DNA of 64,000 nt, taken from positions 434,001 to 498,000 of the forward strand of contig NZ_RCZD01000001.1 of the NCBI RefSeq assembly GCF_006438725.1, written 5' to 3'. Of the stretch, positions 1 through 64,000 are shown one piece after another; within the stretch, counting starts at the first letter, position 1; the number at the start of each line of letters is the position of its first letter. Under the pieces are notes generated by a model that was given only the letters and a program-made list of their open reading frames with translations, was not told the origin of the DNA and did not search any database. The position numbers were made by a program, and so were the translations under genes. Source of the stretch: Ewingella americana (GTDB lineage: Bacteria > Pseudomonadota > Gammaproteobacteria > Enterobacterales > Enterobacteriaceae).

Positions 1-696
1 GTCACTGCGCCCTATGTGTTGGGCAGCCTCGACGGTGATATTGATGAATATGACCTCAAGAACGATATCGTAGTGAAGGTCCCTAAATACAACAATGAGG
101 CAATCGGTGATTCGATCATTTTCTATTGGGATAACGTTCACCACACCTCCATTGATATCACCGCGAAAAATTTAAACTCGGTTATTAGCATCAATATCAC
201 CCAAACTTTCCCGCCAGCCTGCCTGATTGATGGCAAATACCAGCTGTTCTATGAACACATAGACTCCAATCAAAACATCGCGGTATCAAAACCCTGTGCC
301 GTGACGGTAACCGGTGGAACATTACCAGCCAGTCTGCCAGAACCGACCTTCCCGGAAGCAACGACAGGGACAATCAATATCAATAAAGCCAGAAGCGATG
401 GTGGTACCCCAATTGATATGACTTACCTGAAAATGACCGCTGGCGATATTCTGCACGTGGTCTGGGAAGGATACAGTGAAAGCAATATCAATCTTCCTGA
501 CTCCAATTACGAAGTTGACCACGTCGTGACGGCTGATGAAGTCACGGCGAAGCTGGCCAGCGAAGTCATACCGACTGCCAATATTATGGCAATCCCCACC
601 GGGAGCGCTCAGGCTTATTACAAACTCACCCCTGTCTCTGGAGGCGATACCGCGACGTCGGTGGTTGCTGAAGTTAACGTAGACACTCAGGCCTAA
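1..696 (+). CDS. Repetitive Ig-like/adhesin-type protein, 3' part
   Basis: The reading frame is open from the first base, so the true start probably lies upstream of the window and only the C-terminal 231 residues are seen. The visible part has a beta-rich, Asp/Asn/Thr-rich composition with no cysteine-rich or catalytic motif. It carries the segment LPEPTFPEA, followed by a unit containing HVVTADEV and ending in QAYYKLTPVSGG. The same unit recurs several times in the next gene, so the two are paralogues. The repeat architecture resembles bacterial Ig-like surface or secreted proteins, which is inference. A perfect hairpin separates it from the next gene. Function unknown. Confidence 0.7.
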   Translation, partial: VTAPYVLGSLDGDIDEYDLKNDIVVKVPKYNNEAIGDSIIFYWDNVHHTSIDITAKNLNSVISINITQTFPPACLIDGKYQLFYEHIDSNQNIAVSKPCAVTVTGGTLPASLPEPTFPEATTGTININKARSDGGTPIDMTYLKMTAGDILHVVWEGYSESNINLPDSNYEVDHVVTADEVTAKLASEVIPTANIMAIPTGSAQAYYKLTPVSGGDTATSVVAEVNVDTQA

Positions 697-705
697 CACG
701 ATATG

Positions 706-739
706 CAACCACACCATCCTTTATTGGATGGTGTGGTTG
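706..739 (+). other. Perfect 14-bp hairpin between two repeat-protein genes
   Basis: Two perfect 14-base arms (706-719 and 726-739) enclose a 6-base loop. The hairpin starts 10 bases after the stop codon of the upstream gene and ends 5 bases before the ribosome binding site of the next. No T tract follows, so it is more likely an mRNA-processing or stabilising hairpin, or a translational control element, than a classical terminator. Confidence 0.6.
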
Positions 740-754
740 TGTCGGAGAGAAAAT

Positions 755-2836
755 ATGCCACTAACAAGTACGACGACACTGGCGCTCCCTGACCTTCCGC
801 AAATGACTCTTGATGGAGTCATTACCTATCAGGATCTGAATGAACTGGATCCCCCTGGGGTACTGATTGTGATATCAAAATCAGCACACGCCGCCATAGG
901 GGATTATCTGACGCTCTACTGGAATGGGATTCAGGCTAATATTCTCTATATTGATACCAATACCCCGTCTGATTTTTTCCCCTGGAAAACCATTATTCCT
1001 GCGTCACTGGTGCCGAATGGCAGTTACCCCGTGCAGTATATCCGTATGGATGCGGCGCAAAATATCGCGGCATCATCAATTGTCACTGCGTTGGTACAAC
1101 GCGATGCCAGCGGAGTCTTAGCCGCACCGACCTTCCCTGAAGCCATTAATAATATTTTAAGCGGCAGCGCCATCTCGGACGGCACAACGATCGCCGTACC
1201 GGCTTATAACGGCATTGCGGAAAATGACACCCTCCAGATAGCCTGGGTTGGGGCGAACAGCGCGGGAGAAACCATTCCTGACAGCGTCGTCACCCTTAGT
1301 CATGTCGTGACGGCCAATGAAGTCGCTGGGGGATTTAAGGTCTCCATCGTCCCCCCTTTTATTGCGGCGATTGGCGTCGGTCAGGCGTCAGCCTGGTATA
1401 CCGTACAACCCGCTAACCACAACCTCCCCATCAGTTCAAAAATCGCTCAGGCACAGGTCAATATGACGGAAGTCACCTTACCGGCACCGGTTTTTCCTGA
1501 GGGTAACGATGGCTGGATTGATGCCAGCGAGGCGACCAGCAGCAGCGGTATTTCACTGGCAATACCGGCTTACCCGGGGATGGGCGTGAACGATATCGTC
1601 ACCATCTATTGGCAGGGGAAAGTGAAGGGAACGCTCGTTCCCAAGGCGTTTAATATCGATACGCATATCGTGGTTGCCGCTGATCTTATATCAGGATTTA
1701 CCACCTCTGTTCCTGGTACTGCGATCACGCCCATTGGGATCGGTGAAGGACAGGCCTATTACCGGGTCAGTTTTATCGATCGATCCCAAGGCGTCTCCGC
1801 CGCGGCCCTGATCAATGTCGACACCTTACATACCCAGTTACTGCCTGCTCCCAGCTTTCCAGAAGCCGGTAATGATGGAATTACGTTCAGTGAGGCCGCC
1901 GACGGGACGACGATGCAAGTCAGTTACCCGGGAATGGCCGAGGGCGACGGTATCAGCGTCAACTGGCAGGGCTATCAAAGCGACGGCATTACTCTTATCT
2001 CAGGCTCAGGTTTCTCAGATATCCATACTGTAACCGCGCAGGAAGTCCAGGTACAAAAAGTCACGATAACTATCCCTTCCAGCAACATCACCGTCATTGG
2101 CAACGGCTACGCCACGGGCCAATATCAGGCTACTTTCCTGGCCGGCGGCATGGCGAACTCAACCTCCATAAAGGTAACCGTTATGGCAGAACAAACACCC
2201 GTTTTTCAGATTAAAACCACATCAGGCGCCCCTTATTGGAGCAACCCGGCTGATATTGTTCGTCCCTGTAATGTTGTGACCGTTTCGGGTGCTCCGGGCA
2301 CCGAAGTCGAGGTCAACCTTCAGAGTACGCGAGAAGCCTACTTTACAGACGGAACGCAGGCCTGGCGCGGTTACCTACCGGTCGCTGGGTTTGTTAACCT
2401 GTCGGTTTATTGTATGGCGATCAGTACGGTTGGCGTATCGGCTTTCGATGTTACCAATGCTTCCAACTTTGCCGCCGGAGCCATGGTATTTAACGATTAT
2501 TTTACCGGCAGTGGCGGTTTGCTCAAATACGGTTACTCCACCGGGGCATCCGCTAACGGCAGTACGGTGAACAGCCTGTACGTGTGGATGGATGATAATC
2601 CCGCTATCACCCGCGTCACTTTTAGTGTCACAGGCAATGCGACGATCCCAGGCTATAAACAGATTGCATTGATCAACCTGTCTGATGCCCGCAGTGCCTC
2701 GGTCAATGTTATTGATAGCACCGCTGAACTCAGCGCCTTTACTATCAATGCGCCGCAGTCATCCATTCCCTCTACCGTGACAGGCAATATCACATTTGCC
2801 TCCCCGCTTTCTGCTAAGGATACCTCTCATGAATAA
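755..2836 (+). CDS. Large repetitive Ig-like protein
   Basis: A protein of 693 residues. I chose the ATG at 755 because GGAGAG lies 6-11 bases upstream; the longer frame from 728 would begin inside the hairpin. It contains three tandem units of about 120 residues that begin with the motif LPAPxFPEA at residues 122, 242 and 363. Each unit has an 'AY.G...ND...I.W.G' segment, then 'HVVTA.EV' and 'AIG.GQA.WY.V'. The N-terminal 120 residues are a divergent unit, and the C-terminal 200 residues resemble the end of the next gene product (SGAPY...NSLYVW). No clear signal peptide is visible. Surface adhesin or secreted structural protein is only a guess. Confidence 0.7.
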   Translation: MPLTSTTTLALPDLPQMTLDGVITYQDLNELDPPGVLIVISKSAHAAIGDYLTLYWNGIQANILYIDTNTPSDFFPWKTIIPASLVPNGSYPVQYIRMDAAQNIAASSIVTALVQRDASGVLAAPTFPEAINNILSGSAISDGTTIAVPAYNGIAENDTLQIAWVGANSAGETIPDSVVTLSHVVTANEVAGGFKVSIVPPFIAAIGVGQASAWYTVQPANHNLPISSKIAQAQVNMTEVTLPAPVFPEGNDGWIDASEATSSSGISLAIPAYPGMGVNDIVTIYWQGKVKGTLVPKAFNIDTHIVVAADLISGFTTSVPGTAITPIGIGEGQAYYRVSFIDRSQGVSAAALINVDTLHTQLLPAPSFPEAGNDGITFSEAADGTTMQVSYPGMAEGDGISVNWQGYQSDGITLISGSGFSDIHTVTAQEVQVQKVTITIPSSNITVIGNGYATGQYQATFLAGGMANSTSIKVTVMAEQTPVFQIKTTSGAPYWSNPADIVRPCNVVTVSGAPGTEVEVNLQSTREAYFTDGTQAWRGYLPVAGFVNLSVYCMAISTVGVSAFDVTNASNFAAGAMVFNDYFTGSGGLLKYGYSTGASANGSTVNSLYVWMDDNPAITRVTFSVTGNATIPGYKQIALINLSDARSASVNVIDSTAELSAFTINAPQSSIPSTVTGNITFASPLSAKDTSHE

Positions 2837-5387
2837 TGTAAAGAAAACGACTAACGTCGAGGCGTCACGTTCATTAGCGCTTTGGACTGGGGTTAATTAT
2901 AGCGGGTCCCCTTTGCAAGTGAGCAATGCTCAGGCGGGTATTCTTGCCGCTGATGTGGGTATCTGGGATTACAAATCCGTGGGCATTTCCGCGATGCAAC
3001 TGTTTGTCTGGAGCGCACCGGACACGGCAACGCCGGGCTACTCTTTTAGCGGTCATATTGAGAGTTTACTCAGCACCAACCAAATCAATCTACCCACACA
3101 CTATCCGACGGCGGAGTTTCCGTTACAGTTCCTTGGCATTAACCCGTTAGAAGTCGGTGTGCTATTTGTCAGCGTCGACAGCCGCGACGCCCCCGTGGCG
3201 CTGGCATTCTCGCAAACTTACCCTAATAGCAGCGTGCCGCTCACCACTTTTGCCGCGCAGGGTATTGACGGCGCATTAGGCTTTTTTTCACTCCTGCTTA
3301 ATAGCAGCAATACCGTCGCCGTGCAGTATGGCGACTATTCAATCGTGAGTGGCAGCGCCACCTGGACGGGCAACGGTAGCCTTACGATTGAATGGAATGG
3401 CAACACCCCGGTGGTCACTGGCTCGAGTAGTTTGCCGATCGGTTGGCGCTTTGGTATCCCTGCGAAACAGAACGATGGCAGTTGGCTGCTGACGCTGAGC
3501 GCAGGCACTGCGGCGAATACCGGCACACTCTACACCGGCACTGGCTTCACCGGGTCATCAAAAATTCTATTGCCCCACACACTGACACAGCTTAATAGTG
3601 GTATTGGCTGGACTTATCACTCTCTCAAGCTGTCCACTATGCCAGCATTTATTTACTCCTCCTTTAGCCCGACTAACGCAAGCTATGCCTATAGCGGCTA
3701 CAAGGAGCAGTTACTGACTGCCGATGTCGCCGATTTTGCCACCTCCTTTACCGGCAGTACGCCGGTAAACCTGCTGTCGCTGGACAATACTGATGTGATT
3801 GTCCAGCTGATGATCATTACTCAGAAAGACAATAGCAGCGCGTGGATAATGACCCAACCCTATCCTCAGGCCTTCTACACCTTCGCCAGTACCCGCGAGT
3901 CTGGGTTGCTCGCGATATTACCGGCCTCAGGCGACAGCCAGCAAATCACCCTGAGTTATGGCAGTCTGAACGGCAGTGGGTATTTTACCCAAACCGGTAC
4001 GACGACCCTGAGTGCCAATCTGGAAAATGGCGTGCCGACGTTCACTCCCGGCGATGACTGGCCAGCAACCCTGCAATTAAGTGCTGCTACTCAGTTGGAC
4101 GATGGAAGCTGGAATATGGCCATTGCTGACTCGAGAGTTGTCCTTAATCCAGCCCTGTACCCGCAGGTAAACTATGGCGGCACACCTCAGCCGTTGGAAG
4201 AGCATCAGGTGGTGGAATTACGCACTCTGGCTGATTTATGGCAATACGACTCACTGCGGCTCTTCGGCAAACACTGGTTGAGCAGTACGTTGTTTGATCC
4301 GCAAAGTAGCACTTACGACTATCGTAAATACCGCGACAGTTACAGTGATGCCGACGTGCCGGATATCAGTAAAGATTATCCGCTGGCGAGTGCGGCGATT
4401 AACGGGATCGTGTTGGGGGACAACGACGTGGTGGTTGAGGTGCAATTACAACCTCAGGATACCAGCCAAAACGCGGTATTGAGTGCTTCGCAGAGCTGGC
4501 CGCGGGCATTTTATACTGCTGCGGCCTATGTTGCCGGTATCGCACAGCCAGGGGTATTCATCGTATTTGATAAAACCCAGTCAGTGCACACTATCCCGAT
4601 TCAGCTGGGGTCCCTCAACGCCGATGGCACGGCGAGCTGGGAGACCAATACTACCCTGACAGCACGCTGGGATAATAATCTGGCGAAGCCGGTACTCGTA
4701 CTGGGTCAGGATGCTCCCTCAGACTTCACCCTGTCACCGGTACAGTCGACTGGCCTGGCGGGCGAATTTACGACGGCTCTCTCATTTGATAACAGTATGA
4801 AGATCACGATGTATCCGATCACTCATGCGCCAAGCTCTGCCGAGGACTACTCAGCCAATAATACGGTGGTCCTCTATTCTAATAAGGCAACAACCGTTAC
4901 TCTGCAATTGCTCGGAGGGGGAATGTTCCGCACCAATAACCAGTCAATGGATACCTTTATTTTACCGGCACGGAGCATGACCCCGATTGAGATTTACAGT
5001 AGCGATACTGCATGGGTGACGGTAATACTCTCAGCAGACAATGACAATATTGCTGAGCAACGTACAACGGTTAGCTTCGTCTCCATGCAAAGCGTCGATA
5101 GGTATAAAATGGCGGTGACTTCCGGGGCACCGGCAGCAACGGGGATAGCGAATAGCATTTATGTACAGCCTACCCAGGATAACATTTCGGCTAATGCTAA
5201 GTTAACGTTAACTCTAAGCGGAAATGCTGTTTTTAGTGATACAAAAACAAATGTCATAACTTATAGCTTTTGGCAACTGCCTTCCAATATCAATATCGTG
5301 GATAACTCAGCAGAAACAGTCTCTGTCGTACTCACAGCAGACAGCAGTCAAAGTCAGTCATTAACCACGACCTTTGTGCACGTTTAA
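2829..5387 (+). CDS. Large repetitive protein with beta/gamma-crystallin-like segments
   Basis: A protein of 852 residues. The ATG at 2829 follows AAGGA and overlaps the upstream stop by 8 bases, which implies translational coupling. At least three segments look like Greek-key crystallin motifs, with an aromatic, four or five residues, an aromatic, x and Gly, followed later by W.Y.SL.L: LWTGVNYSGSPLQV near the N-terminus, LYTGTGFTGSSKIL, and LYPQVNYGGTPQPL with WQYDSLRL. Between them are repeats of the type 'LSYGSLNGSG...TLSA'. The C-terminus (about 150 residues) resembles the C-terminus of the preceding protein. There is no signal peptide or catalytic motif that I can see. Crystallin assignment is inference from spacing only. 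Confidence 0.65.
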   Translation: MNNVKKTTNVEASRSLALWTGVNYSGSPLQVSNAQAGILAADVGIWDYKSVGISAMQLFVWSAPDTATPGYSFSGHIESLLSTNQINLPTHYPTAEFPLQFLGINPLEVGVLFVSVDSRDAPVALAFSQTYPNSSVPLTTFAAQGIDGALGFFSLLLNSSNTVAVQYGDYSIVSGSATWTGNGSLTIEWNGNTPVVTGSSSLPIGWRFGIPAKQNDGSWLLTLSAGTAANTGTLYTGTGFTGSSKILLPHTLTQLNSGIGWTYHSLKLSTMPAFIYSSFSPTNASYAYSGYKEQLLTADVADFATSFTGSTPVNLLSLDNTDVIVQLMIITQKDNSSAWIMTQPYPQAFYTFASTRESGLLAILPASGDSQQITLSYGSLNGSGYFTQTGTTTLSANLENGVPTFTPGDDWPATLQLSAATQLDDGSWNMAIADSRVVLNPALYPQVNYGGTPQPLEEHQVVELRTLADLWQYDSLRLFGKHWLSSTLFDPQSSTYDYRKYRDSYSDADVPDISKDYPLASAAINGIVLGDNDVVVEVQLQPQDTSQNAVLSASQSWPRAFYTAAAYVAGIAQPGVFIVFDKTQSVHTIPIQLGSLNADGTASWETNTTLTARWDNNLAKPVLVLGQDAPSDFTLSPVQSTGLAGEFTTALSFDNSMKITMYPITHAPSSAEDYSANNTVVLYSNKATTVTLQLLGGGMFRTNNQSMDTFILPARSMTPIEIYSSDTAWVTVILSADNDNIAEQRTTVSFVSMQSVDRYKMAVTSGAPAATGIANSIYVQPTQDNISANAKLTLTLSGNAVFSDTKTNVITYSFWQLPSNINIVDNSAETVSVVLTADSSQSQSLTTTFVHV

Positions 5388-5407
5388 TAAAAACACAGTG
5401 TTTCACA

Positions 5408-5437
5408 TGGCCTTAGTAATATCTAAGGCCATTTTTT
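5408..5437 (+). terminator. Rho-independent terminator after the repeat-protein genes
   Basis: A 9-bp stem (5408-5416 with 5423-5431) with a TAATAT loop is followed by six T residues. It lies 21 bases after the stop of the large repeat-protein gene. The rest of the gap to 5715 is AT-rich and shows no open frame I would call a gene. Confidence 0.8.
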
Positions 5438-5639
5438 ACTCGTCTCACATTGACTGTTTACCCACGAGATTTTATGCCACCTATTTACATCATTAATCAA
5501 AAATCATTAATCATTAATCAACTCAACAACACGATCAAAATAACCGAGACTATTATCCACACATAATATTCCCGGCGTCATGGTGATATTATCTATACAA
5601 AAACGCGTTGCTCTGTGCGCTTAAAAAATCGAAGCAATC

Positions 5640-5675
5640 GCTCATACCGCTCACTTAATAACGGGCGGTATGAGC
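5640..5675 (-). terminator. Hairpin downstream of the amino acid ABC operon
   Basis: Perfect 11-bp arms (5640-5650 and 5665-5675) with a 14-base loop lie 40 bases beyond the stop of the minus-strand permease gene. Reading the minus strand, a TTTTTT run follows only about 10 bases after the stem, so this is a probable but non-classical terminator. Confidence 0.45.
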
Positions 5676-5715
5676 AGGGTCTTTTAACTGGAGAAACGCG
5701 CGTCGCGGGCTCCTT

Positions 5716-6396
5716 TCAGACCCGCGCGCGCATCCATCTCCCGGCCATTGCCGCAAGCCCTGCGCACAGCAGGTAGTAGATCAGGCCAATAAACAGGAAA
5801 ATCTCCGCCGGATAGATCTGCACGCGGTTATTAACCTGCCCGGCTACGGTGGTCAACTCCGGGACATTGACGATAAACGCCAGCGACGTGTCTTTGAGCA
5901 GCGCAATCAGCAGCCCCAGGTAGGACGGCAGCAGGTTCGGCCAGGCCTGAGGTAACAGCAATACCCGCAGTACCTGCCACTGACTGAAACCCGAGGCCAA
6001 TCCCGCTTCGCTCTGTCCGGCGGGTAACGACTCCAGACCGGCCAGCGTCGAGTGCATCACCGCCGCCGACGTAAACCACGCCAGCGCCAAAATCACCGTC
6101 AGCGCGCCCGGCATCGAGCTGCCAAAGACGACGGGCAGCAGGAAGTAGAGCCAGAAGATCACAAAAATCAGCGGAATGCCGCGAATAAAGTCGGCCCAGA
6201 TGAACAGCGCCCGCCGGGTCCAGCCACCAAAACGCCACGCCAGTGCCGCCATCAGCACCCCGAGAAGCAGCGCAATGGCACCGGCAGACAGCGCCATGAT
6301 CAGCGTCAGCAACACGCCGCCTGGCTCGCCGTCTGCCACCCTTCCCCACAGCAGATAGGTGAAGTTGTCGTGCAGTACCGAGTAATCAAACTCCAT
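5716..6396 (-). CDS. Polar amino acid ABC transporter permease (GltK/HisM type)
   Basis: An inner membrane permease of 226 residues and the last gene of a four-gene operon. It is hydrophobic with about five membrane spans and carries the binding-protein-dependent transport loop, here with the segment SEAGLASGFSQWQVLRVLLLP. This is the EAA loop that contacts the ATPase. The start overlaps the end of the partner permease by 11 bases. It should pair with that permease, the ATPase and the periplasmic receptor upstream to import a polar amino acid. The substrate cannot be read from the permease, but the nearby monooxygenase and deacylase suggest a modified cysteine (inference). Confidence 0.88.
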   Translation of the reverse strand: MEFDYSVLHDNFTYLLWGRVADGEPGGVLLTLIMALSAGAIALLLGVLMAALAWRFGGWTRRALFIWADFIRGIPLIFVIFWLYFLLPVVFGSSMPGALTVILALAWFTSAAVMHSTLAGLESLPAGQSEAGLASGFSQWQVLRVLLLPQAWPNLLPSYLGLLIALLKDTSLAFIVNVPELTTVAGQVNNRVQIYPAEIFLFIGLIYYLLCAGLAAMAGRWMRARV

Positions 6397-7171
6397 GGCC
6401 GTCTCCCTGCGCTTTCACCGCGGCAAGCAGCAACGGCTGGCGTTTTCCTGGCCGCCGTGGTCCCAGCGCCATCATCAGCCAGCCCATCACCAGACCGAGC
6501 AGCAGATAGAGCACCGTACCCACGGCAAAACCTTCCAGCGCATGGGCGTTGTAGCTTTCGATTTGGCCGATCTGATAGGTCAGTTCGGAGAAACCAATAC
6601 CGGTCGCCAGCGACGAGAGTTTCATCAGGTTGAGATACTGCCCGGTGATTGGCTGCCAGGCGTTTATCAGCCCCTGCGGCAACAGCACATAACGCAGCAT
6701 CGCCCAGCGGCCGAAGCCCTGTGATAATGCCGCTTCACTCTGCCCATGAGGTACGGAGTTCAACCCGGCCTGTACCTCTTCGAGCAGAAATGCCGCGCTA
6801 AACAGCGCCAGCCCCCAGGCGGCGCAGAGAAACTCCGGCGTCAGCCATGAGACATTCACCGGCAAAACTGCCCACGGATGCACATCGCCGATGTACATCC
6901 TCAGCGCCTGCGGCAGTGCGCCATAAACAGCGAAGTACCAAAACAGCAGCTGTACCAGCAACGGCGTATTGCGAAAAATAGAGACATACACCGCCACAAT
7001 GCTGCGCCCGGCGCGGCCCGGCGCCAGTCGCAGCGCCAGTAACACCAGCGTCAATAACGTCGCCAGCACGCTGCCCGCCAGTGTCACGTAAAGCGTGGTG
7101 AGAAAGCCGGAGATAATCCACTGTAGCGGCTGGCCAGTTAATACCCCGGCCCAGTCAAGATGCCACGCCAT
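6386..7171 (-). CDS. Polar amino acid ABC transporter permease (GltJ/HisQ type)
   Basis: A 261-residue inner membrane permease, the partner of the downstream one. It has several hydrophobic helices, an RNTPLLVQLLFWY segment typical of HisMQ-type permeases, and the EAA loop SEAALSQGFGRWAMLRYVLLP. Its first base overlaps the last base of the ATPase stop, and it overlaps the next permease by 11 bases, so the set is translationally coupled. At 261 residues it is slightly long for the family, with extra sequence between the first helices and at the C-terminus. Confidence 0.88.
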   Translation of the reverse strand: MAWHLDWAGVLTGQPLQWIISGFLTTLYVTLAGSVLATLLTLVLLALRLAPGRAGRSIVAVYVSIFRNTPLLVQLLFWYFAVYGALPQALRMYIGDVHPWAVLPVNVSWLTPEFLCAAWGLALFSAAFLLEEVQAGLNSVPHGQSEAALSQGFGRWAMLRYVLLPQGLINAWQPITGQYLNLMKLSSLATGIGFSELTYQIGQIESYNAHALEGFAVGTVLYLLLGLVMGWLMMALGPRRPGKRQPLLLAAVKAQGDGHGV

Positions 7172-8004
7172 CAGCCTTCCCTCCCGGTCGCCGCCTGTAA
7201 CGGGAACAGGACTTTCTGCAAAAAGCGTTGCGCTCGCGGATGGGCCGGACGGGTAAAGAAGCTTTCAGGGTCTGCCTGTTCGAGGATTTCCCCGCCATCC
7301 ATAAACACCACGCGGTCAGCAATTTCACGGGCAAAACTCATCTCATGAGTCACCACGATCATTGTTATCCCGCTGTGCGCCAATGCCTGCATCACCTGCA
7401 GGACTTCGCCGATCATCTCCGGGTCAAGGGCCGAGGTCGGCTCATCGAACAGGATAATTTTCGGATCGGTCACCAGTGCACGGGCGATAGCCACCCGCTG
7501 CTGCTGCCCACCGGAGAGCTGAGAGGGAAAATGATGTGCGCGGTCCGCCAGCCCTACGCGTTCCAACAGCTCACGGGCCTTTTGCCGCGCCTGCGCCTGC
7601 TTCCAGCCGTGGACTTTCACCAGCGCCAGACTGACGTTGTCCAGCGCGTTCAGATGGGCATAAAGATTGAACTGCTGAAACACGAAACCGATGTGGGTGC
7701 GTAACTCGCGCAGCGCCTTGCCACTCAGCCCGGAGGTAGGCTGATTGTGAACGAAAATCTCGCCGTCGGTCAGCGTCTCCAGATGGTTAATCAGACGGAT
7801 CAGGGTTGATTTTCCCGACCCGGACGGACCACAAACGGCCACAACTTCTCCGGCGGCAACACTCAGATCAACACCGCTAATCACCTGATGGGGGCCAAAA
7901 TATTTGCTGACCTGACGAAACTCAACCGCGACCGGTTTGCCGTCAGACGCTGGAGACGAAAAAACCGCAGACGAGTCTGCGGTTGTTAAAGAGGGTTGCT
8001 GCAT
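7171..8004 (-). CDS. Polar amino acid ABC transporter ATP-binding protein (GltL/HisP type)
   Basis: A 277-residue ATPase. It shows Walker A ([13 protein letters not shown]), Q-loop ([17 protein letters not shown]), ABC signature ([15 protein letters not shown]), Walker B ([14 protein letters not shown]) and the switch His ([16 protein letters not shown]). It follows the receptor gene by 15 bases and overlaps the permease by one base. About 25 Ser/Ala-rich residues precede the family's usual N-terminus, so a later start is possible, but no other ATG is present in that stretch. It acts at the cytoplasmic face of the inner membrane. Confidence 0.92.
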
Positions 8005-8019
8005 AAGGTGCCTGCCTGA

Positions 8020-8847
8020 TTATTTTGCTTCGATCTTAAACAAACGCGGTTGCGGTGATTTAGTCTGCGGTCCAAACCAGACGTTATAAATCTTGGCCGC
8101 ATCCCCGGTTTTTTCCAGATTCAGCAACTCAGCATTGACGGCTTTCAGCAGGTTGGTTTCCCCTTTTTTCACCCCAACGCCAATCTCTTCTTTGCTCAGC
8201 AGCTCAGGCAAGACTTTGTATTTGGCCTTGTCCGGCGCGCCATCGAGCAATCCGGCCAGAATGGTGCTGTCTTGCGTGATCGCCTGCACATTGCCGCTAC
8301 GCAGAGCAGAAAGCGCCAGCGGAATGTCGTCGTACGACAGCACACGTGACTGCGGGAAGCGATTATGCAACTCCTGTTCACCGGTGGTGCCCTTGACTGC
8401 GCCAATGCGTGCCGTCGCGTAAGCGTCCAGCTTGTCAGGCGAACCCGCCGGGACCAGGAACTGCTGGCCGGTCACGAAATACGGTACCGAGAAATCCACC
8501 ACTTTGGCGCGTTCCGGCGTGATAGTAATGTCCGCAACGATGATGTCAGCCTTGCCAGACTGCAACAGCGGAATGCGGTTAGCCGGGTTGGTCGGCACCA
8601 GCTTCAGCTTCACGCCCAGGGATTTGGCCAGCGCTTTGGCGAAATCCACATCGTAGCCCACGATGTCATGGGTTTTAGCATCCACCGAACCGAACGGCGG
8701 GTTGGAGTCAAAAGTCGCGACATTAATAACACCGGCTTTTTTGATATCTGCCAGTTGGTCCGCGTGGGCCGCGAAAGCGGCGACGCTGCTAAAAACCAGC
8801 AGAGCCAGCGCGGAAAGTGAGGACAAAGGGCGGGCATTACGGGCCAT
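8020..8847 (-). CDS. Periplasmic polar amino acid-binding protein
   Basis: A 275-residue solute-binding protein of family 3 with a Sec signal peptide (residues 1-29, ending AAFAAHA). The mature part starts with 'KKAGVINVATFDSNPPFGSVD' and has 'VGYDVDFAKALAKSLG' and the domain-2 segment 'IIVADITITPERAKVVDFS', all typical of amino acid receptors. It is first in the ABC operon and 176 bases downstream of the LLM monooxygenase on the same strand, so the two may be co-transcribed or co-regulated. Cystine-, cysteine-derivative- or Glu/Asp-type substrates are all possible. Confidence 0.88.
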   Translation of the reverse strand: MARNARPLSSLSALALLVFSSVAAFAAHADQLADIKKAGVINVATFDSNPPFGSVDAKTHDIVGYDVDFAKALAKSLGVKLKLVPTNPANRIPLLQSGKADIIVADITITPERAKVVDFSVPYFVTGQQFLVPAGSPDKLDAYATARIGAVKGTTGEQELHNRFPQSRVLSYDDIPLALSALRSGNVQAITQDSTILAGLLDGAPDKAKYKVLPELLSKEEIGVGVKKGETNLLKAVNAELLNLEKTGDAAKIYNVWFGPQTKSPQPRLFKIEAK

Positions 8848-9023
8848 GTGTTTTCCTTATCAAGGACTGCCAAAACGGCAAAAAAGGGTATTCCGCAAAC
8901 TGCATGCCTGCGGACGTTTTTATCTTGTAAAGCAGAGGATTACACAGGCCACACAACGGTACTACGAACAAAAACTCATATCAATAGCAGTGAAAAATAT
9001 AAGATAAACTTATTAACAAAAGA

Positions 9024-10394
9024 TTAACCGACCGCTATTTTTTGGCGTACATCGTTCTTCTGTGAATAACGGTTCACTTTGTAAGGAATATCCAGGCGTT
9101 CTCTCAGCGTTTGGCTCTCCGTCGCCGGGTGCCAGTAGCCCCGTTCGGCCAGCACCGGCAGCACTAAGCGCGTGATGTCCTCCAGCGCTTCAGGCAGCAC
9201 CGGTCCGCTGATGATAAACCCGCTGGCACCGCCCTCTTCGACCCAACGGATAAAGGTGTCGGCCACCTGCTCCGGCGTGCCGAAAAACTCCCCCTTAGGC
9301 AACGTGGTCTGGAAGGCCACATCGCGCAGCGTCAGGTTGTGCTCCTTCGCCAGTCGTTTGATTTGATCGGTGGTCGAACGGAAGGTGTTCTGCCCGAGAT
9401 CGCCGACGTCCGGGAACGGCGCGTCGAGCGGGTACTGCGAAAAGTCGTGATGGTCAAAGAAACGCCCGAGATAGGCCAGCGCATCGTCAACGGAAATCAG
9501 TGACAGCAGCGTTTGATATTTGGCTTCAGCCTCGGCTTCGGTCGCGCCAACAATCGGGCTGATACCGGGGAAAATCCCCACCGGCTGACGCCCATTTTTC
9601 GCCACCTGTGCCTGCAATTTGGCAGAATACTCTTTGGCTTCCTCCAGCGTACGCGCATTGGTAAAGACCGCGTCGGCAGATTTCCCCGCCAGCGCGATGC
9701 CCGCTTCAGAAGCACCGGCCTGGAAAATCACCGGCTGGCCCTGTTGCGAACGCTTAATATTCAACGGCCCTTCCACCGAGAAAAATTGCCCCTGATGGTT
9801 GAGCTTATGCAGTTTGGCGGCGTCGAAAAACACCCCGCTTTCACGGTCACGGATAAAGGCATCGTCTTCCCATGAGTCCCACAACCCCTGCACCACGCTG
9901 ATGTACTCTTCGGCAATCTGATAGCGCAGCGCATGTTCCGGATGGTCTTTACCGAAGTTTTTCGCCGAACCCGCCAGCGGTGAGGTCACTACGTTCCAGC
10001 CCGCGCGGCCGTGACTGATATTGTCGATACTCGCCAGCTGGCGTGCCACGGTGAACGGGTCACTGTAGGAGGTGGAAATAGTGCCCGCGAGACCAATACG
10101 ATCCGTCACCGAGGCCAGCGCCGACAGCAGCGCCACCGGCTCAAAGCGGTTGAGAAAATGTGGCAGGGATTTTTCATTGATGTGCAGCCCGTCCGCCACA
10201 AACAGGAAGTCGAAATTGGCGGCTTCGGCCTTCAGCGCCAGTTCGCGAAAATAGGGGAAATTCACGCTGGCGTCCGCCGGCGCTTTTTCATGTCGCCATG
10301 AATTCATATGACCACCGGCACCGTGCAGCATCAGGCCCAGTTTTATGCTTTTTTTATTGGCAGAACGTTTAGTTGATTCAGGGAATTGGCTCAT
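9024..10394 (-). CDS. LLM-class flavin-dependent monooxygenase (NtaA/SnaA/DszA family)
   Basis: A 456-residue FMNH2-dependent monooxygenase. I chose the ATG at 10394 because CGGAGC lies about eight bases upstream; the longer frame adds 17 non-family residues. Family marks are the N-terminal '[19 protein letters not shown]', '[10 protein letters not shown]', '[16 protein letters not shown]', '[11 protein letters not shown]', 'NFG' and 'PVIFQAGAS'. Members oxidise chelators, sulfur heterocycles or N-acetyl-S-alkylcysteines with reduced flavin from a separate reductase, and no reductase gene is seen here. With a divergent M20 deacylase and amino acid transporters, the closest functional analogue is Bacillus YxeK/YtnJ, which cleave the C-S bond of N-acetylated S-modified cysteine (inference). 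Confidence 0.85.
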
Positions 10395-10483
10395 GTTCAG
10401 GCTCCGTAATAATCGCTTGGCGATAAGATACGAAAAGAATTTCATACAAGTTGCCGCAAGCTAAATATAAAAACCGTCGTTCT

Positions 10484-10509
10484 AATGTCATTAATTAGCT
10501 AATGACATT
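10484..10509. promoter_or_regulatory. Inverted repeat, candidate operator in the divergent LLM/M20 promoter region
   Basis: Perfect 10-base arms (AATGTCATTA at 10484-10493 and its complement at 10500-10509) are separated by six bases. It sits about 90 bases upstream of the monooxygenase start and about 150 bases upstream of the deacylase start, between two divergent genes. Symmetric arms and position fit a dimeric regulator site. The regulator is not identified. Confidence 0.45.
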
Positions 10510-10656
10510 CAGGGCAATAAACCCAAAAAGATATACGAAAAGATATAAATGATAACCAGAGGATATTTAGTAAAGCGGGGGAAACCGTTCAGGATTAAAC
10601 CGAGCATTCGATCTCCTGCCAGCTCCTGCTGATTAATAGAATAGGACGTAAAAAAT

Positions 10657-11841
10657 ATGAGCCTTTACTCTGCCGACGAAATACGCGGCGCCACATCGCA
10701 CACGCCCGCCTCTCTTGAGGAACGACTGATCGCCCATCGTCGTGAACTGCATCAGAACCCGGAGTTGTCGAATCACGAATTCGCTACCACCAAACGTATT
10801 ACCGCCTGGCTGAACCAGGCTGGTATTCGCATTCTGGACTTAGGCCTGAAGACCGGCGTGGTGGCTGAAATTGGCCCGCAGGACGGCCCGCTGGTGGCGC
10901 TGCGCGGTGATATCGACGCGCTGCCGATTCACGAAATTTCCGGCGTACCGTTCAGTTCGCAACAGGCGGGCGTGATGCACGCCTGCGGCCATGATTTCCA
11001 CACCTCGGTGATCCTCGGCGCGGCTTACCTGCTGAAAGCGCGGGAAGCTGAACTGAAGGGCCGTGTGCGGTTATTCTTCCAGCCTGCCGAAGAGCGTTTT
11101 AACGGCGCACTGCAACTGATTGAGGCCGGAGCGCTCAACAATGTCGATGCCATTTTTGGCCTGCACAATGCGCCGCAGTTGCCGGTCGGCACCTTCTCCA
11201 CCAAAGGGGGGGCGTTCTATGCCAACGTTGACCGCTTCCAGATAACCGTCACCGGCAAAGGCGCGCACGCCGCACACCCGGAAGACGGTATCGACAGCAT
11301 TGTCACCGCCAGCCACATCGTCACCGCTCTGCAAACCCTGGTCAGCCGCCACTTCAGCACTCAAGAGTCGGTGGTGGTCAGCGTCACCCGCATTGAGGGC
11401 GGCAATACGTGGAATGTGCTGCCACAGGAGGTCTACCTCGAAGGCACGGTGCGCACCCACAATGCACAGATCCGCGAACAGGTGCCGGAGAAAATCCGTC
11501 AGGTGATAACCGGCGTAGCCCAGGCACTGGGGGCCGAAGCCGAACTGTTCTGGTTCCCCGGCCCACCCGCCGTCGTCAATACTCCGCGTTGGGCCGAATT
11601 TGCCAGCGAAGCCGCCCGTGAGGCGGGGTATAACGTTGAACTGTCGGAGCCACAAATGGGTGGCGAAGACTTCGCGCATTATCTGCATCATGTCCCCGGC
11701 GCATTTGTCAGCATCGGTTCGGCCAGCGAATTCGGCTTACATCATCCTAAATTTAATCCGAATGAAAAAGCCATTTATCCAGCAGCCGTTTATTTCCAGC
11801 AATTAGCGGAAAAAGCGCTGAATGAATTAAAGGATAAATAG
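10657..11841 (+). CDS. M20-family amidohydrolase/N-acyl-amino acid deacylase
   Basis: A 394-residue cytoplasmic metallohydrolase of the HipO/AmaA/YxeP type. It has the metal site HACGHD (about residues 109-114), the catalytic PAEE, the lid-domain segment 'GKGAHAAHPEDGID', and the C-terminal 'MGGEDFAHYL' ligand region. The family removes an acyl group from N-acyl amino acids. It is transcribed divergently from the LLM monooxygenase. In a cysteine-salvage scheme it would release free cysteine from N-acetylcysteine after C-S cleavage (inference by analogy to Bacillus YxeP/YtnL). Confidence 0.88.
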   Translation: MSLYSADEIRGATSHTPASLEERLIAHRRELHQNPELSNHEFATTKRITAWLNQAGIRILDLGLKTGVVAEIGPQDGPLVALRGDIDALPIHEISGVPFSSQQAGVMHACGHDFHTSVILGAAYLLKAREAELKGRVRLFFQPAEERFNGALQLIEAGALNNVDAIFGLHNAPQLPVGTFSTKGGAFYANVDRFQITVTGKGAHAAHPEDGIDSIVTASHIVTALQTLVSRHFSTQESVVVSVTRIEGGNTWNVLPQEVYLEGTVRTHNAQIREQVPEKIRQVITGVAQALGAEAELFWFPGPPAVVNTPRWAEFASEAAREAGYNVELSEPQMGGEDFAHYLHHVPGAFVSIGSASEFGLHHPKFNPNEKAIYPAAVYFQQLAEKALNELKDK

Positions 11842-11860
11842 AAAAAATCCATACACGGCG

Positions 11861-11885
11861 AAACCGGCCCCCCCGGGCTGGTTTT
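11861..11885 (+). terminator. Terminator after the M20 hydrolase
   Basis: A 9-bp stem with one G-U pair (11861-11869 with 11876-11884) and a C-rich loop is followed by a short T run. It starts 20 bases after the stop. The remainder of the gap to 12161 is otherwise unremarkable and probably holds the promoter of the next gene. Confidence 0.5.
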
Positions 11886-12161
11886 ACCTGCGCGTGGTTT
11901 AAATAAGCTTAACCTCTGACCCGACGCCACAGAGTCCTTTAAACGCTCCCCTTTTAACCCAATGAATATCAAAGAGTATTAAAATACTCCCCCTCTCTGA
12001 TACAGATTAATTTCTGCTTCAAACATCATACAAAAACCCTATGAATGACCATGTTGTCATCCTCAGGGAAGCGCGATATTGTTTCGTTGAAGCGCGCTTT
12101 GCTACGACAACAGTAGTGAAAGATCTGGGTTGGCGTGCCCGTCCACAGAGAGGTTATCGCC

Positions 12162-13754
12162 ATGAGCGAAAATCCGGTTGGGCAGGCAGTAATGTCATCA
12201 CGCCCAGTCAATAATCCCCATGATTCACAGACCGTTATACGTTGTGCCCGACTCCTGACTTTCGATCCCGCCCGCCCGGAATGGCTTTGTGCTGACATTC
12301 TGATTAAGAACGGGGTGATTCAGGCCATAGATGCCGATCTTAGTGCACACATTGACGCTGAAACCCAGGTCATTGAGGCCCACGGACATCTGGTGATGCC
12401 GGGGTTGATCAACGCCCATTTCCACTCTCCTGCTAACTTTTTAAAGGGCATGCTCGACAGCCTGCCGCTTGAGCTGTTCATGCTGTATGAAGTGCCGGAA
12501 GGCAAGGATGCGGCAGTCAATGCCCGCACCGCCTATATCCGTACGCTGTTAGGTTGTGCTGAAATGCTCAAGCTGGGTGTCACGGCAGTGCAGGACGATG
12601 CATTCTTCCTTCCTTGCCCGTCGGCCGCCGAGATTGACGCCGTGATGTCGGCTTACCGTGACAGCGGGATCCGTGCCAGCGTCGCCCTTGATCAGACTGA
12701 AGTGCCCGAACTGCAAAAATTACCCTTCTTATCAGAGTTAGTTCCACCTGAACTCAAAGCCCAACTCCTGACCCCGCCGCCGATGTCAGCCAAAGCGTTA
12801 CTGGAGTATTACCACCAGTTCATTCAACGCTGGCATGGTCAGGAAAATGGCCGTTTACGTGCGGCGGTATCCTGCTCCGCGCCACAACGGGTCACACCAG
12901 AATACCTGCGGGAATTGGACAATCTAAGCAAACAATATGGCTTACCTTTTTATATCCATATGCTGGAAACACGCCTGCAGCGGGTGTTTGGAGAAGTTTG
13001 CCTGCAAAAACGTTCATTAATCCGTTATGTGGATGACCTTGGCCTGCTGTCTGAGCGCATGAATGTTATCCACGCGGTGTGGATTGATGACGAGGACATC
13101 GCCTGTCTGGCCCGTACCGGGGCTAAAGTTATTCACAATCCTATCAGTAACTTGCGACTTGGCAGCGGCGTGATGCCCTTCCACCGTCTCGCCAAGGCCG
13201 GCGTCACTATTGCGCTGGGTTCCGATGAGATCATCGCCGATGACAGCGTGAATTTGTGGTCAGTGATGAAAACCGCAGCGCTCATCCACACTCAGGGAGA
13301 TGCCAACCCCGACCACTGGCCAAAAGCCGATGAAATCCTTAACAGCATGTTTCACGGCGGTGCAGCGGCCATGTTGCAGGAAGATGAGTTAGGTCGTTTA
13401 CAGGTGGGTTATGCCGCTGATCTGATCATGCTCGACCTCGACTCACTGCCGTTTACGCCCCTCAATGATCTGCCCCGCCAGCTGGTCTATGCCGACGCCA
13501 GCCGAGCGGTTGTGATGACGATGGTGGCGGGTGAGGTTGTCATGCGCGATGGCCAATTATTAACCCTTGATGAAGCCGCATTACGTAAAGAAGCACGGGA
13601 ATTATTTGCCCGGTTAAGCACTCAACGCGACGCCTTAATGGAGCAAGCAGCGCAACGCCTGCCGTTTTATCGCGCGATGTATAACAAGTCTCTCACCATT
13701 GATGTCGGGATGAACCGCTGGGTTGGTGATGCCAATCCTGCGCAGAGTAAATAA
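12162..13754 (+). CDS. Amidohydrolase (TrzN/AtzB/SsnA-like deaminase or hydrolase)
   Basis: A 530-residue metal-dependent hydrolase. The ATG at 12162 has AGAGAGG upstream; the longer GTG frame is disfavoured. Typical sites are GLINAHFHS (first metal His pair), 'YIHML' (third His), 'NVIHAVWI' (fourth His) and 'ALGSDE' (Asp), followed by 'ADDSVNLWSVMK'. It ends with the beta-sandwich segment 'VGYAADLIMLDL'. Relatives deaminate or hydrolyse N-heterocycles such as guanine, thioadenosine derivatives and triazines. It is followed by an SsuABC/TauABC-type transporter that probably imports its substrate. The exact substrate cannot be read from sequence. Confidence 0.82.
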   Translation: MSENPVGQAVMSSRPVNNPHDSQTVIRCARLLTFDPARPEWLCADILIKNGVIQAIDADLSAHIDAETQVIEAHGHLVMPGLINAHFHSPANFLKGMLDSLPLELFMLYEVPEGKDAAVNARTAYIRTLLGCAEMLKLGVTAVQDDAFFLPCPSAAEIDAVMSAYRDSGIRASVALDQTEVPELQKLPFLSELVPPELKAQLLTPPPMSAKALLEYYHQFIQRWHGQENGRLRAAVSCSAPQRVTPEYLRELDNLSKQYGLPFYIHMLETRLQRVFGEVCLQKRSLIRYVDDLGLLSERMNVIHAVWIDDEDIACLARTGAKVIHNPISNLRLGSGVMPFHRLAKAGVTIALGSDEIIADDSVNLWSVMKTAALIHTQGDANPDHWPKADEILNSMFHGGAAAMLQEDELGRLQVGYAADLIMLDLDSLPFTPLNDLPRQLVYADASRAVVMTMVAGEVVMRDGQLLTLDEAALRKEARELFARLSTQRDALMEQAAQRLPFYRAMYNKSLTIDVGMNRWVGDANPAQSK

Positions 13755-13886
13755 CTTTCTGCGCGATGTTTCATCAAAACCTGGATAAGCCACAGACATC
13801 GAAATACGGCTAAGCGCAGGGGGATCCCCCGCACGTATTTTCCGCTATGACGAGTCTATATCACCGCGAATAATGAGGAATACAGC

Positions 13887-14909
13887 ATGTTGAAGAAAAG
13901 CAAATTAACTCAGGCCCTTCTTTCCGCTTCTTTTATTATGGCTGCTTGTTCAGCGACGCCGTCGGCTAATGCGGCAGAGAAAGAGATGCGCGTTATCTGT
14001 AATAACTGGTCAGGTTTTGCACCGGTATTTGTTGCCAGTGATTTAGGGTATTTCAAAAAACTGGGACTAAAAGTGGATGTGAAGTTTGACGACGCGCAGT
14101 CCGATGCCATGGCCGCCATCACCGCCGGTGATGTGGAAGTTGATATGCGCACCATCGATGACTATCAGCGACGTCCAAGAACCGCCTCAACGCCGGGCGT
14201 GATCATCGGTACTATTGATGAATCCACCGGCGGCGATGGCGTCGTCGCCGAGGGTTCGGTGAAAACGGTGGCAGACCTGAAAGGCAAAACTGTTGCCATC
14301 GAAAATGACATTCCAGCCTATTTACTGCTGGAGCTGGAATTAAAGAAAGCCGGCATGAGCTATAACGATCTGAACATTAAACAAACCTCCGGCTCCGACG
14401 CGCTGTCTGTATTTGCTGATCCGCACGTTAGCGCTATTGGTACCTTCCAGCCGTTTATGAATAAAGCGGTGGAATTACAGAAAAAACGAGGTGCTCATAT
14501 TATTGTTTCCTCAGCAGCCTATCCCGGCACCATCGTTGATGTGATGATCGTTAACCAGAAGAAGCTACAGGCTGATCCCGTCGCCTATCGTGATTTCCTG
14601 ATTGGGATCTACAAAGCCGTGGCTTATTACCAACAGAACCCGACAAACTTTATTCATCTGGCAGCGCCGCATTTCGGCCTGAGTGACAAAGACTTTAAAG
14701 ACAGTATCGACGGCAGTCTCGCCTATACCAATCTGGCAGAGGTCAAAAAATATTTAGGTGAAACCCAAAATCCGGGGCCGGCTTATCAGATTTTTGACTC
14801 GCTGATGCAACTCAATGTCGAAAATAAAGCCGCCGATAGCCTGTTATCCGCCCAAAAATCGATCGACACATCGGTGGTCAATAACATCTCAGACTCGGAT
14901 CTGCACTAA
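13887..14909 (+). CDS. SsuA/TauA/NMT1-type ABC transporter substrate-binding protein
   Basis: A 340-residue periplasmic receptor. The N-terminus is a signal peptide; 'IMAACSATPSANAAEK' leaves open either a lipobox Cys or Sec cleavage at ANA-AE. The mature part has the NMT1/SsuA hallmarks 'VICNNWSGFAPVFVASDLGYFKKLGL', 'DAMAAITAGDVEVDMRTIDD', 'DLKGKTVAIE' and 'VDVMIVN'. The next gene overlaps by one base (TAATG). Such receptors bind sulfonates, nitrate, taurine or pyrimidines. The amidohydrolase upstream points to a nitrogen heterocycle, but this is inference. Confidence 0.85.
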   Translation: MLKKSKLTQALLSASFIMAACSATPSANAAEKEMRVICNNWSGFAPVFVASDLGYFKKLGLKVDVKFDDAQSDAMAAITAGDVEVDMRTIDDYQRRPRTASTPGVIIGTIDESTGGDGVVAEGSVKTVADLKGKTVAIENDIPAYLLLELELKKAGMSYNDLNIKQTSGSDALSVFADPHVSAIGTFQPFMNKAVELQKKRGAHIIVSSAAYPGTIVDVMIVNQKKLQADPVAYRDFLIGIYKAVAYYQQNPTNFIHLAAPHFGLSDKDFKDSIDGSLAYTNLAEVKKYLGETQNPGPAYQIFDSLMQLNVENKAADSLLSAQKSIDTSVVNNISDSDLH

Positions 14910-15697
14910 TGGGCTTCCTGCAGATAGATTTTTCACTGCGGGGGACGTTGACCCGCACTGAAAAAGTGGTGATTGGCATCAGCACCAGCGTGTTATTGCT
15001 CGCCGGGTGGCAGATATCGTCCTGGCTGGGCTGGCTGGATCCGATATTCCTGCCCTCTCCGGTCGCCATTCTGAGCAGTCTTAATACGCTGTTAATACAG
15101 CAGAATTTGCTGGGTAATGCGGGGATATCCATCGAGCGAATATTACTGGCGTTCACCCTTTCAGTGGTAATGGCCGTGCCACTGGGATTATTAATGAGCA
15201 GCTATCCGGTCATTAATGCCGCACTGGAGCCGGTGAATGATTTCATTCGCTACTTGCCGACGCCTGCGCTGGTTCCCATCAGTATTATCTGGTTTGGTAT
15301 TGGCGAGGAGACCAAGATATTTCTGCTGTGGCTGGGCACTTTCTTTCAATTAATTTTGCTGGTGGTCGAGGATGCCAACCGGGTACCCGATGAATTCATT
15401 GAAATGGCAAAAACACTGGGGGCCAAACCCTGGCAGATTATTAAAGACATTATCTGGCCTACCATGCTGCCTTCATTATTCAATAATCTGCGGGTAATGC
15501 TTGGCTGGTGCTGGACGTATTTGATTCTGGCCGAAATTGTCGCCTCCGACAGCGGCCTGGGCTTTATTATCTGGAATGCCCGGCGTTATATGCAAACCGA
15601 TCAAATGATGGCTGGTGTTTTTGTTATTGGCATCATCGGCATGGTGAGCGATCAGCTAATGCGCTCCCTCCATCGCCGCCTCTTCCACTATCAGTGA
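14909..15697 (+). CDS. ABC transporter permease (SsuC/TauC type)
   Basis: A 262-residue inner membrane permease with about six hydrophobic helices. It has the SsuC-type opening 'WLGWLDPIFLPSPVAILSSL', the segment 'NDFIRYLPTPALVPISIIWFG' and the EAA loop 'EMAKTLGAKPWQIIKDIIWPTMLPS'. It starts within the stop codon region of the receptor gene and is 15 bases upstream of the ATPase. It forms a three-gene importer with its neighbours. Confidence 0.9.
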   Translation: MGFLQIDFSLRGTLTRTEKVVIGISTSVLLLAGWQISSWLGWLDPIFLPSPVAILSSLNTLLIQQNLLGNAGISIERILLAFTLSVVMAVPLGLLMSSYPVINAALEPVNDFIRYLPTPALVPISIIWFGIGEETKIFLLWLGTFFQLILLVVEDANRVPDEFIEMAKTLGAKPWQIIKDIIWPTMLPSLFNNLRVMLGWCWTYLILAEIVASDSGLGFIIWNARRYMQTDQMMAGVFVIGIIGMVSDQLMRSLHRRLFHYQ

Positions 15698-15712
15698 TAC
15701 CGGGATATTGCC

Positions 15713-16489
15713 ATGTCAGCAGAGTATTTGGTTTTTGATCGTGTCACCAAACAGTTTGGTGACTTACCGGTGGTCGTGCAGCCGTTTAATCTGGCTATTC
15801 CTAAAGGCCAGTTTACGGTTTTTCTTGGCCCCTCGGGCTGCGGAAAAACCACCTTAATGCGCATGTCAGGCGGGCTGGATACACCCACTCAGGGTGAAAT
15901 CCGCCTCGAGGGCGAAATGATCAGTCAGCCCGATTCACGGCGCGGCATGGTTTTCCAATCCTACTCCTCGTTTCCCTGGATGACTGTGGCGCAGAATGTC
16001 GCTTTCGGGATGCGTTATAACTCGAAATTCGATAAGCAGACCGTGCAAAAACGCACCGCACACTATTTAGCGCTGGTGGGATTAAGCGATTTTGCCGACG
16101 TTTACCCGGCGAAAATATCCGGCGGCATGCGCCAGCGGGTAGCCATCGCCAGAACATTGGCGGCAGGTTCAGAAATTCTGCTGATGGATGAGCCTTTTGG
16201 CGCGCTGGATGCACAACGGCGTGAACAGTTACAACTGGAACTGCGGAAAATACAAAGTGAGGAGTCACGGACGGTTATTTTCGTCACTCATGATGTTGAA
16301 GAATCGGTATTTCTTGCCGACCGTATCGTGATTTTTTCATCCCGCCCGACTCGCATATTGGAGGATATCGATGTCACCGCCCTGCTGGGTAGCCAAAGAA
16401 CGCTGTCTTTGCGCGACAGTCAGGATTTTTTCCAACTGAAAACCCGGGTGCTCCAGGCGGTTCGTGCTGCTAATGCCGAGTCCCTGTAG
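15713..16489 (+). CDS. ABC transporter ATP-binding protein (SsuB/TauB type)
   Basis: A 258-residue ATPase with Walker A (GPSGCGKTTLMR), Q-loop (GMVFQSYSSFPWMTV), signature (ISGGMRQRVAIARTLA), Walker B (ILLMDEPFGALDAQ) and switch His (FVTHDVEES). The Gly-Met-Arg signature variant is normal in the nitrate/sulfonate group. It closes the amidohydrolase-linked importer operon and is followed by a hairpin. Confidence 0.9.
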   Translation: MSAEYLVFDRVTKQFGDLPVVVQPFNLAIPKGQFTVFLGPSGCGKTTLMRMSGGLDTPTQGEIRLEGEMISQPDSRRGMVFQSYSSFPWMTVAQNVAFGMRYNSKFDKQTVQKRTAHYLALVGLSDFADVYPAKISGGMRQRVAIARTLAAGSEILLMDEPFGALDAQRREQLQLELRKIQSEESRTVIFVTHDVEESVFLADRIVIFSSRPTRILEDIDVTALLGSQRTLSLRDSQDFFQLKTRVLQAVRAANAESL

Positions 16490-16515
16490 CCCTGCGTTGA
16501 TGTAATAGCCCGTAA

Positions 16516-16548
16516 ACCTGAAGGTGCCGGTTCTGGTCACCTTCAGGT
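16516..16548 (+). terminator. Hairpin after the SsuB-type gene
   Basis: Perfect 11-bp arms (16516-16526 and 16538-16548) begin 27 bases after the stop. There is no U tract, so termination strength is uncertain. The rest of the gap to 16776 is T-rich and presumably contains the promoter of the following receptor gene. Confidence 0.5.
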
Positions 16549-16776
16549 CACTCTAGCAGCCTGCTAACCCGCCGCCCTTTTACGCCGCCATTAATTCCTT
16601 CCTTTCCCTGTAATTCGCCTTTCCCTTTATTTTTTATGGACAAAATTTTCAGCCCCCTTATTTGCCTTTTATCAGTTTAGTTATTTAATTTTGTTGTTTT
16701 ACATCCCCTCAGCGCTCGGGAATAGTGAATTCAACACCTGCTAAGACCGATAAAACAATAAGGGATAATAACAAAA

Positions 16777-17709
16777 ATGATGCATAGCGCTAAATTAGCT
16801 AAATTAACCGCAGTGGCCGCCGTGGTCCTTTTCTCCGGGGTAGCCAATGCCGCACCGGGCATTGACCTGATCGCCAATGAAACGCCGATTAACACACCAA
16901 AGAGTGCGGAAGCGGCGGCAAAAATTCCGGCCAACTTTAAGTTTGTGGAGCCCGGCACGCTGACCGTGGCGCTGGCCGTCTTAGGCAGCGCACCGCCGTT
17001 CGGGCTGTTTGCCCGTGACAACAAAACGGTGATCGGCAGCGAAGCGGACATCGCCCGTCTGGTGGCCGACGGCCTGGGGCTGAAACTCAAAGTGGTACCC
17101 GCTTCGTGGGAAGACTGGCCGCTTGGCGTTACCTCCGGCAAATATGACGCCGCCATCTACAACATTACCGTCACCAAAGAGCGCAAAACCAAATTCGATT
17201 TTGCCACCTACCGTCAGGATACGCTGGGCTTCTACGTGAAAACCGGCAGCAAAATTAAATCCATTACCTCCGCACCGGATATCGCCGGTAAGAAAATCAT
17301 CGTCGGTTCCGGCACCAATCAGGAAGCCATTCTGCTGGCCTGGGATAAAGAGAATCAGGCCAAAGGTCTGGCGCCCTTCCAGCCGCAATATGTCACCGAT
17401 GACGCCGCCGCCACGCTGGCGATTCAGTCTGGCCGCGCCGACGCCACCTTCGGGCCGAACGTCACCGGCGCGTATAAATCACTGCTGACCGGCAAAACCG
17501 TGCTGGTCGGTACCGTCGCCGGTGGCTGGCCGAAAACCGCCAACATCGCGGTGACGCTGAAGAAAGGCAACGGACTGGTAGATGCGGTGCAGGCCTCGCT
17601 CAACAGCGCCATCGCCAGCGGCAGCTACCTGAAAGTACTGGACCGCTGGGGCGAGAGCGTCGAGAAAATCGACCACTCTGAAATCAACCCGCCGGGTCTC
17701 GGCGACTAA
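16777..17709 (+). CDS. Amino acid ABC transporter substrate-binding protein
   Basis: A 310-residue periplasmic receptor of the family 3 type, with a signal peptide (residues 1-25, ending GVANA). There is an unusual acidic/Ala spacer of about 30 residues before the fold starts at 'PGTLTVALAVLGSAPPFGLF'. Fold marks are 'GSEADIARLVADGLGLKLKVVP' and 'KYDAAIYNITVTKERKTKFDFA'. It leads an operon of receptor, GNAT acetyltransferase, permease and ATPase. It belongs to the same functional group as the receptor at 8020-8847 but is clearly a different lineage. Confidence 0.87.
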   Translation: MMHSAKLAKLTAVAAVVLFSGVANAAPGIDLIANETPINTPKSAEAAAKIPANFKFVEPGTLTVALAVLGSAPPFGLFARDNKTVIGSEADIARLVADGLGLKLKVVPASWEDWPLGVTSGKYDAAIYNITVTKERKTKFDFATYRQDTLGFYVKTGSKIKSITSAPDIAGKKIIVGSGTNQEAILLAWDKENQAKGLAPFQPQYVTDDAAATLAIQSGRADATFGPNVTGAYKSLLTGKTVLVGTVAGGWPKTANIAVTLKKGNGLVDAVQASLNSAIASGSYLKVLDRWGESVEKIDHSEINPPGLGD

Positions 17710-17734
17710 CCATCACGCTCAGCAGGAGCCGACC

Positions 17735-18265
17735 ATGAGCCAGGATATTTTCATACAAACCCTGCCGGATGATCCGCTGATCGCCCCGGTGATCGACGGC
17801 TTGTTCGGCGAATACCGCGCCCGTTACGGTGACTATTTTGGCGAACAGGAACAGGAGCCGCTGAGCTATTACGCGCCGCCGGACGGGGTGTTTATTGTGT
17901 TACTGCGTGAAGGCGTGCCCATTGCGATGGGCGCATTCAAACGCTATGACGCCGAGACCGCTGAACTCAAACGCATCTGGACCGACCGCACCCTGCGCCG
18001 TCAGGGTCTGGCACAAAAAATCCTGATTGAGCTGGAACAGCGGGCGCAGGCATTAGGTTACCGCCAGCTGTTTCTGACCACCGGTTTCCGCCAGACCGAA
18101 GCCGTCGGGTTATACCTTTCCAACGGCTATCAGCCGCAGTTCGATACCCGCGTGGATCCGGTGGTCTACTCACTGCCGCCGTATGACGGCAGATTGCCCT
18201 TTACCAAGGCGCTGCCGGTGACACACGCCGCGGCGCTGAACGTGGCGGAGAACGTGTATGACTGA
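17735..18265 (+). CDS. GNAT N-acetyltransferase in the amino acid ABC operon
   Basis: A 176-residue GNAT enzyme. The acetyl-CoA site is RRQGLAQKIL, preceded by the beta-strand 'AELKRIWTD' and followed by 'LTTGFRQTEAVGLYLSNGY'. AGGAG precedes the ATG. The gene sits between receptor and permease and overlaps the permease start by 8 bases, so acetylation is tied to uptake of the substrate. The analogous position is held by YxeL/YtmI-type acetyltransferases in Bacillus operons for S-modified cysteines. Detoxification of an imported amino acid is an alternative. Confidence 0.85.
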   Translation: MSQDIFIQTLPDDPLIAPVIDGLFGEYRARYGDYFGEQEQEPLSYYAPPDGVFIVLLREGVPIAMGAFKRYDAETAELKRIWTDRTLRRQGLAQKILIELEQRAQALGYRQLFLTTGFRQTEAVGLYLSNGYQPQFDTRVDPVVYSLPPYDGRLPFTKALPVTHAAALNVAENVYD

Positions 18266-19166
18266 AATCCCGCTTCGCCAAAACGATGAGCCACCGCTGA
18301 AAGTCGTCCCCGCCCGCTACCCGCTGCGGCTGGTCGGGGCGGTGTTCTCGCTGTTTATTCTGCTGGTGATCGTCCAGTCGATTGCCACCAACCCGCGCTG
18401 GGAGTGGTCGGTATTCCGCCAGTGGTTTTTCGAGCCGGCAATTTTGCAGGGACTGGCGAAAACGCTGTTGCTGACGCTGCTCGGTACGCTGTTTGGCATT
18501 ATCTTCGGCACCGCGCTGGCGCTGGCCCGCTTGTCGAAATCTTACCTGCTGAACGCACTGGCCTGGGGTTATATCTGGCTGTTCCGCTCGCTGCCGTTGC
18601 TGCTGGTGTTGATCATTCTCTACAACTTTTCCTATCTGTACGACAGCTTGTCGTTCGGCATTCCTTTTACCTCGATTGAGTTCTTCAGCCACCCGACCGT
18701 CGATCTGCTGGATCAGTTCTCCGTCGCGGTGCTCGGCCTGTCGCTGGTGCAGTCGGCCTACACCGCCGAGATCATCCGTGGCGGTATTTTAGGGGTGGAA
18801 CACGGCCAGCACGAAGCCGCGGCGGCGCTCGGCCTGCCGGGTTACCGCCGCACGTTTCGCATTATTCTGCCGCAGGCGCTGCGGGCGATTATCCCGACCG
18901 GTTTTAACGAAGTGATAAGCCTGGCAAAAGGCACGTCGATTGTTTATGTGCTGTCGATGCCGGAGCTGTTTTACACCGTGCAGGTGATTTACAACCGGAC
19001 GCAGCAGGTGATCCCGCTGCTGATGGTGGCGGCGGTGTGGTATCTGGTCATCACCACCGTGCTGTCGGTGTTGCAGTATTACGTCGAACGTTATTTCTCA
19101 CGCGGTGCGGTGCGCGAACTTCGCCCGACGCCCATCCAACGATTTCGCCTGTGGGCGCGCGGCTAA
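18258..19166 (+). CDS. Amino acid ABC transporter permease
   Basis: A 302-residue inner membrane permease with a charged 25-residue N-terminal tail and about six hydrophobic helices. HisMQ-type marks are 'LFRSLPLLLVLIILYNFSY' and the EAA loop 'HEAAAALGLPGYRRTFRIILP'. Only one permease gene is present in this operon, so it probably acts as a homodimer. It overlaps the acetyltransferase gene by 8 bases and is 19 bases before the ATPase. Confidence 0.88.
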   Translation: MTEIPLRQNDEPPLKVVPARYPLRLVGAVFSLFILLVIVQSIATNPRWEWSVFRQWFFEPAILQGLAKTLLLTLLGTLFGIIFGTALALARLSKSYLLNALAWGYIWLFRSLPLLLVLIILYNFSYLYDSLSFGIPFTSIEFFSHPTVDLLDQFSVAVLGLSLVQSAYTAEIIRGGILGVEHGQHEAAAALGLPGYRRTFRIILPQALRAIIPTGFNEVISLAKGTSIVYVLSMPELFYTVQVIYNRTQQVIPLLMVAAVWYLVITTVLSVLQYYVERYFSRGAVRELRPTPIQRFRLWARG

Positions 19167-19185
19167 GCCGTGAAGGAGCAACCCG

Positions 19186-20037
19186 ATGTCCGAAGCCTTT
19201 GATCTGTTCGTCCCCCACCCGCCAGCCAAAACGGCGGATACCGTTTTTCTGCGCCGCCCGCAGGCCAGCAGCGCCGCGCCGGGGCGCATCGAAATCCGCC
19301 ATCTGAGCAAGCATTTCGGTGCCCATAAAGCGCTGAATGACGTCAGCCTGACGATTGAGCCCGGCACGGTGACGGTGATCCTCGGCCCGTCCGGTTCAGG
19401 GAAATCCACCCTGCTGCGCACCATTAATCACCTTGAGCGCGTCAACGAAGGGACGATTCAGATCGACGGCGATTACGTCGGCTACCGGCGCAAAGGCGAT
19501 AAGCTTTACGAGCTGAAAGAGAGCGCCATCCTGAAACAGCGCACCCACGTCGGTTATGTGTTTCAGAACTTCAATCTGTTCCCGCATATGTCGGTGCTCG
19601 ACAACATTATTGAAGCCCCCATCGTTCACCGCCTGCTGAACCGCAAACAAGCCATTGCCCGCGCCTATGAGCTGCTCGACACCGTGGGCCTGCGCGAAAA
19701 AGCCCACGCCTATCCGCGCCATCTTTCCGGCGGCCAGCAGCAGCGTATCGCCATCGCCCGCGCGCTGGCGCTCAATCCGAAAGTCATGTTATTCGACGAA
19801 CCGACCTCGGCGCTTGACCCCGAACTGGTCGGCGAGGTGCTCGACGTCATCAAGAAACTGGCCCAGTCAGGCGTCACAATGGTGGTGGTCACCCATGAAA
19901 TCGGCTTCGCCCGGCAAGTCGCCGATCAGGTGGTGTTTATGGTGGATGGGGCCGTTGTGGAGAGTGGGAGTGCGGAACAGGTACTGGAGAGACCTGTTCA
20001 TAAGAGGACCCGAAGCTTTTTAGAAAAAGTTTTATAA
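19186..20037 (+). CDS. Amino acid ABC transporter ATP-binding protein
   Basis: A 283-residue ATPase with Walker A ([13 protein letters not shown]), signature ([15 protein letters not shown]), Walker B ([14 protein letters not shown]) and switch His ([16 protein letters not shown]). About 28 residues precede the normal family start, as in the other amino acid ATPase of this window. The insertion '[20 protein letters not shown]' between Walker A and the Q-loop is common in HisP-type proteins. It is the last gene of the operon and converges with the next gene with a 6-base overlap. Confidence 0.9.
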
Positions 20038-20625
20038 AAACTGGGCAGCAGCCCAATCCCCTTTCCGCAGCCGATACAGGCAATGCTCCTGCAGCCAGCT
20101 CCCCGGCCCGACTGCCGGATGGTCAAAGTTTTCATCCGGGCTAAGGATCATACCCATTCTCTGCATCAGCGCTTGTGAACGGATATTCGGCAACGCGGTG
20201 AACGCGACAATCTCATTGAGATTCAGCTGGTTAAAACCAACATTGAACGCAGCGTGGGCGGCTTCGCTGGCCAACCCTTTTCCCCAGGCTTCTGTGCAAA
20301 GACGCCAACCCATTTCCACACAGGGAGTAAACGGCAGGTTATAACCCGGCGTATGCAGGCCAAGGAAACCGATAAACTTGCCGTCATCACGGGTTTCCAG
20401 CGCCCAGATCCCCCAGCCGCGCTCGACGATAAGCCCGCTACAGCGTGCTGCCATTCCATCACTTTGTTCCCGGGTCAGCGGTGACGGGAAAAACTCCATC
20501 ACTTTTGGGTCAGCGTTCATAGCCGCAAAAGGCACAAGATCCTCTTCACGCCACTGCCGTATCAACAGGCGCGGCGTAGTGATTTCGATGATTGGGGTGA
20601 CAACGGGAACGGTAAACGCTTGCAT
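20032..20625 (-). CDS. GNAT acetyltransferase (RimJ/RimL-like)
   Basis: A 197-residue protein of the ribosomal-protein-alanine acetyltransferase-like group. It has 'PRLLIRQWREEDLVPFAAMNADPKVMEFFP' near the N-terminus, split here by normal strand and helix breaks, and the acetyl-CoA region 'WGKGLASEAAHAAFNVGF' and 'PNIRSQALMQRMGM'. The family often acetylates protein N-termini, small amines or antibiotics. The gene converges on the ABC operon and has no clear functional partner. Confidence 0.82.
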   Translation of the reverse strand: MQAFTVPVVTPIIEITTPRLLIRQWREEDLVPFAAMNADPKVMEFFPSPLTREQSDGMAARCSGLIVERGWGIWALETRDDGKFIGFLGLHTPGYNLPFTPCVEMGWRLCTEAWGKGLASEAAHAAFNVGFNQLNLNEIVAFTALPNIRSQALMQRMGMILSPDENFDHPAVGPGSWLQEHCLYRLRKGDWAAAQFL

Positions 20626-20670
20626 GTTTTCTCCTTGCTGATGGACCGGTTGTAGCTAAGAAACAGCATT

Positions 20671-21561
20671 TCAGAATACCAGATCCAGCCGGCTTAATGC
20701 CAACCACGCCAGCACCGCTCCGGTACTTTCTTGTTTGCGCTGCAGAATAGTCATGTTGGCACGCAGGTTGAAATCATGCAGCGGTTTATAGAGCAGCCCG
20801 GGTAGCGGAACCTGTTCGAAGGTGGCCGGTACCATTGCCAGCCCCTGCCCGGCTGCTGCAAGAATTAATACGCTCAGCGTGCTGGAAACGCGATGGGAGA
20901 TGTTGGGTTCGGCGCCCAGAGCCTGCCGCAGTTGAGCGAGCTGACCGGCATCAGCGGCCCCTTCGGTGGCATACACCACCAGTGGTTCTGCGGCGATCAT
21001 TCCAGTGGTCAGAAACGGCTGCGCGGCCAGCGGATGGTCAGACGCCATGGCGATCATCATCGGCCAGTCGCCAACCCGCTCGGCACTTAGCTGGTCGTCA
21101 ACATCAAACCCCATTTCCGGACAATACCCAACGTCAATCTCACCGGCCATGATCGCCTGCCCCTGCAACTGCGGCCCCATTTCGCGCAGTTCCAGTTCGA
21201 CCTGTGGATAGGCCGCGCTGAAGGTGCGCATATCCGCCAGTAACTTGCCGGTAAACACCGCGTTACCGGCAAACCCAATACGTACCCGGCCAGTTTCTCC
21301 GCGCAGGGAGCGCTGCACCAGGGTTTTGGCTCTTTCGGCCTGCGCGACAGCCAGCCCGGCTTCTCTGCGGAACAACCGCCCGGCCTCGGTCAGTTCGACT
21401 TTGCGGCTGGTACGCAGAAACAGTGACCCGCCGATCTCCTCCTCCAGCGACTTAATCTGCATGCTCAGTGCGGGCTGTACGATGTTAAGTCGCTGCGCGG
21501 CACGGCCAAAGTGCCCCTCTTCGGCTACAGTCAGAAAGTAACGCATTTGACGCAGATCCAT
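20671..21561 (-). CDS. LysR-family transcriptional regulator
   Basis: A 296-residue LysR protein. The N-terminal winged helix-turn-helix 'MRYFLTVAEEGHFGRAAQRL' and 'QPALSMQIKSLEEEIGGSLF' is followed by an effector-binding domain with 'RVRIGFAGNAVF'. It resembles the BenM/CatM-like group that acts on aromatic compounds, but the effector is unknown. It is divergent from the NTF2-like gene with 124 bases between, the usual arrangement for a LysR target. Confidence 0.88.
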   Translation of the reverse strand: MDLRQMRYFLTVAEEGHFGRAAQRLNIVQPALSMQIKSLEEEIGGSLFLRTSRKVELTEAGRLFRREAGLAVAQAERAKTLVQRSLRGETGRVRIGFAGNAVFTGKLLADMRTFSAAYPQVELELREMGPQLQGQAIMAGEIDVGYCPEMGFDVDDQLSAERVGDWPMMIAMASDHPLAAQPFLTTGMIAAEPLVVYATEGAADAGQLAQLRQALGAEPNISHRVSSTLSVLILAAAGQGLAMVPATFEQVPLPGLLYKPLHDFNLRANMTILQRKQESTGAVLAWLALSRLDLVF

Positions 21562-21685
21562 TCCGGCGATTCCATCAATTAAAATGATTAATAACTCAAT
21601 TTAAACTATTTGTTTTGATGGCTGCAAGAACCGATGCTGTGCACAGAAAAATTCAGTTACCCCGCTTTATTTCAGGAAAAACGCC

Positions 21686-22267
21686 ATGAGTAATACATTA
21701 CAAGACCGTCAGGACATCGCCGACTTAATGACTGGTTGGATCCACCGTGATTTGGCCGAGTGGAATCAGTTGCTGGAACTTTTTCATGATGACGGTGTGA
21801 TTGAAGTGACCTGGTTTGAAGGCCTGTTCAGCCAGTTCGTAGAAGGTTCGAAAAAGATGGGCGGCTCAGATTTTGCCACCAAACATTTAATCGCCTCGCC
21901 GGCCGTTACCTTTAACGGTAACCGCGCCATTGTTGAAACCAACGCCATTATTATTGGTGAAAACACTAAGCTGGGTTTGGGTTGCAACGGCCATAACCGT
22001 TTTTATGATTTGGTGGAAAAACGTGATGGCGTGTGGCGTATTGTGAAACGCCAGTCGATTTACGACATGGGCAATTTCACTTTCCCAACGGGCGTGGTTG
22101 AGATTGATAAGAGCGTGGTAGCAAAATACCCGCGTGAATACGCGGCGCTGGCCTATCTGCTGGAGAAAAGTGGTTTCCCGGTGAAACGGGTATTCGCCAC
22201 TAAATTTAGCAGCCAGGAACAAGAGATGAAGGCTGCCGGTAACCAATGGCTGGCTGAAGCGAAGTAA
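21686..22267 (+). CDS. NTF2-like/SnoaL-like protein
   Basis: A 193-residue cytoplasmic protein with the cone-shaped NTF2-like fold signature: N-terminal 'DRQDIADLMTGWIHRDLAEWNQL', an acidic 'FHDDGVIEVTW' strand and the sheet 'NRAIVETNAIIIG'. Relatives are dehydratases, isomerases or ring hydroxylase small subunits. The Asp/His pattern is compatible with enzyme activity, but the reaction is not known. It is probably controlled by the divergent LysR gene. Confidence 0.75.
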   Translation: MSNTLQDRQDIADLMTGWIHRDLAEWNQLLELFHDDGVIEVTWFEGLFSQFVEGSKKMGGSDFATKHLIASPAVTFNGNRAIVETNAIIIGENTKLGLGCNGHNRFYDLVEKRDGVWRIVKRQSIYDMGNFTFPTGVVEIDKSVVAKYPREYAALAYLLEKSGFPVKRVFATKFSSQEQEMKAAGNQWLAEAK

Positions 22268-22304
22268 TACCAACTTGCTGCATCCGCCTCAACCACTCAA
22301 GAGT

Positions 22305-22505
22305 TTATCCGTTGTCTTTCCCGGTCTTGGGGAATTCGTGGTCAGTAGGGACTTCCGGCAGGTCATCAAGAGCGGGCTGGATCCCTTCTGAGATATAATC
22401 TTTTGCCGCTTTGGCCTGTTCATGGCCTGTCGCATCCCGCACCAGGACATGTTTGATTGTGCCATCTTCCAGTACTTCACGGTGAATACCGGTAAATTCG
22501 CTCAT
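22305..22505 (-). CDS. Small acidic hypothetical protein
   Basis: A 66-residue protein rich in Glu, Asp and Lys, starting 'MSEFTGIHREVLEDGTIKH'. It has AGAGGA about 7 bases before the ATG. A longer-looking alternative frame on the same strand is Met/Cys-rich and unlikely. There is no membrane segment or recognised domain. It is convergent with the NTF2-like gene and divergent from cvrA. Confidence 0.6.
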   Translation of the reverse strand: MSEFTGIHREVLEDGTIKHVLVRDATGHEQAKAAKDYISEGIQPALDDLPEVPTDHEFPKTGKDNG

Positions 22506-22719
22506 AAGTTCCTCTTTATGCTAATCAACTGAAGCCGGATACAAGTTACCGACAATGACGTGCTCATGTTTAAGCATAGTTTTTTTCTGGAAAAACTCGA
22601 ATAACAAAAATCCGAACATTCCTTCAGCGGCAATAACCTTTTCCTGATAAATTAACGGGCTAGTCAGGAGTACACTGGCTTCCTCAGGATTTATCGGCGC
22701 ACCGACAGGAGAAGGCATT

Positions 22720-24447
22720 TTGGACGCGAGCACTATCAACACACTTTTTTTTATTGGCGCCCTGTTGGTAGCAGCAAGCATTCTGCTCAGTTCGCTCTCT
22801 TCACGCCTTGGGATCCCCATTTTGGTCATTTTCCTCGCCATCGGTATGTTGGCGGGTGTTGACGGCATTGGCGGAATTGCCTTCGATAACTATCCGGCGG
22901 CCTATCTGATCAGTAACCTGGCGCTGGCGGTGATTTTACTCGATGGGGGTATGCGCACCCGCGCCTCCTCCTTTCGCGTGGCACTCTGGCCCGCCCTGTC
23001 TCTCGCCACCGTCGGCGTACTGATCACCGCCGGGCTGACCGGTCTGGCAGCCGCCTGGCTGTTTAAAGTGGATTTGATTCAGGGCTTGCTGATTGGCGCC
23101 ATTATCGGTTCAACCGATGCTGCCGCCGTCTTTTCGCTGATTGGCGGTAAAGGTCTGAATGAGCGTGTGAGTGCGACGCTGGAGATCGAATCCGGCAGTA
23201 ATGACCCGATGGCGGTATTTCTGACCATCACGCTTATCGATATGATCGCCAAAGGCCAACACGGCCTGAGCTGGATGTTCATACTGGATGTTATTCAACA
23301 ATTCGGGCTGGGGATTGTTTTCGGTCTGGGCGGCGGCTGGCTGCTGCATAAACTGATTAATAAGATTTCACTGGCTACCGGTTTATATCCGCTGCTGGCG
23401 TTCAGCGGCGGGCTGATGGTGTACGCGCTGACGGTAGCAATGGACGGCAGCGGAATTCTGGCGGTCTATCTGTGCGGGCTGGTGTTGGGCAATATGCCGA
23501 TCCGTAACCGTCACGGCATTATGCAAACCTTCGACGGGCTGGCGTGGCTGAGCCAAATTGGCATGTTCCTGGTACTCGGCCTGCTGCTGACGCCGAGCAA
23601 TTTGCTGCCGATTGCGGCGGGTGCGCTGGCGCTCTCGGTGTGGATGATCTTCTTCGCCCGCCCGCTTTCCGTGTTCGTCGGGCTGCTGCCATTCAAGAAC
23701 TTTACCCTGCGCGAACGCTTCTTTATCTCGTGGGTCGGTTTGCGCGGCGCGGTGCCGGTGATCCTGGCGGTGTTCCCAATGATGGCCGGCATTCCACAGG
23801 CCAATCTGTACTTCAATGTCGCGTTCTTTGTGGTGTTGGTGTCGCTGTTGTTGCAGGGAACCTCGCTTGGCTATGCGGCGAAAAAAGCCCGGGTCATCGT
23901 TCCCCCTATGCCAACGCCGGTGTCGCGCGTGGGGCTGGATATCGACGTGTATAACAACTGGGAACAGTTTATTTATCAGCTTGGATCGGAGAAATGGTGC
24001 GTTGGCGCCGCGTTGCGTGATTTGAAAATGCCGCAAGAAACGCGGATCGCCGCCCTGTTTCGCGGTACTGAGATGTTGCACCCGACCGGCAGTACCCGCC
24101 TGAAAGAGGGCGATATTCTGTGTGTGATTGGGCAGGAGAAGGATTTACCGGAACTGGGTAAACTGTTCAGTGACAGCAACGCCGTGGTGCTTGACGACCG
24201 CTTCTTCGGTGACTTTATATTGCAGGCCAATGCGCCTCTTGAAGCCATTTCACAGCTCTACGGCCTGAATCTGGATGATTCCGTCGATAAGTCACTGTCA
24301 CTGGGCAACTTTGTGATTAAGCTGCTCGGGGGCGAACCGGTCATCGGCGACCATATTGAATGGGACGGCCTGACCTGGACTATCGCGGAAATGGAAGGCA
24401 AAGATGTCAGTAAAGTCGGCGTGAGAATTGTGACGCAAAAAGCCTGA
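22720..24447 (+). CDS. cvrA: K+/H+ antiporter CvrA (NhaP2)
   Basis: A 575-residue inner membrane cation/proton antiporter of the CPA1 family. The start is TTG at 22720 (GACAGGAGAAGG upstream), and the N-terminus MDAS matches the E. coli protein that I remember as MDAT. It has about twelve to thirteen helices with '[21 protein letters not shown]' and '[13 protein letters not shown]', whose Asp residues carry the exchange. They are followed by a cytoplasmic TrkA-C domain ('[21 protein letters not shown]') and a CorC-like C-terminal domain. It protects against potassium and osmotic stress. A strong terminator follows. Confidence 0.93.
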
Positions 24448-24470
24448 GAAATAGAGAAGAAGAGACATAA

Positions 24471-24507
24471 AAAAACGCCTGTCAGGTTTAACCTTGCAGG
24501 CGTTTTT
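24471..24507 (+). terminator. Bidirectional terminator between cvrA and osmE
   Basis: An 11-bp stem (24471-24481 with 24497-24507) has A residues on the left and T residues on the right. It lies between two convergent genes, so it can serve both cvrA and osmE. Confidence 0.85.
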
Positions 24508-24542
24508 ATTTTCGACGTTCAATTAAACCTTACGTCAAACCG

Positions 24543-24878
24543 TTATTGTGCAGCGGATTGCGGGTCTTTGTCGTAATCAGAACAAGACTGGTAGCCTTTA
24601 TTCATGACATGACCGGTGTCATTGAAGCTGACGAAATAGGTCTGTGCTTTACCATCACGTGGGGCAACGGCATAAGTCTGGCAAGTCCCTTTAGCATGTA
24701 CCAGCGTCGCTTCGGTTGACGGTGGTCCTGCAAGGGCGCGTACCTGAGCTTTAGTCATACCGACTTTAACGTCACTGACCACGGGCTCTTTAACGTAGCT
24801 TGCCGCACGATCGTAAGTCTGACACCCAGCAAGGACTGAAACGGCTGTAGCAACAATAATCAACATTTTCTTATTCAT
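24543..24878 (-). CDS. osmE: Osmotically inducible lipoprotein OsmE
   Basis: A 111-residue SmpA/BamE-like lipoprotein. The start at 24878 (MNKKMLI) has AGGAG upstream; the longer frame adds 44 unrelated residues. The lipobox LAGC gives lipidation at Cys18. The fold segment 'VVSDVKVGMTKAQVRALAGPPS' and 'HAKGTCQTYAV' closely resembles E. coli OsmE as I remember it. It resides in the envelope and is induced by osmotic stress in E. coli. A stress-type promoter was not resolved here. Confidence 0.9.
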   Translation of the reverse strand: MNKKMLIIVATAVSVLAGCQTYDRAASYVKEPVVSDVKVGMTKAQVRALAGPPSTEATLVHAKGTCQTYAVAPRDGKAQTYFVSFNDTGHVMNKGYQSCSDYDKDPQSAAQ

Positions 24879-25131
24879 GACTTCTTTCTCCTGAAGTGCT
24901 TTATGTCCTATTAAGCGTAGAAGAGATAAGGATTTTTTCCAGCACATATGACTTTTATTTATCAATTTCACCACAAATTCAGTTTTTTCTGATAACCAAC
25001 TGTGTCGCAAATTCCTGCCTATTTACCGGCAAATATAATGTTAACCCGCCGATTTTGTTCTATACATGAAGGTTGTAAGCCATTGAGCTTACGTGCTTCA
25101 TTTTATTTTTTTGCGACAAGGAGCCGTGCTC

Positions 25132-25734
25132 ATGCCTTTGGATCGACGCCAGTTTTGTACGCTGCTTAGTGTGGCTGCCCTGCTGCCGCTCTCCCTGTCA
25201 CTCAAAGCCCAACCCAGAGAAGTTGCCGTGGAAATTCTGCATATCGATAAACCCGACGGTGGCGTGCCCAATAACCGGCTGCCCCTGCTGATTTACCATC
25301 ATGTGATCCCGCCGCAGGTGGTGGATAATGCAGACTATCTGGAACATCTTTTTAAATCCAACGGCTGGCCGCCTCAGTGGTGCTATCCGGTTTATCCCTT
25401 CACACATTTTCACGCCAATACGCATGAAGTGTTGGGGGTGTTTTCGGGAACCGCACAGCTGCAACTCGGTGGAGAGAAAGGCAAAGTGGTACACGTCAAT
25501 GTGGGTGATGTGCTGCTGATCCCAGCCGGTGTGGGGCACAAACAGATGTCAGCCGACGAGGATTTTATGCTGGTAGGGGCATACCCGCCGGACGTGACCG
25601 CCGATCTTTGTCACGATGAGCCAAAGAAAATGGCCGGGCGGGTAAAAACTATCGAACAAGTCCCGCTACCGCTAACCGATCCGGTGACCGGTCATTCGGA
25701 AGGCAGCATGTTGTACTGGCACGGCAAGAACTGA
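25132..25734 (+). CDS. Cupin-domain protein with Tat-like signal
   Basis: A 200-residue protein. The ATG at 25132 has AAGGAG at proper distance. The N-terminus 'LDRRQFCTLLSVAALLPLSLS' is a twin-arginine type signal. The cupin part has 'HFHANTHEVLGVFSGTAQLQLGG' (motif 1 with His and Glu ligands) and 'GDVLLIPAGVGHKQM' (motif 2 with His). This predicts a metal-binding periplasmic cupin, exported folded. The substrate is unknown. It is divergent from osmE. Confidence 0.78.
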   Translation: MPLDRRQFCTLLSVAALLPLSLSLKAQPREVAVEILHIDKPDGGVPNNRLPLLIYHHVIPPQVVDNADYLEHLFKSNGWPPQWCYPVYPFTHFHANTHEVLGVFSGTAQLQLGGEKGKVVHVNVGDVLLIPAGVGHKQMSADEDFMLVGAYPPDVTADLCHDEPKKMAGRVKTIEQVPLPLTDPVTGHSEGSMLYWHGKN

Positions 25735-25738
25735 GTTT

Positions 25739-26239
25739 TCAGCGCAGCGGGCGCTGCATGACCGTGACCTGCTCGTTATCTACTTCGCGGGTTTCAACCT
25801 CCTGCCAGCCGAGACGCGCATACAAAGCTTGCTGATCTGGCGTATAGAGCCACAGTGTGTCGACATCGGTCTGACTTGCCCGCGCGATACAGGCTTTAAC
25901 CAGCGCCGAGCCGATCCCCTTACCGCGCATCGCATGGCAGGTAAACACTTCACCGAGCCAATATTTGCGCTCAGGCACATCATCAAGTTCATAACGCATA
26001 ACGCTGGCGGTGCCGGTCACCTGGTCGTTTTCATCAAAGGCGACCAGCACGAACTGGCGGCCACTGCTTGCTATGCGCTGTTCAAGACGCTGACGGATGT
26101 AGTCTTTCTGTGCCCAGTGCGGGAAATCTGACCATTCGCCATGCAAATGTTGGGTGATCACCTCAAGATATTGGGGAACATCGGCAAGGCTGGCGATTTT
26201 CACCGCACAGGCACTGGATGGGGAAGAAGTCTCAGTCAT
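25739..26239 (-). CDS. GNAT acetyltransferase
   Basis: A 166-residue GNAT protein. The acetyl-CoA loop is 'MRGKGIGSALVKACIARA' with the following 'LYTPDQQALYARLGWQEVE', and an acceptor-side segment 'KYWLGEVFTC' is present. It converges on the cupin gene with 4 bases between stops. The substrate is unknown. Confidence 0.83.
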   Translation of the reverse strand: MTETSSPSSACAVKIASLADVPQYLEVITQHLHGEWSDFPHWAQKDYIRQRLEQRIASSGRQFVLVAFDENDQVTGTASVMRYELDDVPERKYWLGEVFTCHAMRGKGIGSALVKACIARASQTDVDTLWLYTPDQQALYARLGWQEVETREVDNEQVTVMQRPLR

Positions 26240-26296
26240 GGGAAAACCGTTTTAAGCTATCAGGGGGAACTAATTTGTCGATTCCCCCCTTGGCTG

Positions 26297-27946
26297 TCAA
26301 GCCGCAGCCGGTATTTCTCCCAATCCAAATCGAGAAACCGCTTTTTCCAGTCGTTGTGACTGCGATAACAGTTGTTGTGACGAACTGGCCGCCTGCTGTG
26401 CCAGTTGGCTATTTTGTTGCGTCACTTGGGTCAGCGTAACAATACGTTCTGAAACTTCATCAATGCTCTGGCGCTGATCCTGAGACGCCTCGGCGATTTC
26501 ACTGACCAGCGTATGCAGGCCGCTGAAAAGGGTGATGATCTCATTCAGGCTTTTACTGAGAAGCGTGACTGACGTTGAACCGCGCCCAATTTGCGTCACA
26601 GACTCTTCAATAAGCAGATGAATCCCGCGCGTAGAATGGCTGCTTTTTTGCGCCAGCAGACCGATCTCTTTGGCCACCACGGCAAAACCGCGCCCGTACT
26701 GCCCGGCGTGTGCGGCCTCAATCGCCGCGTTTAAGGCCAGAATATTGGTCTGAAACGCCACGTTGTCGATTATCGCCACAATGCTGCTCATTTCCGCCGA
26801 CTGGCTGACGATCTCTTTCATCGCTGAATCTACTTTTATCATCACATCGCCACCGCTGGTCGCGACTTTCTGCGCCTGTTCTGCGCGCTGGCTGGCCTGA
26901 TGCGCGTTCTGCGCATTGTCTTTCACACGCTCGGTGAGTGACGTGATGTGATGATTTGCCGCATTAAGTTCATCGTGCTGTTTCAGTGATTGTGAAGATA
27001 ACTCTTCATTACCCTGCGCAATTTGGTTGATGTTAACCATGATTTGCGAGGAGGCATCGCGCACTTCACTGATAAGCCGTCTCAGACCGGTCTGCATTCC
27101 GCGCAGGCTTTCATTAAGCTGATGAACCTCGCTCACCCGTGAGGTTTTGCCGTCAATCTGACCAGAGAGGTCCCCCGCGGCCAGTACACCAATGTGAGCA
27201 ATCACCTGTTGCAACGGGCGAATGACCCAGCGGGTAATGCCGTGCCAGACAGCAAAGGCTATCAACGCAAGCAACCCTAGCGCCCCAAAAAAAAGTATTT
27301 TGGCCTGTGATAACGTCCCCAGTAGCCGGTCACTAAGCGACACGGCTGTCTGCTCGTTAACGCTGAGATATCGGTAGTATTTATCGCTGAAATCATCCTG
27401 AAAGGCCTGGATCGGCACATTAAAGAAAGCATCAATGGTGTTGGTTTTTTGCAAACCCTCCGACTGTTCGCGCAGGCCGTCGTAAAACATCTGATAGCTG
27501 ACTTGCAGTTCAGCCGCCGCTTTCTGTGCATCTCCCTGCAAACCTCCGGTGAGGGCCGCAAACTGCCGGAAGTATTTATCCGAGGCGACCAGCGAAGCCT
27601 GTGATGCTTCCATCAGGCTATGCCAACTGCCGTCAGAGCCGGTTTCCTTATCCTGCATGAAATAAATGCCAGCCCGGTTGAGCTTGTCGCTGGCCATCAG
27701 CAATTCCATGCGGGCTTTGTCCATGACCGCTTGCTGCTGGCGCAGACTTTCGGTGGCAATGACGTTTTGGCGGGCGTCTTGTAAAATATTGGCCAGGGTC
27801 AGGGTTGAGAAAATCTGTAACGCCGAAAACAGCGTAATGACACAAATTACCCCAAAAAGAATCCCCCGCTGGCGGGATATGAATATTGAACGGAGTGCTG
27901 TGGTTAAAATGCGTGGCAAATTAGTAAGAGGAAATGTTAATTTCAT
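26297..27946 (-). CDS. Methyl-accepting chemotaxis protein
   Basis: A 549-residue inner membrane receptor. A first membrane helix ('GILFGVICVITLFSALQIF', about residues 28-48) is followed by a four-helix periplasmic sensor of the TarH type and a second helix ('ILFFGALGLLALIAFAVW', about 218-236). Then come a HAMP domain and a signalling tip with 'NNVAFQTNILALNAAIEAA'-like sequence (here IIDNVAFQTNILALNAAIEA). The C-terminus lacks the CheR-docking NWETF pentapeptide. The ligand is unknown. Confidence 0.9.
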   Translation of the reverse strand: MKLTFPLTNLPRILTTALRSIFISRQRGILFGVICVITLFSALQIFSTLTLANILQDARQNVIATESLRQQQAVMDKARMELLMASDKLNRAGIYFMQDKETGSDGSWHSLMEASQASLVASDKYFRQFAALTGGLQGDAQKAAAELQVSYQMFYDGLREQSEGLQKTNTIDAFFNVPIQAFQDDFSDKYYRYLSVNEQTAVSLSDRLLGTLSQAKILFFGALGLLALIAFAVWHGITRWVIRPLQQVIAHIGVLAAGDLSGQIDGKTSRVSEVHQLNESLRGMQTGLRRLISEVRDASSQIMVNINQIAQGNEELSSQSLKQHDELNAANHHITSLTERVKDNAQNAHQASQRAEQAQKVATSGGDVMIKVDSAMKEIVSQSAEMSSIVAIIDNVAFQTNILALNAAIEAAHAGQYGRGFAVVAKEIGLLAQKSSHSTRGIHLLIEESVTQIGRGSTSVTLLSKSLNEIITLFSGLHTLVSEIAEASQDQRQSIDEVSERIVTLTQVTQQNSQLAQQAASSSQQLLSQSQRLEKAVSRFGLGEIPAAA

Positions 27947-28019
27947 GATTATTCTGCGTAATTTTTAATGTAAGCAGAATTTTAATCCCTGGAAATGACA
28001 TAAATATTTCAGGGATCAC

Positions 28020-28172
28020 CATGTCACTCACCCAATGCGTATTTGGGGCTGGAACAACGAACTGGCGTTCAAGATAATTGGGGCTGGCAACTGAAGGTTT
28101 TCCGCCCCCGTAATAGCGTCGTTTTCGGTATCCAGTCTGAGACGCTAATTCAGCGAACCTCATGAGGTGCAC
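28020..28172 (-). pseudogene. IS3-family transposase (OrfB) remnant
   Basis: About 50 codons match the pre-catalytic part of IS3-family OrfB: 'ASQTGYRKRRYYGGGKPSV', then 'SPNYLERQFVV' and 'NTHWVSD', where the first catalytic Asp of DDE belongs to the WVSD segment. After this the frame runs into unrelated sequence and there is no remainder of the DDE domain, so it is a dead fragment. It lies at the left edge of the AT-rich island and marks a past insertion or deletion. Confidence 0.75.
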
Positions 28173-28469
28173 GATCCTGTTACCGTCCAGGGGGGCACGC
28201 CAAATGAGGCAAAAAAGTGTCTACGAAATCCGGATCTATTCCGTTTTGATGCAGTAAGTGTAATAAAAAAGTTAATTATTATGTCATGCTGTATTAAATA
28301 TTTTAATTTAAAATATTAATATTCAATTTGTCAACAAAATAGAGTTCATTTTTTTCATTTCAAACACATATCAGAGCAATCGTTTGCTTTAAAAAGGAAA
28401 GCAGCCTCAAATTGCAATAAAAAGAGAAAATAAAGCACAGATTTCTACTCATCGCTTTAATGGCGAATT
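28173..28469. other. AT-rich non-coding stretch left of the biosynthetic operon
   Basis: The first about 90 bases may be further IS-derived debris (AAAAAGTGTCTACGAAATCC and neighbours). From about 28260 on, the composition becomes strongly AT-rich with no open frame of note. The base composition changes sharply compared with the chemotaxis gene to the left. Confidence 0.5.
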
Positions 28470-28503
28470 ATTATTTTTTTGCTGATAATAGCAAAAAAAT
28501 AAT
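28470..28503. repeat. Perfect AT-rich inverted repeat just upstream of the operon promoter
   Basis: Perfect 14-base arms (28470-28483 and 28490-28503) with loop GATAAT, including T7 and A7 runs. A second short stem (GGCGA at 28462-28466 with TCGCC at 28503-28507) can extend it. It ends a few bases before the -35 box of the operon promoter. It may be an operator or UP-like element, or a terminator insulating the operon. Confidence 0.55.
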
Positions 28504-28507
28504 CGCC

Positions 28508-28535
28508 TTGACTATTGTCCCTCCAGGTTTAGAAT
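28508..28535 (+). promoter_or_regulatory. Sigma-70 promoter of the biosynthetic operon
   Basis: TTGACT (28508-28513), a 16-base spacer and TAGAAT (28530-28535) fit the sigma-70 consensus with one mismatch per box. The promoter leaves a leader of about 80 bases before the GTG start at 28625. Confidence 0.6.
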
Positions 28536-28624
28536 CTTCCGCAGAGTATATATAGAGAGTTCACCTTCGCTCGGATGAATAATCTATTTTAGAAATCTCA
28601 AACCAACAAAATAAAGGAATAATT

Positions 28625-29413
28625 GTGCCTATCAACAACCCAATATGGAGTCAGGAAGAGTTAACTGGCAATATAAAATACAACAAAGACTTAGCCACAA
28701 TAATAAAAAACAACGCATGGCATGGACTATTTGAATCACCCAAATGGATTTTGATGAACCCCGCCGATGAAGTTATTGACTTTTATCATAAATACATCGT
28801 TAACCCCTCTTTAGCTTTACGTAATCGATTCTCACTTTCTGGCAATAAGCTCCATGATCTCGGTTGTGGTGGCGGACGTCATCTGTTTTACTTTAATGAA
28901 CGAGGTTTTGAGGTTACGGGCAGTGATTTGTCTGAAAATGCCATTGAGTTTACAAAGTCTGAATTAGCACGCCGTCAACAAAGCGCAGAACTCGTTCTTT
29001 GCCCAATGACAGAACTCCCCTTTGAAAATGATACATTTGATATTACTGTATCTCGTGCTGTTATCAACCACGCCTCTTTACAGGATGTTAAAAAAACCAT
29101 CTTTGAAGTTGCCCGCACAACCAAACAAGGTGGCCTATTTTTCGTCACTTTCTCTTCGGAACGTGCATCCGATTGGAAAAAAGGTACGGAAGTTGAAGAG
29201 GATGTCTCCTATATTCCAGAGTCTGGCCCGGAAAAAGGTCTTATTCATACTTTCCTGAATGCTGCAGCCACATCAGCTCTGCTCGAACCGTTTTTCCGTA
29301 TAGAAGAAATTTACTTGTACGAACACCCGTCTTGGGTAACTGATGCTCCTGGCGCCTCGAGTCCAAATGAATATTTTGGTTCTGAATACGTCGCTATTTG
29401 CGTGCGCCGCTAA
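28625..29413 (+). CDS. SAM-dependent methyltransferase, first gene of the island operon
   Basis: A 262-residue class I methyltransferase. The start is GTG with AAGGA six bases upstream. Motif I is 'LHDLGCGGGRHLFYF' with the following 'VTGSDLSENAIEFTK', and motif IV is 'NDTFDITVSRAVINH', typical of small-molecule methyltransferases of the UbiE/COQ5-like group. The first about 60 residues carry Trp-rich sequence of unknown role. It opens a run of eight co-directional genes. Probable role: methylation of the pathway product or an intermediate. Target atom unknown. Confidence 0.85.
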   Translation: MPINNPIWSQEELTGNIKYNKDLATIIKNNAWHGLFESPKWILMNPADEVIDFYHKYIVNPSLALRNRFSLSGNKLHDLGCGGGRHLFYFNERGFEVTGSDLSENAIEFTKSELARRQQSAELVLCPMTELPFENDTFDITVSRAVINHASLQDVKKTIFEVARTTKQGGLFFVTFSSERASDWKKGTEVEEDVSYIPESGPEKGLIHTFLNAAATSALLEPFFRIEEIYLYEHPSWVTDAPGASSPNEYFGSEYVAICVRR

Positions 29414-29485
29414 TATTATTTAGCCATGGCAGTTTCTCGCAATGGAGGGCTGCCACTTATTTTGTGGTGTTCAAGGTATTTAAAG

Positions 29486-30007
29486 ATGATATTGACAGGA
29501 AAATCCATTGAGGAATTTGTCAGGAATGGTGACATTTCCATATCTCCTTTCTCCAAAAATAATATAACAACAAATTCTTATGATCTTACTTTAGGATGCC
29601 AATTTATTCGGTATAGTGAAGAGGTTATGGATCCTAAGAAAGAAAATAAATACGATATTATTGAGTGTGGCCCTGAAGGCATATTACTGAGCAAAGGGGA
29701 TTTTCTATTAGCTCATAGCATTGAAAAACTCGGCAGTAATAAGTATGTTCCCATTATTCACGCCAAATCCAGTATCGCCAGGCTGGGGCTCTTTGTGCAT
29801 ATCACAGCAGACTTAATTGACATTGGTTCATTTGGCTGTGTAACCTTCCAGTTGCATAGCACCTTACCGATAAGATTATTTCCCGGAATGAAAATAGGCC
29901 AAGTAACGTTCTGGAAACCTCTGGGGGAGATTATTCCCTACAGCGGGAAGTATCAGGGTTCTGTGGGGCCGAGGGCATCGATGGCTTATTCAGATTTTAA
30001 AGTGTAA
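29486..30007 (+). CDS. dCTP deaminase-like protein 1, catalytic Glu replaced by Gln
   Basis: A 173-residue protein of the trimeric dUTPase/dCTP deaminase fold. The start at 29486 gives MILTGKSIEEF, parallel to the next gene; the longer frame adds 20 residues of hairpin sequence. Family marks are 'HAKSSIARLGLFVHITADLID' (S95, S96, R99, D112) and 'FPGMKIGQVTFW', and the C-terminal 'YSGKYQG' tail. Where E. coli Dcd has the catalytic Glu138 (in CIVLEF), this protein has Gln122 (CVTFQL). In E. coli that Glu is required, so ordinary dCTP deamination is unlikely unless the partner supplies it. Confidence 0.82.
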   Translation: MILTGKSIEEFVRNGDISISPFSKNNITTNSYDLTLGCQFIRYSEEVMDPKKENKYDIIECGPEGILLSKGDFLLAHSIEKLGSNKYVPIIHAKSSIARLGLFVHITADLIDIGSFGCVTFQLHSTLPIRLFPGMKIGQVTFWKPLGEIIPYSGKYQGSVGPRASMAYSDFKV

Positions 30008-30037
30008 TAATCAAACAATTCAACATGGACTCAGAAT

Positions 30038-30550
30038 ATGATTCTTACCGGCAGCGAAATAAAAAAGAGAACCGCCAGTAACGACATTACTATAATTCCA
30101 TTTAATGAAAAACAATTAAATCCAAACAGCTATAACTATTGTTTAGGCCCACGATTAGGTATTCCTAACCTCACTGGGAATAATGTTTCTTTTGACTTTA
30201 TCGATCTCCCTCCAGAGGGATTTGTAATGGATGCTGGAACCACTTATTTGGGGCATACGCTGGAGATTTTGGGTAGCAATAAATTCGCTATGTCTCTGAT
30301 TGGGCGTAGCTCTTTAGGACGTCTAGGCCTTTTCTTGCAAGTTTCAGCTAATCTTGGACATACCGGGGCCTGCCATCAATGGACATTGGAGTTAGTTGCT
30401 ACCCGCCCTTTCCGACTCTATCCTGGTATGCGTATCGGTCAAATATCTTTCTGGGTTAATCAGGGTTCTCCGGGTCTGTACCATGGGGGATATTCCGCCT
30501 ACAACAACCCACAAGTGTCGAAAATAGTACCATTGGTTGAGTCTGTATGA
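30038..30550 (+). CDS. dCTP deaminase-like protein 2, conserved Asp replaced by His
   Basis: A 170-residue paralogue of the preceding protein, with the same start MILTG and the core 'IGRSSLGRLGLFLQVSANLGH' (S91, S92, R95). It keeps the catalytic-type Glu118 (WTLEL) but has His108 in place of the Asp that follows VTAHRI in E. coli Dcd. The end is 'LYPGMRIGQISFW' and a Tyr/Asn tail. The stop overlaps the next start as ATGA. The two proteins may assemble together as mixed trimers, since Dcd active sites lie at subunit interfaces (inference). Confidence 0.82.
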   Translation: MILTGSEIKKRTASNDITIIPFNEKQLNPNSYNYCLGPRLGIPNLTGNNVSFDFIDLPPEGFVMDAGTTYLGHTLEILGSNKFAMSLIGRSSLGRLGLFLQVSANLGHTGACHQWTLELVATRPFRLYPGMRIGQISFWVNQGSPGLYHGGYSAYNNPQVSKIVPLVESV

Positions 30551-31611
30551 TGAATATTACCAGTAAAACACTCAGTGATAATAAACTGCATCTCATGGCA
30601 TCAGAAAAAGTGCGTGCTAAAGAGGCTTTTTCACAGGCTTTTTCGGGGGCTGGTTTTACTTTTCATCAACCTGATGGATTGATACCCAGCCATGATAAAT
30701 CCACCCTATTTACAGGCTCTACTATTAGTACCTTTAAGCCTTATCTGCAACAAAATGCGGGACTTGTTCTAAATCCTATGTTTACGGTTCAGGACTGTTT
30801 ACGCACCCAAAATAATCTTGCGATGCAAGATGTAGTCAATTACCCCAAATGGTCTTCTCTGTTTAGTAGTGTAGGCGCAATCGGGCGATATCAGGATCGC
30901 TATCTAATAGTTCAGGCTTTGCGTGATTTCATCTCTAACCTGGAGCTGAATACTCCTGCGCGTCTGCGGATTAATATTGCTAGCCTGGACCATGATATTA
31001 TTGACATGCTGGAGGCTGGAGGGATGGCTGATTATCTCCATTTTGATAGCCAACAACCAGCCTATTACTGCCATAAGTTTGGTATGGATGGCATTACTGG
31101 CCGAAACTGCAACCTTGCCGTCAGCAGTGATGGCGAAACGTTTATGGACATTGGTAATCTCATTGTCATTGAGTCAGCACAGGCACCGCTTGGTGTTGAA
31201 GCGGCATTCGGGCTTGAAACCATCGTCACGCGTATGCATGGGTTGTGCAGCTCAATTCTGGCTTTGAGCGCAGCCACTTGCTTTTCAATCCACTCAGCTG
31301 AAAACTTGTACATCATTGATGCATTGGTTGCCTGTGTCGCCATCATGTCATTCGATATCCAACCTATAGCGAATAATCGAGGCAGAGTTTTGCGTCGATA
31401 TCTTCAAGGCCTAAATCAGTTACGCTTAAAAAATAGTATATCAATCGAATTTATTGCAGATGCTGCCAGACATTTCGAACTAACCCATTACAAAACACAG
31501 CATATCTATAAGAGGATTGAACAATATCTGCAGCAGCATACATTGTTAGTAGTACAAGACCTGACATTATCTAATATTAACATGCGCCTATCCCACAGCT
31601 TGTACAAATAA
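30547..31611 (+). CDS. Stand-alone alanyl-tRNA-synthetase-like catalytic core
   Basis: A 354-residue protein that follows AlaRS order without the editing and C-Ala domains. It has 'LIPSHDKSTLFTGSTISTFK' (residues 45-64; AlaRS LVPHNDPTLLFTNAG..), 'QDCLRTQ' (82-88; QRCVRAG), 'WSSLFSSVG' (102-110; HHTFFEMLG), 'GMDGITGRNCN' (179-189; MGDTGPCGPC), 'VEAAFGLETIV' (218-228; motif 3) and 'NNRGRVLRRYL' (276-286). The motif 2 Arg-Glu pair and the motif 3 Arg appear as Lys101/Ser and Thr225. The adenylate site may therefore be altered. Possible roles: amino acid activation in biosynthesis, or a repurposed pseudo-synthetase. It overlaps the upstream gene by 4 bases. Confidence 0.72.
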   Translation: MMNITSKTLSDNKLHLMASEKVRAKEAFSQAFSGAGFTFHQPDGLIPSHDKSTLFTGSTISTFKPYLQQNAGLVLNPMFTVQDCLRTQNNLAMQDVVNYPKWSSLFSSVGAIGRYQDRYLIVQALRDFISNLELNTPARLRINIASLDHDIIDMLEAGGMADYLHFDSQQPAYYCHKFGMDGITGRNCNLAVSSDGETFMDIGNLIVIESAQAPLGVEAAFGLETIVTRMHGLCSSILALSAATCFSIHSAENLYIIDALVACVAIMSFDIQPIANNRGRVLRRYLQGLNQLRLKNSISIEFIADAARHFELTHYKTQHIYKRIEQYLQQHTLLVVQDLTLSNINMRLSHSLYK

Positions 31612-31632
31612 ATAACAGGATATTATTTAGAT

Positions 31633-32412
31633 ATGAAACTTGGTGTTATTTCTGATATCCATGAAGATGTTGTCCGGCTTGAAGAATCGTTAAAACTATT
31701 CGAAGCTCTTGGAATAGATGATGTGGTTTGCCTGGGTGATATCGTTGGTTATTCTGTACCCTTCTATGGTTATCTTAAGACGAGAAATGCTAACCGTTGT
31801 GTGGAATTGATACAAAAAAACTGTTGTGCCGTGGTTATTGGTAACCATGATCTATTTGCTATTCGCAAGGTGCCTTCTGCAGCGGCAGACTTTGTTTACC
31901 CTGCTGATTGGTATCAGCAGGACTATGAGCAGCGTAAGTTATTAGCCGATAAAAAAATATTCCTTTATGAAGACCACGAATTACCAAGCCTACTCAATGA
32001 CAATAACCTTAGCTATTTAAACTCATTACCAGAAAAAATCATCAAATCCTTTTCCACTCATAATTTATTGCTCTCTCACTACGCACTGCCTGACATTACC
32101 GGTTCATGTACCCATGAAGTCAAAACTCATCAGGATCTTGCAGCACATTTTGCCTTTATGGATGAGCATCGTTGTCTGCATGGCTTATCAGGCAATGATC
32201 ATATTCCGGGCATGAAAGTATTTACTCCTAAGCATGTTGTCCAGACTGGATTCGAACGTCATGAATTAGGGACATCCGTCGCCTGGATAACCGGGCCAAC
32301 ACTGTCTAAAGGCACGATGGAAAATGGCGTCATGATCTATGACAGCAAGGAGATGTCCATTTCCTCAATTGCACTCGGCACACCATTGCATCAGATTCCG
32401 GCCACCATCTGA
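31633..32412 (+). CDS. Calcineurin-like metallophosphoesterase
   Basis: A 259-residue enzyme with the dinuclear metal motifs in order: SDIHED (residues 7-12), 'GDIVGYS', 'IGNHDLF', 'LLLSHYALPD' and 'GLSGNDHIPGMKV', where the usual GHTH is GNDH. The overall pattern resembles ApaH/YfcE-like phosphatases, with an insertion after GNHD that carries 'YPADWYQQDYEQRK'. AGGA precedes the ATG. In the operon it could dephosphorylate a nucleotide-like intermediate, perhaps before export (inference). Confidence 0.83.
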   Translation: MKLGVISDIHEDVVRLEESLKLFEALGIDDVVCLGDIVGYSVPFYGYLKTRNANRCVELIQKNCCAVVIGNHDLFAIRKVPSAAADFVYPADWYQQDYEQRKLLADKKIFLYEDHELPSLLNDNNLSYLNSLPEKIIKSFSTHNLLLSHYALPDITGSCTHEVKTHQDLAAHFAFMDEHRCLHGLSGNDHIPGMKVFTPKHVVQTGFERHELGTSVAWITGPTLSKGTMENGVMIYDSKEMSISSIALGTPLHQIPATI

Positions 32413-32440
32413 ATCGGTTTATACCAACGAGACGAATCGA

Positions 32441-33679
32441 ATGAATAACTATATTTTATACATTAATGGTCGACAAAATCCTCATGAACGGATGGCAGAA
32501 ATGCGCGCAGCACGTTCTTTGGGTCTGAACATTGTGCTTATGGCTAAAAACATACCGGCATATGCCGCTGTATTAGCCATCGAAACCGTCACTGTTGATT
32601 TGGATGATTTCGAAACTTGTCTCGGCGTCGCCAGTTTGTTGAATAAAAAGTATGCTTTTAAAGGCATTGTCTGTTGGTCGGAAACAGATGTTCCGCTTAA
32701 AAATTTTCTCGCGAACGAATTACATCTTGCAGGCATGAGTGCGCAGGCCGTTCGCCATAGCCGCGATAAAATTGCCATGAAACAAAAGGTAAAACATCTT
32801 GGCTCGATGATTCCTCGTTTTCAAGCAGTCATCTCTTTACTGAGTGCGAAAAACGCAGCAAGGCAGATAGGTTATCCGGTGATCGTCAAACCTGCATCAG
32901 GTTCGGGATCAAAAGGTATATTTAAAGTTAACAACGACCACGCATTAGAGCAGGCGCTTAGTCAACTTTCAAACATCGCTACAGACTCCTTTGATACGGT
33001 ATTCAGTGCATTTGGGGGGGAGATTATTCTTGAAGAGTTTATTGAAGGGCCTGAGTTTAGCGTAGATGGTTATGTGTCTGACGGGAAGATTACAGTCATC
33101 GGTATCACTGACTATCAGTCTGATCCAGTAACCTTTGTGGAAAACCGTCATATATTTCCTTCTAACCATAGCGATCCCATACAGGATGAGATCGAACGCT
33201 GTGCGCGTCAGATTGTCGAATCACTAGAAATAAATAATACTGTTTTCCATCTGGAAGGAAAATACTCATGTAACGGATTTAAATTTATTGAGTGTGCCGC
33301 CAGACCAGCCGGTGGGTACATATCGACCCATCTATTACAGCATGCCAGCCGTCACCAACACTTACAAAACTATGTCCAGGTTTGCTGCGCAATTCAGCCG
33401 TCAACTTTACGCTTAAGCGGAGATTATATCGGCGTACGATATTTATTTGCAGAAAAAAATGGCACATTACACAGTATAGATAACGTGACCAAAGTACTGA
33501 ACCATCCTAACATTCAGCATCTATATTTACATTTCTCCCCAGGGCATATTGTCACATTACCACCCGAGGATTACAGCGCTTATCGTCTCGGTGTAATTAT
33601 TGGTACGGGCGAGGATTACAATCAGCTTGCCGATACCTTAGAATGGGCAGCAGAACAAATAAGGTTTACAATCAAATGA
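32441..33679 (+). CDS. ATP-grasp ligase 1
   Basis: A 412-residue ATP-grasp enzyme of the L-amino acid ligase/carbamoyl-phosphate-synthase-like group. I chose the ATG at 32441 (MNNYILYINGRQ), since the longer frame reads out of the previous gene. Marks are 'GYPVIVKPASGSGSKGIF' (ATP loop), 'GEIILEEFIEGPEFSVDGYV' and 'FIECAARPAGGYIS' (metal site). The C-terminal part resembles a LAL_C2-type domain. It should form an amide or ester through an acyl phosphate. It ends in an ATGA overlap with the second ligase. Confidence 0.82.
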   Translation: MNNYILYINGRQNPHERMAEMRAARSLGLNIVLMAKNIPAYAAVLAIETVTVDLDDFETCLGVASLLNKKYAFKGIVCWSETDVPLKNFLANELHLAGMSAQAVRHSRDKIAMKQKVKHLGSMIPRFQAVISLLSAKNAARQIGYPVIVKPASGSGSKGIFKVNNDHALEQALSQLSNIATDSFDTVFSAFGGEIILEEFIEGPEFSVDGYVSDGKITVIGITDYQSDPVTFVENRHIFPSNHSDPIQDEIERCARQIVESLEINNTVFHLEGKYSCNGFKFIECAARPAGGYISTHLLQHASRHQHLQNYVQVCCAIQPSTLRLSGDYIGVRYLFAEKNGTLHSIDNVTKVLNHPNIQHLYLHFSPGHIVTLPPEDYSAYRLGVIIGTGEDYNQLADTLEWAAEQIRFTIK

Positions 33680-34908
33680 AAAACGTCCTAATCTTATTTG
33701 GGTGTGCATCACACCGTCAGGGACCACGTGCTATTTCTCAAGCTCACTCATTAGGGCTCAATGTTATTCTGGTTGATACTCAGGATAATGTCGAAAATCT
33801 ATCAGCTAATGCTCCGCAGAACATTCAAATTTATACAGTAAGCTCAAAAGATTATGATGCTTGCTTTCCGCTAATCAAATCACTGTGTACAACATTTCCG
33901 GTAATTGGAATTTATACTTTTGAAGAGTATTCCGTGGAAACCTGCTCGCGTCTTTGCGCCACGTTGGGTTTCATCAATAACCCAACGGCGGCCATATTAC
34001 GAATTAGGAACAAAAACAGTTGTCGTCAAATTCTCTCTGAAAATGGCTTGCCGCAGCCGGAATTACACATTTTCAACAATCTGCAACAGGCCTGTTATTG
34101 TTTACAAACCCAACCGACTGGAGGTGGAGATTGGATTCTTAAACCTATCGACGCCTCAGGTAGCCAAGGAGTCAGTCGTATAACCAATAATGGCATACAT
34201 CAACTGCACACAGCATTTTCCAGATTGACTTCCACTCAACAGGAAGGGTTTATTATAGAAAAATTTATTATTGGTAAAGAATTTAGCCTTGAGGGATTCT
34301 TTCATTATGGCGAGCCAATATTTCAAGGCATCACAGAAAAAGCCCTTAAGCCGGGCAGTAGTTTTGTAGAAGATATGCATATCTTCCCTGCTGAATTGCC
34401 TATAGAAACGAGAAATGACGTTTTTGCGGTGGCAAAAAAAGCCTTACATTGTGTTGGGTTGATGTTTGGGCATTTTCATCTGGAGTTTTGGATTTCTGAC
34501 TGCCAAATCATCATTGGTGAAATTCATAGTCGACCAGGTGGCGATTACATTCATCTTTTAACAGAAGTCGTGACAGGTATTCCCACTTATGCGGCGGTAT
34601 TCCAACAATATATTGAATCTGCATCTTGTCATGAACCTGCTCCCACAATCACTCACCGATGCGCCGCTGCGGTGAAATATTTCGATGCCCCAGAGGGTGA
34701 ACTGATTGCGATCTACGGAATAGCTGACTTACAAAAAAAGAATCAAATAATACTGACTGAAATCACTGTTAAACCCGGAGAAATACTTCCACCATGTACT
34801 GAGTCTGGTAAGCGCGTGGGATGTGTTGTTGTTCGGGAGGAAAGTAGTGACAAGGCAAAACACACTGCAATGGAGATGGCAGCATATGTCCACTTTGACA
34901 TCCTCTAA
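33676..34908 (+). CDS. ATP-grasp ligase 2
   Basis: A 410-residue ATP-grasp enzyme, divergent from its neighbour. The ATG at 33676 overlaps the previous stop. Marks are 'NVLILFGCASHRQGPRAI' (N-terminal Rossmann-like domain), 'DWILKPIDASGSQGVSRI', 'GFIIEKFIIGKEFSLEGFF', 'GEIHSRPGGDYIH' (metal and phosphate site) and 'VEDMHIFPAE'. The C-terminal 'TVKPGEILPPCTESGKRVG' fits a LAL_C2 domain. Two successive ligases suggest two condensation steps. The acceptor and donor are unknown. Confidence 0.82.
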   Translation: MKNVLILFGCASHRQGPRAISQAHSLGLNVILVDTQDNVENLSANAPQNIQIYTVSSKDYDACFPLIKSLCTTFPVIGIYTFEEYSVETCSRLCATLGFINNPTAAILRIRNKNSCRQILSENGLPQPELHIFNNLQQACYCLQTQPTGGGDWILKPIDASGSQGVSRITNNGIHQLHTAFSRLTSTQQEGFIIEKFIIGKEFSLEGFFHYGEPIFQGITEKALKPGSSFVEDMHIFPAELPIETRNDVFAVAKKALHCVGLMFGHFHLEFWISDCQIIIGEIHSRPGGDYIHLLTEVVTGIPTYAAVFQQYIESASCHEPAPTITHRCAAAVKYFDAPEGELIAIYGIADLQKKNQIILTEITVKPGEILPPCTESGKRVGCVVVREESSDKAKHTAMEMAAYVHFDIL

Positions 34909-36091
34909 AAACAGCATGTCCTTGATGACCATCGACTCATTTTTATTCTCGTTCACCTACTTTATGACATTGTCGATCCTGGCTTTGTATATGGATGCAT
35001 TTCTTGGCCTGTCGGCATTAGAAACTGGCAGTATTATTATGGTGTCCTCTATTGGTTCTAAGGTCACACGCTTGCTGATTTCGCCATTTCTGGACTTGAT
35101 TACACCAGCATACTTAGTTTCTCTTTCGGCCTTTACGATGAGCCTGAGTTGCATCACTATCGCCCTTTCGCAACAGTACCTGCCAGTATTGTGCGCTGTA
35201 GGTTTTTTTGGCATTGCTTATGGAAGTAACAGCATTTTAATCCGTGCTGTCGCGGGAGCAACTGATAACACTCATATGCGTACTGCGTTCTTTGTCCGAT
35301 TGTCCGTCATCACAAATCTGGCATCCATGCTGGCACCATTAATCGCCATTTATCTTTATAACCACATTTCGCCACGCCTACCTTTCTTAGTTGCTTCTTT
35401 CCTGATGTTCTGTTTCTCACTCGCGCTCTTGAGGAGCCACGAATTATGGCCTCCCCTGGCTGCGCAAAAAAAATGGACGCATGCATTACGTGAACAGCTG
35501 GGTGACAAAACGTTGCGACACTATTTTCTACTAACAGCGCTATGCTGGATGATCTATTCCCAATTATTTACATCTTTACCGTTACATATTAATCAGCTTA
35601 TGGGATCCACTAGCCAATTTGGTTATATAATGACGTTTAATGGTATCCTTTCCATAATGCTAGCTCCCAGGTTACAGGCACTATTTACACACTATAAAAT
35701 CAACACATTCCAGACACTTTTCTTTTCTTTGGCGGCCCATGCGATGGGATCTTTATGGCTGCATTACGCTACAACGCTAACAGAACTCTATTTTGCTATC
35801 TTTGTCTGGACGTTAGGTGAGTTGCTACTAATCCCGACATTACAAAGCTGTATTTCGGGCTATTCTGCCAAAAATATTCTCATCAGTGTTTTGGCCATCA
35901 ATTCTATTGCTATGGGAATCGGCGAAGGTCTGGGGGGGTTTCTCGGCATCTACTTGATCAAAAATTCAAGCTACTGCTTCATGATATTTTTCGCTCTGAC
36001 AGTGCTCACTCTGGGGTATGTTATTGCCTTCAAGCCCTTGTTTACACCAAATGGCGATGACCTGGCAATTAACGACAAACCAGCATGTTAG
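34886..36091 (+). CDS. MFS transporter (probable exporter)
   Basis: A 401-residue membrane protein with about twelve hydrophobic helices. The ATG at 34886 (MSTLTSSKNS) overlaps the second ligase by 23 bases and has GGAG 12 bases upstream, so it is translationally coupled. A later ATG at about 34916 is possible. The loop 'SIGSKVTRLLISPFLDLI' resembles the conserved MFS loop 2-3. It would export the pathway product and may give self-protection (inference from position). Confidence 0.82.
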   Translation: MSTLTSSKNSMSLMTIDSFLFSFTYFMTLSILALYMDAFLGLSALETGSIIMVSSIGSKVTRLLISPFLDLITPAYLVSLSAFTMSLSCITIALSQQYLPVLCAVGFFGIAYGSNSILIRAVAGATDNTHMRTAFFVRLSVITNLASMLAPLIAIYLYNHISPRLPFLVASFLMFCFSLALLRSHELWPPLAAQKKWTHALREQLGDKTLRHYFLLTALCWMIYSQLFTSLPLHINQLMGSTSQFGYIMTFNGILSIMLAPRLQALFTHYKINTFQTLFFSLAAHAMGSLWLHYATTLTELYFAIFVWTLGELLLIPTLQSCISGYSAKNILISVLAINSIAMGIGEGLGGFLGIYLIKNSSYCFMIFFALTVLTLGYVIAFKPLFTPNGDDLAINDKPAC

Positions 36092-36101
36092 TTTAAACGT
36101 T

Positions 36102-36165
36102 AAGCAGTTTACAACTAAGACTAAGTATCTGGCTTGTTGTGGCTTTTTCTGAGGGTAAACTGCTT
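36102..36165 (+). repeat. Inverted repeat after the island operon
   Basis: Perfect 11-base arms (36102-36112 and 36155-36165) are separated by 42 bases. It lies in the gap between the convergent MFS and protease genes. There is no T run after it, so it is not a classical terminator. Confidence 0.35.
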
Positions 36166-36194
36166 CTAAAGAAAATTAATGTCAGAACGGTTAA

Positions 36195-36869
36195 CTATTT
36201 CTGACTAATCACTATTTGTTCAAAGATTTCATGGCCAGGATAGTGACGCTGCAACGTAGTATTAATATCCATACGTATAAATTGGCCATTTACTCTAAAA
36301 AGACCGTAATTAGGATCTAGAAAATAGTACTCGCCTGAGGATATACGGACTAATGCGACTGCATGCATCGTATTTTTAAATTGGGGGGCTGAGACACCAA
36401 AAATAACACCACAGGATTTACCAAAATATTTCAACCCTTGAAATAATGAAAACCCACCAGATTTAGAATAAGAATATTCCAAACCAGGATTTTCGCTGTT
36501 TTTTTCCAACTCTCTCTGCCGATTATTCTTATAATGCGCAGTGAATTCCGCAGATCTCACTCTTGCATTAGAGCTATTCGTCCCATTTATACCCACACGT
36601 GTTTCATAATTTTTCTGCCGTCTCGCCGCCCTTTCCAAAAAATGTATAAACTCTTGTCGATCAACCGGGATATGTACATGCATCACCGAAGGAGCCGAGG
36701 AAAACCAACCCGGCACCCATCTTTCAAGGAGATTTTTTTCTGTTTTCACCGGGCGATTTTTTAAAATATCACCAAGCCAGGTCAGGCAGAAACCCATACA
36801 AAAACCTTCGGATTTATGCGTATTAAGAAATTCATTATAGTTACGCTGAAAATTAACAATCAATTCCAT
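36195..36869 (-). CDS. YopT-type (C58) cysteine protease
   Basis: A 224-residue protein with the C58 triad pattern: Cys24 in 'SEGFCMGFCLTWLGD', His169 in 'NTMHAVALVRI' and Asp185 in 'YYFLDPNYGLFRVNG'. The His/Asp segments closely follow the YopT/AvrPphB consensus (HAVAL, FFDPNYG). It has no signal peptide or long N-terminal secretion region, unlike many type III effectors, and Cys28 is a second candidate nucleophile. It converges with the island operon and is AT-rich. The role could be an effector, toxin or processing enzyme. Confidence 0.75.
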   Translation of the reverse strand: MELIVNFQRNYNEFLNTHKSEGFCMGFCLTWLGDILKNRPVKTEKNLLERWVPGWFSSAPSVMHVHIPVDRQEFIHFLERAARRQKNYETRVGINGTNSSNARVRSAEFTAHYKNNRQRELEKNSENPGLEYSYSKSGGFSLFQGLKYFGKSCGVIFGVSAPQFKNTMHAVALVRISSGEYYFLDPNYGLFRVNGQFIRMDINTTLQRHYPGHEIFEQIVISQK

Positions 36870-37164
36870 TTGGACATCCTTTCAACCTTCTCCATAAACA
36901 CCATCACAACAAATTCAACCATGGCGGGACGATTTATCATTTTCATCGCGTAGAGGAATATCTATTCGTGATTATTTACAACCTGTTCATTTCCTGAGAA
37001 TGACTAATAGACAATGTATAATCATCTCGTCACACCTATTTATTATAATCAACAAATAATAAACCGCCTCAACATCTCATATAACCCACAGTATAATAAA
37101 GGCTAATATTATAAATAACAATGGGCATTTCAATAAGAAACATGCCTTATTAAATATTCGGGTG
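36870..37164. other. AT-rich non-coding gap right of the protease gene
   Basis: No open frame or RNA I can support. It probably holds the promoter of the minus-strand protease gene (GGATGTCC region just upstream of its start) and marks the right edge of the AT-rich island. Confidence 0.45.
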
Positions 37165-37212
37165 AACAAAAACAAATAACCCATGCAAATTAATTTATAT
37201 GGGTTATTTGTT
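37165..37212 (-). terminator. Terminator of the left ferric-type ABC operon
   Basis: Perfect 14-bp stem (37171-37184 with 37199-37212) and 14-base loop. On the minus strand it is followed by TTTTTG, and it lies 5 bases beyond the stop of the ATPase gene. Confidence 0.8.
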
Positions 37213-37217
37213 AGCAC

Positions 37218-38288
37218 TTATACTTTAGGGAAAATCCATACATCATCGACAGGCAGGGAAAGACGGCACATCTCCTGGCCCCGCACGTCGTTGCCGTAAG
37301 CCCGCACCACGAAGTCCTCAGCCACCGTACGGAACAGGTACTCCCAGCGGTCACCAAGGTACATGCTGGTCAGTAACGGCAGTTCTATCTGGTTGCCATC
37401 CGGGTTGTCCCCCATGCGCACACGTTCCACACGGATAACGGCGGTCCCCTCCTCACCAGCCTTCACGCTTTCGCCCGCCTGCCCCCAGAGAACCCAGTCT
37501 TTACCCTCAATGCGGGCTTTGCCGTCACGCACTTCAGTCACTTTGCCATGCAGGCGGTTATTGCTGCCCATGAATTCGGCGGTGAAGAGTGTTTTCGGCG
37601 AGCCGTACATCTCCTGTGGCGTACCTTGTTGCTCTATTTTTCCGTTATTGAGCAGCAGAATACGGTCGGAGATCGCCATGGCTTCATTCTGGTCGTGCGT
37701 CACCATCAGCGCCGACAGGCCGAGCTTGATGATCAGTTCCCGCAAGAACACGCGGGCTTCTTCGCGCAGCTTGGCGTCGAGGTTGGACAGCGGTTCATCG
37801 AGCAGGATCACCGGCGGGTTGTAGACCAGTGCGCGGCCAATCGCCACGCGCTGCTGTTGTCCACCGGATAGCTGATGCGGATGCCGCTTACCAAGATGGC
37901 CAAGGCCGAGCTGATCAAGTACCGCTTGCACCCGCTGGGTCAGTTCCGATGAGGCGACCTTACGCAACTTCAACGGATAGGCGACATTCTCAAACACGGT
38001 TTTGTGTGGCCAGAGTGCGTAGGACTGAAATACCAGCCCGAGGTTACGCTCTTCTGCCGGGATCTCACTGCGTGAACTGCCGTCATATACGGTATTTTTA
38101 CCGATAATAATGCGCCCCTGCGTAGGCTTTTCCAACCCGGCCACGGCTCTGAGCAGCGTGGTTTTACCGCTGCCGGAAGGCCCGAGCAGCGAGACAACTT
38201 CCCCGCGTTTTAGATCCATGGAAACGCCCTTTAACACCGGATTGTCGCCATAGGTTAAGTGCAGATTCTCGACCGATAATTCAATCAT
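37218..38288 (-). CDS. ABC transporter ATP-binding protein (FbpC/PotA-like)
   Basis: A 356-residue ATPase. The ATG at 38288 overlaps the permease stop by 8 bases and fits the family start 'MIELSVENLHLTYGDNP'. Marks are Walker A ([18 protein letters not shown]), signature ([19 protein letters not shown]), Walker B (VILLDEPLSNLDAKLR) and 'MVTHDQNEAMAISDRI'. The C-terminal TOBE-type regulatory domain has 'GSNNRLHGKVTEVRDGKARIEG'. Substrate class: ferric iron, polyamine or organophosphate. See the receptor for why iron is not certain. Confidence 0.88.
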   Translation of the reverse strand: MIELSVENLHLTYGDNPVLKGVSMDLKRGEVVSLLGPSGSGKTTLLRAVAGLEKPTQGRIIIGKNTVYDGSSRSEIPAEERNLGLVFQSYALWPHKTVFENVAYPLKLRKVASSELTQRVQAVLDQLGLGHLGKRHPHQLSGGQQQRVAIGRALVYNPPVILLDEPLSNLDAKLREEARVFLRELIIKLGLSALMVTHDQNEAMAISDRILLLNNGKIEQQGTPQEMYGSPKTLFTAEFMGSNNRLHGKVTEVRDGKARIEGKDWVLWGQAGESVKAGEEGTAVIRVERVRMGDNPDGNQIELPLLTSMYLGDRWEYLFRTVAEDFVVRAYGNDVRGQEMCRLSLPVDDVWIFPKV

Positions 38289-40050
38289 GTAATTTGACTC
38301 CAAAACGAAGGGCAATACCCAGACCTAACACCACCAGCAGGATGTTAATAAAGGAGAGCGCGGCAACGATATCAATCGCTCCGGCGGCCCACAGGGAAAC
38401 CAGCATGGAGCCGATGGTTTCCGTTCCCGGCGAAAGCAGGTAGACGCCGGTAGAATATTCACGCTCAAAAATCAGAAACATCAGCAGCCACGAACCAATC
38501 AGGCCGTAGCGTGACAGAGGAATAGTGACATGACGGGTGATTTGTCCGCGGGTGGCACCGGTACTGCGTGCCGCCTCTTCCAGCTCCGGGCCGACCTGCA
38601 ATAAGGTCGAGGAGATCAGCCGCAGACCATAGGCCATCCAGACCACGGTATACGCCAGCCATACGCTAAAAATGGTACTGCGCAGCGATCGCAGCCACAC
38701 CACCAGGTTGTCGCGCAGCCACTGCGACCATGACATATCGGACAGCCAGCCGGACTTGAGCGAGTTGTCCAGCCACATCGGCAGGAACAGGAATACCCAC
38801 AGGAACGCCAGACCGGCCAGCAGTCCTGGCACCGCACGTGGCACCAGCACGCTGTAATCCAAAAAGCGCGTTACGCCGTCAGGTTTACGATGCATCGCGA
38901 TACCGATAAACAGATAGCAGGCTACCGCCAGCGCGCCACCGATAACGCCGATAGCCATTGAGTTAACGATCGCCCGCAGCAGGTTTGGCTGCTGCCAGAT
39001 AGTGCGGAACGTATTGAGAGAAAGCTCATCCCATATCGACACCCCCACGCCCCAGTTAGAAATGAAAGCACGTAAAATCACCCCCACCAGCGGTACGCCA
39101 ATGGTCACCGTCAGCCAGAAGGCCACCACGGCACCGGCTACCCAGCGCCACTTGCCAAGTGGTAATGCGCGGGCCTGCGAAGCTTTACCTTTAACGGTGA
39201 CGAAACGGTTGGCGGTGCGCATCAGGCGACGCTGCAACATCACCAGCGGGATGGTGATGCAAATGAGCACCACCGCCACGGCAGCCATCAGATGATAAGA
39301 GGGTGTACCGAGTTTGTTGGTGAGCTGATAGAGGTAGGTGGCCAGCACCAGGTTGCCTTCGGGGTCACCGAGCACCAGCATCAGGCCGAACACTTCCAGC
39401 CCGAGGAAAAACAACAATACGGCGGCATATAAAATGGCCGGACGCACCATCGGCAGACTGACGGCCGTCATCACCTGCAAGGGCGACGCCCCGGCGGTTC
39501 GCGCTGCTTCTTCGACGTCAGACCCGACGCTGCGCAACGCTGAGGAGATGTAGAGATAGGCATGCGGCACGTGAGTCAGACCAGCAATCACCACGATGCT
39601 CAACATGTCGTAGATATTCCACGGCACGAACCCGAGAATGGATTGCGCCCACAGCGAGAAAAAACCGACTGGCCCGGCGGCCACCACGTAACCAAACCCC
39701 AACACCATTGGCGAGACAAAAATCGGCACCAGAATCAACGGTTCAATCACGCGTCTGCCGGGCAAATCGGTACGCACCATCAAAAATGCCAGGATACCGC
39801 CGAGTGGAATCGAAATAATCACCAGTCCAAATGCCAGGATAAAGCCGCTTTTCAGCGCCTTATAGAAATCCGGGTCGGTGAAGATAAATTCAAAAGACTC
39901 GAGGCTCCACTCTTTTGACGGGGAAAAGAACGGGGCCGAGAGAAAACTCTGTATGACGATGAACGACAGCGGAATGTAGATAACCAGTGCCGTGATTAAC
40001 ACCACTATGCTGCGCGGCAGACCCTGCCACTTTCGGCGCAATGCATTCAT
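38281..40050 (-). CDS. Fused ABC transporter permease (FbpB-like)
   Basis: A 589-residue inner membrane protein with two permease halves in one chain, as in FbpB/SfuB. Each half has an EAA loop: 'EEAARTAGASPLQVMTAVSLP' and 'EEAARSTGATRGQITRHVTIP'. About twelve membrane helices are predicted. It overlaps the ATPase gene by 8 bases and is separated from its receptor gene by 168 bases holding a palindromic repeat. Longer than SfuB in this window (527 residues). Confidence 0.87.
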   Translation of the reverse strand: MNALRRKWQGLPRSIVVLITALVIYIPLSFIVIQSFLSAPFFSPSKEWSLESFEFIFTDPDFYKALKSGFILAFGLVIISIPLGGILAFLMVRTDLPGRRVIEPLILVPIFVSPMVLGFGYVVAAGPVGFFSLWAQSILGFVPWNIYDMLSIVVIAGLTHVPHAYLYISSALRSVGSDVEEAARTAGASPLQVMTAVSLPMVRPAILYAAVLLFFLGLEVFGLMLVLGDPEGNLVLATYLYQLTNKLGTPSYHLMAAVAVVLICITIPLVMLQRRLMRTANRFVTVKGKASQARALPLGKWRWVAGAVVAFWLTVTIGVPLVGVILRAFISNWGVGVSIWDELSLNTFRTIWQQPNLLRAIVNSMAIGVIGGALAVACYLFIGIAMHRKPDGVTRFLDYSVLVPRAVPGLLAGLAFLWVFLFLPMWLDNSLKSGWLSDMSWSQWLRDNLVVWLRSLRSTIFSVWLAYTVVWMAYGLRLISSTLLQVGPELEEAARSTGATRGQITRHVTIPLSRYGLIGSWLLMFLIFEREYSTGVYLLSPGTETIGSMLVSLWAAGAIDIVAALSFINILLVVLGLGIALRFGVKLHD

Positions 40051-40121
40051 GTTACTTCCCTTCGGTTAGAAACCCTGAACAGCGTGATCAGGCAAGAGAA
40101 AGGGAGGCTTACACCCCCGTC

Positions 40122-40218
40122 TATATCCAAAATACTTCAAGCTGCAGGAGTAAATCTGTCTGGAGCAGATTTGAACGCGGCAGCCAGCGGCCCTGCAGCT
40201 TGAAGGATGGCGGGTATA
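40122..40218. repeat. Enterobacterial palindromic intergenic repeat
   Basis: The outer arms are CTTCAAGCTGCAGG (40135-40148) and its exact complement (40192-40205). Flanks read TATATCC on the left and GGCGGGTATAT on the right, and an inner hairpin lies at 40152-40172. It resembles the short palindromic elements seen between genes in Yersinia/Serratia genomes (YPAL-like, from memory). It sits between receptor and permease genes, so it can form a structure that lowers downstream expression. Confidence 0.6.
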
Positions 40219-41307
40219 TTATTTGCCGGCGGCGGTGCGCCACTGTTTGATGTAATCCAGACGTTTTTTCTGTTGCAGATACTCCAGCAGGGTTTCATCG
40301 ACCGGAATTGGCTTGAGCGCGTTACCTAGCATTTTGGTCAAGCCATCAATGTCATTTTTGCCTTCGATATCGTTGCGAATGGACGGAATGTCGGCCTGGT
40401 TGGCAAGGATGTTCTGCCCCGCTTCAGACAGCACATAGTCCAGCCACAGTTTGGCGGCATTGCCATTTTTGGCTTCTTTACTGATGAAGGAGACGCGCGA
40501 CAGCACCAGGGTGTAATCCTTCGGATAGGAAATACCCAGCGATGGATCCGTTTTGGCACGGGCTTCGGCGTAGGAACCGAGAATGTTAAAGCCGATCAGG
40601 TTTTCACCTGATGAGACCCGTTCCATCATCGTCCCGGTGGAAGACTGCACTGCCAGACCGCCCTTCGCCACTTCGCTCAGCGTGTTGAAATAATTCGGAT
40701 CTGCTTTGAAATCCTGCACGGAGAGCATGAAACCCAGACCCGATTTTTCGATGTCGTAGGTGGTGACTTTTTTATTAAATTTGTCAGTCTGGCTGGCGAT
40801 GAGTTTTGCCAGTGCTGCGTGGGAATCCGGGACATCACCCTGCGGGATCAGGCGCTTGTTATAGATAAATACCACCGGCTCATAGGTCGTGCCGTAGGCT
40901 TTCTCTTTCCACACGGCCCATTTCGGCAATTGTTTCAATTCAGGTGAAGAATATTCAGCGGCATAATCGGTCGCCAGCTTCAGCGCGGTGTCCATTGACG
41001 AACTCCACACCACATCGCCACTGGTCCCGCCGGCTGCCTGTTCACTGATGTAGCGGTTGTAGAGTTCGGTGCTGTTCATGTCGTTGTATTCGACTTTCAC
41101 GCCCGGATAAGCAGCTTCAAAGCCCTGAATCAGCGGGCCTGCGGCTTTGGTATCCGTGGTGGAGTAGACCACCACTTTGCCCTCTTTGGTGGCCGCATCG
41201 ACGATTTTTTGATAGTCAGCCGGGTACCCTTGAGGTAATGCAGACATGGCAGAGGTAGAAATCAGTACAGCAGAAGCAAGCAGAGACAGGCGTAATTTTT
41301 TCGACAT
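40219..41307 (-). CDS. ABC transporter substrate-binding protein (Fbp/AfuA-like)
   Basis: A 362-residue periplasmic receptor with a signal peptide (residues 1-22, ending TSAMSA). It starts the mature fold with 'TKEGKVVVYSTTDTKAAGPLI' and has 'VVWSSSMDTALKLA'. Unlike SfuA it lacks the Tyr-Tyr iron-ligand pair: the equivalent stretch reads 'FNILGSYAEAR'. The ligand may therefore be other than free ferric iron, for example a phosphorylated sugar or phosphonate as for some AfuA/PhnS relatives. It is first in its operon and divergent from sfuA. Confidence 0.82.
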   Translation of the reverse strand: MSKKLRLSLLASAVLISTSAMSALPQGYPADYQKIVDAATKEGKVVVYSTTDTKAAGPLIQGFEAAYPGVKVEYNDMNSTELYNRYISEQAAGGTSGDVVWSSSMDTALKLATDYAAEYSSPELKQLPKWAVWKEKAYGTTYEPVVFIYNKRLIPQGDVPDSHAALAKLIASQTDKFNKKVTTYDIEKSGLGFMLSVQDFKADPNYFNTLSEVAKGGLAVQSSTGTMMERVSSGENLIGFNILGSYAEARAKTDPSLGISYPKDYTLVLSRVSFISKEAKNGNAAKLWLDYVLSEAGQNILANQADIPSIRNDIEGKNDIDGLTKMLGNALKPIPVDETLLEYLQQKKRLDYIKQWRTAAGK

Positions 41308-41783
41308 TATTGTTAACCTCTAGTTACATTTGAGAAACTAAAAATCAACATAACGCATAACATCTGACAGGCAATGGAGTAATTCTTTTATCTTCTTAAA
41401 TTGTGATTCGGGGCGTTTTTTAGGCAATTAACACCATAAAAACCACGGTAAAAGCGCGAAACAGACCAACTGAAGGTGGCCCGTTGTGGAGAGACATGCG
41501 GGCGTGATTATCCAAAGAATCCGCAGTGCCGATATCCGCCGCTCCCCCCTTTCACGCGCCATTGCGATGATCATCGGCACAAATTCGTGGTCCCCTTCAC
41601 CAACCTAAGGTTTTCTTAATAATAGATGTGGCATAAAGCCGGGCCGAAAGATGATGAGATGTTTTTACATAATTAAATGCGAATCAGTTTCAGAACTGTT
41701 ATCAGTGTAATATGTAAACTTTGCCATGCCTTGCGCATGTCGGCGACGTCGTTTTCTTCTTCTTTTTTCTTAAGGACTTTTTT
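41308..41783. promoter_or_regulatory. Divergent control region between two ABC operons
   Basis: A 476-base non-coding stretch. It holds a Fur-box-like site near sfuA (listed separately) and a 12-base palindrome CGATGATCATCG at 41565-41576. No RNA gene or protein gene was found. Confidence 0.5.
41673..41691 (+). promoter_or_regulatory. Fur-box-like site upstream of sfuA
   Basis: The 19-mer at 41673-41691 has the core AAATGCGAATCAGTTTC and matches the GATAATGATAATCATTATC consensus at 12 of 19 positions by eye. It lies about 95 bases upstream of the sfuA start. Iron repression by Fur is known for sfu/yfu operons. Confidence 0.5.
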
Positions 41784-42794
41784 ATGAAGTTACGCTTTTC
41801 CTCACTCGGGCCAGTCGCTTTACTCACTTCTTCACTGATGCTGGCCTTTTCTGCCAGCGCCGCTGATGAAGGTATTGTTATTTACAATGCTCAGCATGAA
41901 AACCTGGTGCAATCCTGGGTTGATGGCTTCACCAAAGATACTGGCATCAAAGTCACGCTGCGTAACGGTGGCGATAGCGAGCTGGGCAACCAGCTGATAC
42001 AAGAAGGCAGCGCCTCTCCGGCCGACGTTTTCCTGACCGAGAACTCACCGGCTATGGTGCTGGTCGATAACGCCAAACTTTTCGCCCCCCTCGACTCAGC
42101 GACCCAAAAGCAGGTTGAGCCCGCCTACCGTCCAACGCATGGCCGCTGGATTGGCATTGCTGCCCGTACCACTGTGTTTGTTTATAACCCGGAAAAAATC
42201 AGCGAAGCGCAGTTACCTAAATCAATGATGGATCTGGCTAAACCAGAATGGAAAGGCCGCTGGGCTGCCTCCCCTTCGGGTGCTGATTTCCAGGCGATTG
42301 TCAGCGCATTACTGGAACTGAAAGGCGAGAAAGCAACGCTGGAATGGCTGAAAGCGATGAAAACCAACTTCACCGCCTATAAAGGCAACAGTACCGTGAT
42401 GAAAGCGGTGAATGCCGGTCAGATTGATGGCGGGATCATCTATCACTATTACCGCTTTGTCGATCAGGCCAAGACCGGTGAAAACAGCAAAAATACCAAA
42501 CTGTTTTACTTCAAACATAACGATCCCGGTGCGTTTGTGAGCATCTCCGGCGGCGGCGTTCTGGCTTCTAGTCAGCATCAAAAAGAAGCTCAGGAATTTG
42601 TTAAATGGATCACCGGTAAACAAGGTCAGGAGATTCTGCGCACCAATAACGCCTTCGAATATGCTGTCGGTGTGAATGCCGCGTCTAACCCGAAACTGGT
42701 TCCGCTGAAAGCGTTGGATGCACCGAAAGTGGATGCGTCAGAGTTGAACAGCAAAAAAGTGGTCGAGTTAATGACTGAAGCAGGCCTGCTGTAA
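41784..42794 (+). CDS. sfuA: Ferric iron-binding periplasmic protein SfuA
   Basis: A 336-residue receptor. The start at 41784 follows AAGGA; the longer frame adds 21 Phe-rich residues. Signal peptide residues 1-25 (ending SASA). The sequence resembles Serratia SfuA as I remember it, with '[19 protein letters not shown]', '[16 protein letters not shown]' and the iron-ligand stretch '[10 protein letters not shown]' carrying the Tyr-Tyr pair. It delivers ferric iron to SfuBC. Likely repressed by Fur. Confidence 0.93.
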
Positions 42795-42831
42795 TAGCAG
42801 TTATTTTTCCCAGCAGCGTGCCTTAATTATT

Positions 42832-44415
42832 ATGTCGAATATCAGTATCGAAGGTGTCCGCGCCAGATGGCGTAACAACAGTCGCCGTTCCTCACGCCGG
42901 GCTGGAACCGGTATCGTGCTGGCCGCGGTTTTGCTGTCCCTGTTGTCTCTACTGCCGCTGGGATTTGTGGTCGGCATTACCCTTGATACCGGTTGGGCGA
43001 CGGTGAAGGCACTGGTTTTTCGCCCACGCGTGGGCGAATTACTGACCAATACGGTGCTGCTGGTGATCATCACGCTACCGCTGTGCGCTGTTATTGGCAT
43101 CGCGCTGGCGTGGCTCACAGAACGCACTCAACTGCCGGGGCGCAGGTTCTGGTCTTTGTTGGCGATAGCGCCTCTGGCCGTGCCAGCGTTTGTACAAAGT
43201 TACGCCTGGATAAGCCTCGTTCCGTCAATGCATGGGCTGGGGGCGGGCGTATTTATCTCCGTCATTGCCTACTTCCCGTTTATTTATCTGCCAGCAACCG
43301 CCGTGTTGCGACGCCTCGATCCCGGCCTTGAAGATGCTGCATCCTCACTGGGTTCTACGCCTGTGGCGGTTTTTTTCCGCGTGATCCTGCCGCAATTAAA
43401 ACTGGCCGTCTGGGGCGGCTCACTGCTTATTGCGCTGCATTTACTGGCTGAATATGGCCTGTATGCCATGATCCGTTTCGATACCTTCACGACCGCCATC
43501 TTTGATCAATTCCAGTCAACGTTTAACGGTCCGGCCGCCAACATGCTGGCGGGCGTTCTGGCGTTGTGCTGCCTTGCGGTATTAATGGTGGAGTCCGCCA
43601 GCCGTGGCACAGCGCGTTATGCACGAGTAGGGTCAGGCAGCGCCAGACGACAAACGCTACGGTCATTAAAACCGGGCCTGACAGCGCTGAGTTTGTGCCT
43701 GCCGATATTGCTGACTGCCCTGTCGCTCGGCGTACCTTTTGTCACCCTGACGCGCTGGCTGTATCTGGGCGGCACTGACGTATGGCTCAACCCTCAACTG
43801 TTGCCTGCGTTGAAACAAACGCTGTGGTATGCGCTGGCCGGTGCGGCAATCACCACGGTGTGTGCGGTGCCAATGGCGTGGATTTCCGTCCGCTATCCGG
43901 GGCGCTTATACCGCTTTCTGGAAGGCTGCAATTATATAACCAGTTCGCTGCCCGGCATTGTGGTGGCGCTGGCGCTGGTGACCATCACCATCCGCATCGC
44001 CCGTCCGCTATACCAGACGGAAATCACCATTTTATTTGCCTATCTGCTGATGTTTATGCCGCGTGCGCTGATCAACCTGCGGGCCGGTATTGCTCAGGCA
44101 CCGGTTGAGCTAGAAAATGCGGCGCGCAGCCTGGGCCGCACACCGTTTCAGGCGTTGTGGAGTACAACGATGCGGCTGGCCGCGCCGGGTGCCGCCGCCG
44201 GTGCTGCACTGGTGTTTCTGGCCGTAACCAATGAACTGACCGCCACCTTGCTGCTGGCACCCAATGGCACGCGAACGCTGGCGACCGCCTTCTGGGCACT
44301 GACCAGCGAAATCGATTATGTTGCGGCATCACCCTATGCACTGCTGATGGTATTGCTGTCGCTGCCATTAACCTGGATCCTTTATTCACAATCTCAACGT
44401 AAGGCTGGACTATGA
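42832..44415 (+). CDS. sfuB: Ferric iron ABC transporter permease SfuB
   Basis: A 527-residue fused permease with about twelve membrane helices and two EAA loops: '[21 protein letters not shown]' and '[21 protein letters not shown]'. The N-terminus is Arg-rich ([16 protein letters not shown]). It starts 37 bases after sfuA and overlaps sfuC by 4 bases (ATGA). It moves ferric iron across the inner membrane. Confidence 0.92.
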
Positions 44416-45461
44416 GCACGCTCGACCTGCGGGAAATCACAAAATCTTATTCAGCGGTAAAAGTGCTGGAAAGTATTAACCTGCGGGTGGGCCCCGGCAG
44501 CCGCACGGCGATTGTCGGGCCTTCCGGTTCTGGGAAAACCACACTGCTGCGCATTATTGCCGGTTTCGAAACCCCGGATAGCGGGCAAGTACTGTTGCAG
44601 GGCCAAAGGTTGTTTGATGTCACTACACAGGTCCCTGCACACCAAAGAGGTATTGGGTTTGTGCCGCAAGATGGGGCGCTGTTCCCACATTTTACCGTGG
44701 CGGGAAATATTGCTTACGGCTTGAGCGGCGGGAAACGCGAGAAGCAAATCCGTATCGACGAACTGATGGAGATGGTCGCGCTGGACCGGCGTCTTGCAAC
44801 CTTATGGCCGCACGAACTTTCCGGCGGGCAGCAGCAGCGTGTAGCACTGGCGAGAGCGTTGGCACAAAAACCGGTGCTGATGTTACTGGATGAGCCGTTT
44901 TCCGCACTCGATACCGCCCTTCGCGCATCAACCCGCAAAGCGGTTGCCGACTTGCTGGCACAAACCCGTATCGCCTCTATTTTGGTTACACACGACCAGA
45001 CCGAAGCGCTGTCATTTGCCGATCAAGTCGCAGTGATGCGCAACGGGAAACTGGCACACGTAGGCGCGCCACAGGCGTTGTATTTACGTCCTGCCGATGA
45101 AATGACGGCAACATTTTTAGGTGAAACACTGTTACTGGATGCGCACCTGGAACATGGCTGGGCACAATGTGTGCTGGGAACAATCGCCGTGGATAACGCT
45201 TCCCGCACCGGCAGTGCGCGCGTCATGCTGCGCCCGGAGCAAATCCGCCTGACGCCAGTCGAGGTCGCCGGGCAGCCCACGAAGCAATGCCTGGCAAGGG
45301 TGACACGCATTGATTTTGCAGGATTTATCTCAACGCTAAGCCTGGACATTTCGGGCAGCCATCAGACAATTGAGATCAAAACGGTCAGTAAAAAGGATCT
45401 TGTGGTGGGATCAACGGTTGAAATTACTGTCGAGGGCAGTGCGCACGTATTCCTTACGTAA
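44412..45461 (+). CDS. sfuC: Ferric iron ABC transporter ATPase SfuC
   Basis: A 349-residue ATPase: Walker A ([18 protein letters not shown]), '[15 protein letters not shown]' Q-loop, signature ([16 protein letters not shown]), Walker B ([15 protein letters not shown]) and '[15 protein letters not shown]'. A C-terminal regulatory domain has '[15 protein letters not shown]'. It closes the sfu operon. The following minus-strand tRNA terminators are convergent. Confidence 0.92.
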
Positions 45462-45498
45462 CCCCCGCCACACGTGAAGAATCTCAACTTTCAGGCAC

Positions 45499-45528
45499 AA
45501 AAAAAGCCGCTAATTGCTTAGCAGCTTT
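45499..45528 (-). terminator. Terminator of tRNA-Ser copy 1
   Basis: A 10-bp stem with one G-U pair (45503-45512 with 45519-45528), read on the minus strand and ending in seven T residues. It lies 14 bases beyond the tRNA 3' end. Confidence 0.8.
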
Positions 45529-45541
45529 GATGTGTTGTTTA

Positions 45542-45629
45542 TGGCGGAGGAGGAGAGATTCGAACTCTCGAATGGTTTCCCATCGCCGGTTTTCAAGACC
45601 GGTGCCTTCAGCCCCTCGGCCACCCCTCC
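45542..45629 (-). tRNA. serT: tRNA-Ser(UGA), copy 1
   Basis: An 88-base tRNA on the minus strand with encoded CCA. The acceptor stem is GGAGGGG paired with CUCCUCC, the anticodon loop CUUGAAA gives UGA, a long variable arm is typical of serine tRNA, and the T arm contains GUUCGAAUC. It differs from copy 2 by one base in the D loop (C45614 on the plus strand against G45885). Confidence 0.95.
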
Positions 45630-45675
45630 GTAAACAACAAGCACCGACCGACATCAGTCGCTCAGTACGGGGCGT

Positions 45676-45703
45676 AGTATACAAGACCGAAAAAAAGATG
45701 CAA
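45676..45703 (-). promoter_or_regulatory. Promoter of tRNA-Ser copy 1
   Basis: On the minus strand TTGCAT (45698-45703), 16 bases and TATACT (45676-45681) are followed by a GC-rich discriminator (ACGCCCCG) of the stringently controlled type. Confidence 0.55.
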
Positions 45704-45766
45704 ATATTATTTTCAGGCTAGTTTGTTGATTTTATGAACATTTACACAGTGCTCATGAATTTCAGA

Positions 45767-45799
45767 TACAAAAAAAGCCGCTAATGACTTAGCAGCTTT
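45767..45799 (-). terminator. Terminator of tRNA-Ser copy 2
   Basis: Stem 45774-45783 with 45790-45799 and a T run on the minus strand. It is a near copy of the copy 1 terminator, so the tRNA and its terminator were duplicated as one unit. Confidence 0.8.
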
Positions 45800-45812
45800 C
45801 TTGTGTTGTTTA

Positions 45813-45900
45813 TGGCGGAGGAGGAGAGATTCGAACTCTCGAATGGTTTCCCATCGCCGGTTTTCAAGACCGGTGCCTTCAGCCGCTCGGCCACCCCTCC
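45813..45900 (-). tRNA. serT: tRNA-Ser(UGA), copy 2
   Basis: An 88-base tRNA on the minus strand with encoded CCA and the same UGA anticodon as copy 1. The D loop reads GAGCGGC, the common serT form as I remember it, where copy 1 has GAGGGGC. The copies are 271 bases apart. Confidence 0.95.
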
Positions 45901-45912
45901 GCAACGAAGCGA

Positions 45913-45941
45913 ACTATAAACATAGCCGATCCTCTTGTAAA
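45913..45941 (-). promoter_or_regulatory. Promoter of tRNA-Ser copy 2
   Basis: On the minus strand TTTACA (45936-45941), 17 bases and TATAGT (45913-45918) lie just upstream of the tRNA 5' end. Confidence 0.6.
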
Positions 45942-46075
45942 GCCTGATTCTATCCGATTGCCTGAAAAACAGGCATTCGGTTATCAAACGGTGATTTAAG
46001 CATCATTACGGCGATTGTGACGTCAGGAAACCCTGCCCGGCCACGCCTGGCGAGGTAAAGAAGGGTAAAACGTCT

Positions 46076-46103
46076 TTGATAACGCAAGGCAACTACTTAC
46101 ACT
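46076..46103 (+). promoter_or_regulatory. Possible promoter of yccA
   Basis: TTGATA (46076-46081), 16 bases, TACACT (46098-46103), about 50 bases before the yccA start. Confidence 0.4.
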
Positions 46104-46160
46104 CCAGTCTGACTCTATTTTCACCGACTCCAATTCTATTTTAAGAGTGAGAATTTAATT

Positions 46161-46823
46161 ATGGATCGTATTGTTGCCTCTTCGTCTTCACGTGCAGGCT
46201 CACTGCTCAGCACACACCGGGTGCTGCGTAATACTTATTTTCTGCTCGCACTGACGCTGGGTGTTTCTGCGATGACCGCGACTGCCAGTACGTTGCTGCG
46301 TCTGCCCTCTCCGGGCATGCTGATCACGCTGGTCGGCTTTTATGGTCTGATGTTCCTGACCTACCGCACCGCCGATCGCCCGGTAGGTATCCTCGCGGCC
46401 TTCGCGCTGACCGGCTTTATGGGTTACACCTTAGGCCCGATGCTCAGTTCACTGCTGTCTGTCGGCGCCGGTGACATTATTATGCTGGCGCTTGGCGGTA
46501 CCGCGCTGGTGTTCTTCTGCTGTTCCGCCTACGTGCTGACAACGCGCAAAGACATGTCGTTCCTGTCAGGCATGATGATGGCCGGTTTTGTGGTGCTGCT
46601 GGTCGCGGTTATCGCGAATCTTTTCCTGCAAATCCCGGCGCTGTCGCTGGCGATCAGCTGCCTGTTTATTCTGTTCTCGGCAGGCGCGATTTTGTGGGAG
46701 ACCAGTAATATTATTCACGGTGGTGAAACCAATTATATTCGTGCCACGGTCAGCCTGTATGTCTCGCTGTATAACGTATTTGTCAGCCTGCTGAGTATTT
46801 TAGGGCTGTCACGCAGCAACTAA
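46161..46823 (+). CDS. yccA: BAX inhibitor-1 family membrane protein YccA
   Basis: A 220-residue inner membrane protein with seven hydrophobic helices. The opening '[33 protein letters not shown]' pattern (cytoplasmic N-terminus then first helix) and '[16 protein letters not shown]' are typical. In E. coli YccA is a substrate and modulator of the FtsH protease. It is followed by a terminator and tusE, the normal neighbour. Confidence 0.93.
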
Positions 46824-46844
46824 CTCTCCAGGAAGATGTGTCAG

Positions 46845-46868
46845 AGCCTCGCGAATGCGGGGCTTTTT
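46845..46868 (+). terminator. Terminator of yccA
   Basis: An 8-bp stem (46845-46852 with 46857-46864, one G-U pair) with a GAAT loop, followed by a run of T residues. Confidence 0.8.
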
Positions 46869-46930
46869 ATTTTGTGCTGAACCTCTTTTTGGTAGACTGT
46901 GGGCTGAGTTTTTTACCGCTTTGAGGTTTT

Positions 46931-47260
46931 ATGCTGGAGTTTGCAGGTCGTGAAATTGAGACCGATGCGCAGGGTTATCTGAAAAACAGCGCTGACTGGG
47001 ACGAAGCCCTGGCCCCGCTGCTGGCCGAACAGGAAGCCATCACCCTGACAGACGCACACTGGGAAGTGATCCACTTTGTGCGCGGATTCTATCTGGAATT
47101 CAATACGTCGCCCGCCATTCGTATGCTGGTGAAAGCTATGGGCCAAAAGTATGGCGAAGAAAAAGGCAACAGCCGGTATTTGTTCCGACTGTTCCCACAA
47201 GGTCCGGCCAAACAGGCGACTAAGATTGCCGGGCTGCCGAAGCCGGTGAAATGCCTGTAA
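46931..47260 (+). CDS. tusE: Sulfurtransferase TusE
   Basis: A 109-residue DsrC-like protein, the last relay protein that hands sulfur to MnmA for 2-thiolation of tRNA wobble uridine. The C-terminal 'GLPKPVKCL' carries the penultimate reactive Cys108. Other marks are '[14 protein letters not shown]' and '[13 protein letters not shown]'. Convergent with yccX. Confidence 0.93.
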
Positions 47261-47275
47261 GCCAACGACTGAAAA

Positions 47276-47554
47276 TCAGTGGCGGATTTTAAATTCGCTA
47301 AACTCGCCCGGTGCAACAGGTTCGCTGAGTACGCGGTCTACGGTGGCGTGTTTAGGCCCACCCAGTTTCAGCCATTCAAGTAATTGCTCGACGTTTTCCT
47401 GCTCGCCGCAGACCACCACTTCGACACTGCCGTCATCCAGATTTTTGGCATAACCGGTCAGACCCAGTGCAGTGGCCTGATGCTGTGTCGCGAAACGAAA
47501 TCCGACACCTTGTACCCGGCCGTAGACATAGGCGGCTATACTGATTTTTGCCAT
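47276..47554 (-). CDS. yccX: Acylphosphatase YccX
   Basis: A 92-residue acylphosphatase. The start at 47554 ([12 protein letters not shown]) follows GGAGAG; the longer frame adds 19 residues. The catalytic loop is '[12 protein letters not shown]' with the Arg that binds phosphate, and the catalytic Asn is in '[13 protein letters not shown]'. It hydrolyses acyl phosphates in the cytoplasm. It is divergent from rlmI. Confidence 0.93.
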
Positions 47555-47653
47555 AATATTCTCTCCGTTAGCGGTATGGTTCGTTGCAATTTCGACTGCT
47601 TGCCCGGACAATGACGCTCTTTTTTTGTCTCCGAACTGACAGAACCTAACTCT

Positions 47654-48847
47654 ATGACTGCTCGTTTATTTCTGGCCAAAGGCCGCGAAAAATCCCTCCT
47701 GCGCCGCCATCCGTGGGTGTTTTCCGGCGCGGTTACCCGTGTCGAAGGCAAAGCTAATTCTGGCGACACTATTGATATTGTAGACAATCAGGGGAAATGG
47801 CTGGCCCGCGGTGCCTATTCCCCCTCTTCGCAAATCCGTGCCCGCATCTGGACATTCCGCCAGGATGAAGACATTGATATCGAGTTTTTCGTCCGCCGCT
47901 TGCAGCAAGCGCAGAGCTGGCGTGACTGGATTGCCAGGCGCGATAGCCTCGACAGCTACCGCCTGATTGCTGGTGAATCCGACGGCCTGCCGGGGATCAC
48001 CATCGACCGCTTCCAGAACTTCCTGGTGCTGCAATTGCTCTCTGCCGGTGCGGAATATCAGCGCGCGCCTCTGCTGGCCGCGCTGCAAAAATGTTACCCG
48101 GAATGCGCAATCTGGGACCGTTCTGACGTCGCCGTGCGTAAGAAAGAGGGCCTGGAATTGACTCAGGGCCACATATTCGGCGAAGAGCCCCCAGCCCTGT
48201 TGCCGATTCAGGAACATGGCATGAGTCTGCTGGTCGATATTAAGGAAGGCCATAAAACCGGCTTCTACCTTGACCAGCGTGACAGCCGTCTGGCCGCGCG
48301 TAAATATGCCGAAGGCCGTAAAGTTCTGAACTGTTTCTCTTACACCGGTGCTTTCGCGGTATCTGCGCTGATGGGCGGTTGTGAGAAAGTGATCAACGTC
48401 GATACTTCACAAAGCGCACTGGATATCGCCCGCCAGAACGTCGAGCTGAATAATCTGGACCTGTCTAAAGTGGAATTTGTCCGCGAAGACGTGTTCCAGC
48501 TGCTACGCAAATACCGTGCGGAAGGCGAACAGTTCGACATGATCGTGATGGACCCGCCGAAGTTTGTCGAAAACAAAAATCAGCTGGCCAGCGCCTGTCG
48601 TGGTTACAAAGATATCAACATGCTGGCATTACAGTTATTGCGTCCAGGCGGAATTTTACTGAGTTTCTCCTGTTCCGGCCTGCTGCCAACCGATTTATTC
48701 CAGAAGATCCTGGCCGATGCCGCGCTGGATGCTCATCGTGAAATCCAGTTTGTGGAGCAGTTCCGTCAGGCAGCTGATCATCCGGTGATCGGTTCTTATC
48801 CAGAAGGTCTTTACCTGAAAGGTTTTGCCTGCGTAGTCATGTCCTGA
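47654..48847 (+). CDS. rlmI: 23S rRNA m5C1962 methyltransferase RlmI
   Basis: A 397-residue methyltransferase with an N-terminal PUA domain ('[19 protein letters not shown]') and a Rossmann domain. Motif I is '[17 protein letters not shown]', motif IV '[10 protein letters not shown]', and the catalytic Cys is in '[10 protein letters not shown]'. It methylates C1962 of 23S rRNA in E. coli. Conserved place between yccX and hspQ. Confidence 0.93.
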
Positions 48848-48971
48848 TGTTATCGATCTGTGCTTTATCCTGGCTCAGATCACCCATCCTCAGGGCATAA
48901 CGGGGTAAAAACTTGAAATCGAGCGTCCTGCCTCCATATTAGAAGGTAGAATGTAATTTCAAGAGGTGACT

Positions 48972-49289
48972 ATGATTGCCAGCAAATTCGGTATAGGCCA
49001 GCAGGTCCGCCACAGACTGTTAGGGTATTTAGGGGTAGTGATTGACGTTGATGCGGAATATTCACTGGATAAACCGGATGCCGACGACGTTGAAGCCGAC
49101 GACGCCATGCGCACGGCGCCGTGGTATCACGTGGTAATGGAAGATGATAAAGGCCAGCCAGTGCACACTTATCTGGCAGAGATCCAAATCGATCACGAAG
49201 CCGCACGCTCACATCCTGAGCAAACTTCGCTGGACGATTTGGCAGAGTCTATTCGTAATCAGTTACTGGCTCCACGCCTGCGAAACTAA
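48972..49289 (+). CDS. hspQ: Heat shock protein HspQ
   Basis: A 105-residue YccV-like protein. The start at 48972 gives [14 protein letters not shown], as in E. coli; a GTG two codons upstream is unlikely. The domain '[20 protein letters not shown]' and the end 'LLAPRLRN' are conserved. HspQ promotes Lon-mediated degradation of specific substrates such as mutant DnaA. A strong terminator follows. Confidence 0.93.
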
Positions 49290-49315
49290 ACCTGAAAAGG
49301 CGCATGTCTTTGATG

Positions 49316-49345
49316 AAAAACCGGTCTTCTCAGACCGGTTTTTTT
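49316..49345 (+). terminator. Terminator of hspQ
   Basis: A 9-bp GC-containing stem (49319-49327 with 49332-49340), TCTC loop, and seven T residues from 49339 on. Confidence 0.88.
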
Positions 49346-49369
49346 GTGCCCGATAAGCGCATCACCGGG

Positions 49370-49783
49370 TTATTTTTCCAGACCTAATCGCGGGATCTCA
49401 ATTTTCGGGCAGCGATCCATAACCACTTTCAGCCCAACCTGCGTTGCCAATTCCTCTGCCTGAAGGTTGATCACCCCGAGCTGAAGCCATAACACTTTTG
49501 CTCCAATATCCACGGCTTCCTGTGCTACACCAAAAGCCGCTTCGGCATTGCGAAAGACATCAACCATGTCCACCGGATGGGGGATCTCAGCCAGCGTCGC
49601 ATAGGCTTTTTGCCCCAGCAGGGTTGTACCGGCTAATTTCGGGCTCACTGGCGTTACCTGATACCCCTGAGAGAGCAAATACTTCATCACCCCAAAACTC
49701 GGGCGGGAAGGATTATCACTAGCCCCAACTAAAGCGATGGTTTTAACGTCGTTAAGGATGGTGCTGATATCATCATCGTGCAT
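49370..49783 (-). CDS. yccU: CoA-binding domain protein YccU
   Basis: A 137-residue Rossmann-like CoA-binding protein. The start at 49783 (MHDDDIST) has GAGG upstream and fits the E. coli length. Marks are 'TIALVGASDNPSRPSFGVMKYL', 'VDMVDVFRNAEAAFGVAQEA' and 'MDRCPKIEIPRLGLEK'. Role unknown in the family. Confidence 0.9.
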   Translation of the reverse strand: MHDDDISTILNDVKTIALVGASDNPSRPSFGVMKYLLSQGYQVTPVSPKLAGTTLLGQKAYATLAEIPHPVDMVDVFRNAEAAFGVAQEAVDIGAKVLWLQLGVINLQAEELATQVGLKVVMDRCPKIEIPRLGLEK

Positions 49784-49982
49784 TGCAAAAACCTCATTAA
49801 AGGGCGTAAGCAAAGTGTAACGCAGCCTTTTAGGTTTGGCAGCCTTTCGTCTCACACGACCGGACGCAGAATTTTAGAAATAGTGTTTCAAGAAGTAAAC
49901 ATAAATACATTCTGCAAAACTTTGACACACTATCTGTATTGCTCAATAATAGAAGTTGTCGGTAGCAGTTAAGGGGTGAGAA

Positions 49983-50639
49983 ATGAAAGTCAGAATGATG
50001 ACCGCTTTATTGTCGGTTTGCCTGCTGGCACCCGCATGTGCGACCAGCCTGAAACTTTCACCCGATCTGGATCTACTGGTTATTGACGGAAAAAAAATGT
50101 CTGGTGCGATCCTCAAAGGAGCAGACAGTCTTGAGGTGGATGCGGGACAGCACCAAATTTTGTTTCAGGTGAGTAAAAATCTGCACCCCGCCATGATGGC
50201 CCCGTTGACCTACCACTCCCCCGCCATGATCGTCACGTTTAGCGCCAAAGGTTTACGCTCTGTCTCGTTTGAACTACCTGCGCTGGATAATGAAATGGAC
50301 GCCGCATTCTTCAGTAAAAATCTTAACTACCGCGTGGTTGATGAAAACGGCCAGGATGTTGCCACACGACGCGATGTGCTGAGATCAGTGGCCTACAGTA
50401 ATTCTGTCGACGTGGTGAAAATGATGATCCACTACAATCAATCGGGCCTCAAAGCATCCGTGCCTGATTTTGCTGTTCTGGCACAACAAGGAGGGGCCAC
50501 AGCGAACGTTACCCCGCTCTCGGCTTTGATGCCTGCCAGCCAACACCATGGGCAGTCATTACCTCCTTTCTGGTCGCAGCTTACCGCATCCCCTCACTTT
50601 GGCCGTTTTTTCTCCTGGTTCACCCTTCCACACGCCTGA
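49983..50639 (+). CDS. yccT: YccT/CsgI family periplasmic protein
   Basis: A 218-residue exported protein with a signal peptide (residues 1-20, ending PACA). It is of the DUF2057 family. In E. coli YccT (CsgI) slows curli subunit polymerisation in the periplasm. Marks are 'LKLSPDLDLLVIDGKKM' and 'LEVDAGQHQILFQV'. The C-terminal 40 residues, rich in His, Ser and Phe, differ from the family. Confidence 0.88.
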   Translation: MKVRMMTALLSVCLLAPACATSLKLSPDLDLLVIDGKKMSGAILKGADSLEVDAGQHQILFQVSKNLHPAMMAPLTYHSPAMIVTFSAKGLRSVSFELPALDNEMDAAFFSKNLNYRVVDENGQDVATRRDVLRSVAYSNSVDVVKMMIHYNQSGLKASVPDFAVLAQQGGATANVTPLSALMPASQHHGQSLPPFWSQLTASPHFGRFFSWFTLPHA

Positions 50640-50783
50640 CATCACACAAATTTCCCCACCGGCGTCACGGATTGCACTTTCATCCCATAATTATTGCGCT
50701 GGCGCTATGCAGTGAAACGCAGTTTCAGTATTCTGGATACAACCATACTTTGCATTTTTGATTCTGCGTTTAAGGGAAAATTG

Positions 50784-51245
50784 ATGGAATTTACCACCCG
50801 CACCATTGCCAAGAAAAAACATATCGCGCTGGTCGCACATGACCATTGCAAAAATATGCTGATGAAATGGGTCGATAAGAATGTGGCCGAACTGGCACTG
50901 CACACACTTTACGCCACCGGTACCACAGGTAATTTGGTGCAACGCAATACCGGTATTGAGGTAAAAAGCATGTTGAGCGGCCCGATGGGCGGCGATCAAC
51001 AGGTGGGCGCAATGATTGCGGAAGGGAAAATCGACATGCTGATTTTCTTATGGGATCCGCTGAACGCGGTGCCCCATGACCCGGACGTGAAAGCCCTGTT
51101 ACGTCTTGCGACCGTGTGGAATATTCCGGTGGCCACCAATTTGGCCACGGCAGACTTCCTGATCGCCTCGCCGCTATTTAAGTCGGAAGTGGAAATTTCT
51201 ATCCCTGACTACCAGCGCTATTTGTGGTCACGCCTGAAAGATTAA
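50784..51245 (+). CDS. mgsA: Methylglyoxal synthase MgsA
   Basis: A 153-residue enzyme that turns dihydroxyacetone phosphate into methylglyoxal. The start at 50784 follows AAGGGA; the longer frame adds 30 residues. Marks are '[18 protein letters not shown]' (His and Asp of the phosphate site), '[16 protein letters not shown]' and '[19 protein letters not shown]' with the catalytic Asp. It is convergent with helD, as in E. coli. Confidence 0.94.
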
Positions 51246-51306
51246 GCCATCCTTTTGCCCGTCAATGTCTGTTCCAGGACGTTTGGCGGGCATCCTCATT
51301 AACCTG

Positions 51307-53361
51307 TCAGGGTTTACGCTGAACGGGTACGCCCAAATCTTCCAGCTGTTCGACAAACACCGACGGTTGGGATTTATTCTGCAATAGCCAGACATTGTGT
51401 TTTGCACGGGTCATGGCGACGTAGAGCAGACGCCGCTCTTCAGCATCGGCGAAATTCTCCGGCTCCGGCAATAAGACCTCTTCCAGCAACGACTCGCGCG
51501 CTGCCGCAGGGAAACCATCATTACCTTCGTGCAGCCCAGCAATAATCACGTATTCCGCCTGCTGACCTTTACTGGCATGAATGGTCATAAATTCGATATT
51601 CAGCTTCGGCCAGCGGGTGGCCGCTTTCTGTAAAACCTCAGGACGCAGGTGATGATAACGGGCCAGGATCAGGATCCGCTCGTCAGGTTTAGCGAAGCCA
51701 CTGAGCTTATCCAACAGGGCATCGAGCTGGTCATCTGGCAGGATCACTACATTTTTCTTATTTCCCTTCGTCAAACTATTGAGCGGTTTTTTCAGCTGGT
51801 AAGGGTTTTGCAACACGAACTTATTGGCAATGTCGCCAATGCGATCGTTGAAGCGATACGTGGTATCGAGTGCGCACTGCGCGCTATCACCGAAATTCGC
51901 CGCAAATGCCGTGGTCAGTGACAGTTCCGCCCCACTGAAGCGGTAGATCGCCTGCCAGTCATCACCGACCGCAAATAGGTTGGTGTGGCTATTTTGCTCG
52001 CGAAGGGCAGCTAACAGACGTGCGCGTTGCGGAGAAATGTCCTGAAATTCGTCGACCAGAATATGTTTCCAGGGGCTGACAAAGCGCCCTTTCTCCAGAA
52101 TATTCACGGCCTGATGGATAAGGCCGGAAAAATCAACCGCATCTTCCCCCTTTAGCGCCGACTTCCAGGCTTTCAGTAAAGGCGCCATTAACCGGATGCG
52201 TTTCAGGAAAAGGTCCCGCACGTCTTCAGATGCCTGTGCAACCATTTCAGCCTGACTACCGCCGTGCATGCGCATCAGCCCGAGCCAGCGTTCAAGGCGG
52301 CTACCCAGGCGCTCCGCCAGCGCTTTATTTTTCCAGTAATCCCCTTCGGGAACGTCCCACTCCAACTCGTCGGTCATCCATTGACGCCAACCGCTGGCCT
52401 GCACTTTTTTCTCGGCACACTGCTGCTGCCAGGTTTTGATCAATAAACTGCGCCGTGCTTTACTGTCCGTTTCCAGCTTGCTGATTTTTGGCGTTTTTTT
52501 GCTGCCTTCCTGAATGATGTGCAGCGCCAGCGCATGGAAGGTTTTAGCCTTGATGTCATAGGTGTTGAGCCGCTCGTTGATGCGGGCATTCATTTCATCC
52601 GCCGCCTGTCGGCCAAATGCCAGCAACAAAACCTGTTCAGGATGCGCGTCCTGACGATGCAGCAACCACCCTGCGCGGGCCACCAGCACGGAAGTTTTAC
52701 CACTGCCCGCACCGGCTAATACCAGAACAGCATCTTCCCCATTAACCACGGCACGACATTGACTGTTGTTGAGCGGCGAGGTTTCGATGTTGTCGAAGAA
52801 ATCACGGTGTTGTTCGATAACCCGCCCGGTCCAGGCAGCATTGCGCTTATCGACGCTCTGCGCCCCCTGACGTAGCCATTTCAGGCAGAGTTCGTAATCG
52901 TCGCGACAATTATTAAATTCACCGAGGCGCTCAACGGGAACCGGCACCGCAGAAAAAGCGTCGGCGATATTCTGCTGAACAACAGACAGCTCACTTTTTT
53001 TGAACCATTTGTCCTGTTGTTCGATACGCGCAATATTTTCAGCCTGCTGATGCAAGACACCGGCGCTGACCTCACTCATCTCCTCACTCCAGCGTTGCCA
53101 GACCTTAAGAAGATGCTGATAAAACAGCTGAGTTTCCTGCCATTCGGTCCCATGAAGCCTGACGACTTTTTCTTCCGGTAGCTCAAATTCCAGCTCCCCC
53201 CAGACGATTCCCCGCTTGCAGCGGATATGAATAAGCTGGTTGAAAGGGATCAGGTAGTGATGTTTATCGCCGCTGACTTCGACGCCTGCATTGAGCAGCC
53301 GCACCCGGTTATAAGGATGTTGTGCCAGATGTTTCCCGAATGAAGTCGATTTCAGTTCCAT
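51307..53361 (-). CDS. helD: DNA helicase IV HelD
   Basis: A 684-residue superfamily 1 helicase. The start at 53361 (MELKSTSFGKHLAQHPYN) matches the family. Walker A is 'LAGAGSGKTSVLVARAG', followed by 'ILVDEFQDISPQRARLLAAL' (motif II), 'FAVGDDWQAIYRFSGAELS' (motif III) and 'FMTIHASKGQQAEYVIIAGL' (motif V). The N-terminal 200 residues are the HelD-specific region. It acts in DNA repair and recombination. Confidence 0.94.
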   Translation of the reverse strand: MELKSTSFGKHLAQHPYNRVRLLNAGVEVSGDKHHYLIPFNQLIHIRCKRGIVWGELEFELPEEKVVRLHGTEWQETQLFYQHLLKVWQRWSEEMSEVSAGVLHQQAENIARIEQQDKWFKKSELSVVQQNIADAFSAVPVPVERLGEFNNCRDDYELCLKWLRQGAQSVDKRNAAWTGRVIEQHRDFFDNIETSPLNNSQCRAVVNGEDAVLVLAGAGSGKTSVLVARAGWLLHRQDAHPEQVLLLAFGRQAADEMNARINERLNTYDIKAKTFHALALHIIQEGSKKTPKISKLETDSKARRSLLIKTWQQQCAEKKVQASGWRQWMTDELEWDVPEGDYWKNKALAERLGSRLERWLGLMRMHGGSQAEMVAQASEDVRDLFLKRIRLMAPLLKAWKSALKGEDAVDFSGLIHQAVNILEKGRFVSPWKHILVDEFQDISPQRARLLAALREQNSHTNLFAVGDDWQAIYRFSGAELSLTTAFAANFGDSAQCALDTTYRFNDRIGDIANKFVLQNPYQLKKPLNSLTKGNKKNVVILPDDQLDALLDKLSGFAKPDERILILARYHHLRPEVLQKAATRWPKLNIEFMTIHASKGQQAEYVIIAGLHEGNDGFPAAARESLLEEVLLPEPENFADAEERRLLYVAMTRAKHNVWLLQNKSQPSVFVEQLEDLGVPVQRKP

Positions 53362-53550
53362 ATCATCACGCCATTTTCTCGCTGTAAGAGCCACTTATTG
53401 ATAGCTGATTATTAATTAAGGATTTATTGGCAGTTTACCTGCAACAAGCGCTGGCACTCTACCCCCAAAATCAGGGTAGAATAAAAAGGGTAGAATTTCC
53501 GTTAACGTTGCGGGGGCAACCCCCTCTTCTGACTTGAGCCGAGTGATAAC

Positions 53551-54012
53551 ATGCGTGCTATTTTAAATATTCTGAATTTCGTTTTGGGTGGTGTATTTAC
53601 CACGCTGGCGTGGCTTCTGGCCACTCTCATCAGCATCTTGCTGATCTTCACTCTGCCACTGACCCGCTCCTGCTGGGAAATCACGCGGCTTTCGCTGGTG
53701 CCTTTTGGCAACGAAGCCATGCACGTTAATGAATTGTACCCGGAAAAACGCAATGCCGTATTGTCCGGTGGCGGGACTTTGCTGAATATTTTCTGGTTTA
53801 TCTTCTTCGGCTGGTGGTTGTGCCTGTCTCATATCGCGGCGGGCATTGTGCAGTGTTGCACCATTATTGGCATACCAGTCGGTATCGCTAATTTCAAAAT
53901 TGCCGTGATTGCCCTTTGGCCTGTCGGCCAGCGTGTGGTTTCCGTTGAACTGGCAAAACAGGTGCGTGAAGCCAATGCAAGTCGCACTCTCGCCAATGGC
54001 CGGATCCGTTAA
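53551..54012 (+). CDS. yccF: Inner membrane protein YccF
   Basis: A 153-residue membrane protein with two YccF domains, each a hydrophobic pair of helices: 'LTRSCWEITRLSLVPFGNEA' and 'IIGIPVGIANFKIAVIALWPVG'. Its role is not established. Same order as in E. coli, between helD and yccS. Confidence 0.93.
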   Translation: MRAILNILNFVLGGVFTTLAWLLATLISILLIFTLPLTRSCWEITRLSLVPFGNEAMHVNELYPEKRNAVLSGGGTLLNIFWFIFFGWWLCLSHIAAGIVQCCTIIGIPVGIANFKIAVIALWPVGQRVVSVELAKQVREANASRTLANGRIR

Positions 54013-54069
54013 CTATCGTCTGGCCTCTTCAGCCATGATATCAGCCCTTTTTAACACGTGGAGTTCGTC

Positions 54070-56211
54070 GTGCTCTCTTTTGCTCCGGGTTTGAGGCGTT
54101 ATGCCTACAACAGCAATGTTCTTTATAACATCCGTATTTTTATTGCGCTTACCGGGGCGGCGGCGGTTCCTTGGTGGCTTCACCTGCCGACACTCACCAT
54201 TCCTTTAACACTGGGCGTGGTCGCTGCTGCATTGGCCGACCTGGATGACCGGCTGGCCGGAAGGCTGAGGAATTTGCTGATCACGCTGGTTTGTTTTTTT
54301 ATTGCGTCGGCATCCATTGAACTGCTATTCCCTTACCCATGGTTCTTTGCATTAGGGCTGATGGTCTCTACCTGTGGTTTTATATTGCTCGGGGCGCTGG
54401 GCCAGCGTTATGCCACCATTGCTTTCGGTGCATTACTGATCGCCATTTACACCATGCTCGGTACCAGCATGTACCACATCTGGTACCAGCAGCCGGTACT
54501 GCTGCTGTGCGGTGCCATCTGGTACAACCTGCTCACACTCGCAGGACATATTCTCTATCCCATTCGCCCGTTACAGGACCTGATCTCACGTTGCTATCAG
54601 CAGTTGGCACATTACCTTGAAGCTAAGGCGGCGTTGTTCGATCCTGACCAGGAAGGGGAAGATAATAAACAGCTGGTGGAGCTGGCAATGGCTAACGGCC
54701 AGTTGGTGGCCACGCTGAACCAAACCAAGAATACGTTACAAACCCGCCTGAAAGGTGACCGTGGCCAAAAAGGAACGCGCAGAACACTACACTACTATTT
54801 TGTGGTGCAGGACATCCACGAACGGGCCAGTTCGTCGCATGTTCAATACAAAAAACTCAGCGAACAATTTCATCACAGCGATATTCTTTTCCGCTTCCAG
54901 CGCCTGATGAGTATGCAAGCCCGTGCCTGCACCCAGCTTTCGCAATCTATTCTTTACCGGCAGAAATATTCCCACAATACCCAATTTGAGCGAGCTTTTT
55001 CACGTCTCGATGAAGCCCTGTTGCGCCTGGATGCACAGGCACAACACAGGGAAATGCTTCAGGCGCTACGCCATTTACTGCGCAACCTGCGCGCGATTGA
55101 CGCCCAGTTAGCCAGTATTGAGTCGGAACAAACATTACCTGAGAACCAGGACGGTAAAAGTCCGTTTGCTGAAAACAGGCTCACCGGGCTCGACGATATC
55201 TGGTTACGCATATCGCGCCACCTGACACCAAAGTCAGCACTGTTCCGCCATGCCATCCGTATGGCAATCGTACTGGTAGTGGGTTATGGCTTTATTCAGG
55301 TCAGTGGACTGAATCACGGCTATTGGATTTTGCTCACCAGCCTGTTCGTCTGTCAGCCAAACTACAATGCTACACGCCGCCGTCTGGCATTGAGGATTAT
55401 CGGCACGCTGGCAGGGATTGCATTGGGGATCCCGATTTTGTATTTCGTGCCTTCTATTGAAGGCCAGATGATACTCATCGTCATCACTGGTGTGCTGTTT
55501 TTTGCATTCAGAAATGTGCAATACGCGCATGCCACCATGTTCATCACACTGCTGGTGCTGCTGTGCTTTAACTTGCTGGGTGAAGGGTTCGAGATCGCGA
55601 TCCCACGTATTATCGACACATTAATCGGTTGTGGTATTGCCTGGGCGGCGGTGACGTTTATCTGGCCAGACTGGAAGTTCCGACAATTGCCGATGGTGGT
55701 AGACAAGACCTTTACTGCTAATTGTCGTTATCTGGACGCCATCTTGGTTCAGTATCATCAGGGCAAAGACAACGGTCTGGACTACCGGCTAGCAAGGCGC
55801 GATGCGCATAACTGTGATGCAGAACTTGCGTCAGTTGTTTCAAATATGACGTCTGAAAAAAATAACGACCCGGAAACGCTTGAAGCAGCATTCCGACTAT
55901 TGTGCCTGAACCACACCATGCTGAGCTATATCTCGGCGCTGGGGGCACATCGTGAGAAGCTACATGATGAGGAAACCTTACGTCTACTTGATGACGCGGC
56001 GTGCTGCGTTGATGGTGCTCTCCATCACGAACCCTCTGAATCGGCCCGTATTCAAAAGGCATTGGAACAGTTGATGGTGCGCATTCAACTGCGCACCACC
56101 GAGTCTGACAGTAAGGAACAGTTGGTGTTACAACAAATAGGTCTGCTGGTTGCTCATCTTCCTGAGCTGACCGATCTTAACAGCAAAATTTTGCCCGTTA
56201 TTGACGCATAA
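54070..56211 (+). CDS. yccS: Inner membrane protein YccS (FUSC family)
   Basis: A 713-residue membrane protein. I chose GTG at 54070 because GGAG lies seven bases before it and the result (VLSFAPGLRRYAYN) fits the family start. Two blocks of hydrophobic helices (about residues 20-160 and 400-530) flank cytoplasmic helical regions with 'GDRGQKGTRRTLHYYFVVQD'. Marks are 'LFVCQPNYNATRRRLALRIIG' and 'FFAFRNVQYAHATMFITLLVL'. It is a putative efflux-type protein of unknown substrate. Confidence 0.93.
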   Translation: MLSFAPGLRRYAYNSNVLYNIRIFIALTGAAAVPWWLHLPTLTIPLTLGVVAAALADLDDRLAGRLRNLLITLVCFFIASASIELLFPYPWFFALGLMVSTCGFILLGALGQRYATIAFGALLIAIYTMLGTSMYHIWYQQPVLLLCGAIWYNLLTLAGHILYPIRPLQDLISRCYQQLAHYLEAKAALFDPDQEGEDNKQLVELAMANGQLVATLNQTKNTLQTRLKGDRGQKGTRRTLHYYFVVQDIHERASSSHVQYKKLSEQFHHSDILFRFQRLMSMQARACTQLSQSILYRQKYSHNTQFERAFSRLDEALLRLDAQAQHREMLQALRHLLRNLRAIDAQLASIESEQTLPENQDGKSPFAENRLTGLDDIWLRISRHLTPKSALFRHAIRMAIVLVVGYGFIQVSGLNHGYWILLTSLFVCQPNYNATRRRLALRIIGTLAGIALGIPILYFVPSIEGQMILIVITGVLFFAFRNVQYAHATMFITLLVLLCFNLLGEGFEIAIPRIIDTLIGCGIAWAAVTFIWPDWKFRQLPMVVDKTFTANCRYLDAILVQYHQGKDNGLDYRLARRDAHNCDAELASVVSNMTSEKNNDPETLEAAFRLLCLNHTMLSYISALGAHREKLHDEETLRLLDDAACCVDGALHHEPSESARIQKALEQLMVRIQLRTTESDSKEQLVLQQIGLLVAHLPELTDLNSKILPVIDA

Positions 56212-56250
56212 AATACCCGCCAACAAGACTGAATTTTCGCTGACGTGGAG

Positions 56251-56877
56251 TTAGCATGCAGGCAGTGGCATCACTGCCTGATGCGAAATATACCACTGAG
56301 TCAGCAAGATACGGGCATCATGAGGCAGCGCAGCCTCATGAAACCCCAGGATGGCCCCTTCCAGTGCCATCAAAACATTCAGCCCCACATTTTGCTTGAC
56401 CGAACACAGTTTCAAATAAGTTGTGCATGCGCCGTGCGCCCTTAATTCTGAAGATGTTGATATCCCCACCTGCCAAAGCAAACGTTCAAGACTCAGGCTG
56501 ATATTGGGTAGATCCTTCAGCCTTGCATCACCATTTTTTTTGGTCTTGATGTCATGAAGCATACCCTCGAGTGAACTCTTCGCCAGAGACAAAAGCCGCT
56601 CAGGTTCCGCCCAAAGTCTCTCACCCACCTTAAAGTAACGTAAGGAGATGGCGATGCCTCTTTTACGGTAAATCAGGGATTCCATGCCCATTAAACAAAA
56701 TTGTTTTTCATTCTCTGGGGTCGCTCGCAGGTATAACTCCCCCTCGGAGACGAGCGCAAACATGATGCCATTCGCAGACAGGCTATAACCGCCAAACTGC
56801 GATCTGGAATGTATGTTTCCTAAAGAAGCGAAAAGTAGTTTAGATTCAGAAATCCTTTTTTTTGATTGATTAATCAT
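56251..56877 (-). CDS. sxy: Competence regulator Sxy/TfoX
   Basis: A 208-residue protein with an N-terminal TfoX domain ('LLFASLGNIHSRSQFGGYSLSANGIMF') and a C-terminal TfoX_C domain ('LKDLPNISLSLERLLWQVGI'). With CRP it switches on competence-type genes in E. coli. It is divergent from sulA, the conserved arrangement. Confidence 0.92.
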   Translation of the reverse strand: MINQSKKRISESKLLFASLGNIHSRSQFGGYSLSANGIMFALVSEGELYLRATPENEKQFCLMGMESLIYRKRGIAISLRYFKVGERLWAEPERLLSLAKSSLEGMLHDIKTKKNGDARLKDLPNISLSLERLLWQVGISTSSELRAHGACTTYLKLCSVKQNVGLNVLMALEGAILGFHEAALPHDARILLTQWYISHQAVMPLPAC

Positions 56878-57032
56878 TGCGATATCCTTTCATGTGTGGA
56901 TGTAGACGTGCCCTTTCTAGTTACCCGGACAACTAAAAGCAAAATACTCAAAGTCCTTCGAAGCTCCAAACACAAAATGCGTTTACATGAATTTGCCTTC
57001 AAAATATGCGAGATTTCTTGGAAAAAATTGGG

Positions 57033-57075
57033 TTGATCTTTGTCCAACCAACGAGTACTGTACATACATACAGTA
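57033..57075 (+). promoter_or_regulatory. sulA promoter with LexA box
   Basis: The 20-mer TACTGTACATACATACAGTA at 57056-57075 is an ideal SOS box of the CTG-N10-CAG type. Its left end overlaps the -10 element (TACTGT), 17 bases after TTGATC (57033-57038), so LexA binding blocks transcription. It lies 20 bases upstream of the sulA start. Confidence 0.93.
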
Positions 57076-57095
57076 ACCCACTGGCGAGGCACATT

Positions 57096-57602
57096 ATGCG
57101 AACTCAACATCTGGCAAATCATCGTTTCAGTCATCAGGCGCTTTCTACAAAGTCTCAATGCATCACTTCACCGGCATCGACAAATAATGGTCTGATCACT
57201 GAGTTCGTCTATAGCGAGAGCCAGCCAGCCTTTTCACAGTTACTTTTACCGGTATTGCAACATCTCGGACTTCAATCGCGTTGGTTGTTATGGCTTACGC
57301 CACAACAAAAACTCAGCCGCCATTGGATATCCCAATCAGGCCTTCCTGCTGGAAAAATTGTACAGGTGAGCCAAATTAATGCGATGTCGACCGTAGATGC
57401 TATGGAAAAAGCTTTGCAGACGGGAAACTACAGCGTAGTACTTGGATGGTTGCCAGATCTGACGGATTCAGAGCGTGAAAGATTGCGGTTAGCAGCAGTT
57501 CAGGGAGGGGCCTACGGATTCATAATGAGGCCTACAAATGATGCAATCTCAGGTCATGGACAGCAACCAATCGCAAAAATTCAGTCCTCCGTATACCATT
57601 AG
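57096..57602 (+). CDS. sulA: SOS cell division inhibitor SulA
   Basis: A 168-residue inhibitor that blocks FtsZ polymerisation after DNA damage. The ATG at 57096 follows the LexA box; the longer frame would start upstream of the box. The N-terminal 30 residues are divergent. The core is '[21 protein letters not shown]'-like (here [20 protein letters not shown]) with '[15 protein letters not shown]' and the Lon-recognised tail ending SSVYH. Confidence 0.93.
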
Positions 57603-57962
57603 TTCAAATTAGGAATATTCTGATGAAAATAAGCGGTTATTTAGTGATTTATGCTAAAAAGTGCGTTTTTGTCGGTAAAAATGGTCTTAGAAGGTGCAAC
57701 CAACCCTACAGTTTCGTCAACATATAGCCAAACATGTTAAGAAATGTGTACGTTTTTGCCTTTTTTCCGCCCCTCTTTCCATATCAAGCTTGTAAGTTTC
57801 TCGCCACGTTGTAGACTTTACAACGCCAAGGTTGCTCTATAATGCCAACGTAAAGTGGCAAAGTTCTTAACGGAAGCAATAACTTTGGCTCAAGGATTTT
57901 AACCAAGGGCTTAAAATGCTTAAAGCTCAATTGGCCCATTTGGATGATAACGAGGCGCAAAA
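57603..57962 (+). promoter_or_regulatory. ompA promoter and leader
   Basis: TATAAT lies at 57838-57843 with TTTACA-like sequence at 57817-57822 (15-base spacer). A leader of about 115 bases follows, ending in TGGATGATAACGAGGCGCAA, which matches the E. coli ompA ribosome binding region as I remember it. The E. coli leader stabilises the mRNA through 5' hairpins. No open frame is present. Confidence 0.6.
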
Positions 57963-59054
57963 ATGAAAAAGACAGCTATCACATTAGCACTGGCACTGGC
58001 AGGTTTCGCAACCGTAGCGCAAGCTGCCCCTAAAGATAACACCTGGTACACCGGTGGTAAATTGGGTTGGTCCCAATACCATGACACTGGTTTCGCAAAT
58101 GCTTACGAAGGTATCGGCAATGGCCCTACCCACGATAGCCAACTGGGTGCAGGTGCGTTTGTAGGTTACCAAGCAAACCAATACCTGGGCTTTGAAATGG
58201 GATATGACTGGCTTGGCCGTATGCCTTACAAAGGCGACACGAACAACGGTGCTTTCAAAGCACAGGGCGTTCAGCTGACTGCTAAACTGAGCTACCCACT
58301 GACTGACGAACTGGACATCTACACTCGTCTGGGTGGTATGGTTTGGCGTGCAGACTCCAAAGGTAACTTTGGTGCAACCCCTACTACTGCAGCAAGCCGT
58401 GTCAGCGACCACGACACTGGCGTTTCTCCACTGGCAGCCGTTGGTTTGGAATACGCTGTAACCAAAAACTGGGCTACTCGTCTGGATTACCAGTGGGTTA
58501 ACAACATTGGTGATGCTGCTACCGTTGGTGCACGTCCTGATAACGCAATGCTGTCTGTAGGTGTTTCTTACCGTTTCGGTCAAGATGAAGCAGCTGCACC
58601 AGTTGTTGCTCCAACAGCAGCTCCAGCTCCAGTTGTTCAGACCAAAAAGTTCACTCTGAAATCTGACGTTCTGTTCACCTTCGGCAAATCTAGCCTGAAA
58701 CCAGAAGGCCAACAGGCTCTGGATCAGCTGTATACCCAACTGAGCTCTATGGATCCTAAAGACGGTTCTGTTGTCGTTCTGGGTTACACCGATGCAGTAG
58801 GTTCTGAACAGTCTAACCAGAAACTGTCTGAGCAACGCGCTCAAACCGTGGTTGATTACTTAGTTTCTAAAGGCATCCCGTCAGATAAAATCTCTGCACG
58901 TGGTATGGGCGAAACTAACTCTATCACTGGTAACACCTGTGGCTACAAAACTGGCCGTGCTAACAAGGCTCAGATCGCTTGCCTGGCACCAGATCGTCGC
59001 GTAGAAATCGAAGTTAAAGGTATCAAAGACGTTGTGACTCAGCCTCAGGCATAA
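57963..59054 (+). CDS. ompA: Outer membrane protein OmpA
   Basis: A 363-residue major outer membrane protein. Signal peptide residues 1-21 (cleavage AQA-AP). An eight-stranded barrel (about 22-200) begins with '[19 protein letters not shown]' and ends '[12 protein letters not shown]'. A Pro/Ala linker follows, then the peptidoglycan-binding domain with '[20 protein letters not shown]' and 'RVEIEVKG'. Codon use is strongly biased, as expected for a highly expressed gene. A strong terminator follows. Confidence 0.96.
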
Positions 59055-59090
59055 GTCATTCCACTTTAATACTGTTTAACCACAGATATT

Positions 59091-59118
59091 AAAAACCCCG
59101 CTTCGGCGGGGTTTTTTT
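59091..59118 (+). terminator. Terminator of ompA
   Basis: Stem CCCCGC/GCGGGG with a TTCG tetraloop (59096-59111), flanked by A5 and T7 so it can also serve the matP side. Confidence 0.92.
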
Positions 59119-59172
59119 ATGTTTGAAAGGGGGGAATAGACAATCCCGGTCGGCGCACTTCCCTGAAAGGGA

Positions 59173-59628
59173 CTACTCTTTATTACCGAGGATTTGTTGC
59201 AGGTCTTCTTTGAGGGAGGACATTTGAGTAGCGTACTTCTCTTTGCGTTCCGCATCTTCCAACAATTGAATAATTGTATCAGAGAGCGTTGCACTGCGAC
59301 GTTGAGCTAATCCAGCCAGCCGCTGCCAGACTAAAAATTCGAGGTCGATCGATTTCTTGCGCGTATGCTGATGTTCAGCGTTGAAATGACGTTTACGCCG
59401 TGCACGAATTGTCTGCTTCAGTCTGTTCTCTAAAGCCACGTTCATGTTATTGGCAATCCAGTCGAGGACTCTGACCGGCTCGTTCTCTAATTTTAAAAGT
59501 TCATCAACTGCGTCCTGAGCGGCACTGTTTTCTAAATGGCGGGTAATACGTTCACCTTCACGGTGCTTCTTTACCAGATATTTCCATTTCCAACCGCTCT
59601 CAAGATTTTCCAATTGCTGATATTTCAT
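59173..59628 (-). CDS. matP: Ter macrodomain protein MatP
   Basis: A 151-residue DNA-binding protein that organises the chromosome terminus by binding matS sites. Marks are '[18 protein letters not shown]' at the N-terminus, '[20 protein letters not shown]' before the ribbon-helix-helix, and the C-terminal coiled coil. Conserved place between ompA and lonH. Confidence 0.94.
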
Positions 59629-59838
59629 TGTGAGCTCTTCTGTGACCCCGTAACTTTAATAAGCATAACAGCTTTATTTCATTTTTCACTGCAAATAAAA
59701 CATGTCGTTCTGCTCAATTTTTGCACGGACGAACGCCCACTGCAGTGATGAGGGTCTTAACCGTGACACTCTCTGTATGCAGCAGTGTTAATTCTTGTAT
59801 AATCGCCCTTTCCCTTTTTAAAGATCACAGCTAACACA

Positions 59839-61590
59839 TTGACCAATAACCGACTTGATTGGCAGCTATTACTGCCTGATACCGCGCCTTACGAGGCAAT
59901 TTTCGCAACGGCTGCTGAGTTGGCCCCAGTTGATTTTGCTGATATACAGCCAAGACTGGAAAATGGTTTAACGCTGTTCTGCCATCCGCTTTCGCGTCCA
60001 CGCTTTATGACTATCAAAGCGCTGGAAAGCCGTGAGTATTTGTCACGAATCACAGATGTCGTTAAACATATTCTGCCCGATCAGCAAGAAGTGCTTGGCT
60101 CCCGCTATATTATTAATGGCAGCCAAATCACACTTGAGCCCGCGCAGTCGGTTGATGACACCTTTGCGGCAAAACTCTCCTGTCATTTTCAGGAATGGAT
60201 TGAGTCAGAACAACTGTTTGGCTGTGTCCGCCTGTATAAAGATCAAATTCAACTTGAGCCAGGGCTTATCCATCAGGTGAATGGCGGCGTGCTGGTGCTT
60301 TCCGTACGCTCTCTTTTAGCACAACCGCTGATGTGGCTACGTCTCAAACAGATGATCACGCAGGGCTGGTATCGCTGGGCCTCGCCTGATGAGACACGCC
60401 CACTCCCCGTTTCCATTCCGCCTATGCCTTTGGATATCCGTCTGATACTCGTTGGTGATCGTATTTCACTTGGCGAATTCAACGATATGGAATCGGAATT
60501 GCTGGAATCCGCCGTTTATGGTGAGTTTGAAGCCGACCTGCCGCTGACAGAACCCAGTGATATGACGACCTGGTGTGGCTACATCAATACACTGGCTGAT
60601 GAGCTGGAGATCCCTCGTCTGGCAGCAGATACCTGGCCGGCCATGCTGCGACTTGCCGTGAGATACAGCACTGATCAGGGTAGTTTAACGCTTTGTCCGG
60701 CATGGCTAAGCGCTCAACTTACCGAGGCGGCGTTGTACAACGAAGAGGAACAGCTCAGTCTGAAAGCCTTTGAAGCTGCGATCAACGCCCGTTCCTGGCG
60801 CGAAAGCTATTTACAAGAACGTATGCAAGATGAGATTGAACTCGGGCAGATCCGCATTGAAACCGACGGTGAGGTCATTGGTCAGATTAATGGCTTGTCG
60901 GTACTGGAATATCCGGGACATCCACGCGCCTTTGGTGAACCTTCCCGTATAAGCTGTGTCGTACACACCGGCGACGGCGAATTCACCGACGTCGAGCGTA
61001 AAGCAGAATTGGGCGGTAATCTGCATGCGAAAGGCATGATGATTATGCAGGCGTTCCTGATCTCTGAGCTGGAACTTGACCAGCCTCTGCCGTTCTCCGC
61101 ATCGATTGTTTTCGAGCAATCTTACGGCGAAGTCGATGGCGACAGCGCCTCACTGGCAGAACTTTGTGCGTTGATAAGCGCACTGTCATTGCAGCCGATC
61201 AGCCAGCAAATTGCAGTGACCGGCTCTGTTGACCAGTTTGGTAATGTACAACCCATTGGTGGCGTAAATGAGAAAATCGAAGGCTTCTTCGAAGTTTGTC
61301 AGCGCCGCGGTTTGACCGGTAAACAAGGGGTCATTCTGCCCACCAGCAACGTGCGTAACCTGTGCCTACATCCGCAGGTGTTGGATGCCGTTCGCGAAGG
61401 CCAGTTCCATTTATGGGCAGTTGATAATGCAGCAGAAGCGCTGCCTATCCTGACCGGATTAATTTACTCATATGAAGAGCAGGCTGAAGAAGTGCGCCCA
61501 AGCTTGCTGAGTTTGATTCAGGAACGTATCGCGCTGGCCCTGCCGCAGGATCGCCGCCGTTATCCCTGGCCTCTTCGCTGGTTGAACTGA
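59839..61590 (+). CDS. lonH: Lon-like protease LonH (YcbZ)
   Basis: A 583-residue protein with an inactive-type N-terminal region and a Lon-type protease domain. The start is TTG at 59839, since there is no ATG before the conserved sequence; a TATAAT box lies at 59798-59803. The catalytic pair is Ser436 in 'EVDGDSASLAEL' and Lys479 in 'GGVNEKIEG', spaced by 43 as in Lon (Ser679/Lys722). Marks of the family include 'GHPRAFGEPSRISCVVHTGD'. Divergent from matP. Confidence 0.92.
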   Translation: MTNNRLDWQLLLPDTAPYEAIFATAAELAPVDFADIQPRLENGLTLFCHPLSRPRFMTIKALESREYLSRITDVVKHILPDQQEVLGSRYIINGSQITLEPAQSVDDTFAAKLSCHFQEWIESEQLFGCVRLYKDQIQLEPGLIHQVNGGVLVLSVRSLLAQPLMWLRLKQMITQGWYRWASPDETRPLPVSIPPMPLDIRLILVGDRISLGEFNDMESELLESAVYGEFEADLPLTEPSDMTTWCGYINTLADELEIPRLAADTWPAMLRLAVRYSTDQGSLTLCPAWLSAQLTEAALYNEEEQLSLKAFEAAINARSWRESYLQERMQDEIELGQIRIETDGEVIGQINGLSVLEYPGHPRAFGEPSRISCVVHTGDGEFTDVERKAELGGNLHAKGMMIMQAFLISELELDQPLPFSASIVFEQSYGEVDGDSASLAELCALISALSLQPISQQIAVTGSVDQFGNVQPIGGVNEKIEGFFEVCQRRGLTGKQGVILPTSNVRNLCLHPQVLDAVREGQFHLWAVDNAAEALPILTGLIYSYEEQAEEVRPSLLSLIQERIALALPQDRRRYPWPLRWLN

Positions 61591-61599
61591 TTCAACTAC

Positions 61600-61635
61600 A
61601 GCTGATCGGAGTTGTCCGGCTTACACCTGTTAGCT
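61600..61635 (+). promoter_or_regulatory. FadR-like and FabR-like sites upstream of fabA
   Basis: AGCTGATCGGAGTTGTC (61600-61616) resembles the FadR site that activates fabA in E. coli. GCTTACACCTGTTAGCT (61619-61635) resembles the adjacent FabR palindrome. Both occur in the same order as in E. coli, 40-75 bases before the fabA start. Comparison is from memory. Confidence 0.6.
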
Positions 61636-61673
61636 AAACTCCGTCCTTCAACAAAATAAGGCTTACATAGAAC

Positions 61674-62192
61674 ATGGTAGATAAACGCGATTCCTATACG
61701 AAAGAAGACCTAGAAGCCTCTGGCCGTAGTGAGCTTTTCGGTGCTGGCGGCCCGCCATTGCCATCTGGCAACATGCTGATGATGGATCGCATCGTTAAGA
61801 TGCAAGAAGACGGCGGCACCCATGGCAAAGGTTATGTGGAAGCCGAACTGGATATCAATCCTGATTTATGGTTCTTTGGCTGTCATTTCATTGGTGACCC
61901 GGTGATGCCTGGCTGTCTGGGCCTTGATGCAATGTGGCAATTGGTTGGCTTTTATCTGGGCTGGCTCGGTGGCGAAGGCAAAGGCCGCGCACTGGGTGTC
62001 GGTGAAGTTAAATTCACCGGTCAGGTATTGCCGACTGCAAAAGTGGTGACTTACCGACTGAACTTTAAACGCGTGATCAACCGTAAACTGATCATGGGCG
62101 TAGCTGATGGTGAAGTACTGGTTGATGGTCAGGTTATTTATACCGCCAGCGATCTTAAAGTGGGTCTTTTCAAAGACGCCGCCGCCTTCTGA
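61674..62192 (+). CDS. fabA: 3-hydroxydecanoyl-ACP dehydratase/isomerase FabA
   Basis: A 172-residue hot-dog-fold enzyme that starts unsaturated fatty acid synthesis. The catalytic His is in '[20 protein letters not shown]' and the catalytic Asp in '[12 protein letters not shown]'. Length and sequence agree with E. coli FabA. It is followed by a terminator. Confidence 0.96.
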
Positions 62193-62210
62193 CAAACAGC
62201 TATACCCTGA

Positions 62211-62244
62211 AAAAAAACGAATATGGCAACATATTCGTTTTTTT
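62211..62244 (+). terminator. Terminator of fabA
   Basis: Stem ACGAATATG/CATATTCGT with GCAA loop, flanked by long A and T runs (62211-62244). Loop GCAA is a GNRA tetraloop. Confidence 0.9.
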
Positions 62245-62274
62245 ATGTCTGTCATATCGTGGATGAAAGCACCA

Positions 62275-62305
62275 GAAACAAAAACCTCCGCCCGTAGCGG
62301 AGGTT
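62275..62305 (-). terminator. Terminator of rmf
   Basis: A 9-bp stem (62283-62291 with 62297-62305) with a T-rich stretch on the minus strand, 25 bases beyond the rmf stop. Confidence 0.75.
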
Positions 62306-62330
62306 GTTCCTTTTTCTGACAGAGCTCCGC

Positions 62331-62498
62331 TTAAGCGGTAACTGCCCTGTCCTCCATGGCTTGTCGCCAACCCCCGAGCCAATGCGATCGGGCATCTAAT
62401 GATTGATAGGGGCAAATTTCTTTCGAGCGCCCGCCTATTCCGGCTTGGTAACCACGTGATAATGCCCGTTCCAGGCGATCGCGTTTTTGTCTCTTCAT
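62331..62498 (-). CDS. rmf: Ribosome modulation factor Rmf
   Basis: A 55-residue basic protein, too short for a typical ORF cutoff and hidden by a longer frame in another phase. It reads MKRQKRDRLERALSRGYQAG at its start and ends with GGWRQAMEDRAVTA, nearly as in E. coli as I remember it. It turns 70S ribosomes into inactive 100S dimers in stationary phase. Its place between fabA and pqiC is conserved. Confidence 0.95.
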   Translation of the reverse strand: MKRQKRDRLERALSRGYQAGIGGRSKEICPYQSLDARSHWLGGWRQAMEDRAVTA

Positions 62499-62695
62499 GC
62501 CTTGTTTCCCTCATTTATTCAGGTTCAGGTGGAAAGAAAACAGTGGTCCGCATCTGCGTCCACACTTAACAAATAGCTGCTATAGCCGAAGAGGTCAATG
62601 CGAAAATTTCACGCCAGTGTCATATTTGTGAGGTATTTTATCTGATTGCGCGCGAGCTAATCGCGCCATAAAAATCTCATCTGGCTGATCACCAA

Positions 62696-62736
62696 TAAAA
62701 AATCCCGCACACTGAGCGTTCAGCATCCGGGATTTT
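62696..62736 (-). terminator. Terminator of the pqi operon
   Basis: A 9-bp stem (62699-62707 with 62728-62736) with an inner CTGA/TCAG hairpin and a T-rich stretch on the minus strand, 39 bases beyond the pqiC stop. Confidence 0.75.
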
Positions 62737-62774
62737 ATCTGTTTAGCTTAAATAAAATTAAGCTTAAAAAATGT

Positions 62775-63347
62775 TCATCTTATCTGACGGGCGATCTGGC
62801 TCGCTTCTTGCTGCCAACCCGCGGCAAGCGTGCGTACTAACGCATCATAGCCATCTTCTTGCTGTTTCAATGTCAGGTTGAAACTCCGCTGAATAGTCTG
62901 CCCATTGTGGGTTAATACCCAACTTCCGCTTATCAGTGCAGACCCATCATAGCGACCATGGAAGCCCGTCACATTGACGTTAAGCACATCCTGTTCAGCA
63001 CTGCCGGCGGGCTGCGCAGAGACAATGCGTCCCGGCAGTTCACGCCCCAGATAAGTCACTAGCGACTGCTGGAGCTGTTGGTCCAGAGGACTGGCCCACA
63101 GGTTATTTTGTGTCAGCACGTACTGGACGTCATTGGTCTGAAACACCAGACCGTTACCTGCCAGATAATCCGCGACGCTAACATGTTCAACCCACAACTG
63201 CCGTTGCTGCCCTTGCGGCATCATGCTGCTGCCGCTGGTTGTTGCTGGGGTGCTGCTCAGTGCTGGCAGTTGGTAATAGGTTTTATGGTCACTGCTGCTA
63301 CAGGCAGTCAGAAATAATGCTAAGACGACAGGTATCCATTTCATCAT
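62775..63347 (-). CDS. pqiC: Intermembrane transport lipoprotein PqiC
   Basis: A 190-residue outer membrane lipoprotein (formerly YmbA), DUF330/ABC-type auxiliary family. The lipobox LTACSSS gives lipidation at Cys16. The body has 'QRQLWVEHVSVADYLAGNGLVFQT' and 'NNLWASPLDQQLQQSL'. The first ATG overlaps the pqiB stop (TAATG); a second ATG follows directly. It works with PqiA and PqiB in lipid transport across the envelope. Confidence 0.93.
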   Translation of the reverse strand: MMKWIPVVLALFLTACSSSDHKTYYQLPALSSTPATTSGSSMMPQGQQRQLWVEHVSVADYLAGNGLVFQTNDVQYVLTQNNLWASPLDQQLQQSLVTYLGRELPGRIVSAQPAGSAEQDVLNVNVTGFHGRYDGSALISGSWVLTHNGQTIQRSFNLTLKQQEDGYDALVRTLAAGWQQEASQIARQIR

Positions 63348-64000
63348 TATTTGGCCTTCTTCGGCTGAGGATCATCTTGCCCTGGGGCGGCGAAAATCAG
63401 TGCGTTGCTTTTCTGATTCAGTGTTTTCAGAACCGGTTGCAGTTCACGCAGGGTTTTATCCAGACTCTGCATATCACCGACCAGATTGCTGTATGCCGGT
63501 GAACCAGGCTGGAAGCCTTTGAGGCTGCGGTTAAGCTGGATAAGCGTTTGTTGCATATCCTGCGGCAGCGTTTTCATCTCTTTACTGCTCACAATGGCAT
63601 TCAGTGAATCGATAGTTCTCTGCGTCGACTTCATGGTTTTTTGACTTTCAGCCAGCGTACTGGTCGCTTCACGTATCATCGGTTCGATCGGCAGATTGTT
63701 AATCTTATCCAGCGTAGTCATCAGTTTCTGCTGGATCTGCGCAAAACCACCGCTCACTGTTGGTAGCAGTTTGTGTCCTGCAACTTCCAGCGGACCTTTC
63801 CACGGTTTCTCATTTGGATAGAAATCGAGATCGATAAACATCGAACCCGTTAGCAGGTTGGCTGATTTCATCGAAGCCCGCAGACCATGGGCGATACCAT
63901 CGCGAATGTGATCTTCAATATTGAAGCTGCTACCCAATAATTGATCAAAACGATCCGGCTCGATGCGGATAAGAACCGGTATCCGGTAGTCATCCGTAAT
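63347..64000 (-). CDS. pqiB: MCE-domain protein PqiB, 3' part
   Basis: The frame stays open to the right edge of the window, so this is the C-terminal about 217 residues of a protein that is near 546 residues in E. coli. The visible part has the end of an MCE domain ('ASMKSANLLTGSMFIDLDFYP') and long coiled-coil helices that form the needle-like channel. It bridges inner and outer membranes with PqiA/PqiC. The start lies outside the window. Confidence 0.93.
   Translation of the reverse strand: MTDDYRIPVLIRIEPDRFDQLLGSSFNIEDHIRDGIAHGLRASMKSANLLTGSMFIDLDFYPNEKPWKGPLEVAGHKLLPTVSGGFAQIQQKLMTTLDKINNLPIEPMIREATSTLAESQKTMKSTQRTIDSLNAIVSSKEMKTLPQDMQQTLIQLNRSLKGFQPGSPAYSNLVGDMQSLDKTLRELQPVLKTLNQKSNALIFAAPGQDDPQPKKAK

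What the first reader, a model, noticed from the sequence alone, without database searches (positions are those of the whole stretch)
28625..36091. Unrecognised eight-gene biosynthetic operon with nucleotide and amino acid activating enzymes
One tight run of eight same-strand genes joins a methyltransferase, two Dcd-like proteins, an AlaRS-like core, a calcineurin-type phosphoesterase, two ATP-grasp ligases and an MFS exporter. Four junctions overlap, and the region is visibly richer in A and T than both sides. I know no described cluster with this set. The logic suggests a nucleotide-derived scaffold, amide bond formation, dephosphorylation and export, possibly a peptidyl or aminoacyl nucleoside antimetabolite. 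The product itself is a guess.
Basis: partly seen in the sequence, partly recalled or inferred. Interest (0 to 1): 0.92.

Follow-up and report, generated by a model that had tools for sequence, protein, structure and literature searches.

The report
Cryptic aminoacyl-nucleotide biosynthesis operon
Eight neighbouring genes, acquired as one block by this bacterium, look like a pathway for an unknown compound made of a nucleotide and amino acids, and its core pair of altered nucleotide enzymes is found together in many bacteria and some archaea.

Summary
The eight genes exist as reported and behave as one unit. The set recurs in the same order in Serratia nevei, S. plymuthica and Erwinia typographi, and the same eight families recur in a Paenibacillus. 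Three congeners have an empty site, so the window carries a ~9.2 kb insertion with an IS3 remnant at one edge. The two Dcd-like proteins are not ordinary dCTP deaminases: in 178 of 182 sequences exactly one of two active-site acids is lost. Type A keeps Asp128 and loses Glu138; type B does the reverse. A and B lie side by side in 84 of 89 fetched loci, from Proteobacteria to CPR and DPANN genomes. The AlaRS-like protein lacks the ATP-binding motif 3 Arg and carries the Asp-to-Glu change reported for AcmF, the tRNA-dependent alanyltransferase of ascamycin. Some related clusters carry MccF-clade peptidases or spare SerRS, GlyRS or ProRS-type genes, as expected for immunity to aminoacyl-nucleotide inhibitors. 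Best reading: biosynthesis and export of an aminoacyl or peptidyl nucleotide, probably an aminoacyl-tRNA synthetase inhibitor. Nucleotide, amino acids and target are unknown, and the window's own island has no recognised immunity gene.

The parts
28017..37222 (.). Inserted block (about 9.2 kb) between a chemoreceptor gene and an ABC transporter gene; borders approximate
   Evidence: Matches to the two flanks are 35-40 bp apart in G295, G169 and G253; low G+C
28020..28188 (.). IS3-family transposase remnant at the left border
   Evidence: 90.5% identity to IS3 transposase genes on Pantoea and Duffyella plasmids; other copies in own contig C23 and in G169
28625..29413 (+). SAM-dependent methyltransferase (MT14), GTG start
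   Evidence: PF08241 3.9e-20; 93/93/80% identity in L025/L026/L027, 67% in L104, 60% in L075
29486..30007 (+). DcdA: dCTP deaminase family, type A (Asp128 kept, Glu138 changed to Gln, Arg126 changed to Leu); longest ORF starts at 29426
   Evidence: TIGR02274 99.4 bits (cut-off 92.8); residues
30038..30550 (+). DcdB: dCTP deaminase family, type B (Glu138 kept, Asp128 changed to His)
   Evidence: TIGR02274 55.5 bits, below the cut-off; residues
30547..31611 (+). AlaRS-like protein, proposed aminoacyl transferase (catalytic core plus helical domain); motif 3 Arg changed to Thr225, Asp changed to Glu218
   Evidence: Model pLDDT 92.2, best PDB match AlaRS fragment 9jc7 TMq 0.73; residues
31633..32412 (+). 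Calcineurin-type metallophosphoesterase (MPE15); DxH, GDxVG and GNHD motifs conserved in the six aligned sequences
   Evidence: PF00149 1.9e-9; alignment
32441..33679 (+). ATP-grasp ligase 1 with LAL_C2 (L-amino acid ligase type); longest ORF from 32339
   Evidence: PF13535 7.6e-25, PF18603 2.1e-12; best PDB match 3vot L-amino acid ligase 4.7e-20
33643..34908 (+). ATP-grasp ligase 2 with LAL_C2; likely start 33676
   Evidence: PF13535 1.2e-17, PF18603 8.7e-13; best PDB match 3vot 1.1e-18
34823..36091 (+). MFS transporter, presumed exporter; likely start 34886 or 34916
   Evidence: PF07690 5.7e-25; MFS genes also in L104, L051 and L035

Best explanation
The operon makes and exports an aminoacyl or short peptidyl nucleotide, most likely an inhibitor of an aminoacyl-tRNA synthetase. 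Proposed order: (1) DcdA and DcdB work together on a nucleotide, probably a pyrimidine. B keeps the acid used for deamination; A keeps the acid used for attack on the alpha-phosphate, so the pair looks like a bifunctional dCTP deaminase/dUTPase split into two proteins. (2) The methyltransferase and the phosphoesterase tailor the nucleotide. (3) The AlaRS-like protein moves an aminoacyl group from aminoacyl-tRNA onto an amine of the nucleotide, as AcmF does in ascamycin. (4) The two ATP-grasp ligases add one or two further amino acids, which may mask toxicity and help uptake by a rival cell. (5) The MFS protein exports the product. Shown here by sequence: gene set, conservation, acquisition as a block, complementary residue loss, AcmF-like residue change. 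Inferred: every reaction, the order of steps, the A/B complex, product and target.
For: Same eight genes in order in L025, L026, L027, and the same eight families in Paenibacillus L104. Exactly one of Asp128 and Glu138 lost in 178 of 182 Dcd sequences, 89 each way. AlaRS-like family: motif 3 Arg in 0 of 20 (window included), against 10 of 10 full AlaRS; Asp to Glu in 17 of 20; AcmF has the same D232E change and uses Ala-tRNA. Both ATP-grasp proteins carry LAL_C2 over the cut-off and match L-amino acid ligase 3vot best. S66 peptidases in 14 of 89 Dcd loci, 12 of them among the 22 with an AlaRS-like match (11 of 21 without L032); they fit the MccC/MccF clade. Second SerRS in 2 of 3 genomes tested, second GlyRS in 1 of 1, a cluster-borne ProRS-type gene besides another insertion-type gene in 4 of 4 Streptomyces genomes tested. 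In Streptomyces, 4 of 5 AlaRS-like cores without a Dcd pair also have an S66 gene nearby and 4 of 5 an ATP-grasp gene.
Against: No S66 gene or spare aaRS lies in the window's island. Serratia genomes G302 and G303 have no S66 match; the own MccF-like gene at C37 is unlinked and also present in congeners that lack the operon; the strong match in the Paenibacillus genome (G299:C2) lies on another contig than the cluster (cluster on C9). AcmF's N219Q change is not matched in the window (Asn204), and 3 of 5 Dcd-less Streptomyces cores have Gly, not Glu, at the Asp site. The SerRS by L097 is that genome's only SerRS over the cut-off. 55 of 89 Dcd loci have none of the four class II aaRS types searched within 6 kb, so the pair serves other pathways too. 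No product or activity is known.
Confidence: 0.62

Rival explanations
1. The pathway makes a non-toxic signal or metal-binding metabolite built from a nucleotide and amino acids, not an aaRS inhibitor.
For: The window's island has no recognised immunity gene; the target is not shown.
Against: MccF-clade peptidases and spare aaRS genes in related clusters fit a toxic aminoacyl nucleotide.
Confidence: 0.18
2. The Dcd pair and AlaRS-like protein modify a macromolecule (tRNA, DNA or surface glycan) with an aminoacylated nucleotide.
For: Dcd pairs occur in genomes labelled CPR and DPANN and near a GT4-type glycosyltransferase in 16 of 89 loci. Transporter genes were not surveyed in most loci.
Against: Window-type sets carry an MFS gene in Serratia, Erwinia and Paenibacillus; patchy presence (1 of 6 genomes of the genus) is not typical of housekeeping modification.
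Confidence: 0.1
3. The Dcd pair is part of an anti-phage system that depletes dCTP.
For: dCTP deaminase defence is known (recalled). A protein family (c59) lies beside the pair in L083, L085 and L096; its L096 member has a weak TIR match (26.7 bits, cut-off 28), so a defence-like subclass may exist.
Against: PADLOC gives no match for seven of the eight window proteins; only the methyltransferase matches a model (mad2), over its methyltransferase stretch. The partners here are ligases and a transporter.
Confidence: 0.05
4. The eight genes are unrelated neighbours.
For: Order differs in Paenibacillus and [Clostridium] polysaccharolyticum.
Against: Identical order in three species with other flanks, and a shared five-gene core in two Firmicutes.
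Confidence: 0.02

Closest known systems
Ascamycin pathway (AcmF/AcmD, Streptomyces sp. 80H647)
   Same: Truncated AlaRS-like protein lacking ATP-binding residues, with the Asp to Glu change; W102 and F106 of the window protein match AcmF's Trp100 and Phe104 in spacing; some relatives carry a spare aaRS, as AcmD is.
   Different: The word deaminase does not occur in the main text of the review, so no Dcd pair is described there; the window keeps Asn at the N219Q site and has two ATP-grasp ligases and no spare AlaRS in its island.
Microcin C and MccF immunity
   Same: S66 peptidases of relatives fit the MccC/MccF clade; aminoacyl-nucleotide logic.
   Different: None of the eight window proteins matched an MccB-type (E1-like) family; no S66 gene in the window's island; a precursor peptide was not sought.
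Bifunctional dCTP deaminase/dUTPase (M. jannaschii, M. tuberculosis)
   Same: Same family; DcdA has the Ser, Asp and Gln named as needed for dUTP hydrolysis and lacks the blocking Arg; DcdB has Glu138.
   Different: Two adjacent genes, each missing one of the two acids. DcdB also lacks the blocking Arg and mostly has the Gln, so only the two acids separate the types cleanly.
L-amino acid ligases and ATP-grasp dipeptide enzymes (BL00235, BacD, DdaF)
   Same: ATP-grasp plus LAL_C2 domains.
   Different: Two copies, about 26% identical to each other, placed in a nucleotide pathway.
Puromycin/cystocin pathway
   Same: Builds an aminoacyl nucleoside from a nucleotide with phosphate removal.
   Different: Uses a NUDIX hydrolase, a dehydrogenase and an aminotransferase (passages of PMC11641026); none was found among the eight window proteins.

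Membership tests
dCTP deaminase (TIGR02274) | Score above the curated cut-off | tested here: inconclusive
   DcdA 99.4 bits met, DcdB 55.5 bits not met, cut-off 92.8
dCTP deaminase (TIGR02274) | Both Asp128 and Glu138 in one protein | tested here: not met
   DcdA Asp/Gln, DcdB His/Glu; canonical copy L105 of the same genome has both
Alanyl-tRNA synthetase | Pfam cut-off and motif 3 Arg | tested here: not met
   25.2 bits against 30.3; Thr225 in place of Arg; Arg in 0 of 20 family members and in 10 of 10 full AlaRS
Alanyl-tRNA synthetase fold | AlaRS catalytic fragment fold | tested here: met
   pLDDT 92.2; 9jc7 TMq 0.73, E 1.2e-14
AcmF-type transferase | Truncated AlaRS-like, Asp232 to Glu | tested here: met
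   354 aa; Glu218 at that position; AcmF sequence itself not at hand, match by position and spacing
AcmF-type transferase | Asn219 to Gln | tested here: not met
   Asn204 in the window; Gln in 5 of 20
AcmF-type transferase | Aminoacyl-tRNA-dependent transfer to a nucleoside | not testable with these tools
   Needs purified protein
Microcin C-like cluster | MccB-type nucleotidyltransferase in the operon | tested here: not met
   No such family among the eight proteins in Pfam or NCBIfam
Microcin C-like cluster | Precursor peptide gene | not tested
   Not sought
MccF immunity in the window island | S66 peptidase in the cluster | tested here: not met
   The own genome's one match is on C37, unlinked
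L-amino acid ligase | ATP-grasp plus LAL_C2 over cut-off | tested here: met
   LAL_C2 47.6 and 48.8 bits, cut-off 29.4
Known anti-phage systems | PADLOC model match of the Dcd proteins | tested here: not met
   No match for either at E 0.01

The most novel reading that the evidence does not exclude
DcdA and DcdB form an obligate mixed complex that is a new kind of nucleotide-building enzyme: a bifunctional dCTP deaminase/dUTPase split into two complementary half-dead subunits, possibly with the phosphate-attacking site reused to join an amine to the alpha-phosphate. The pair is the shared entry point of a large unrecognised class of nucleotide natural products reaching from Enterobacterales to CPR bacteria and DPANN archaea.
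Probability: 0.4. Interest if true: 0.93.

Novelty: new variant of a known kind. Interest (0 to 1): 0.86.

Why it matters
The Dcd pair gives a simple sequence signature (neighbouring Dcd genes, one without Glu138, one without Asp128) that flags uncharacterised clusters, including in genomes labelled CPR and DPANN, where natural product genes are rarely reported (recalled). The linked MccF-type and spare aaRS genes point to protein synthesis as a target. The AlaRS-like family would extend AcmF-type tRNA-dependent chemistry well beyond ascamycin. The residue split makes a mixed-subunit enzyme hypothesis directly testable.

Tried and rejected
Defence reading: no PADLOC match for the Dcd proteins. 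Plasmid or phage origin: in plasmids the best place in each of the 11 matching records is the IS3 remnant; no match of the operon in phages; only a 42-base match, in the left border and not in the operon, in 1 of 5426 E. coli genomes. The single AlaRS-like protein searched in 295 genomes of the family hit, apart from the window's own gene, 18 genomes of 0.2-0.8 Mb; 16 of those matches lie in frames of 857-903 aa, read as AlaS, and two (G198, G272) in frames of 446-448 aa. The phosphoesterase model was poor (pLDDT 68.6), so no fold search was run on it. Methyltransferase profiles of different clusters match over 53-198 columns at 12-27% identity, so I do not treat them as one orthologous group. 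Paper searches for the Dcd pair, AlaRS-like or MccF genes in biosynthetic clusters found no description of this set in titles, abstracts or listings; the library is open-access only. Midpoint rooting of the Dcd tree did not separate the types; rooting on the canonical copy did.

Rows dropped: A1 left out L021 and L023 (divergent) and the B copies. A3 holds 14 of the 15 S66 sequences listed (second L031 copy left out). A4 left out the two L032 sequences of A2, one with an ordinary AlaRS motif 3; L031's two short pieces were never included. The 22 AlaRS-like loci include L032. FULL_L015 was left out of the AlaRS control because it aligned out of register; nine of the ten controls come from small-genome relatives in the family and one from Streptomyces (L142). 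The five Streptomyces loci were taken from the top of the list (the four best matches and L122's genome), in 392 genomes. Fisher tests assume independent loci, which related loci are not. Neighbour counts look 6 kb each way and many contigs end sooner.

Selection: the 80 GTDB loci are the best 80 of 323 relatives, found with two DcdA patterns that include the Gln157 and KYQ residues, so these in type A are partly selected. Glu138, Asp128 and Arg126, and the whole B copy, were not in the patterns. In one search types were defined by the two acids themselves; the plain counts are, and the tree gives nearly the same split (86 and 93). CPR, DPANN and some other labels are those of metagenome bins and may be wrong for a given contig.

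The flank gaps at the empty site are 35-40 bp, not 36-41 as in my note.
Full report
What is there. One search gives eight same-strand ORFs at 28625-36091. Pfam and NCBIfam identify them as methyltransferase, DcdA, DcdB, AlaRS-like protein, metallophosphoesterase, two ATP-grasp ligases with the L-amino acid ligase domain LAL_C2, and an MFS transporter. G+C is 0.38-0.43 over 28-37 kb.

It arrived as a block. Only 1 of 6 genomes of the genus carries the AlaRS-like gene, the window's own. In G295, G169 and G253 the matches to the two flanks are 35-40 bp apart, while in the window they are separated by about 9.2 kb. G024 and G296 match the right flank but not the left at this place. An IS3 transposase remnant lies at the left edge. 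No copy of the operon itself was found in the E. coli, plasmid or phage collections at megablast sensitivity.

The set travels together. A scan of GTDB genomes with a DcdA alignment found 323 relatives and kept 80. Serratia nevei (L025), S. plymuthica (L026) and Erwinia typographi (L027) have all eight genes in the same order at 43-93% protein identity, with other neighbours. Paenibacillus massiliensis subsp. panacisoli (L104) has methyltransferase, DcdB, DcdA, AlaRS-like, phosphoesterase, ATP-grasp, MFS, ATP-grasp: the same eight families in another phylum, the ATP-grasp proteins at only 22-24% identity. [Clostridium] polysaccharolyticum (L075) has the five-gene core (methyltransferase, phosphoesterase, DcdB, DcdA, AlaRS-like) and, downstream, a second GlyRS.

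The Dcd pair. From the 89 fetched loci (9 plasmid, 80 GTDB) and the window I aligned 182 Dcd-family sequences plus the canonical Dcd of the same genome. Asp128 is kept and Glu138 lost in 89; Asp128 lost and Glu138 kept in 89; both kept in 3 (third copies in L060, L096 and L101, as in the canonical copy); both lost in 1 (L067). Type A (90, the L067 copy included) has Ser111 in 90, Gln at position 157 in 90, Leu or Ile where E. coli-type Dcd has Arg126 in 90, and Gln or Met at 138 in 90. Type B (89) has Glu138 in 89, His, Asn or Gln at 128 in 89, Gly at 127 in 89, and also lacks Arg126 (88 Leu, 1 Val) and mostly has Gln157 (85). Counting the window, 84 of 90 places hold one A and one B, three hold A, B and a third copy, one (L023) holds one A and two B, and two (L041, L095) show only A. 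In 84 of the 89 fetched loci A and B start within 700 bp of each other; the exceptions are L023, L033, L041, L088 and L095. Passages of PMC3360063 say that Asp128 (Asp119 in M. tuberculosis) coordinates the water for dUTP hydrolysis and contacts the 3'-OH, that Ser102, Asp119 and Gln148 are needed for that reaction, and that Arg126 blocks it in deaminase-only enzymes. Gln148 falls at position 157 by the same offset of nine, which is my mapping. The role of Glu138 in deamination is recalled. So A resembles the hydrolase half and B the deaminase half of a bifunctional enzyme. That they form one complex is inference.

The AlaRS-like protein. AlphaFold2 gives pLDDT 92.2, and the best PDB matches are AlaRS catalytic fragments. 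Compared with 10 full-length AlaRS, the 20 AlaRS-like sequences, window included, never have the motif 3 Arg (Thr 18, Lys 2), have Glu in 17 where AlaRS has Asp, and have Trp, Tyr or Phe where AlaRS has His. Five Dcd-less Streptomyces cores also lack the Arg, but three of them have Gly at the Asp site. The review PMC12945691 (sections 4 and 5 read) reports that AcmF of the ascamycin pathway is a truncated AlaRS-like protein lacking most ATP-binding residues, with N219Q and D232E, that moves alanine from Ala-tRNA to a nucleoside sulfamate, and models Trp100 and Phe104 as stacking on it. The window protein has Glu218, Trp102 and Phe106 at the matching places but keeps Asn204. I did not have the AcmF sequence; the match rests on positions and spacing.

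Immunity signs in relatives. S66 peptidases occur in 14 of 89 Dcd loci, 12 of them among the 22 with an AlaRS-like match (11 of 21 when L032 is left out). Their profile matches MccC-family and MccF structures at 2.6e-125 to 9e-70, and murein tetrapeptide carboxypeptidases at 1.4e-45 or weaker. That MccF cleaves aminoacyl nucleotides is recalled; a reference title in PMC6429109 agrees. Spare synthetases: SerRS in the genomes of L035 and L048 but not L097; GlyRS in that of L075. In the Streptomyces genomes of L059, L065, L066 and L068 the cluster copy and one other gene both show the long insertion of the ProRS type (domains shown for L065). L084 also has a ProRS, not shown to be spare. Exiguobacterium L015 has an AlaRS-like gene and an AlaRS gene on one plasmid, with no Dcd match in the stretch read. 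Of five Streptomyces loci with AlaRS-like cores and no Dcd match in the stretch, four have an S66 gene, four an ATP-grasp gene and two a match to the MFS model; the fifth (L142) has a full AlaRS, an aaRS core, a methyltransferase and a radical SAM gene.

What does not fit. The window's own island has no S66 gene and no spare synthetase. The own MccF-like gene is elsewhere and is shared with congeners lacking the operon; Serratia genomes G302 and G303 have none, and the Paenibacillus one is on another contig than the cluster. Of the 89 Dcd loci, 55 have none of the four class II synthetase types searched within 6 kb. Others carry a GT4-type glycosyltransferase (16 of 89), a P-loop kinase-like protein (16 of 89) or a protein with a weak TIR match, so the Dcd pair is broader than this pathway.

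Conclusion. The most likely function is synthesis and export of an aminoacyl or peptidyl nucleotide acting on protein synthesis. The kind of product is known from microcin C and ascamycin. The complementary Dcd pair as its nucleotide module, and its reach into genomes labelled CPR and DPANN, are not described in anything I found. Papers: PMC12945691 two sections and passages; PMC3360063, PMC11641026 and PMC6429109 passages only; all others seen as listings.

Noticed in passing
window 36195-36869, minus strand: A YopT-type C58 cysteine protease-like gene (PF03543 6.6e-7; TIGR01586 28.5 bits, below its cut-off of 52.95) lies in the same insertion on the opposite strand. The ORFs next to the operon in L025-L027 were not searched for it by profile.
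   Followed up: partly
window 28204-28245: A 38-42 base sequence repeated in own contigs C5, C9 and C23, in G024 and G169, and once in E. coli EcPF16, at the left edge of the insertion.
   Followed up: partly
window 37171-37212: A 21-base inverted repeat without spacer (90% complementary) close to the right border of the insertion.
   Followed up: no
L083, L085, L096: Dcd pair with a kinase-like gene and a 660-690 aa protein (weak TIR match in the L096 copy, below the Pfam cut-off) in Nocardia and Lentzea; may be a defence-like subclass.
   Followed up: partly
L047 8715-17630: Enterococcus caccae cluster with Dcd pair, two carbamoyltransferase-family genes, an aaRS core, two ATP-grasp-like genes and a methyltransferase; L048 in a Chitinophagales MAG is similar, with a second SerRS.
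   Followed up: partly
L076, L090, L091, L094: Clostridia MAGs carry an NrtR-type regulator family, a kinase-like gene, a 236 aa protein without Pfam match (c33) and the Dcd pair.
   Followed up: no
L018 11447-18199: Streptomyces plasmid cluster with Dcd pair, PIG-L deacetylase, GT4 and a ProRS-like gene, reminiscent of mycothiol-type assembly (GT, deacetylase, aaRS-like ligase; recalled).
   Followed up: no
window 45542-45629 and 45813-45900: Two tRNA-Ser genes with the same anticodon (TGA) close together.
   Followed up: no
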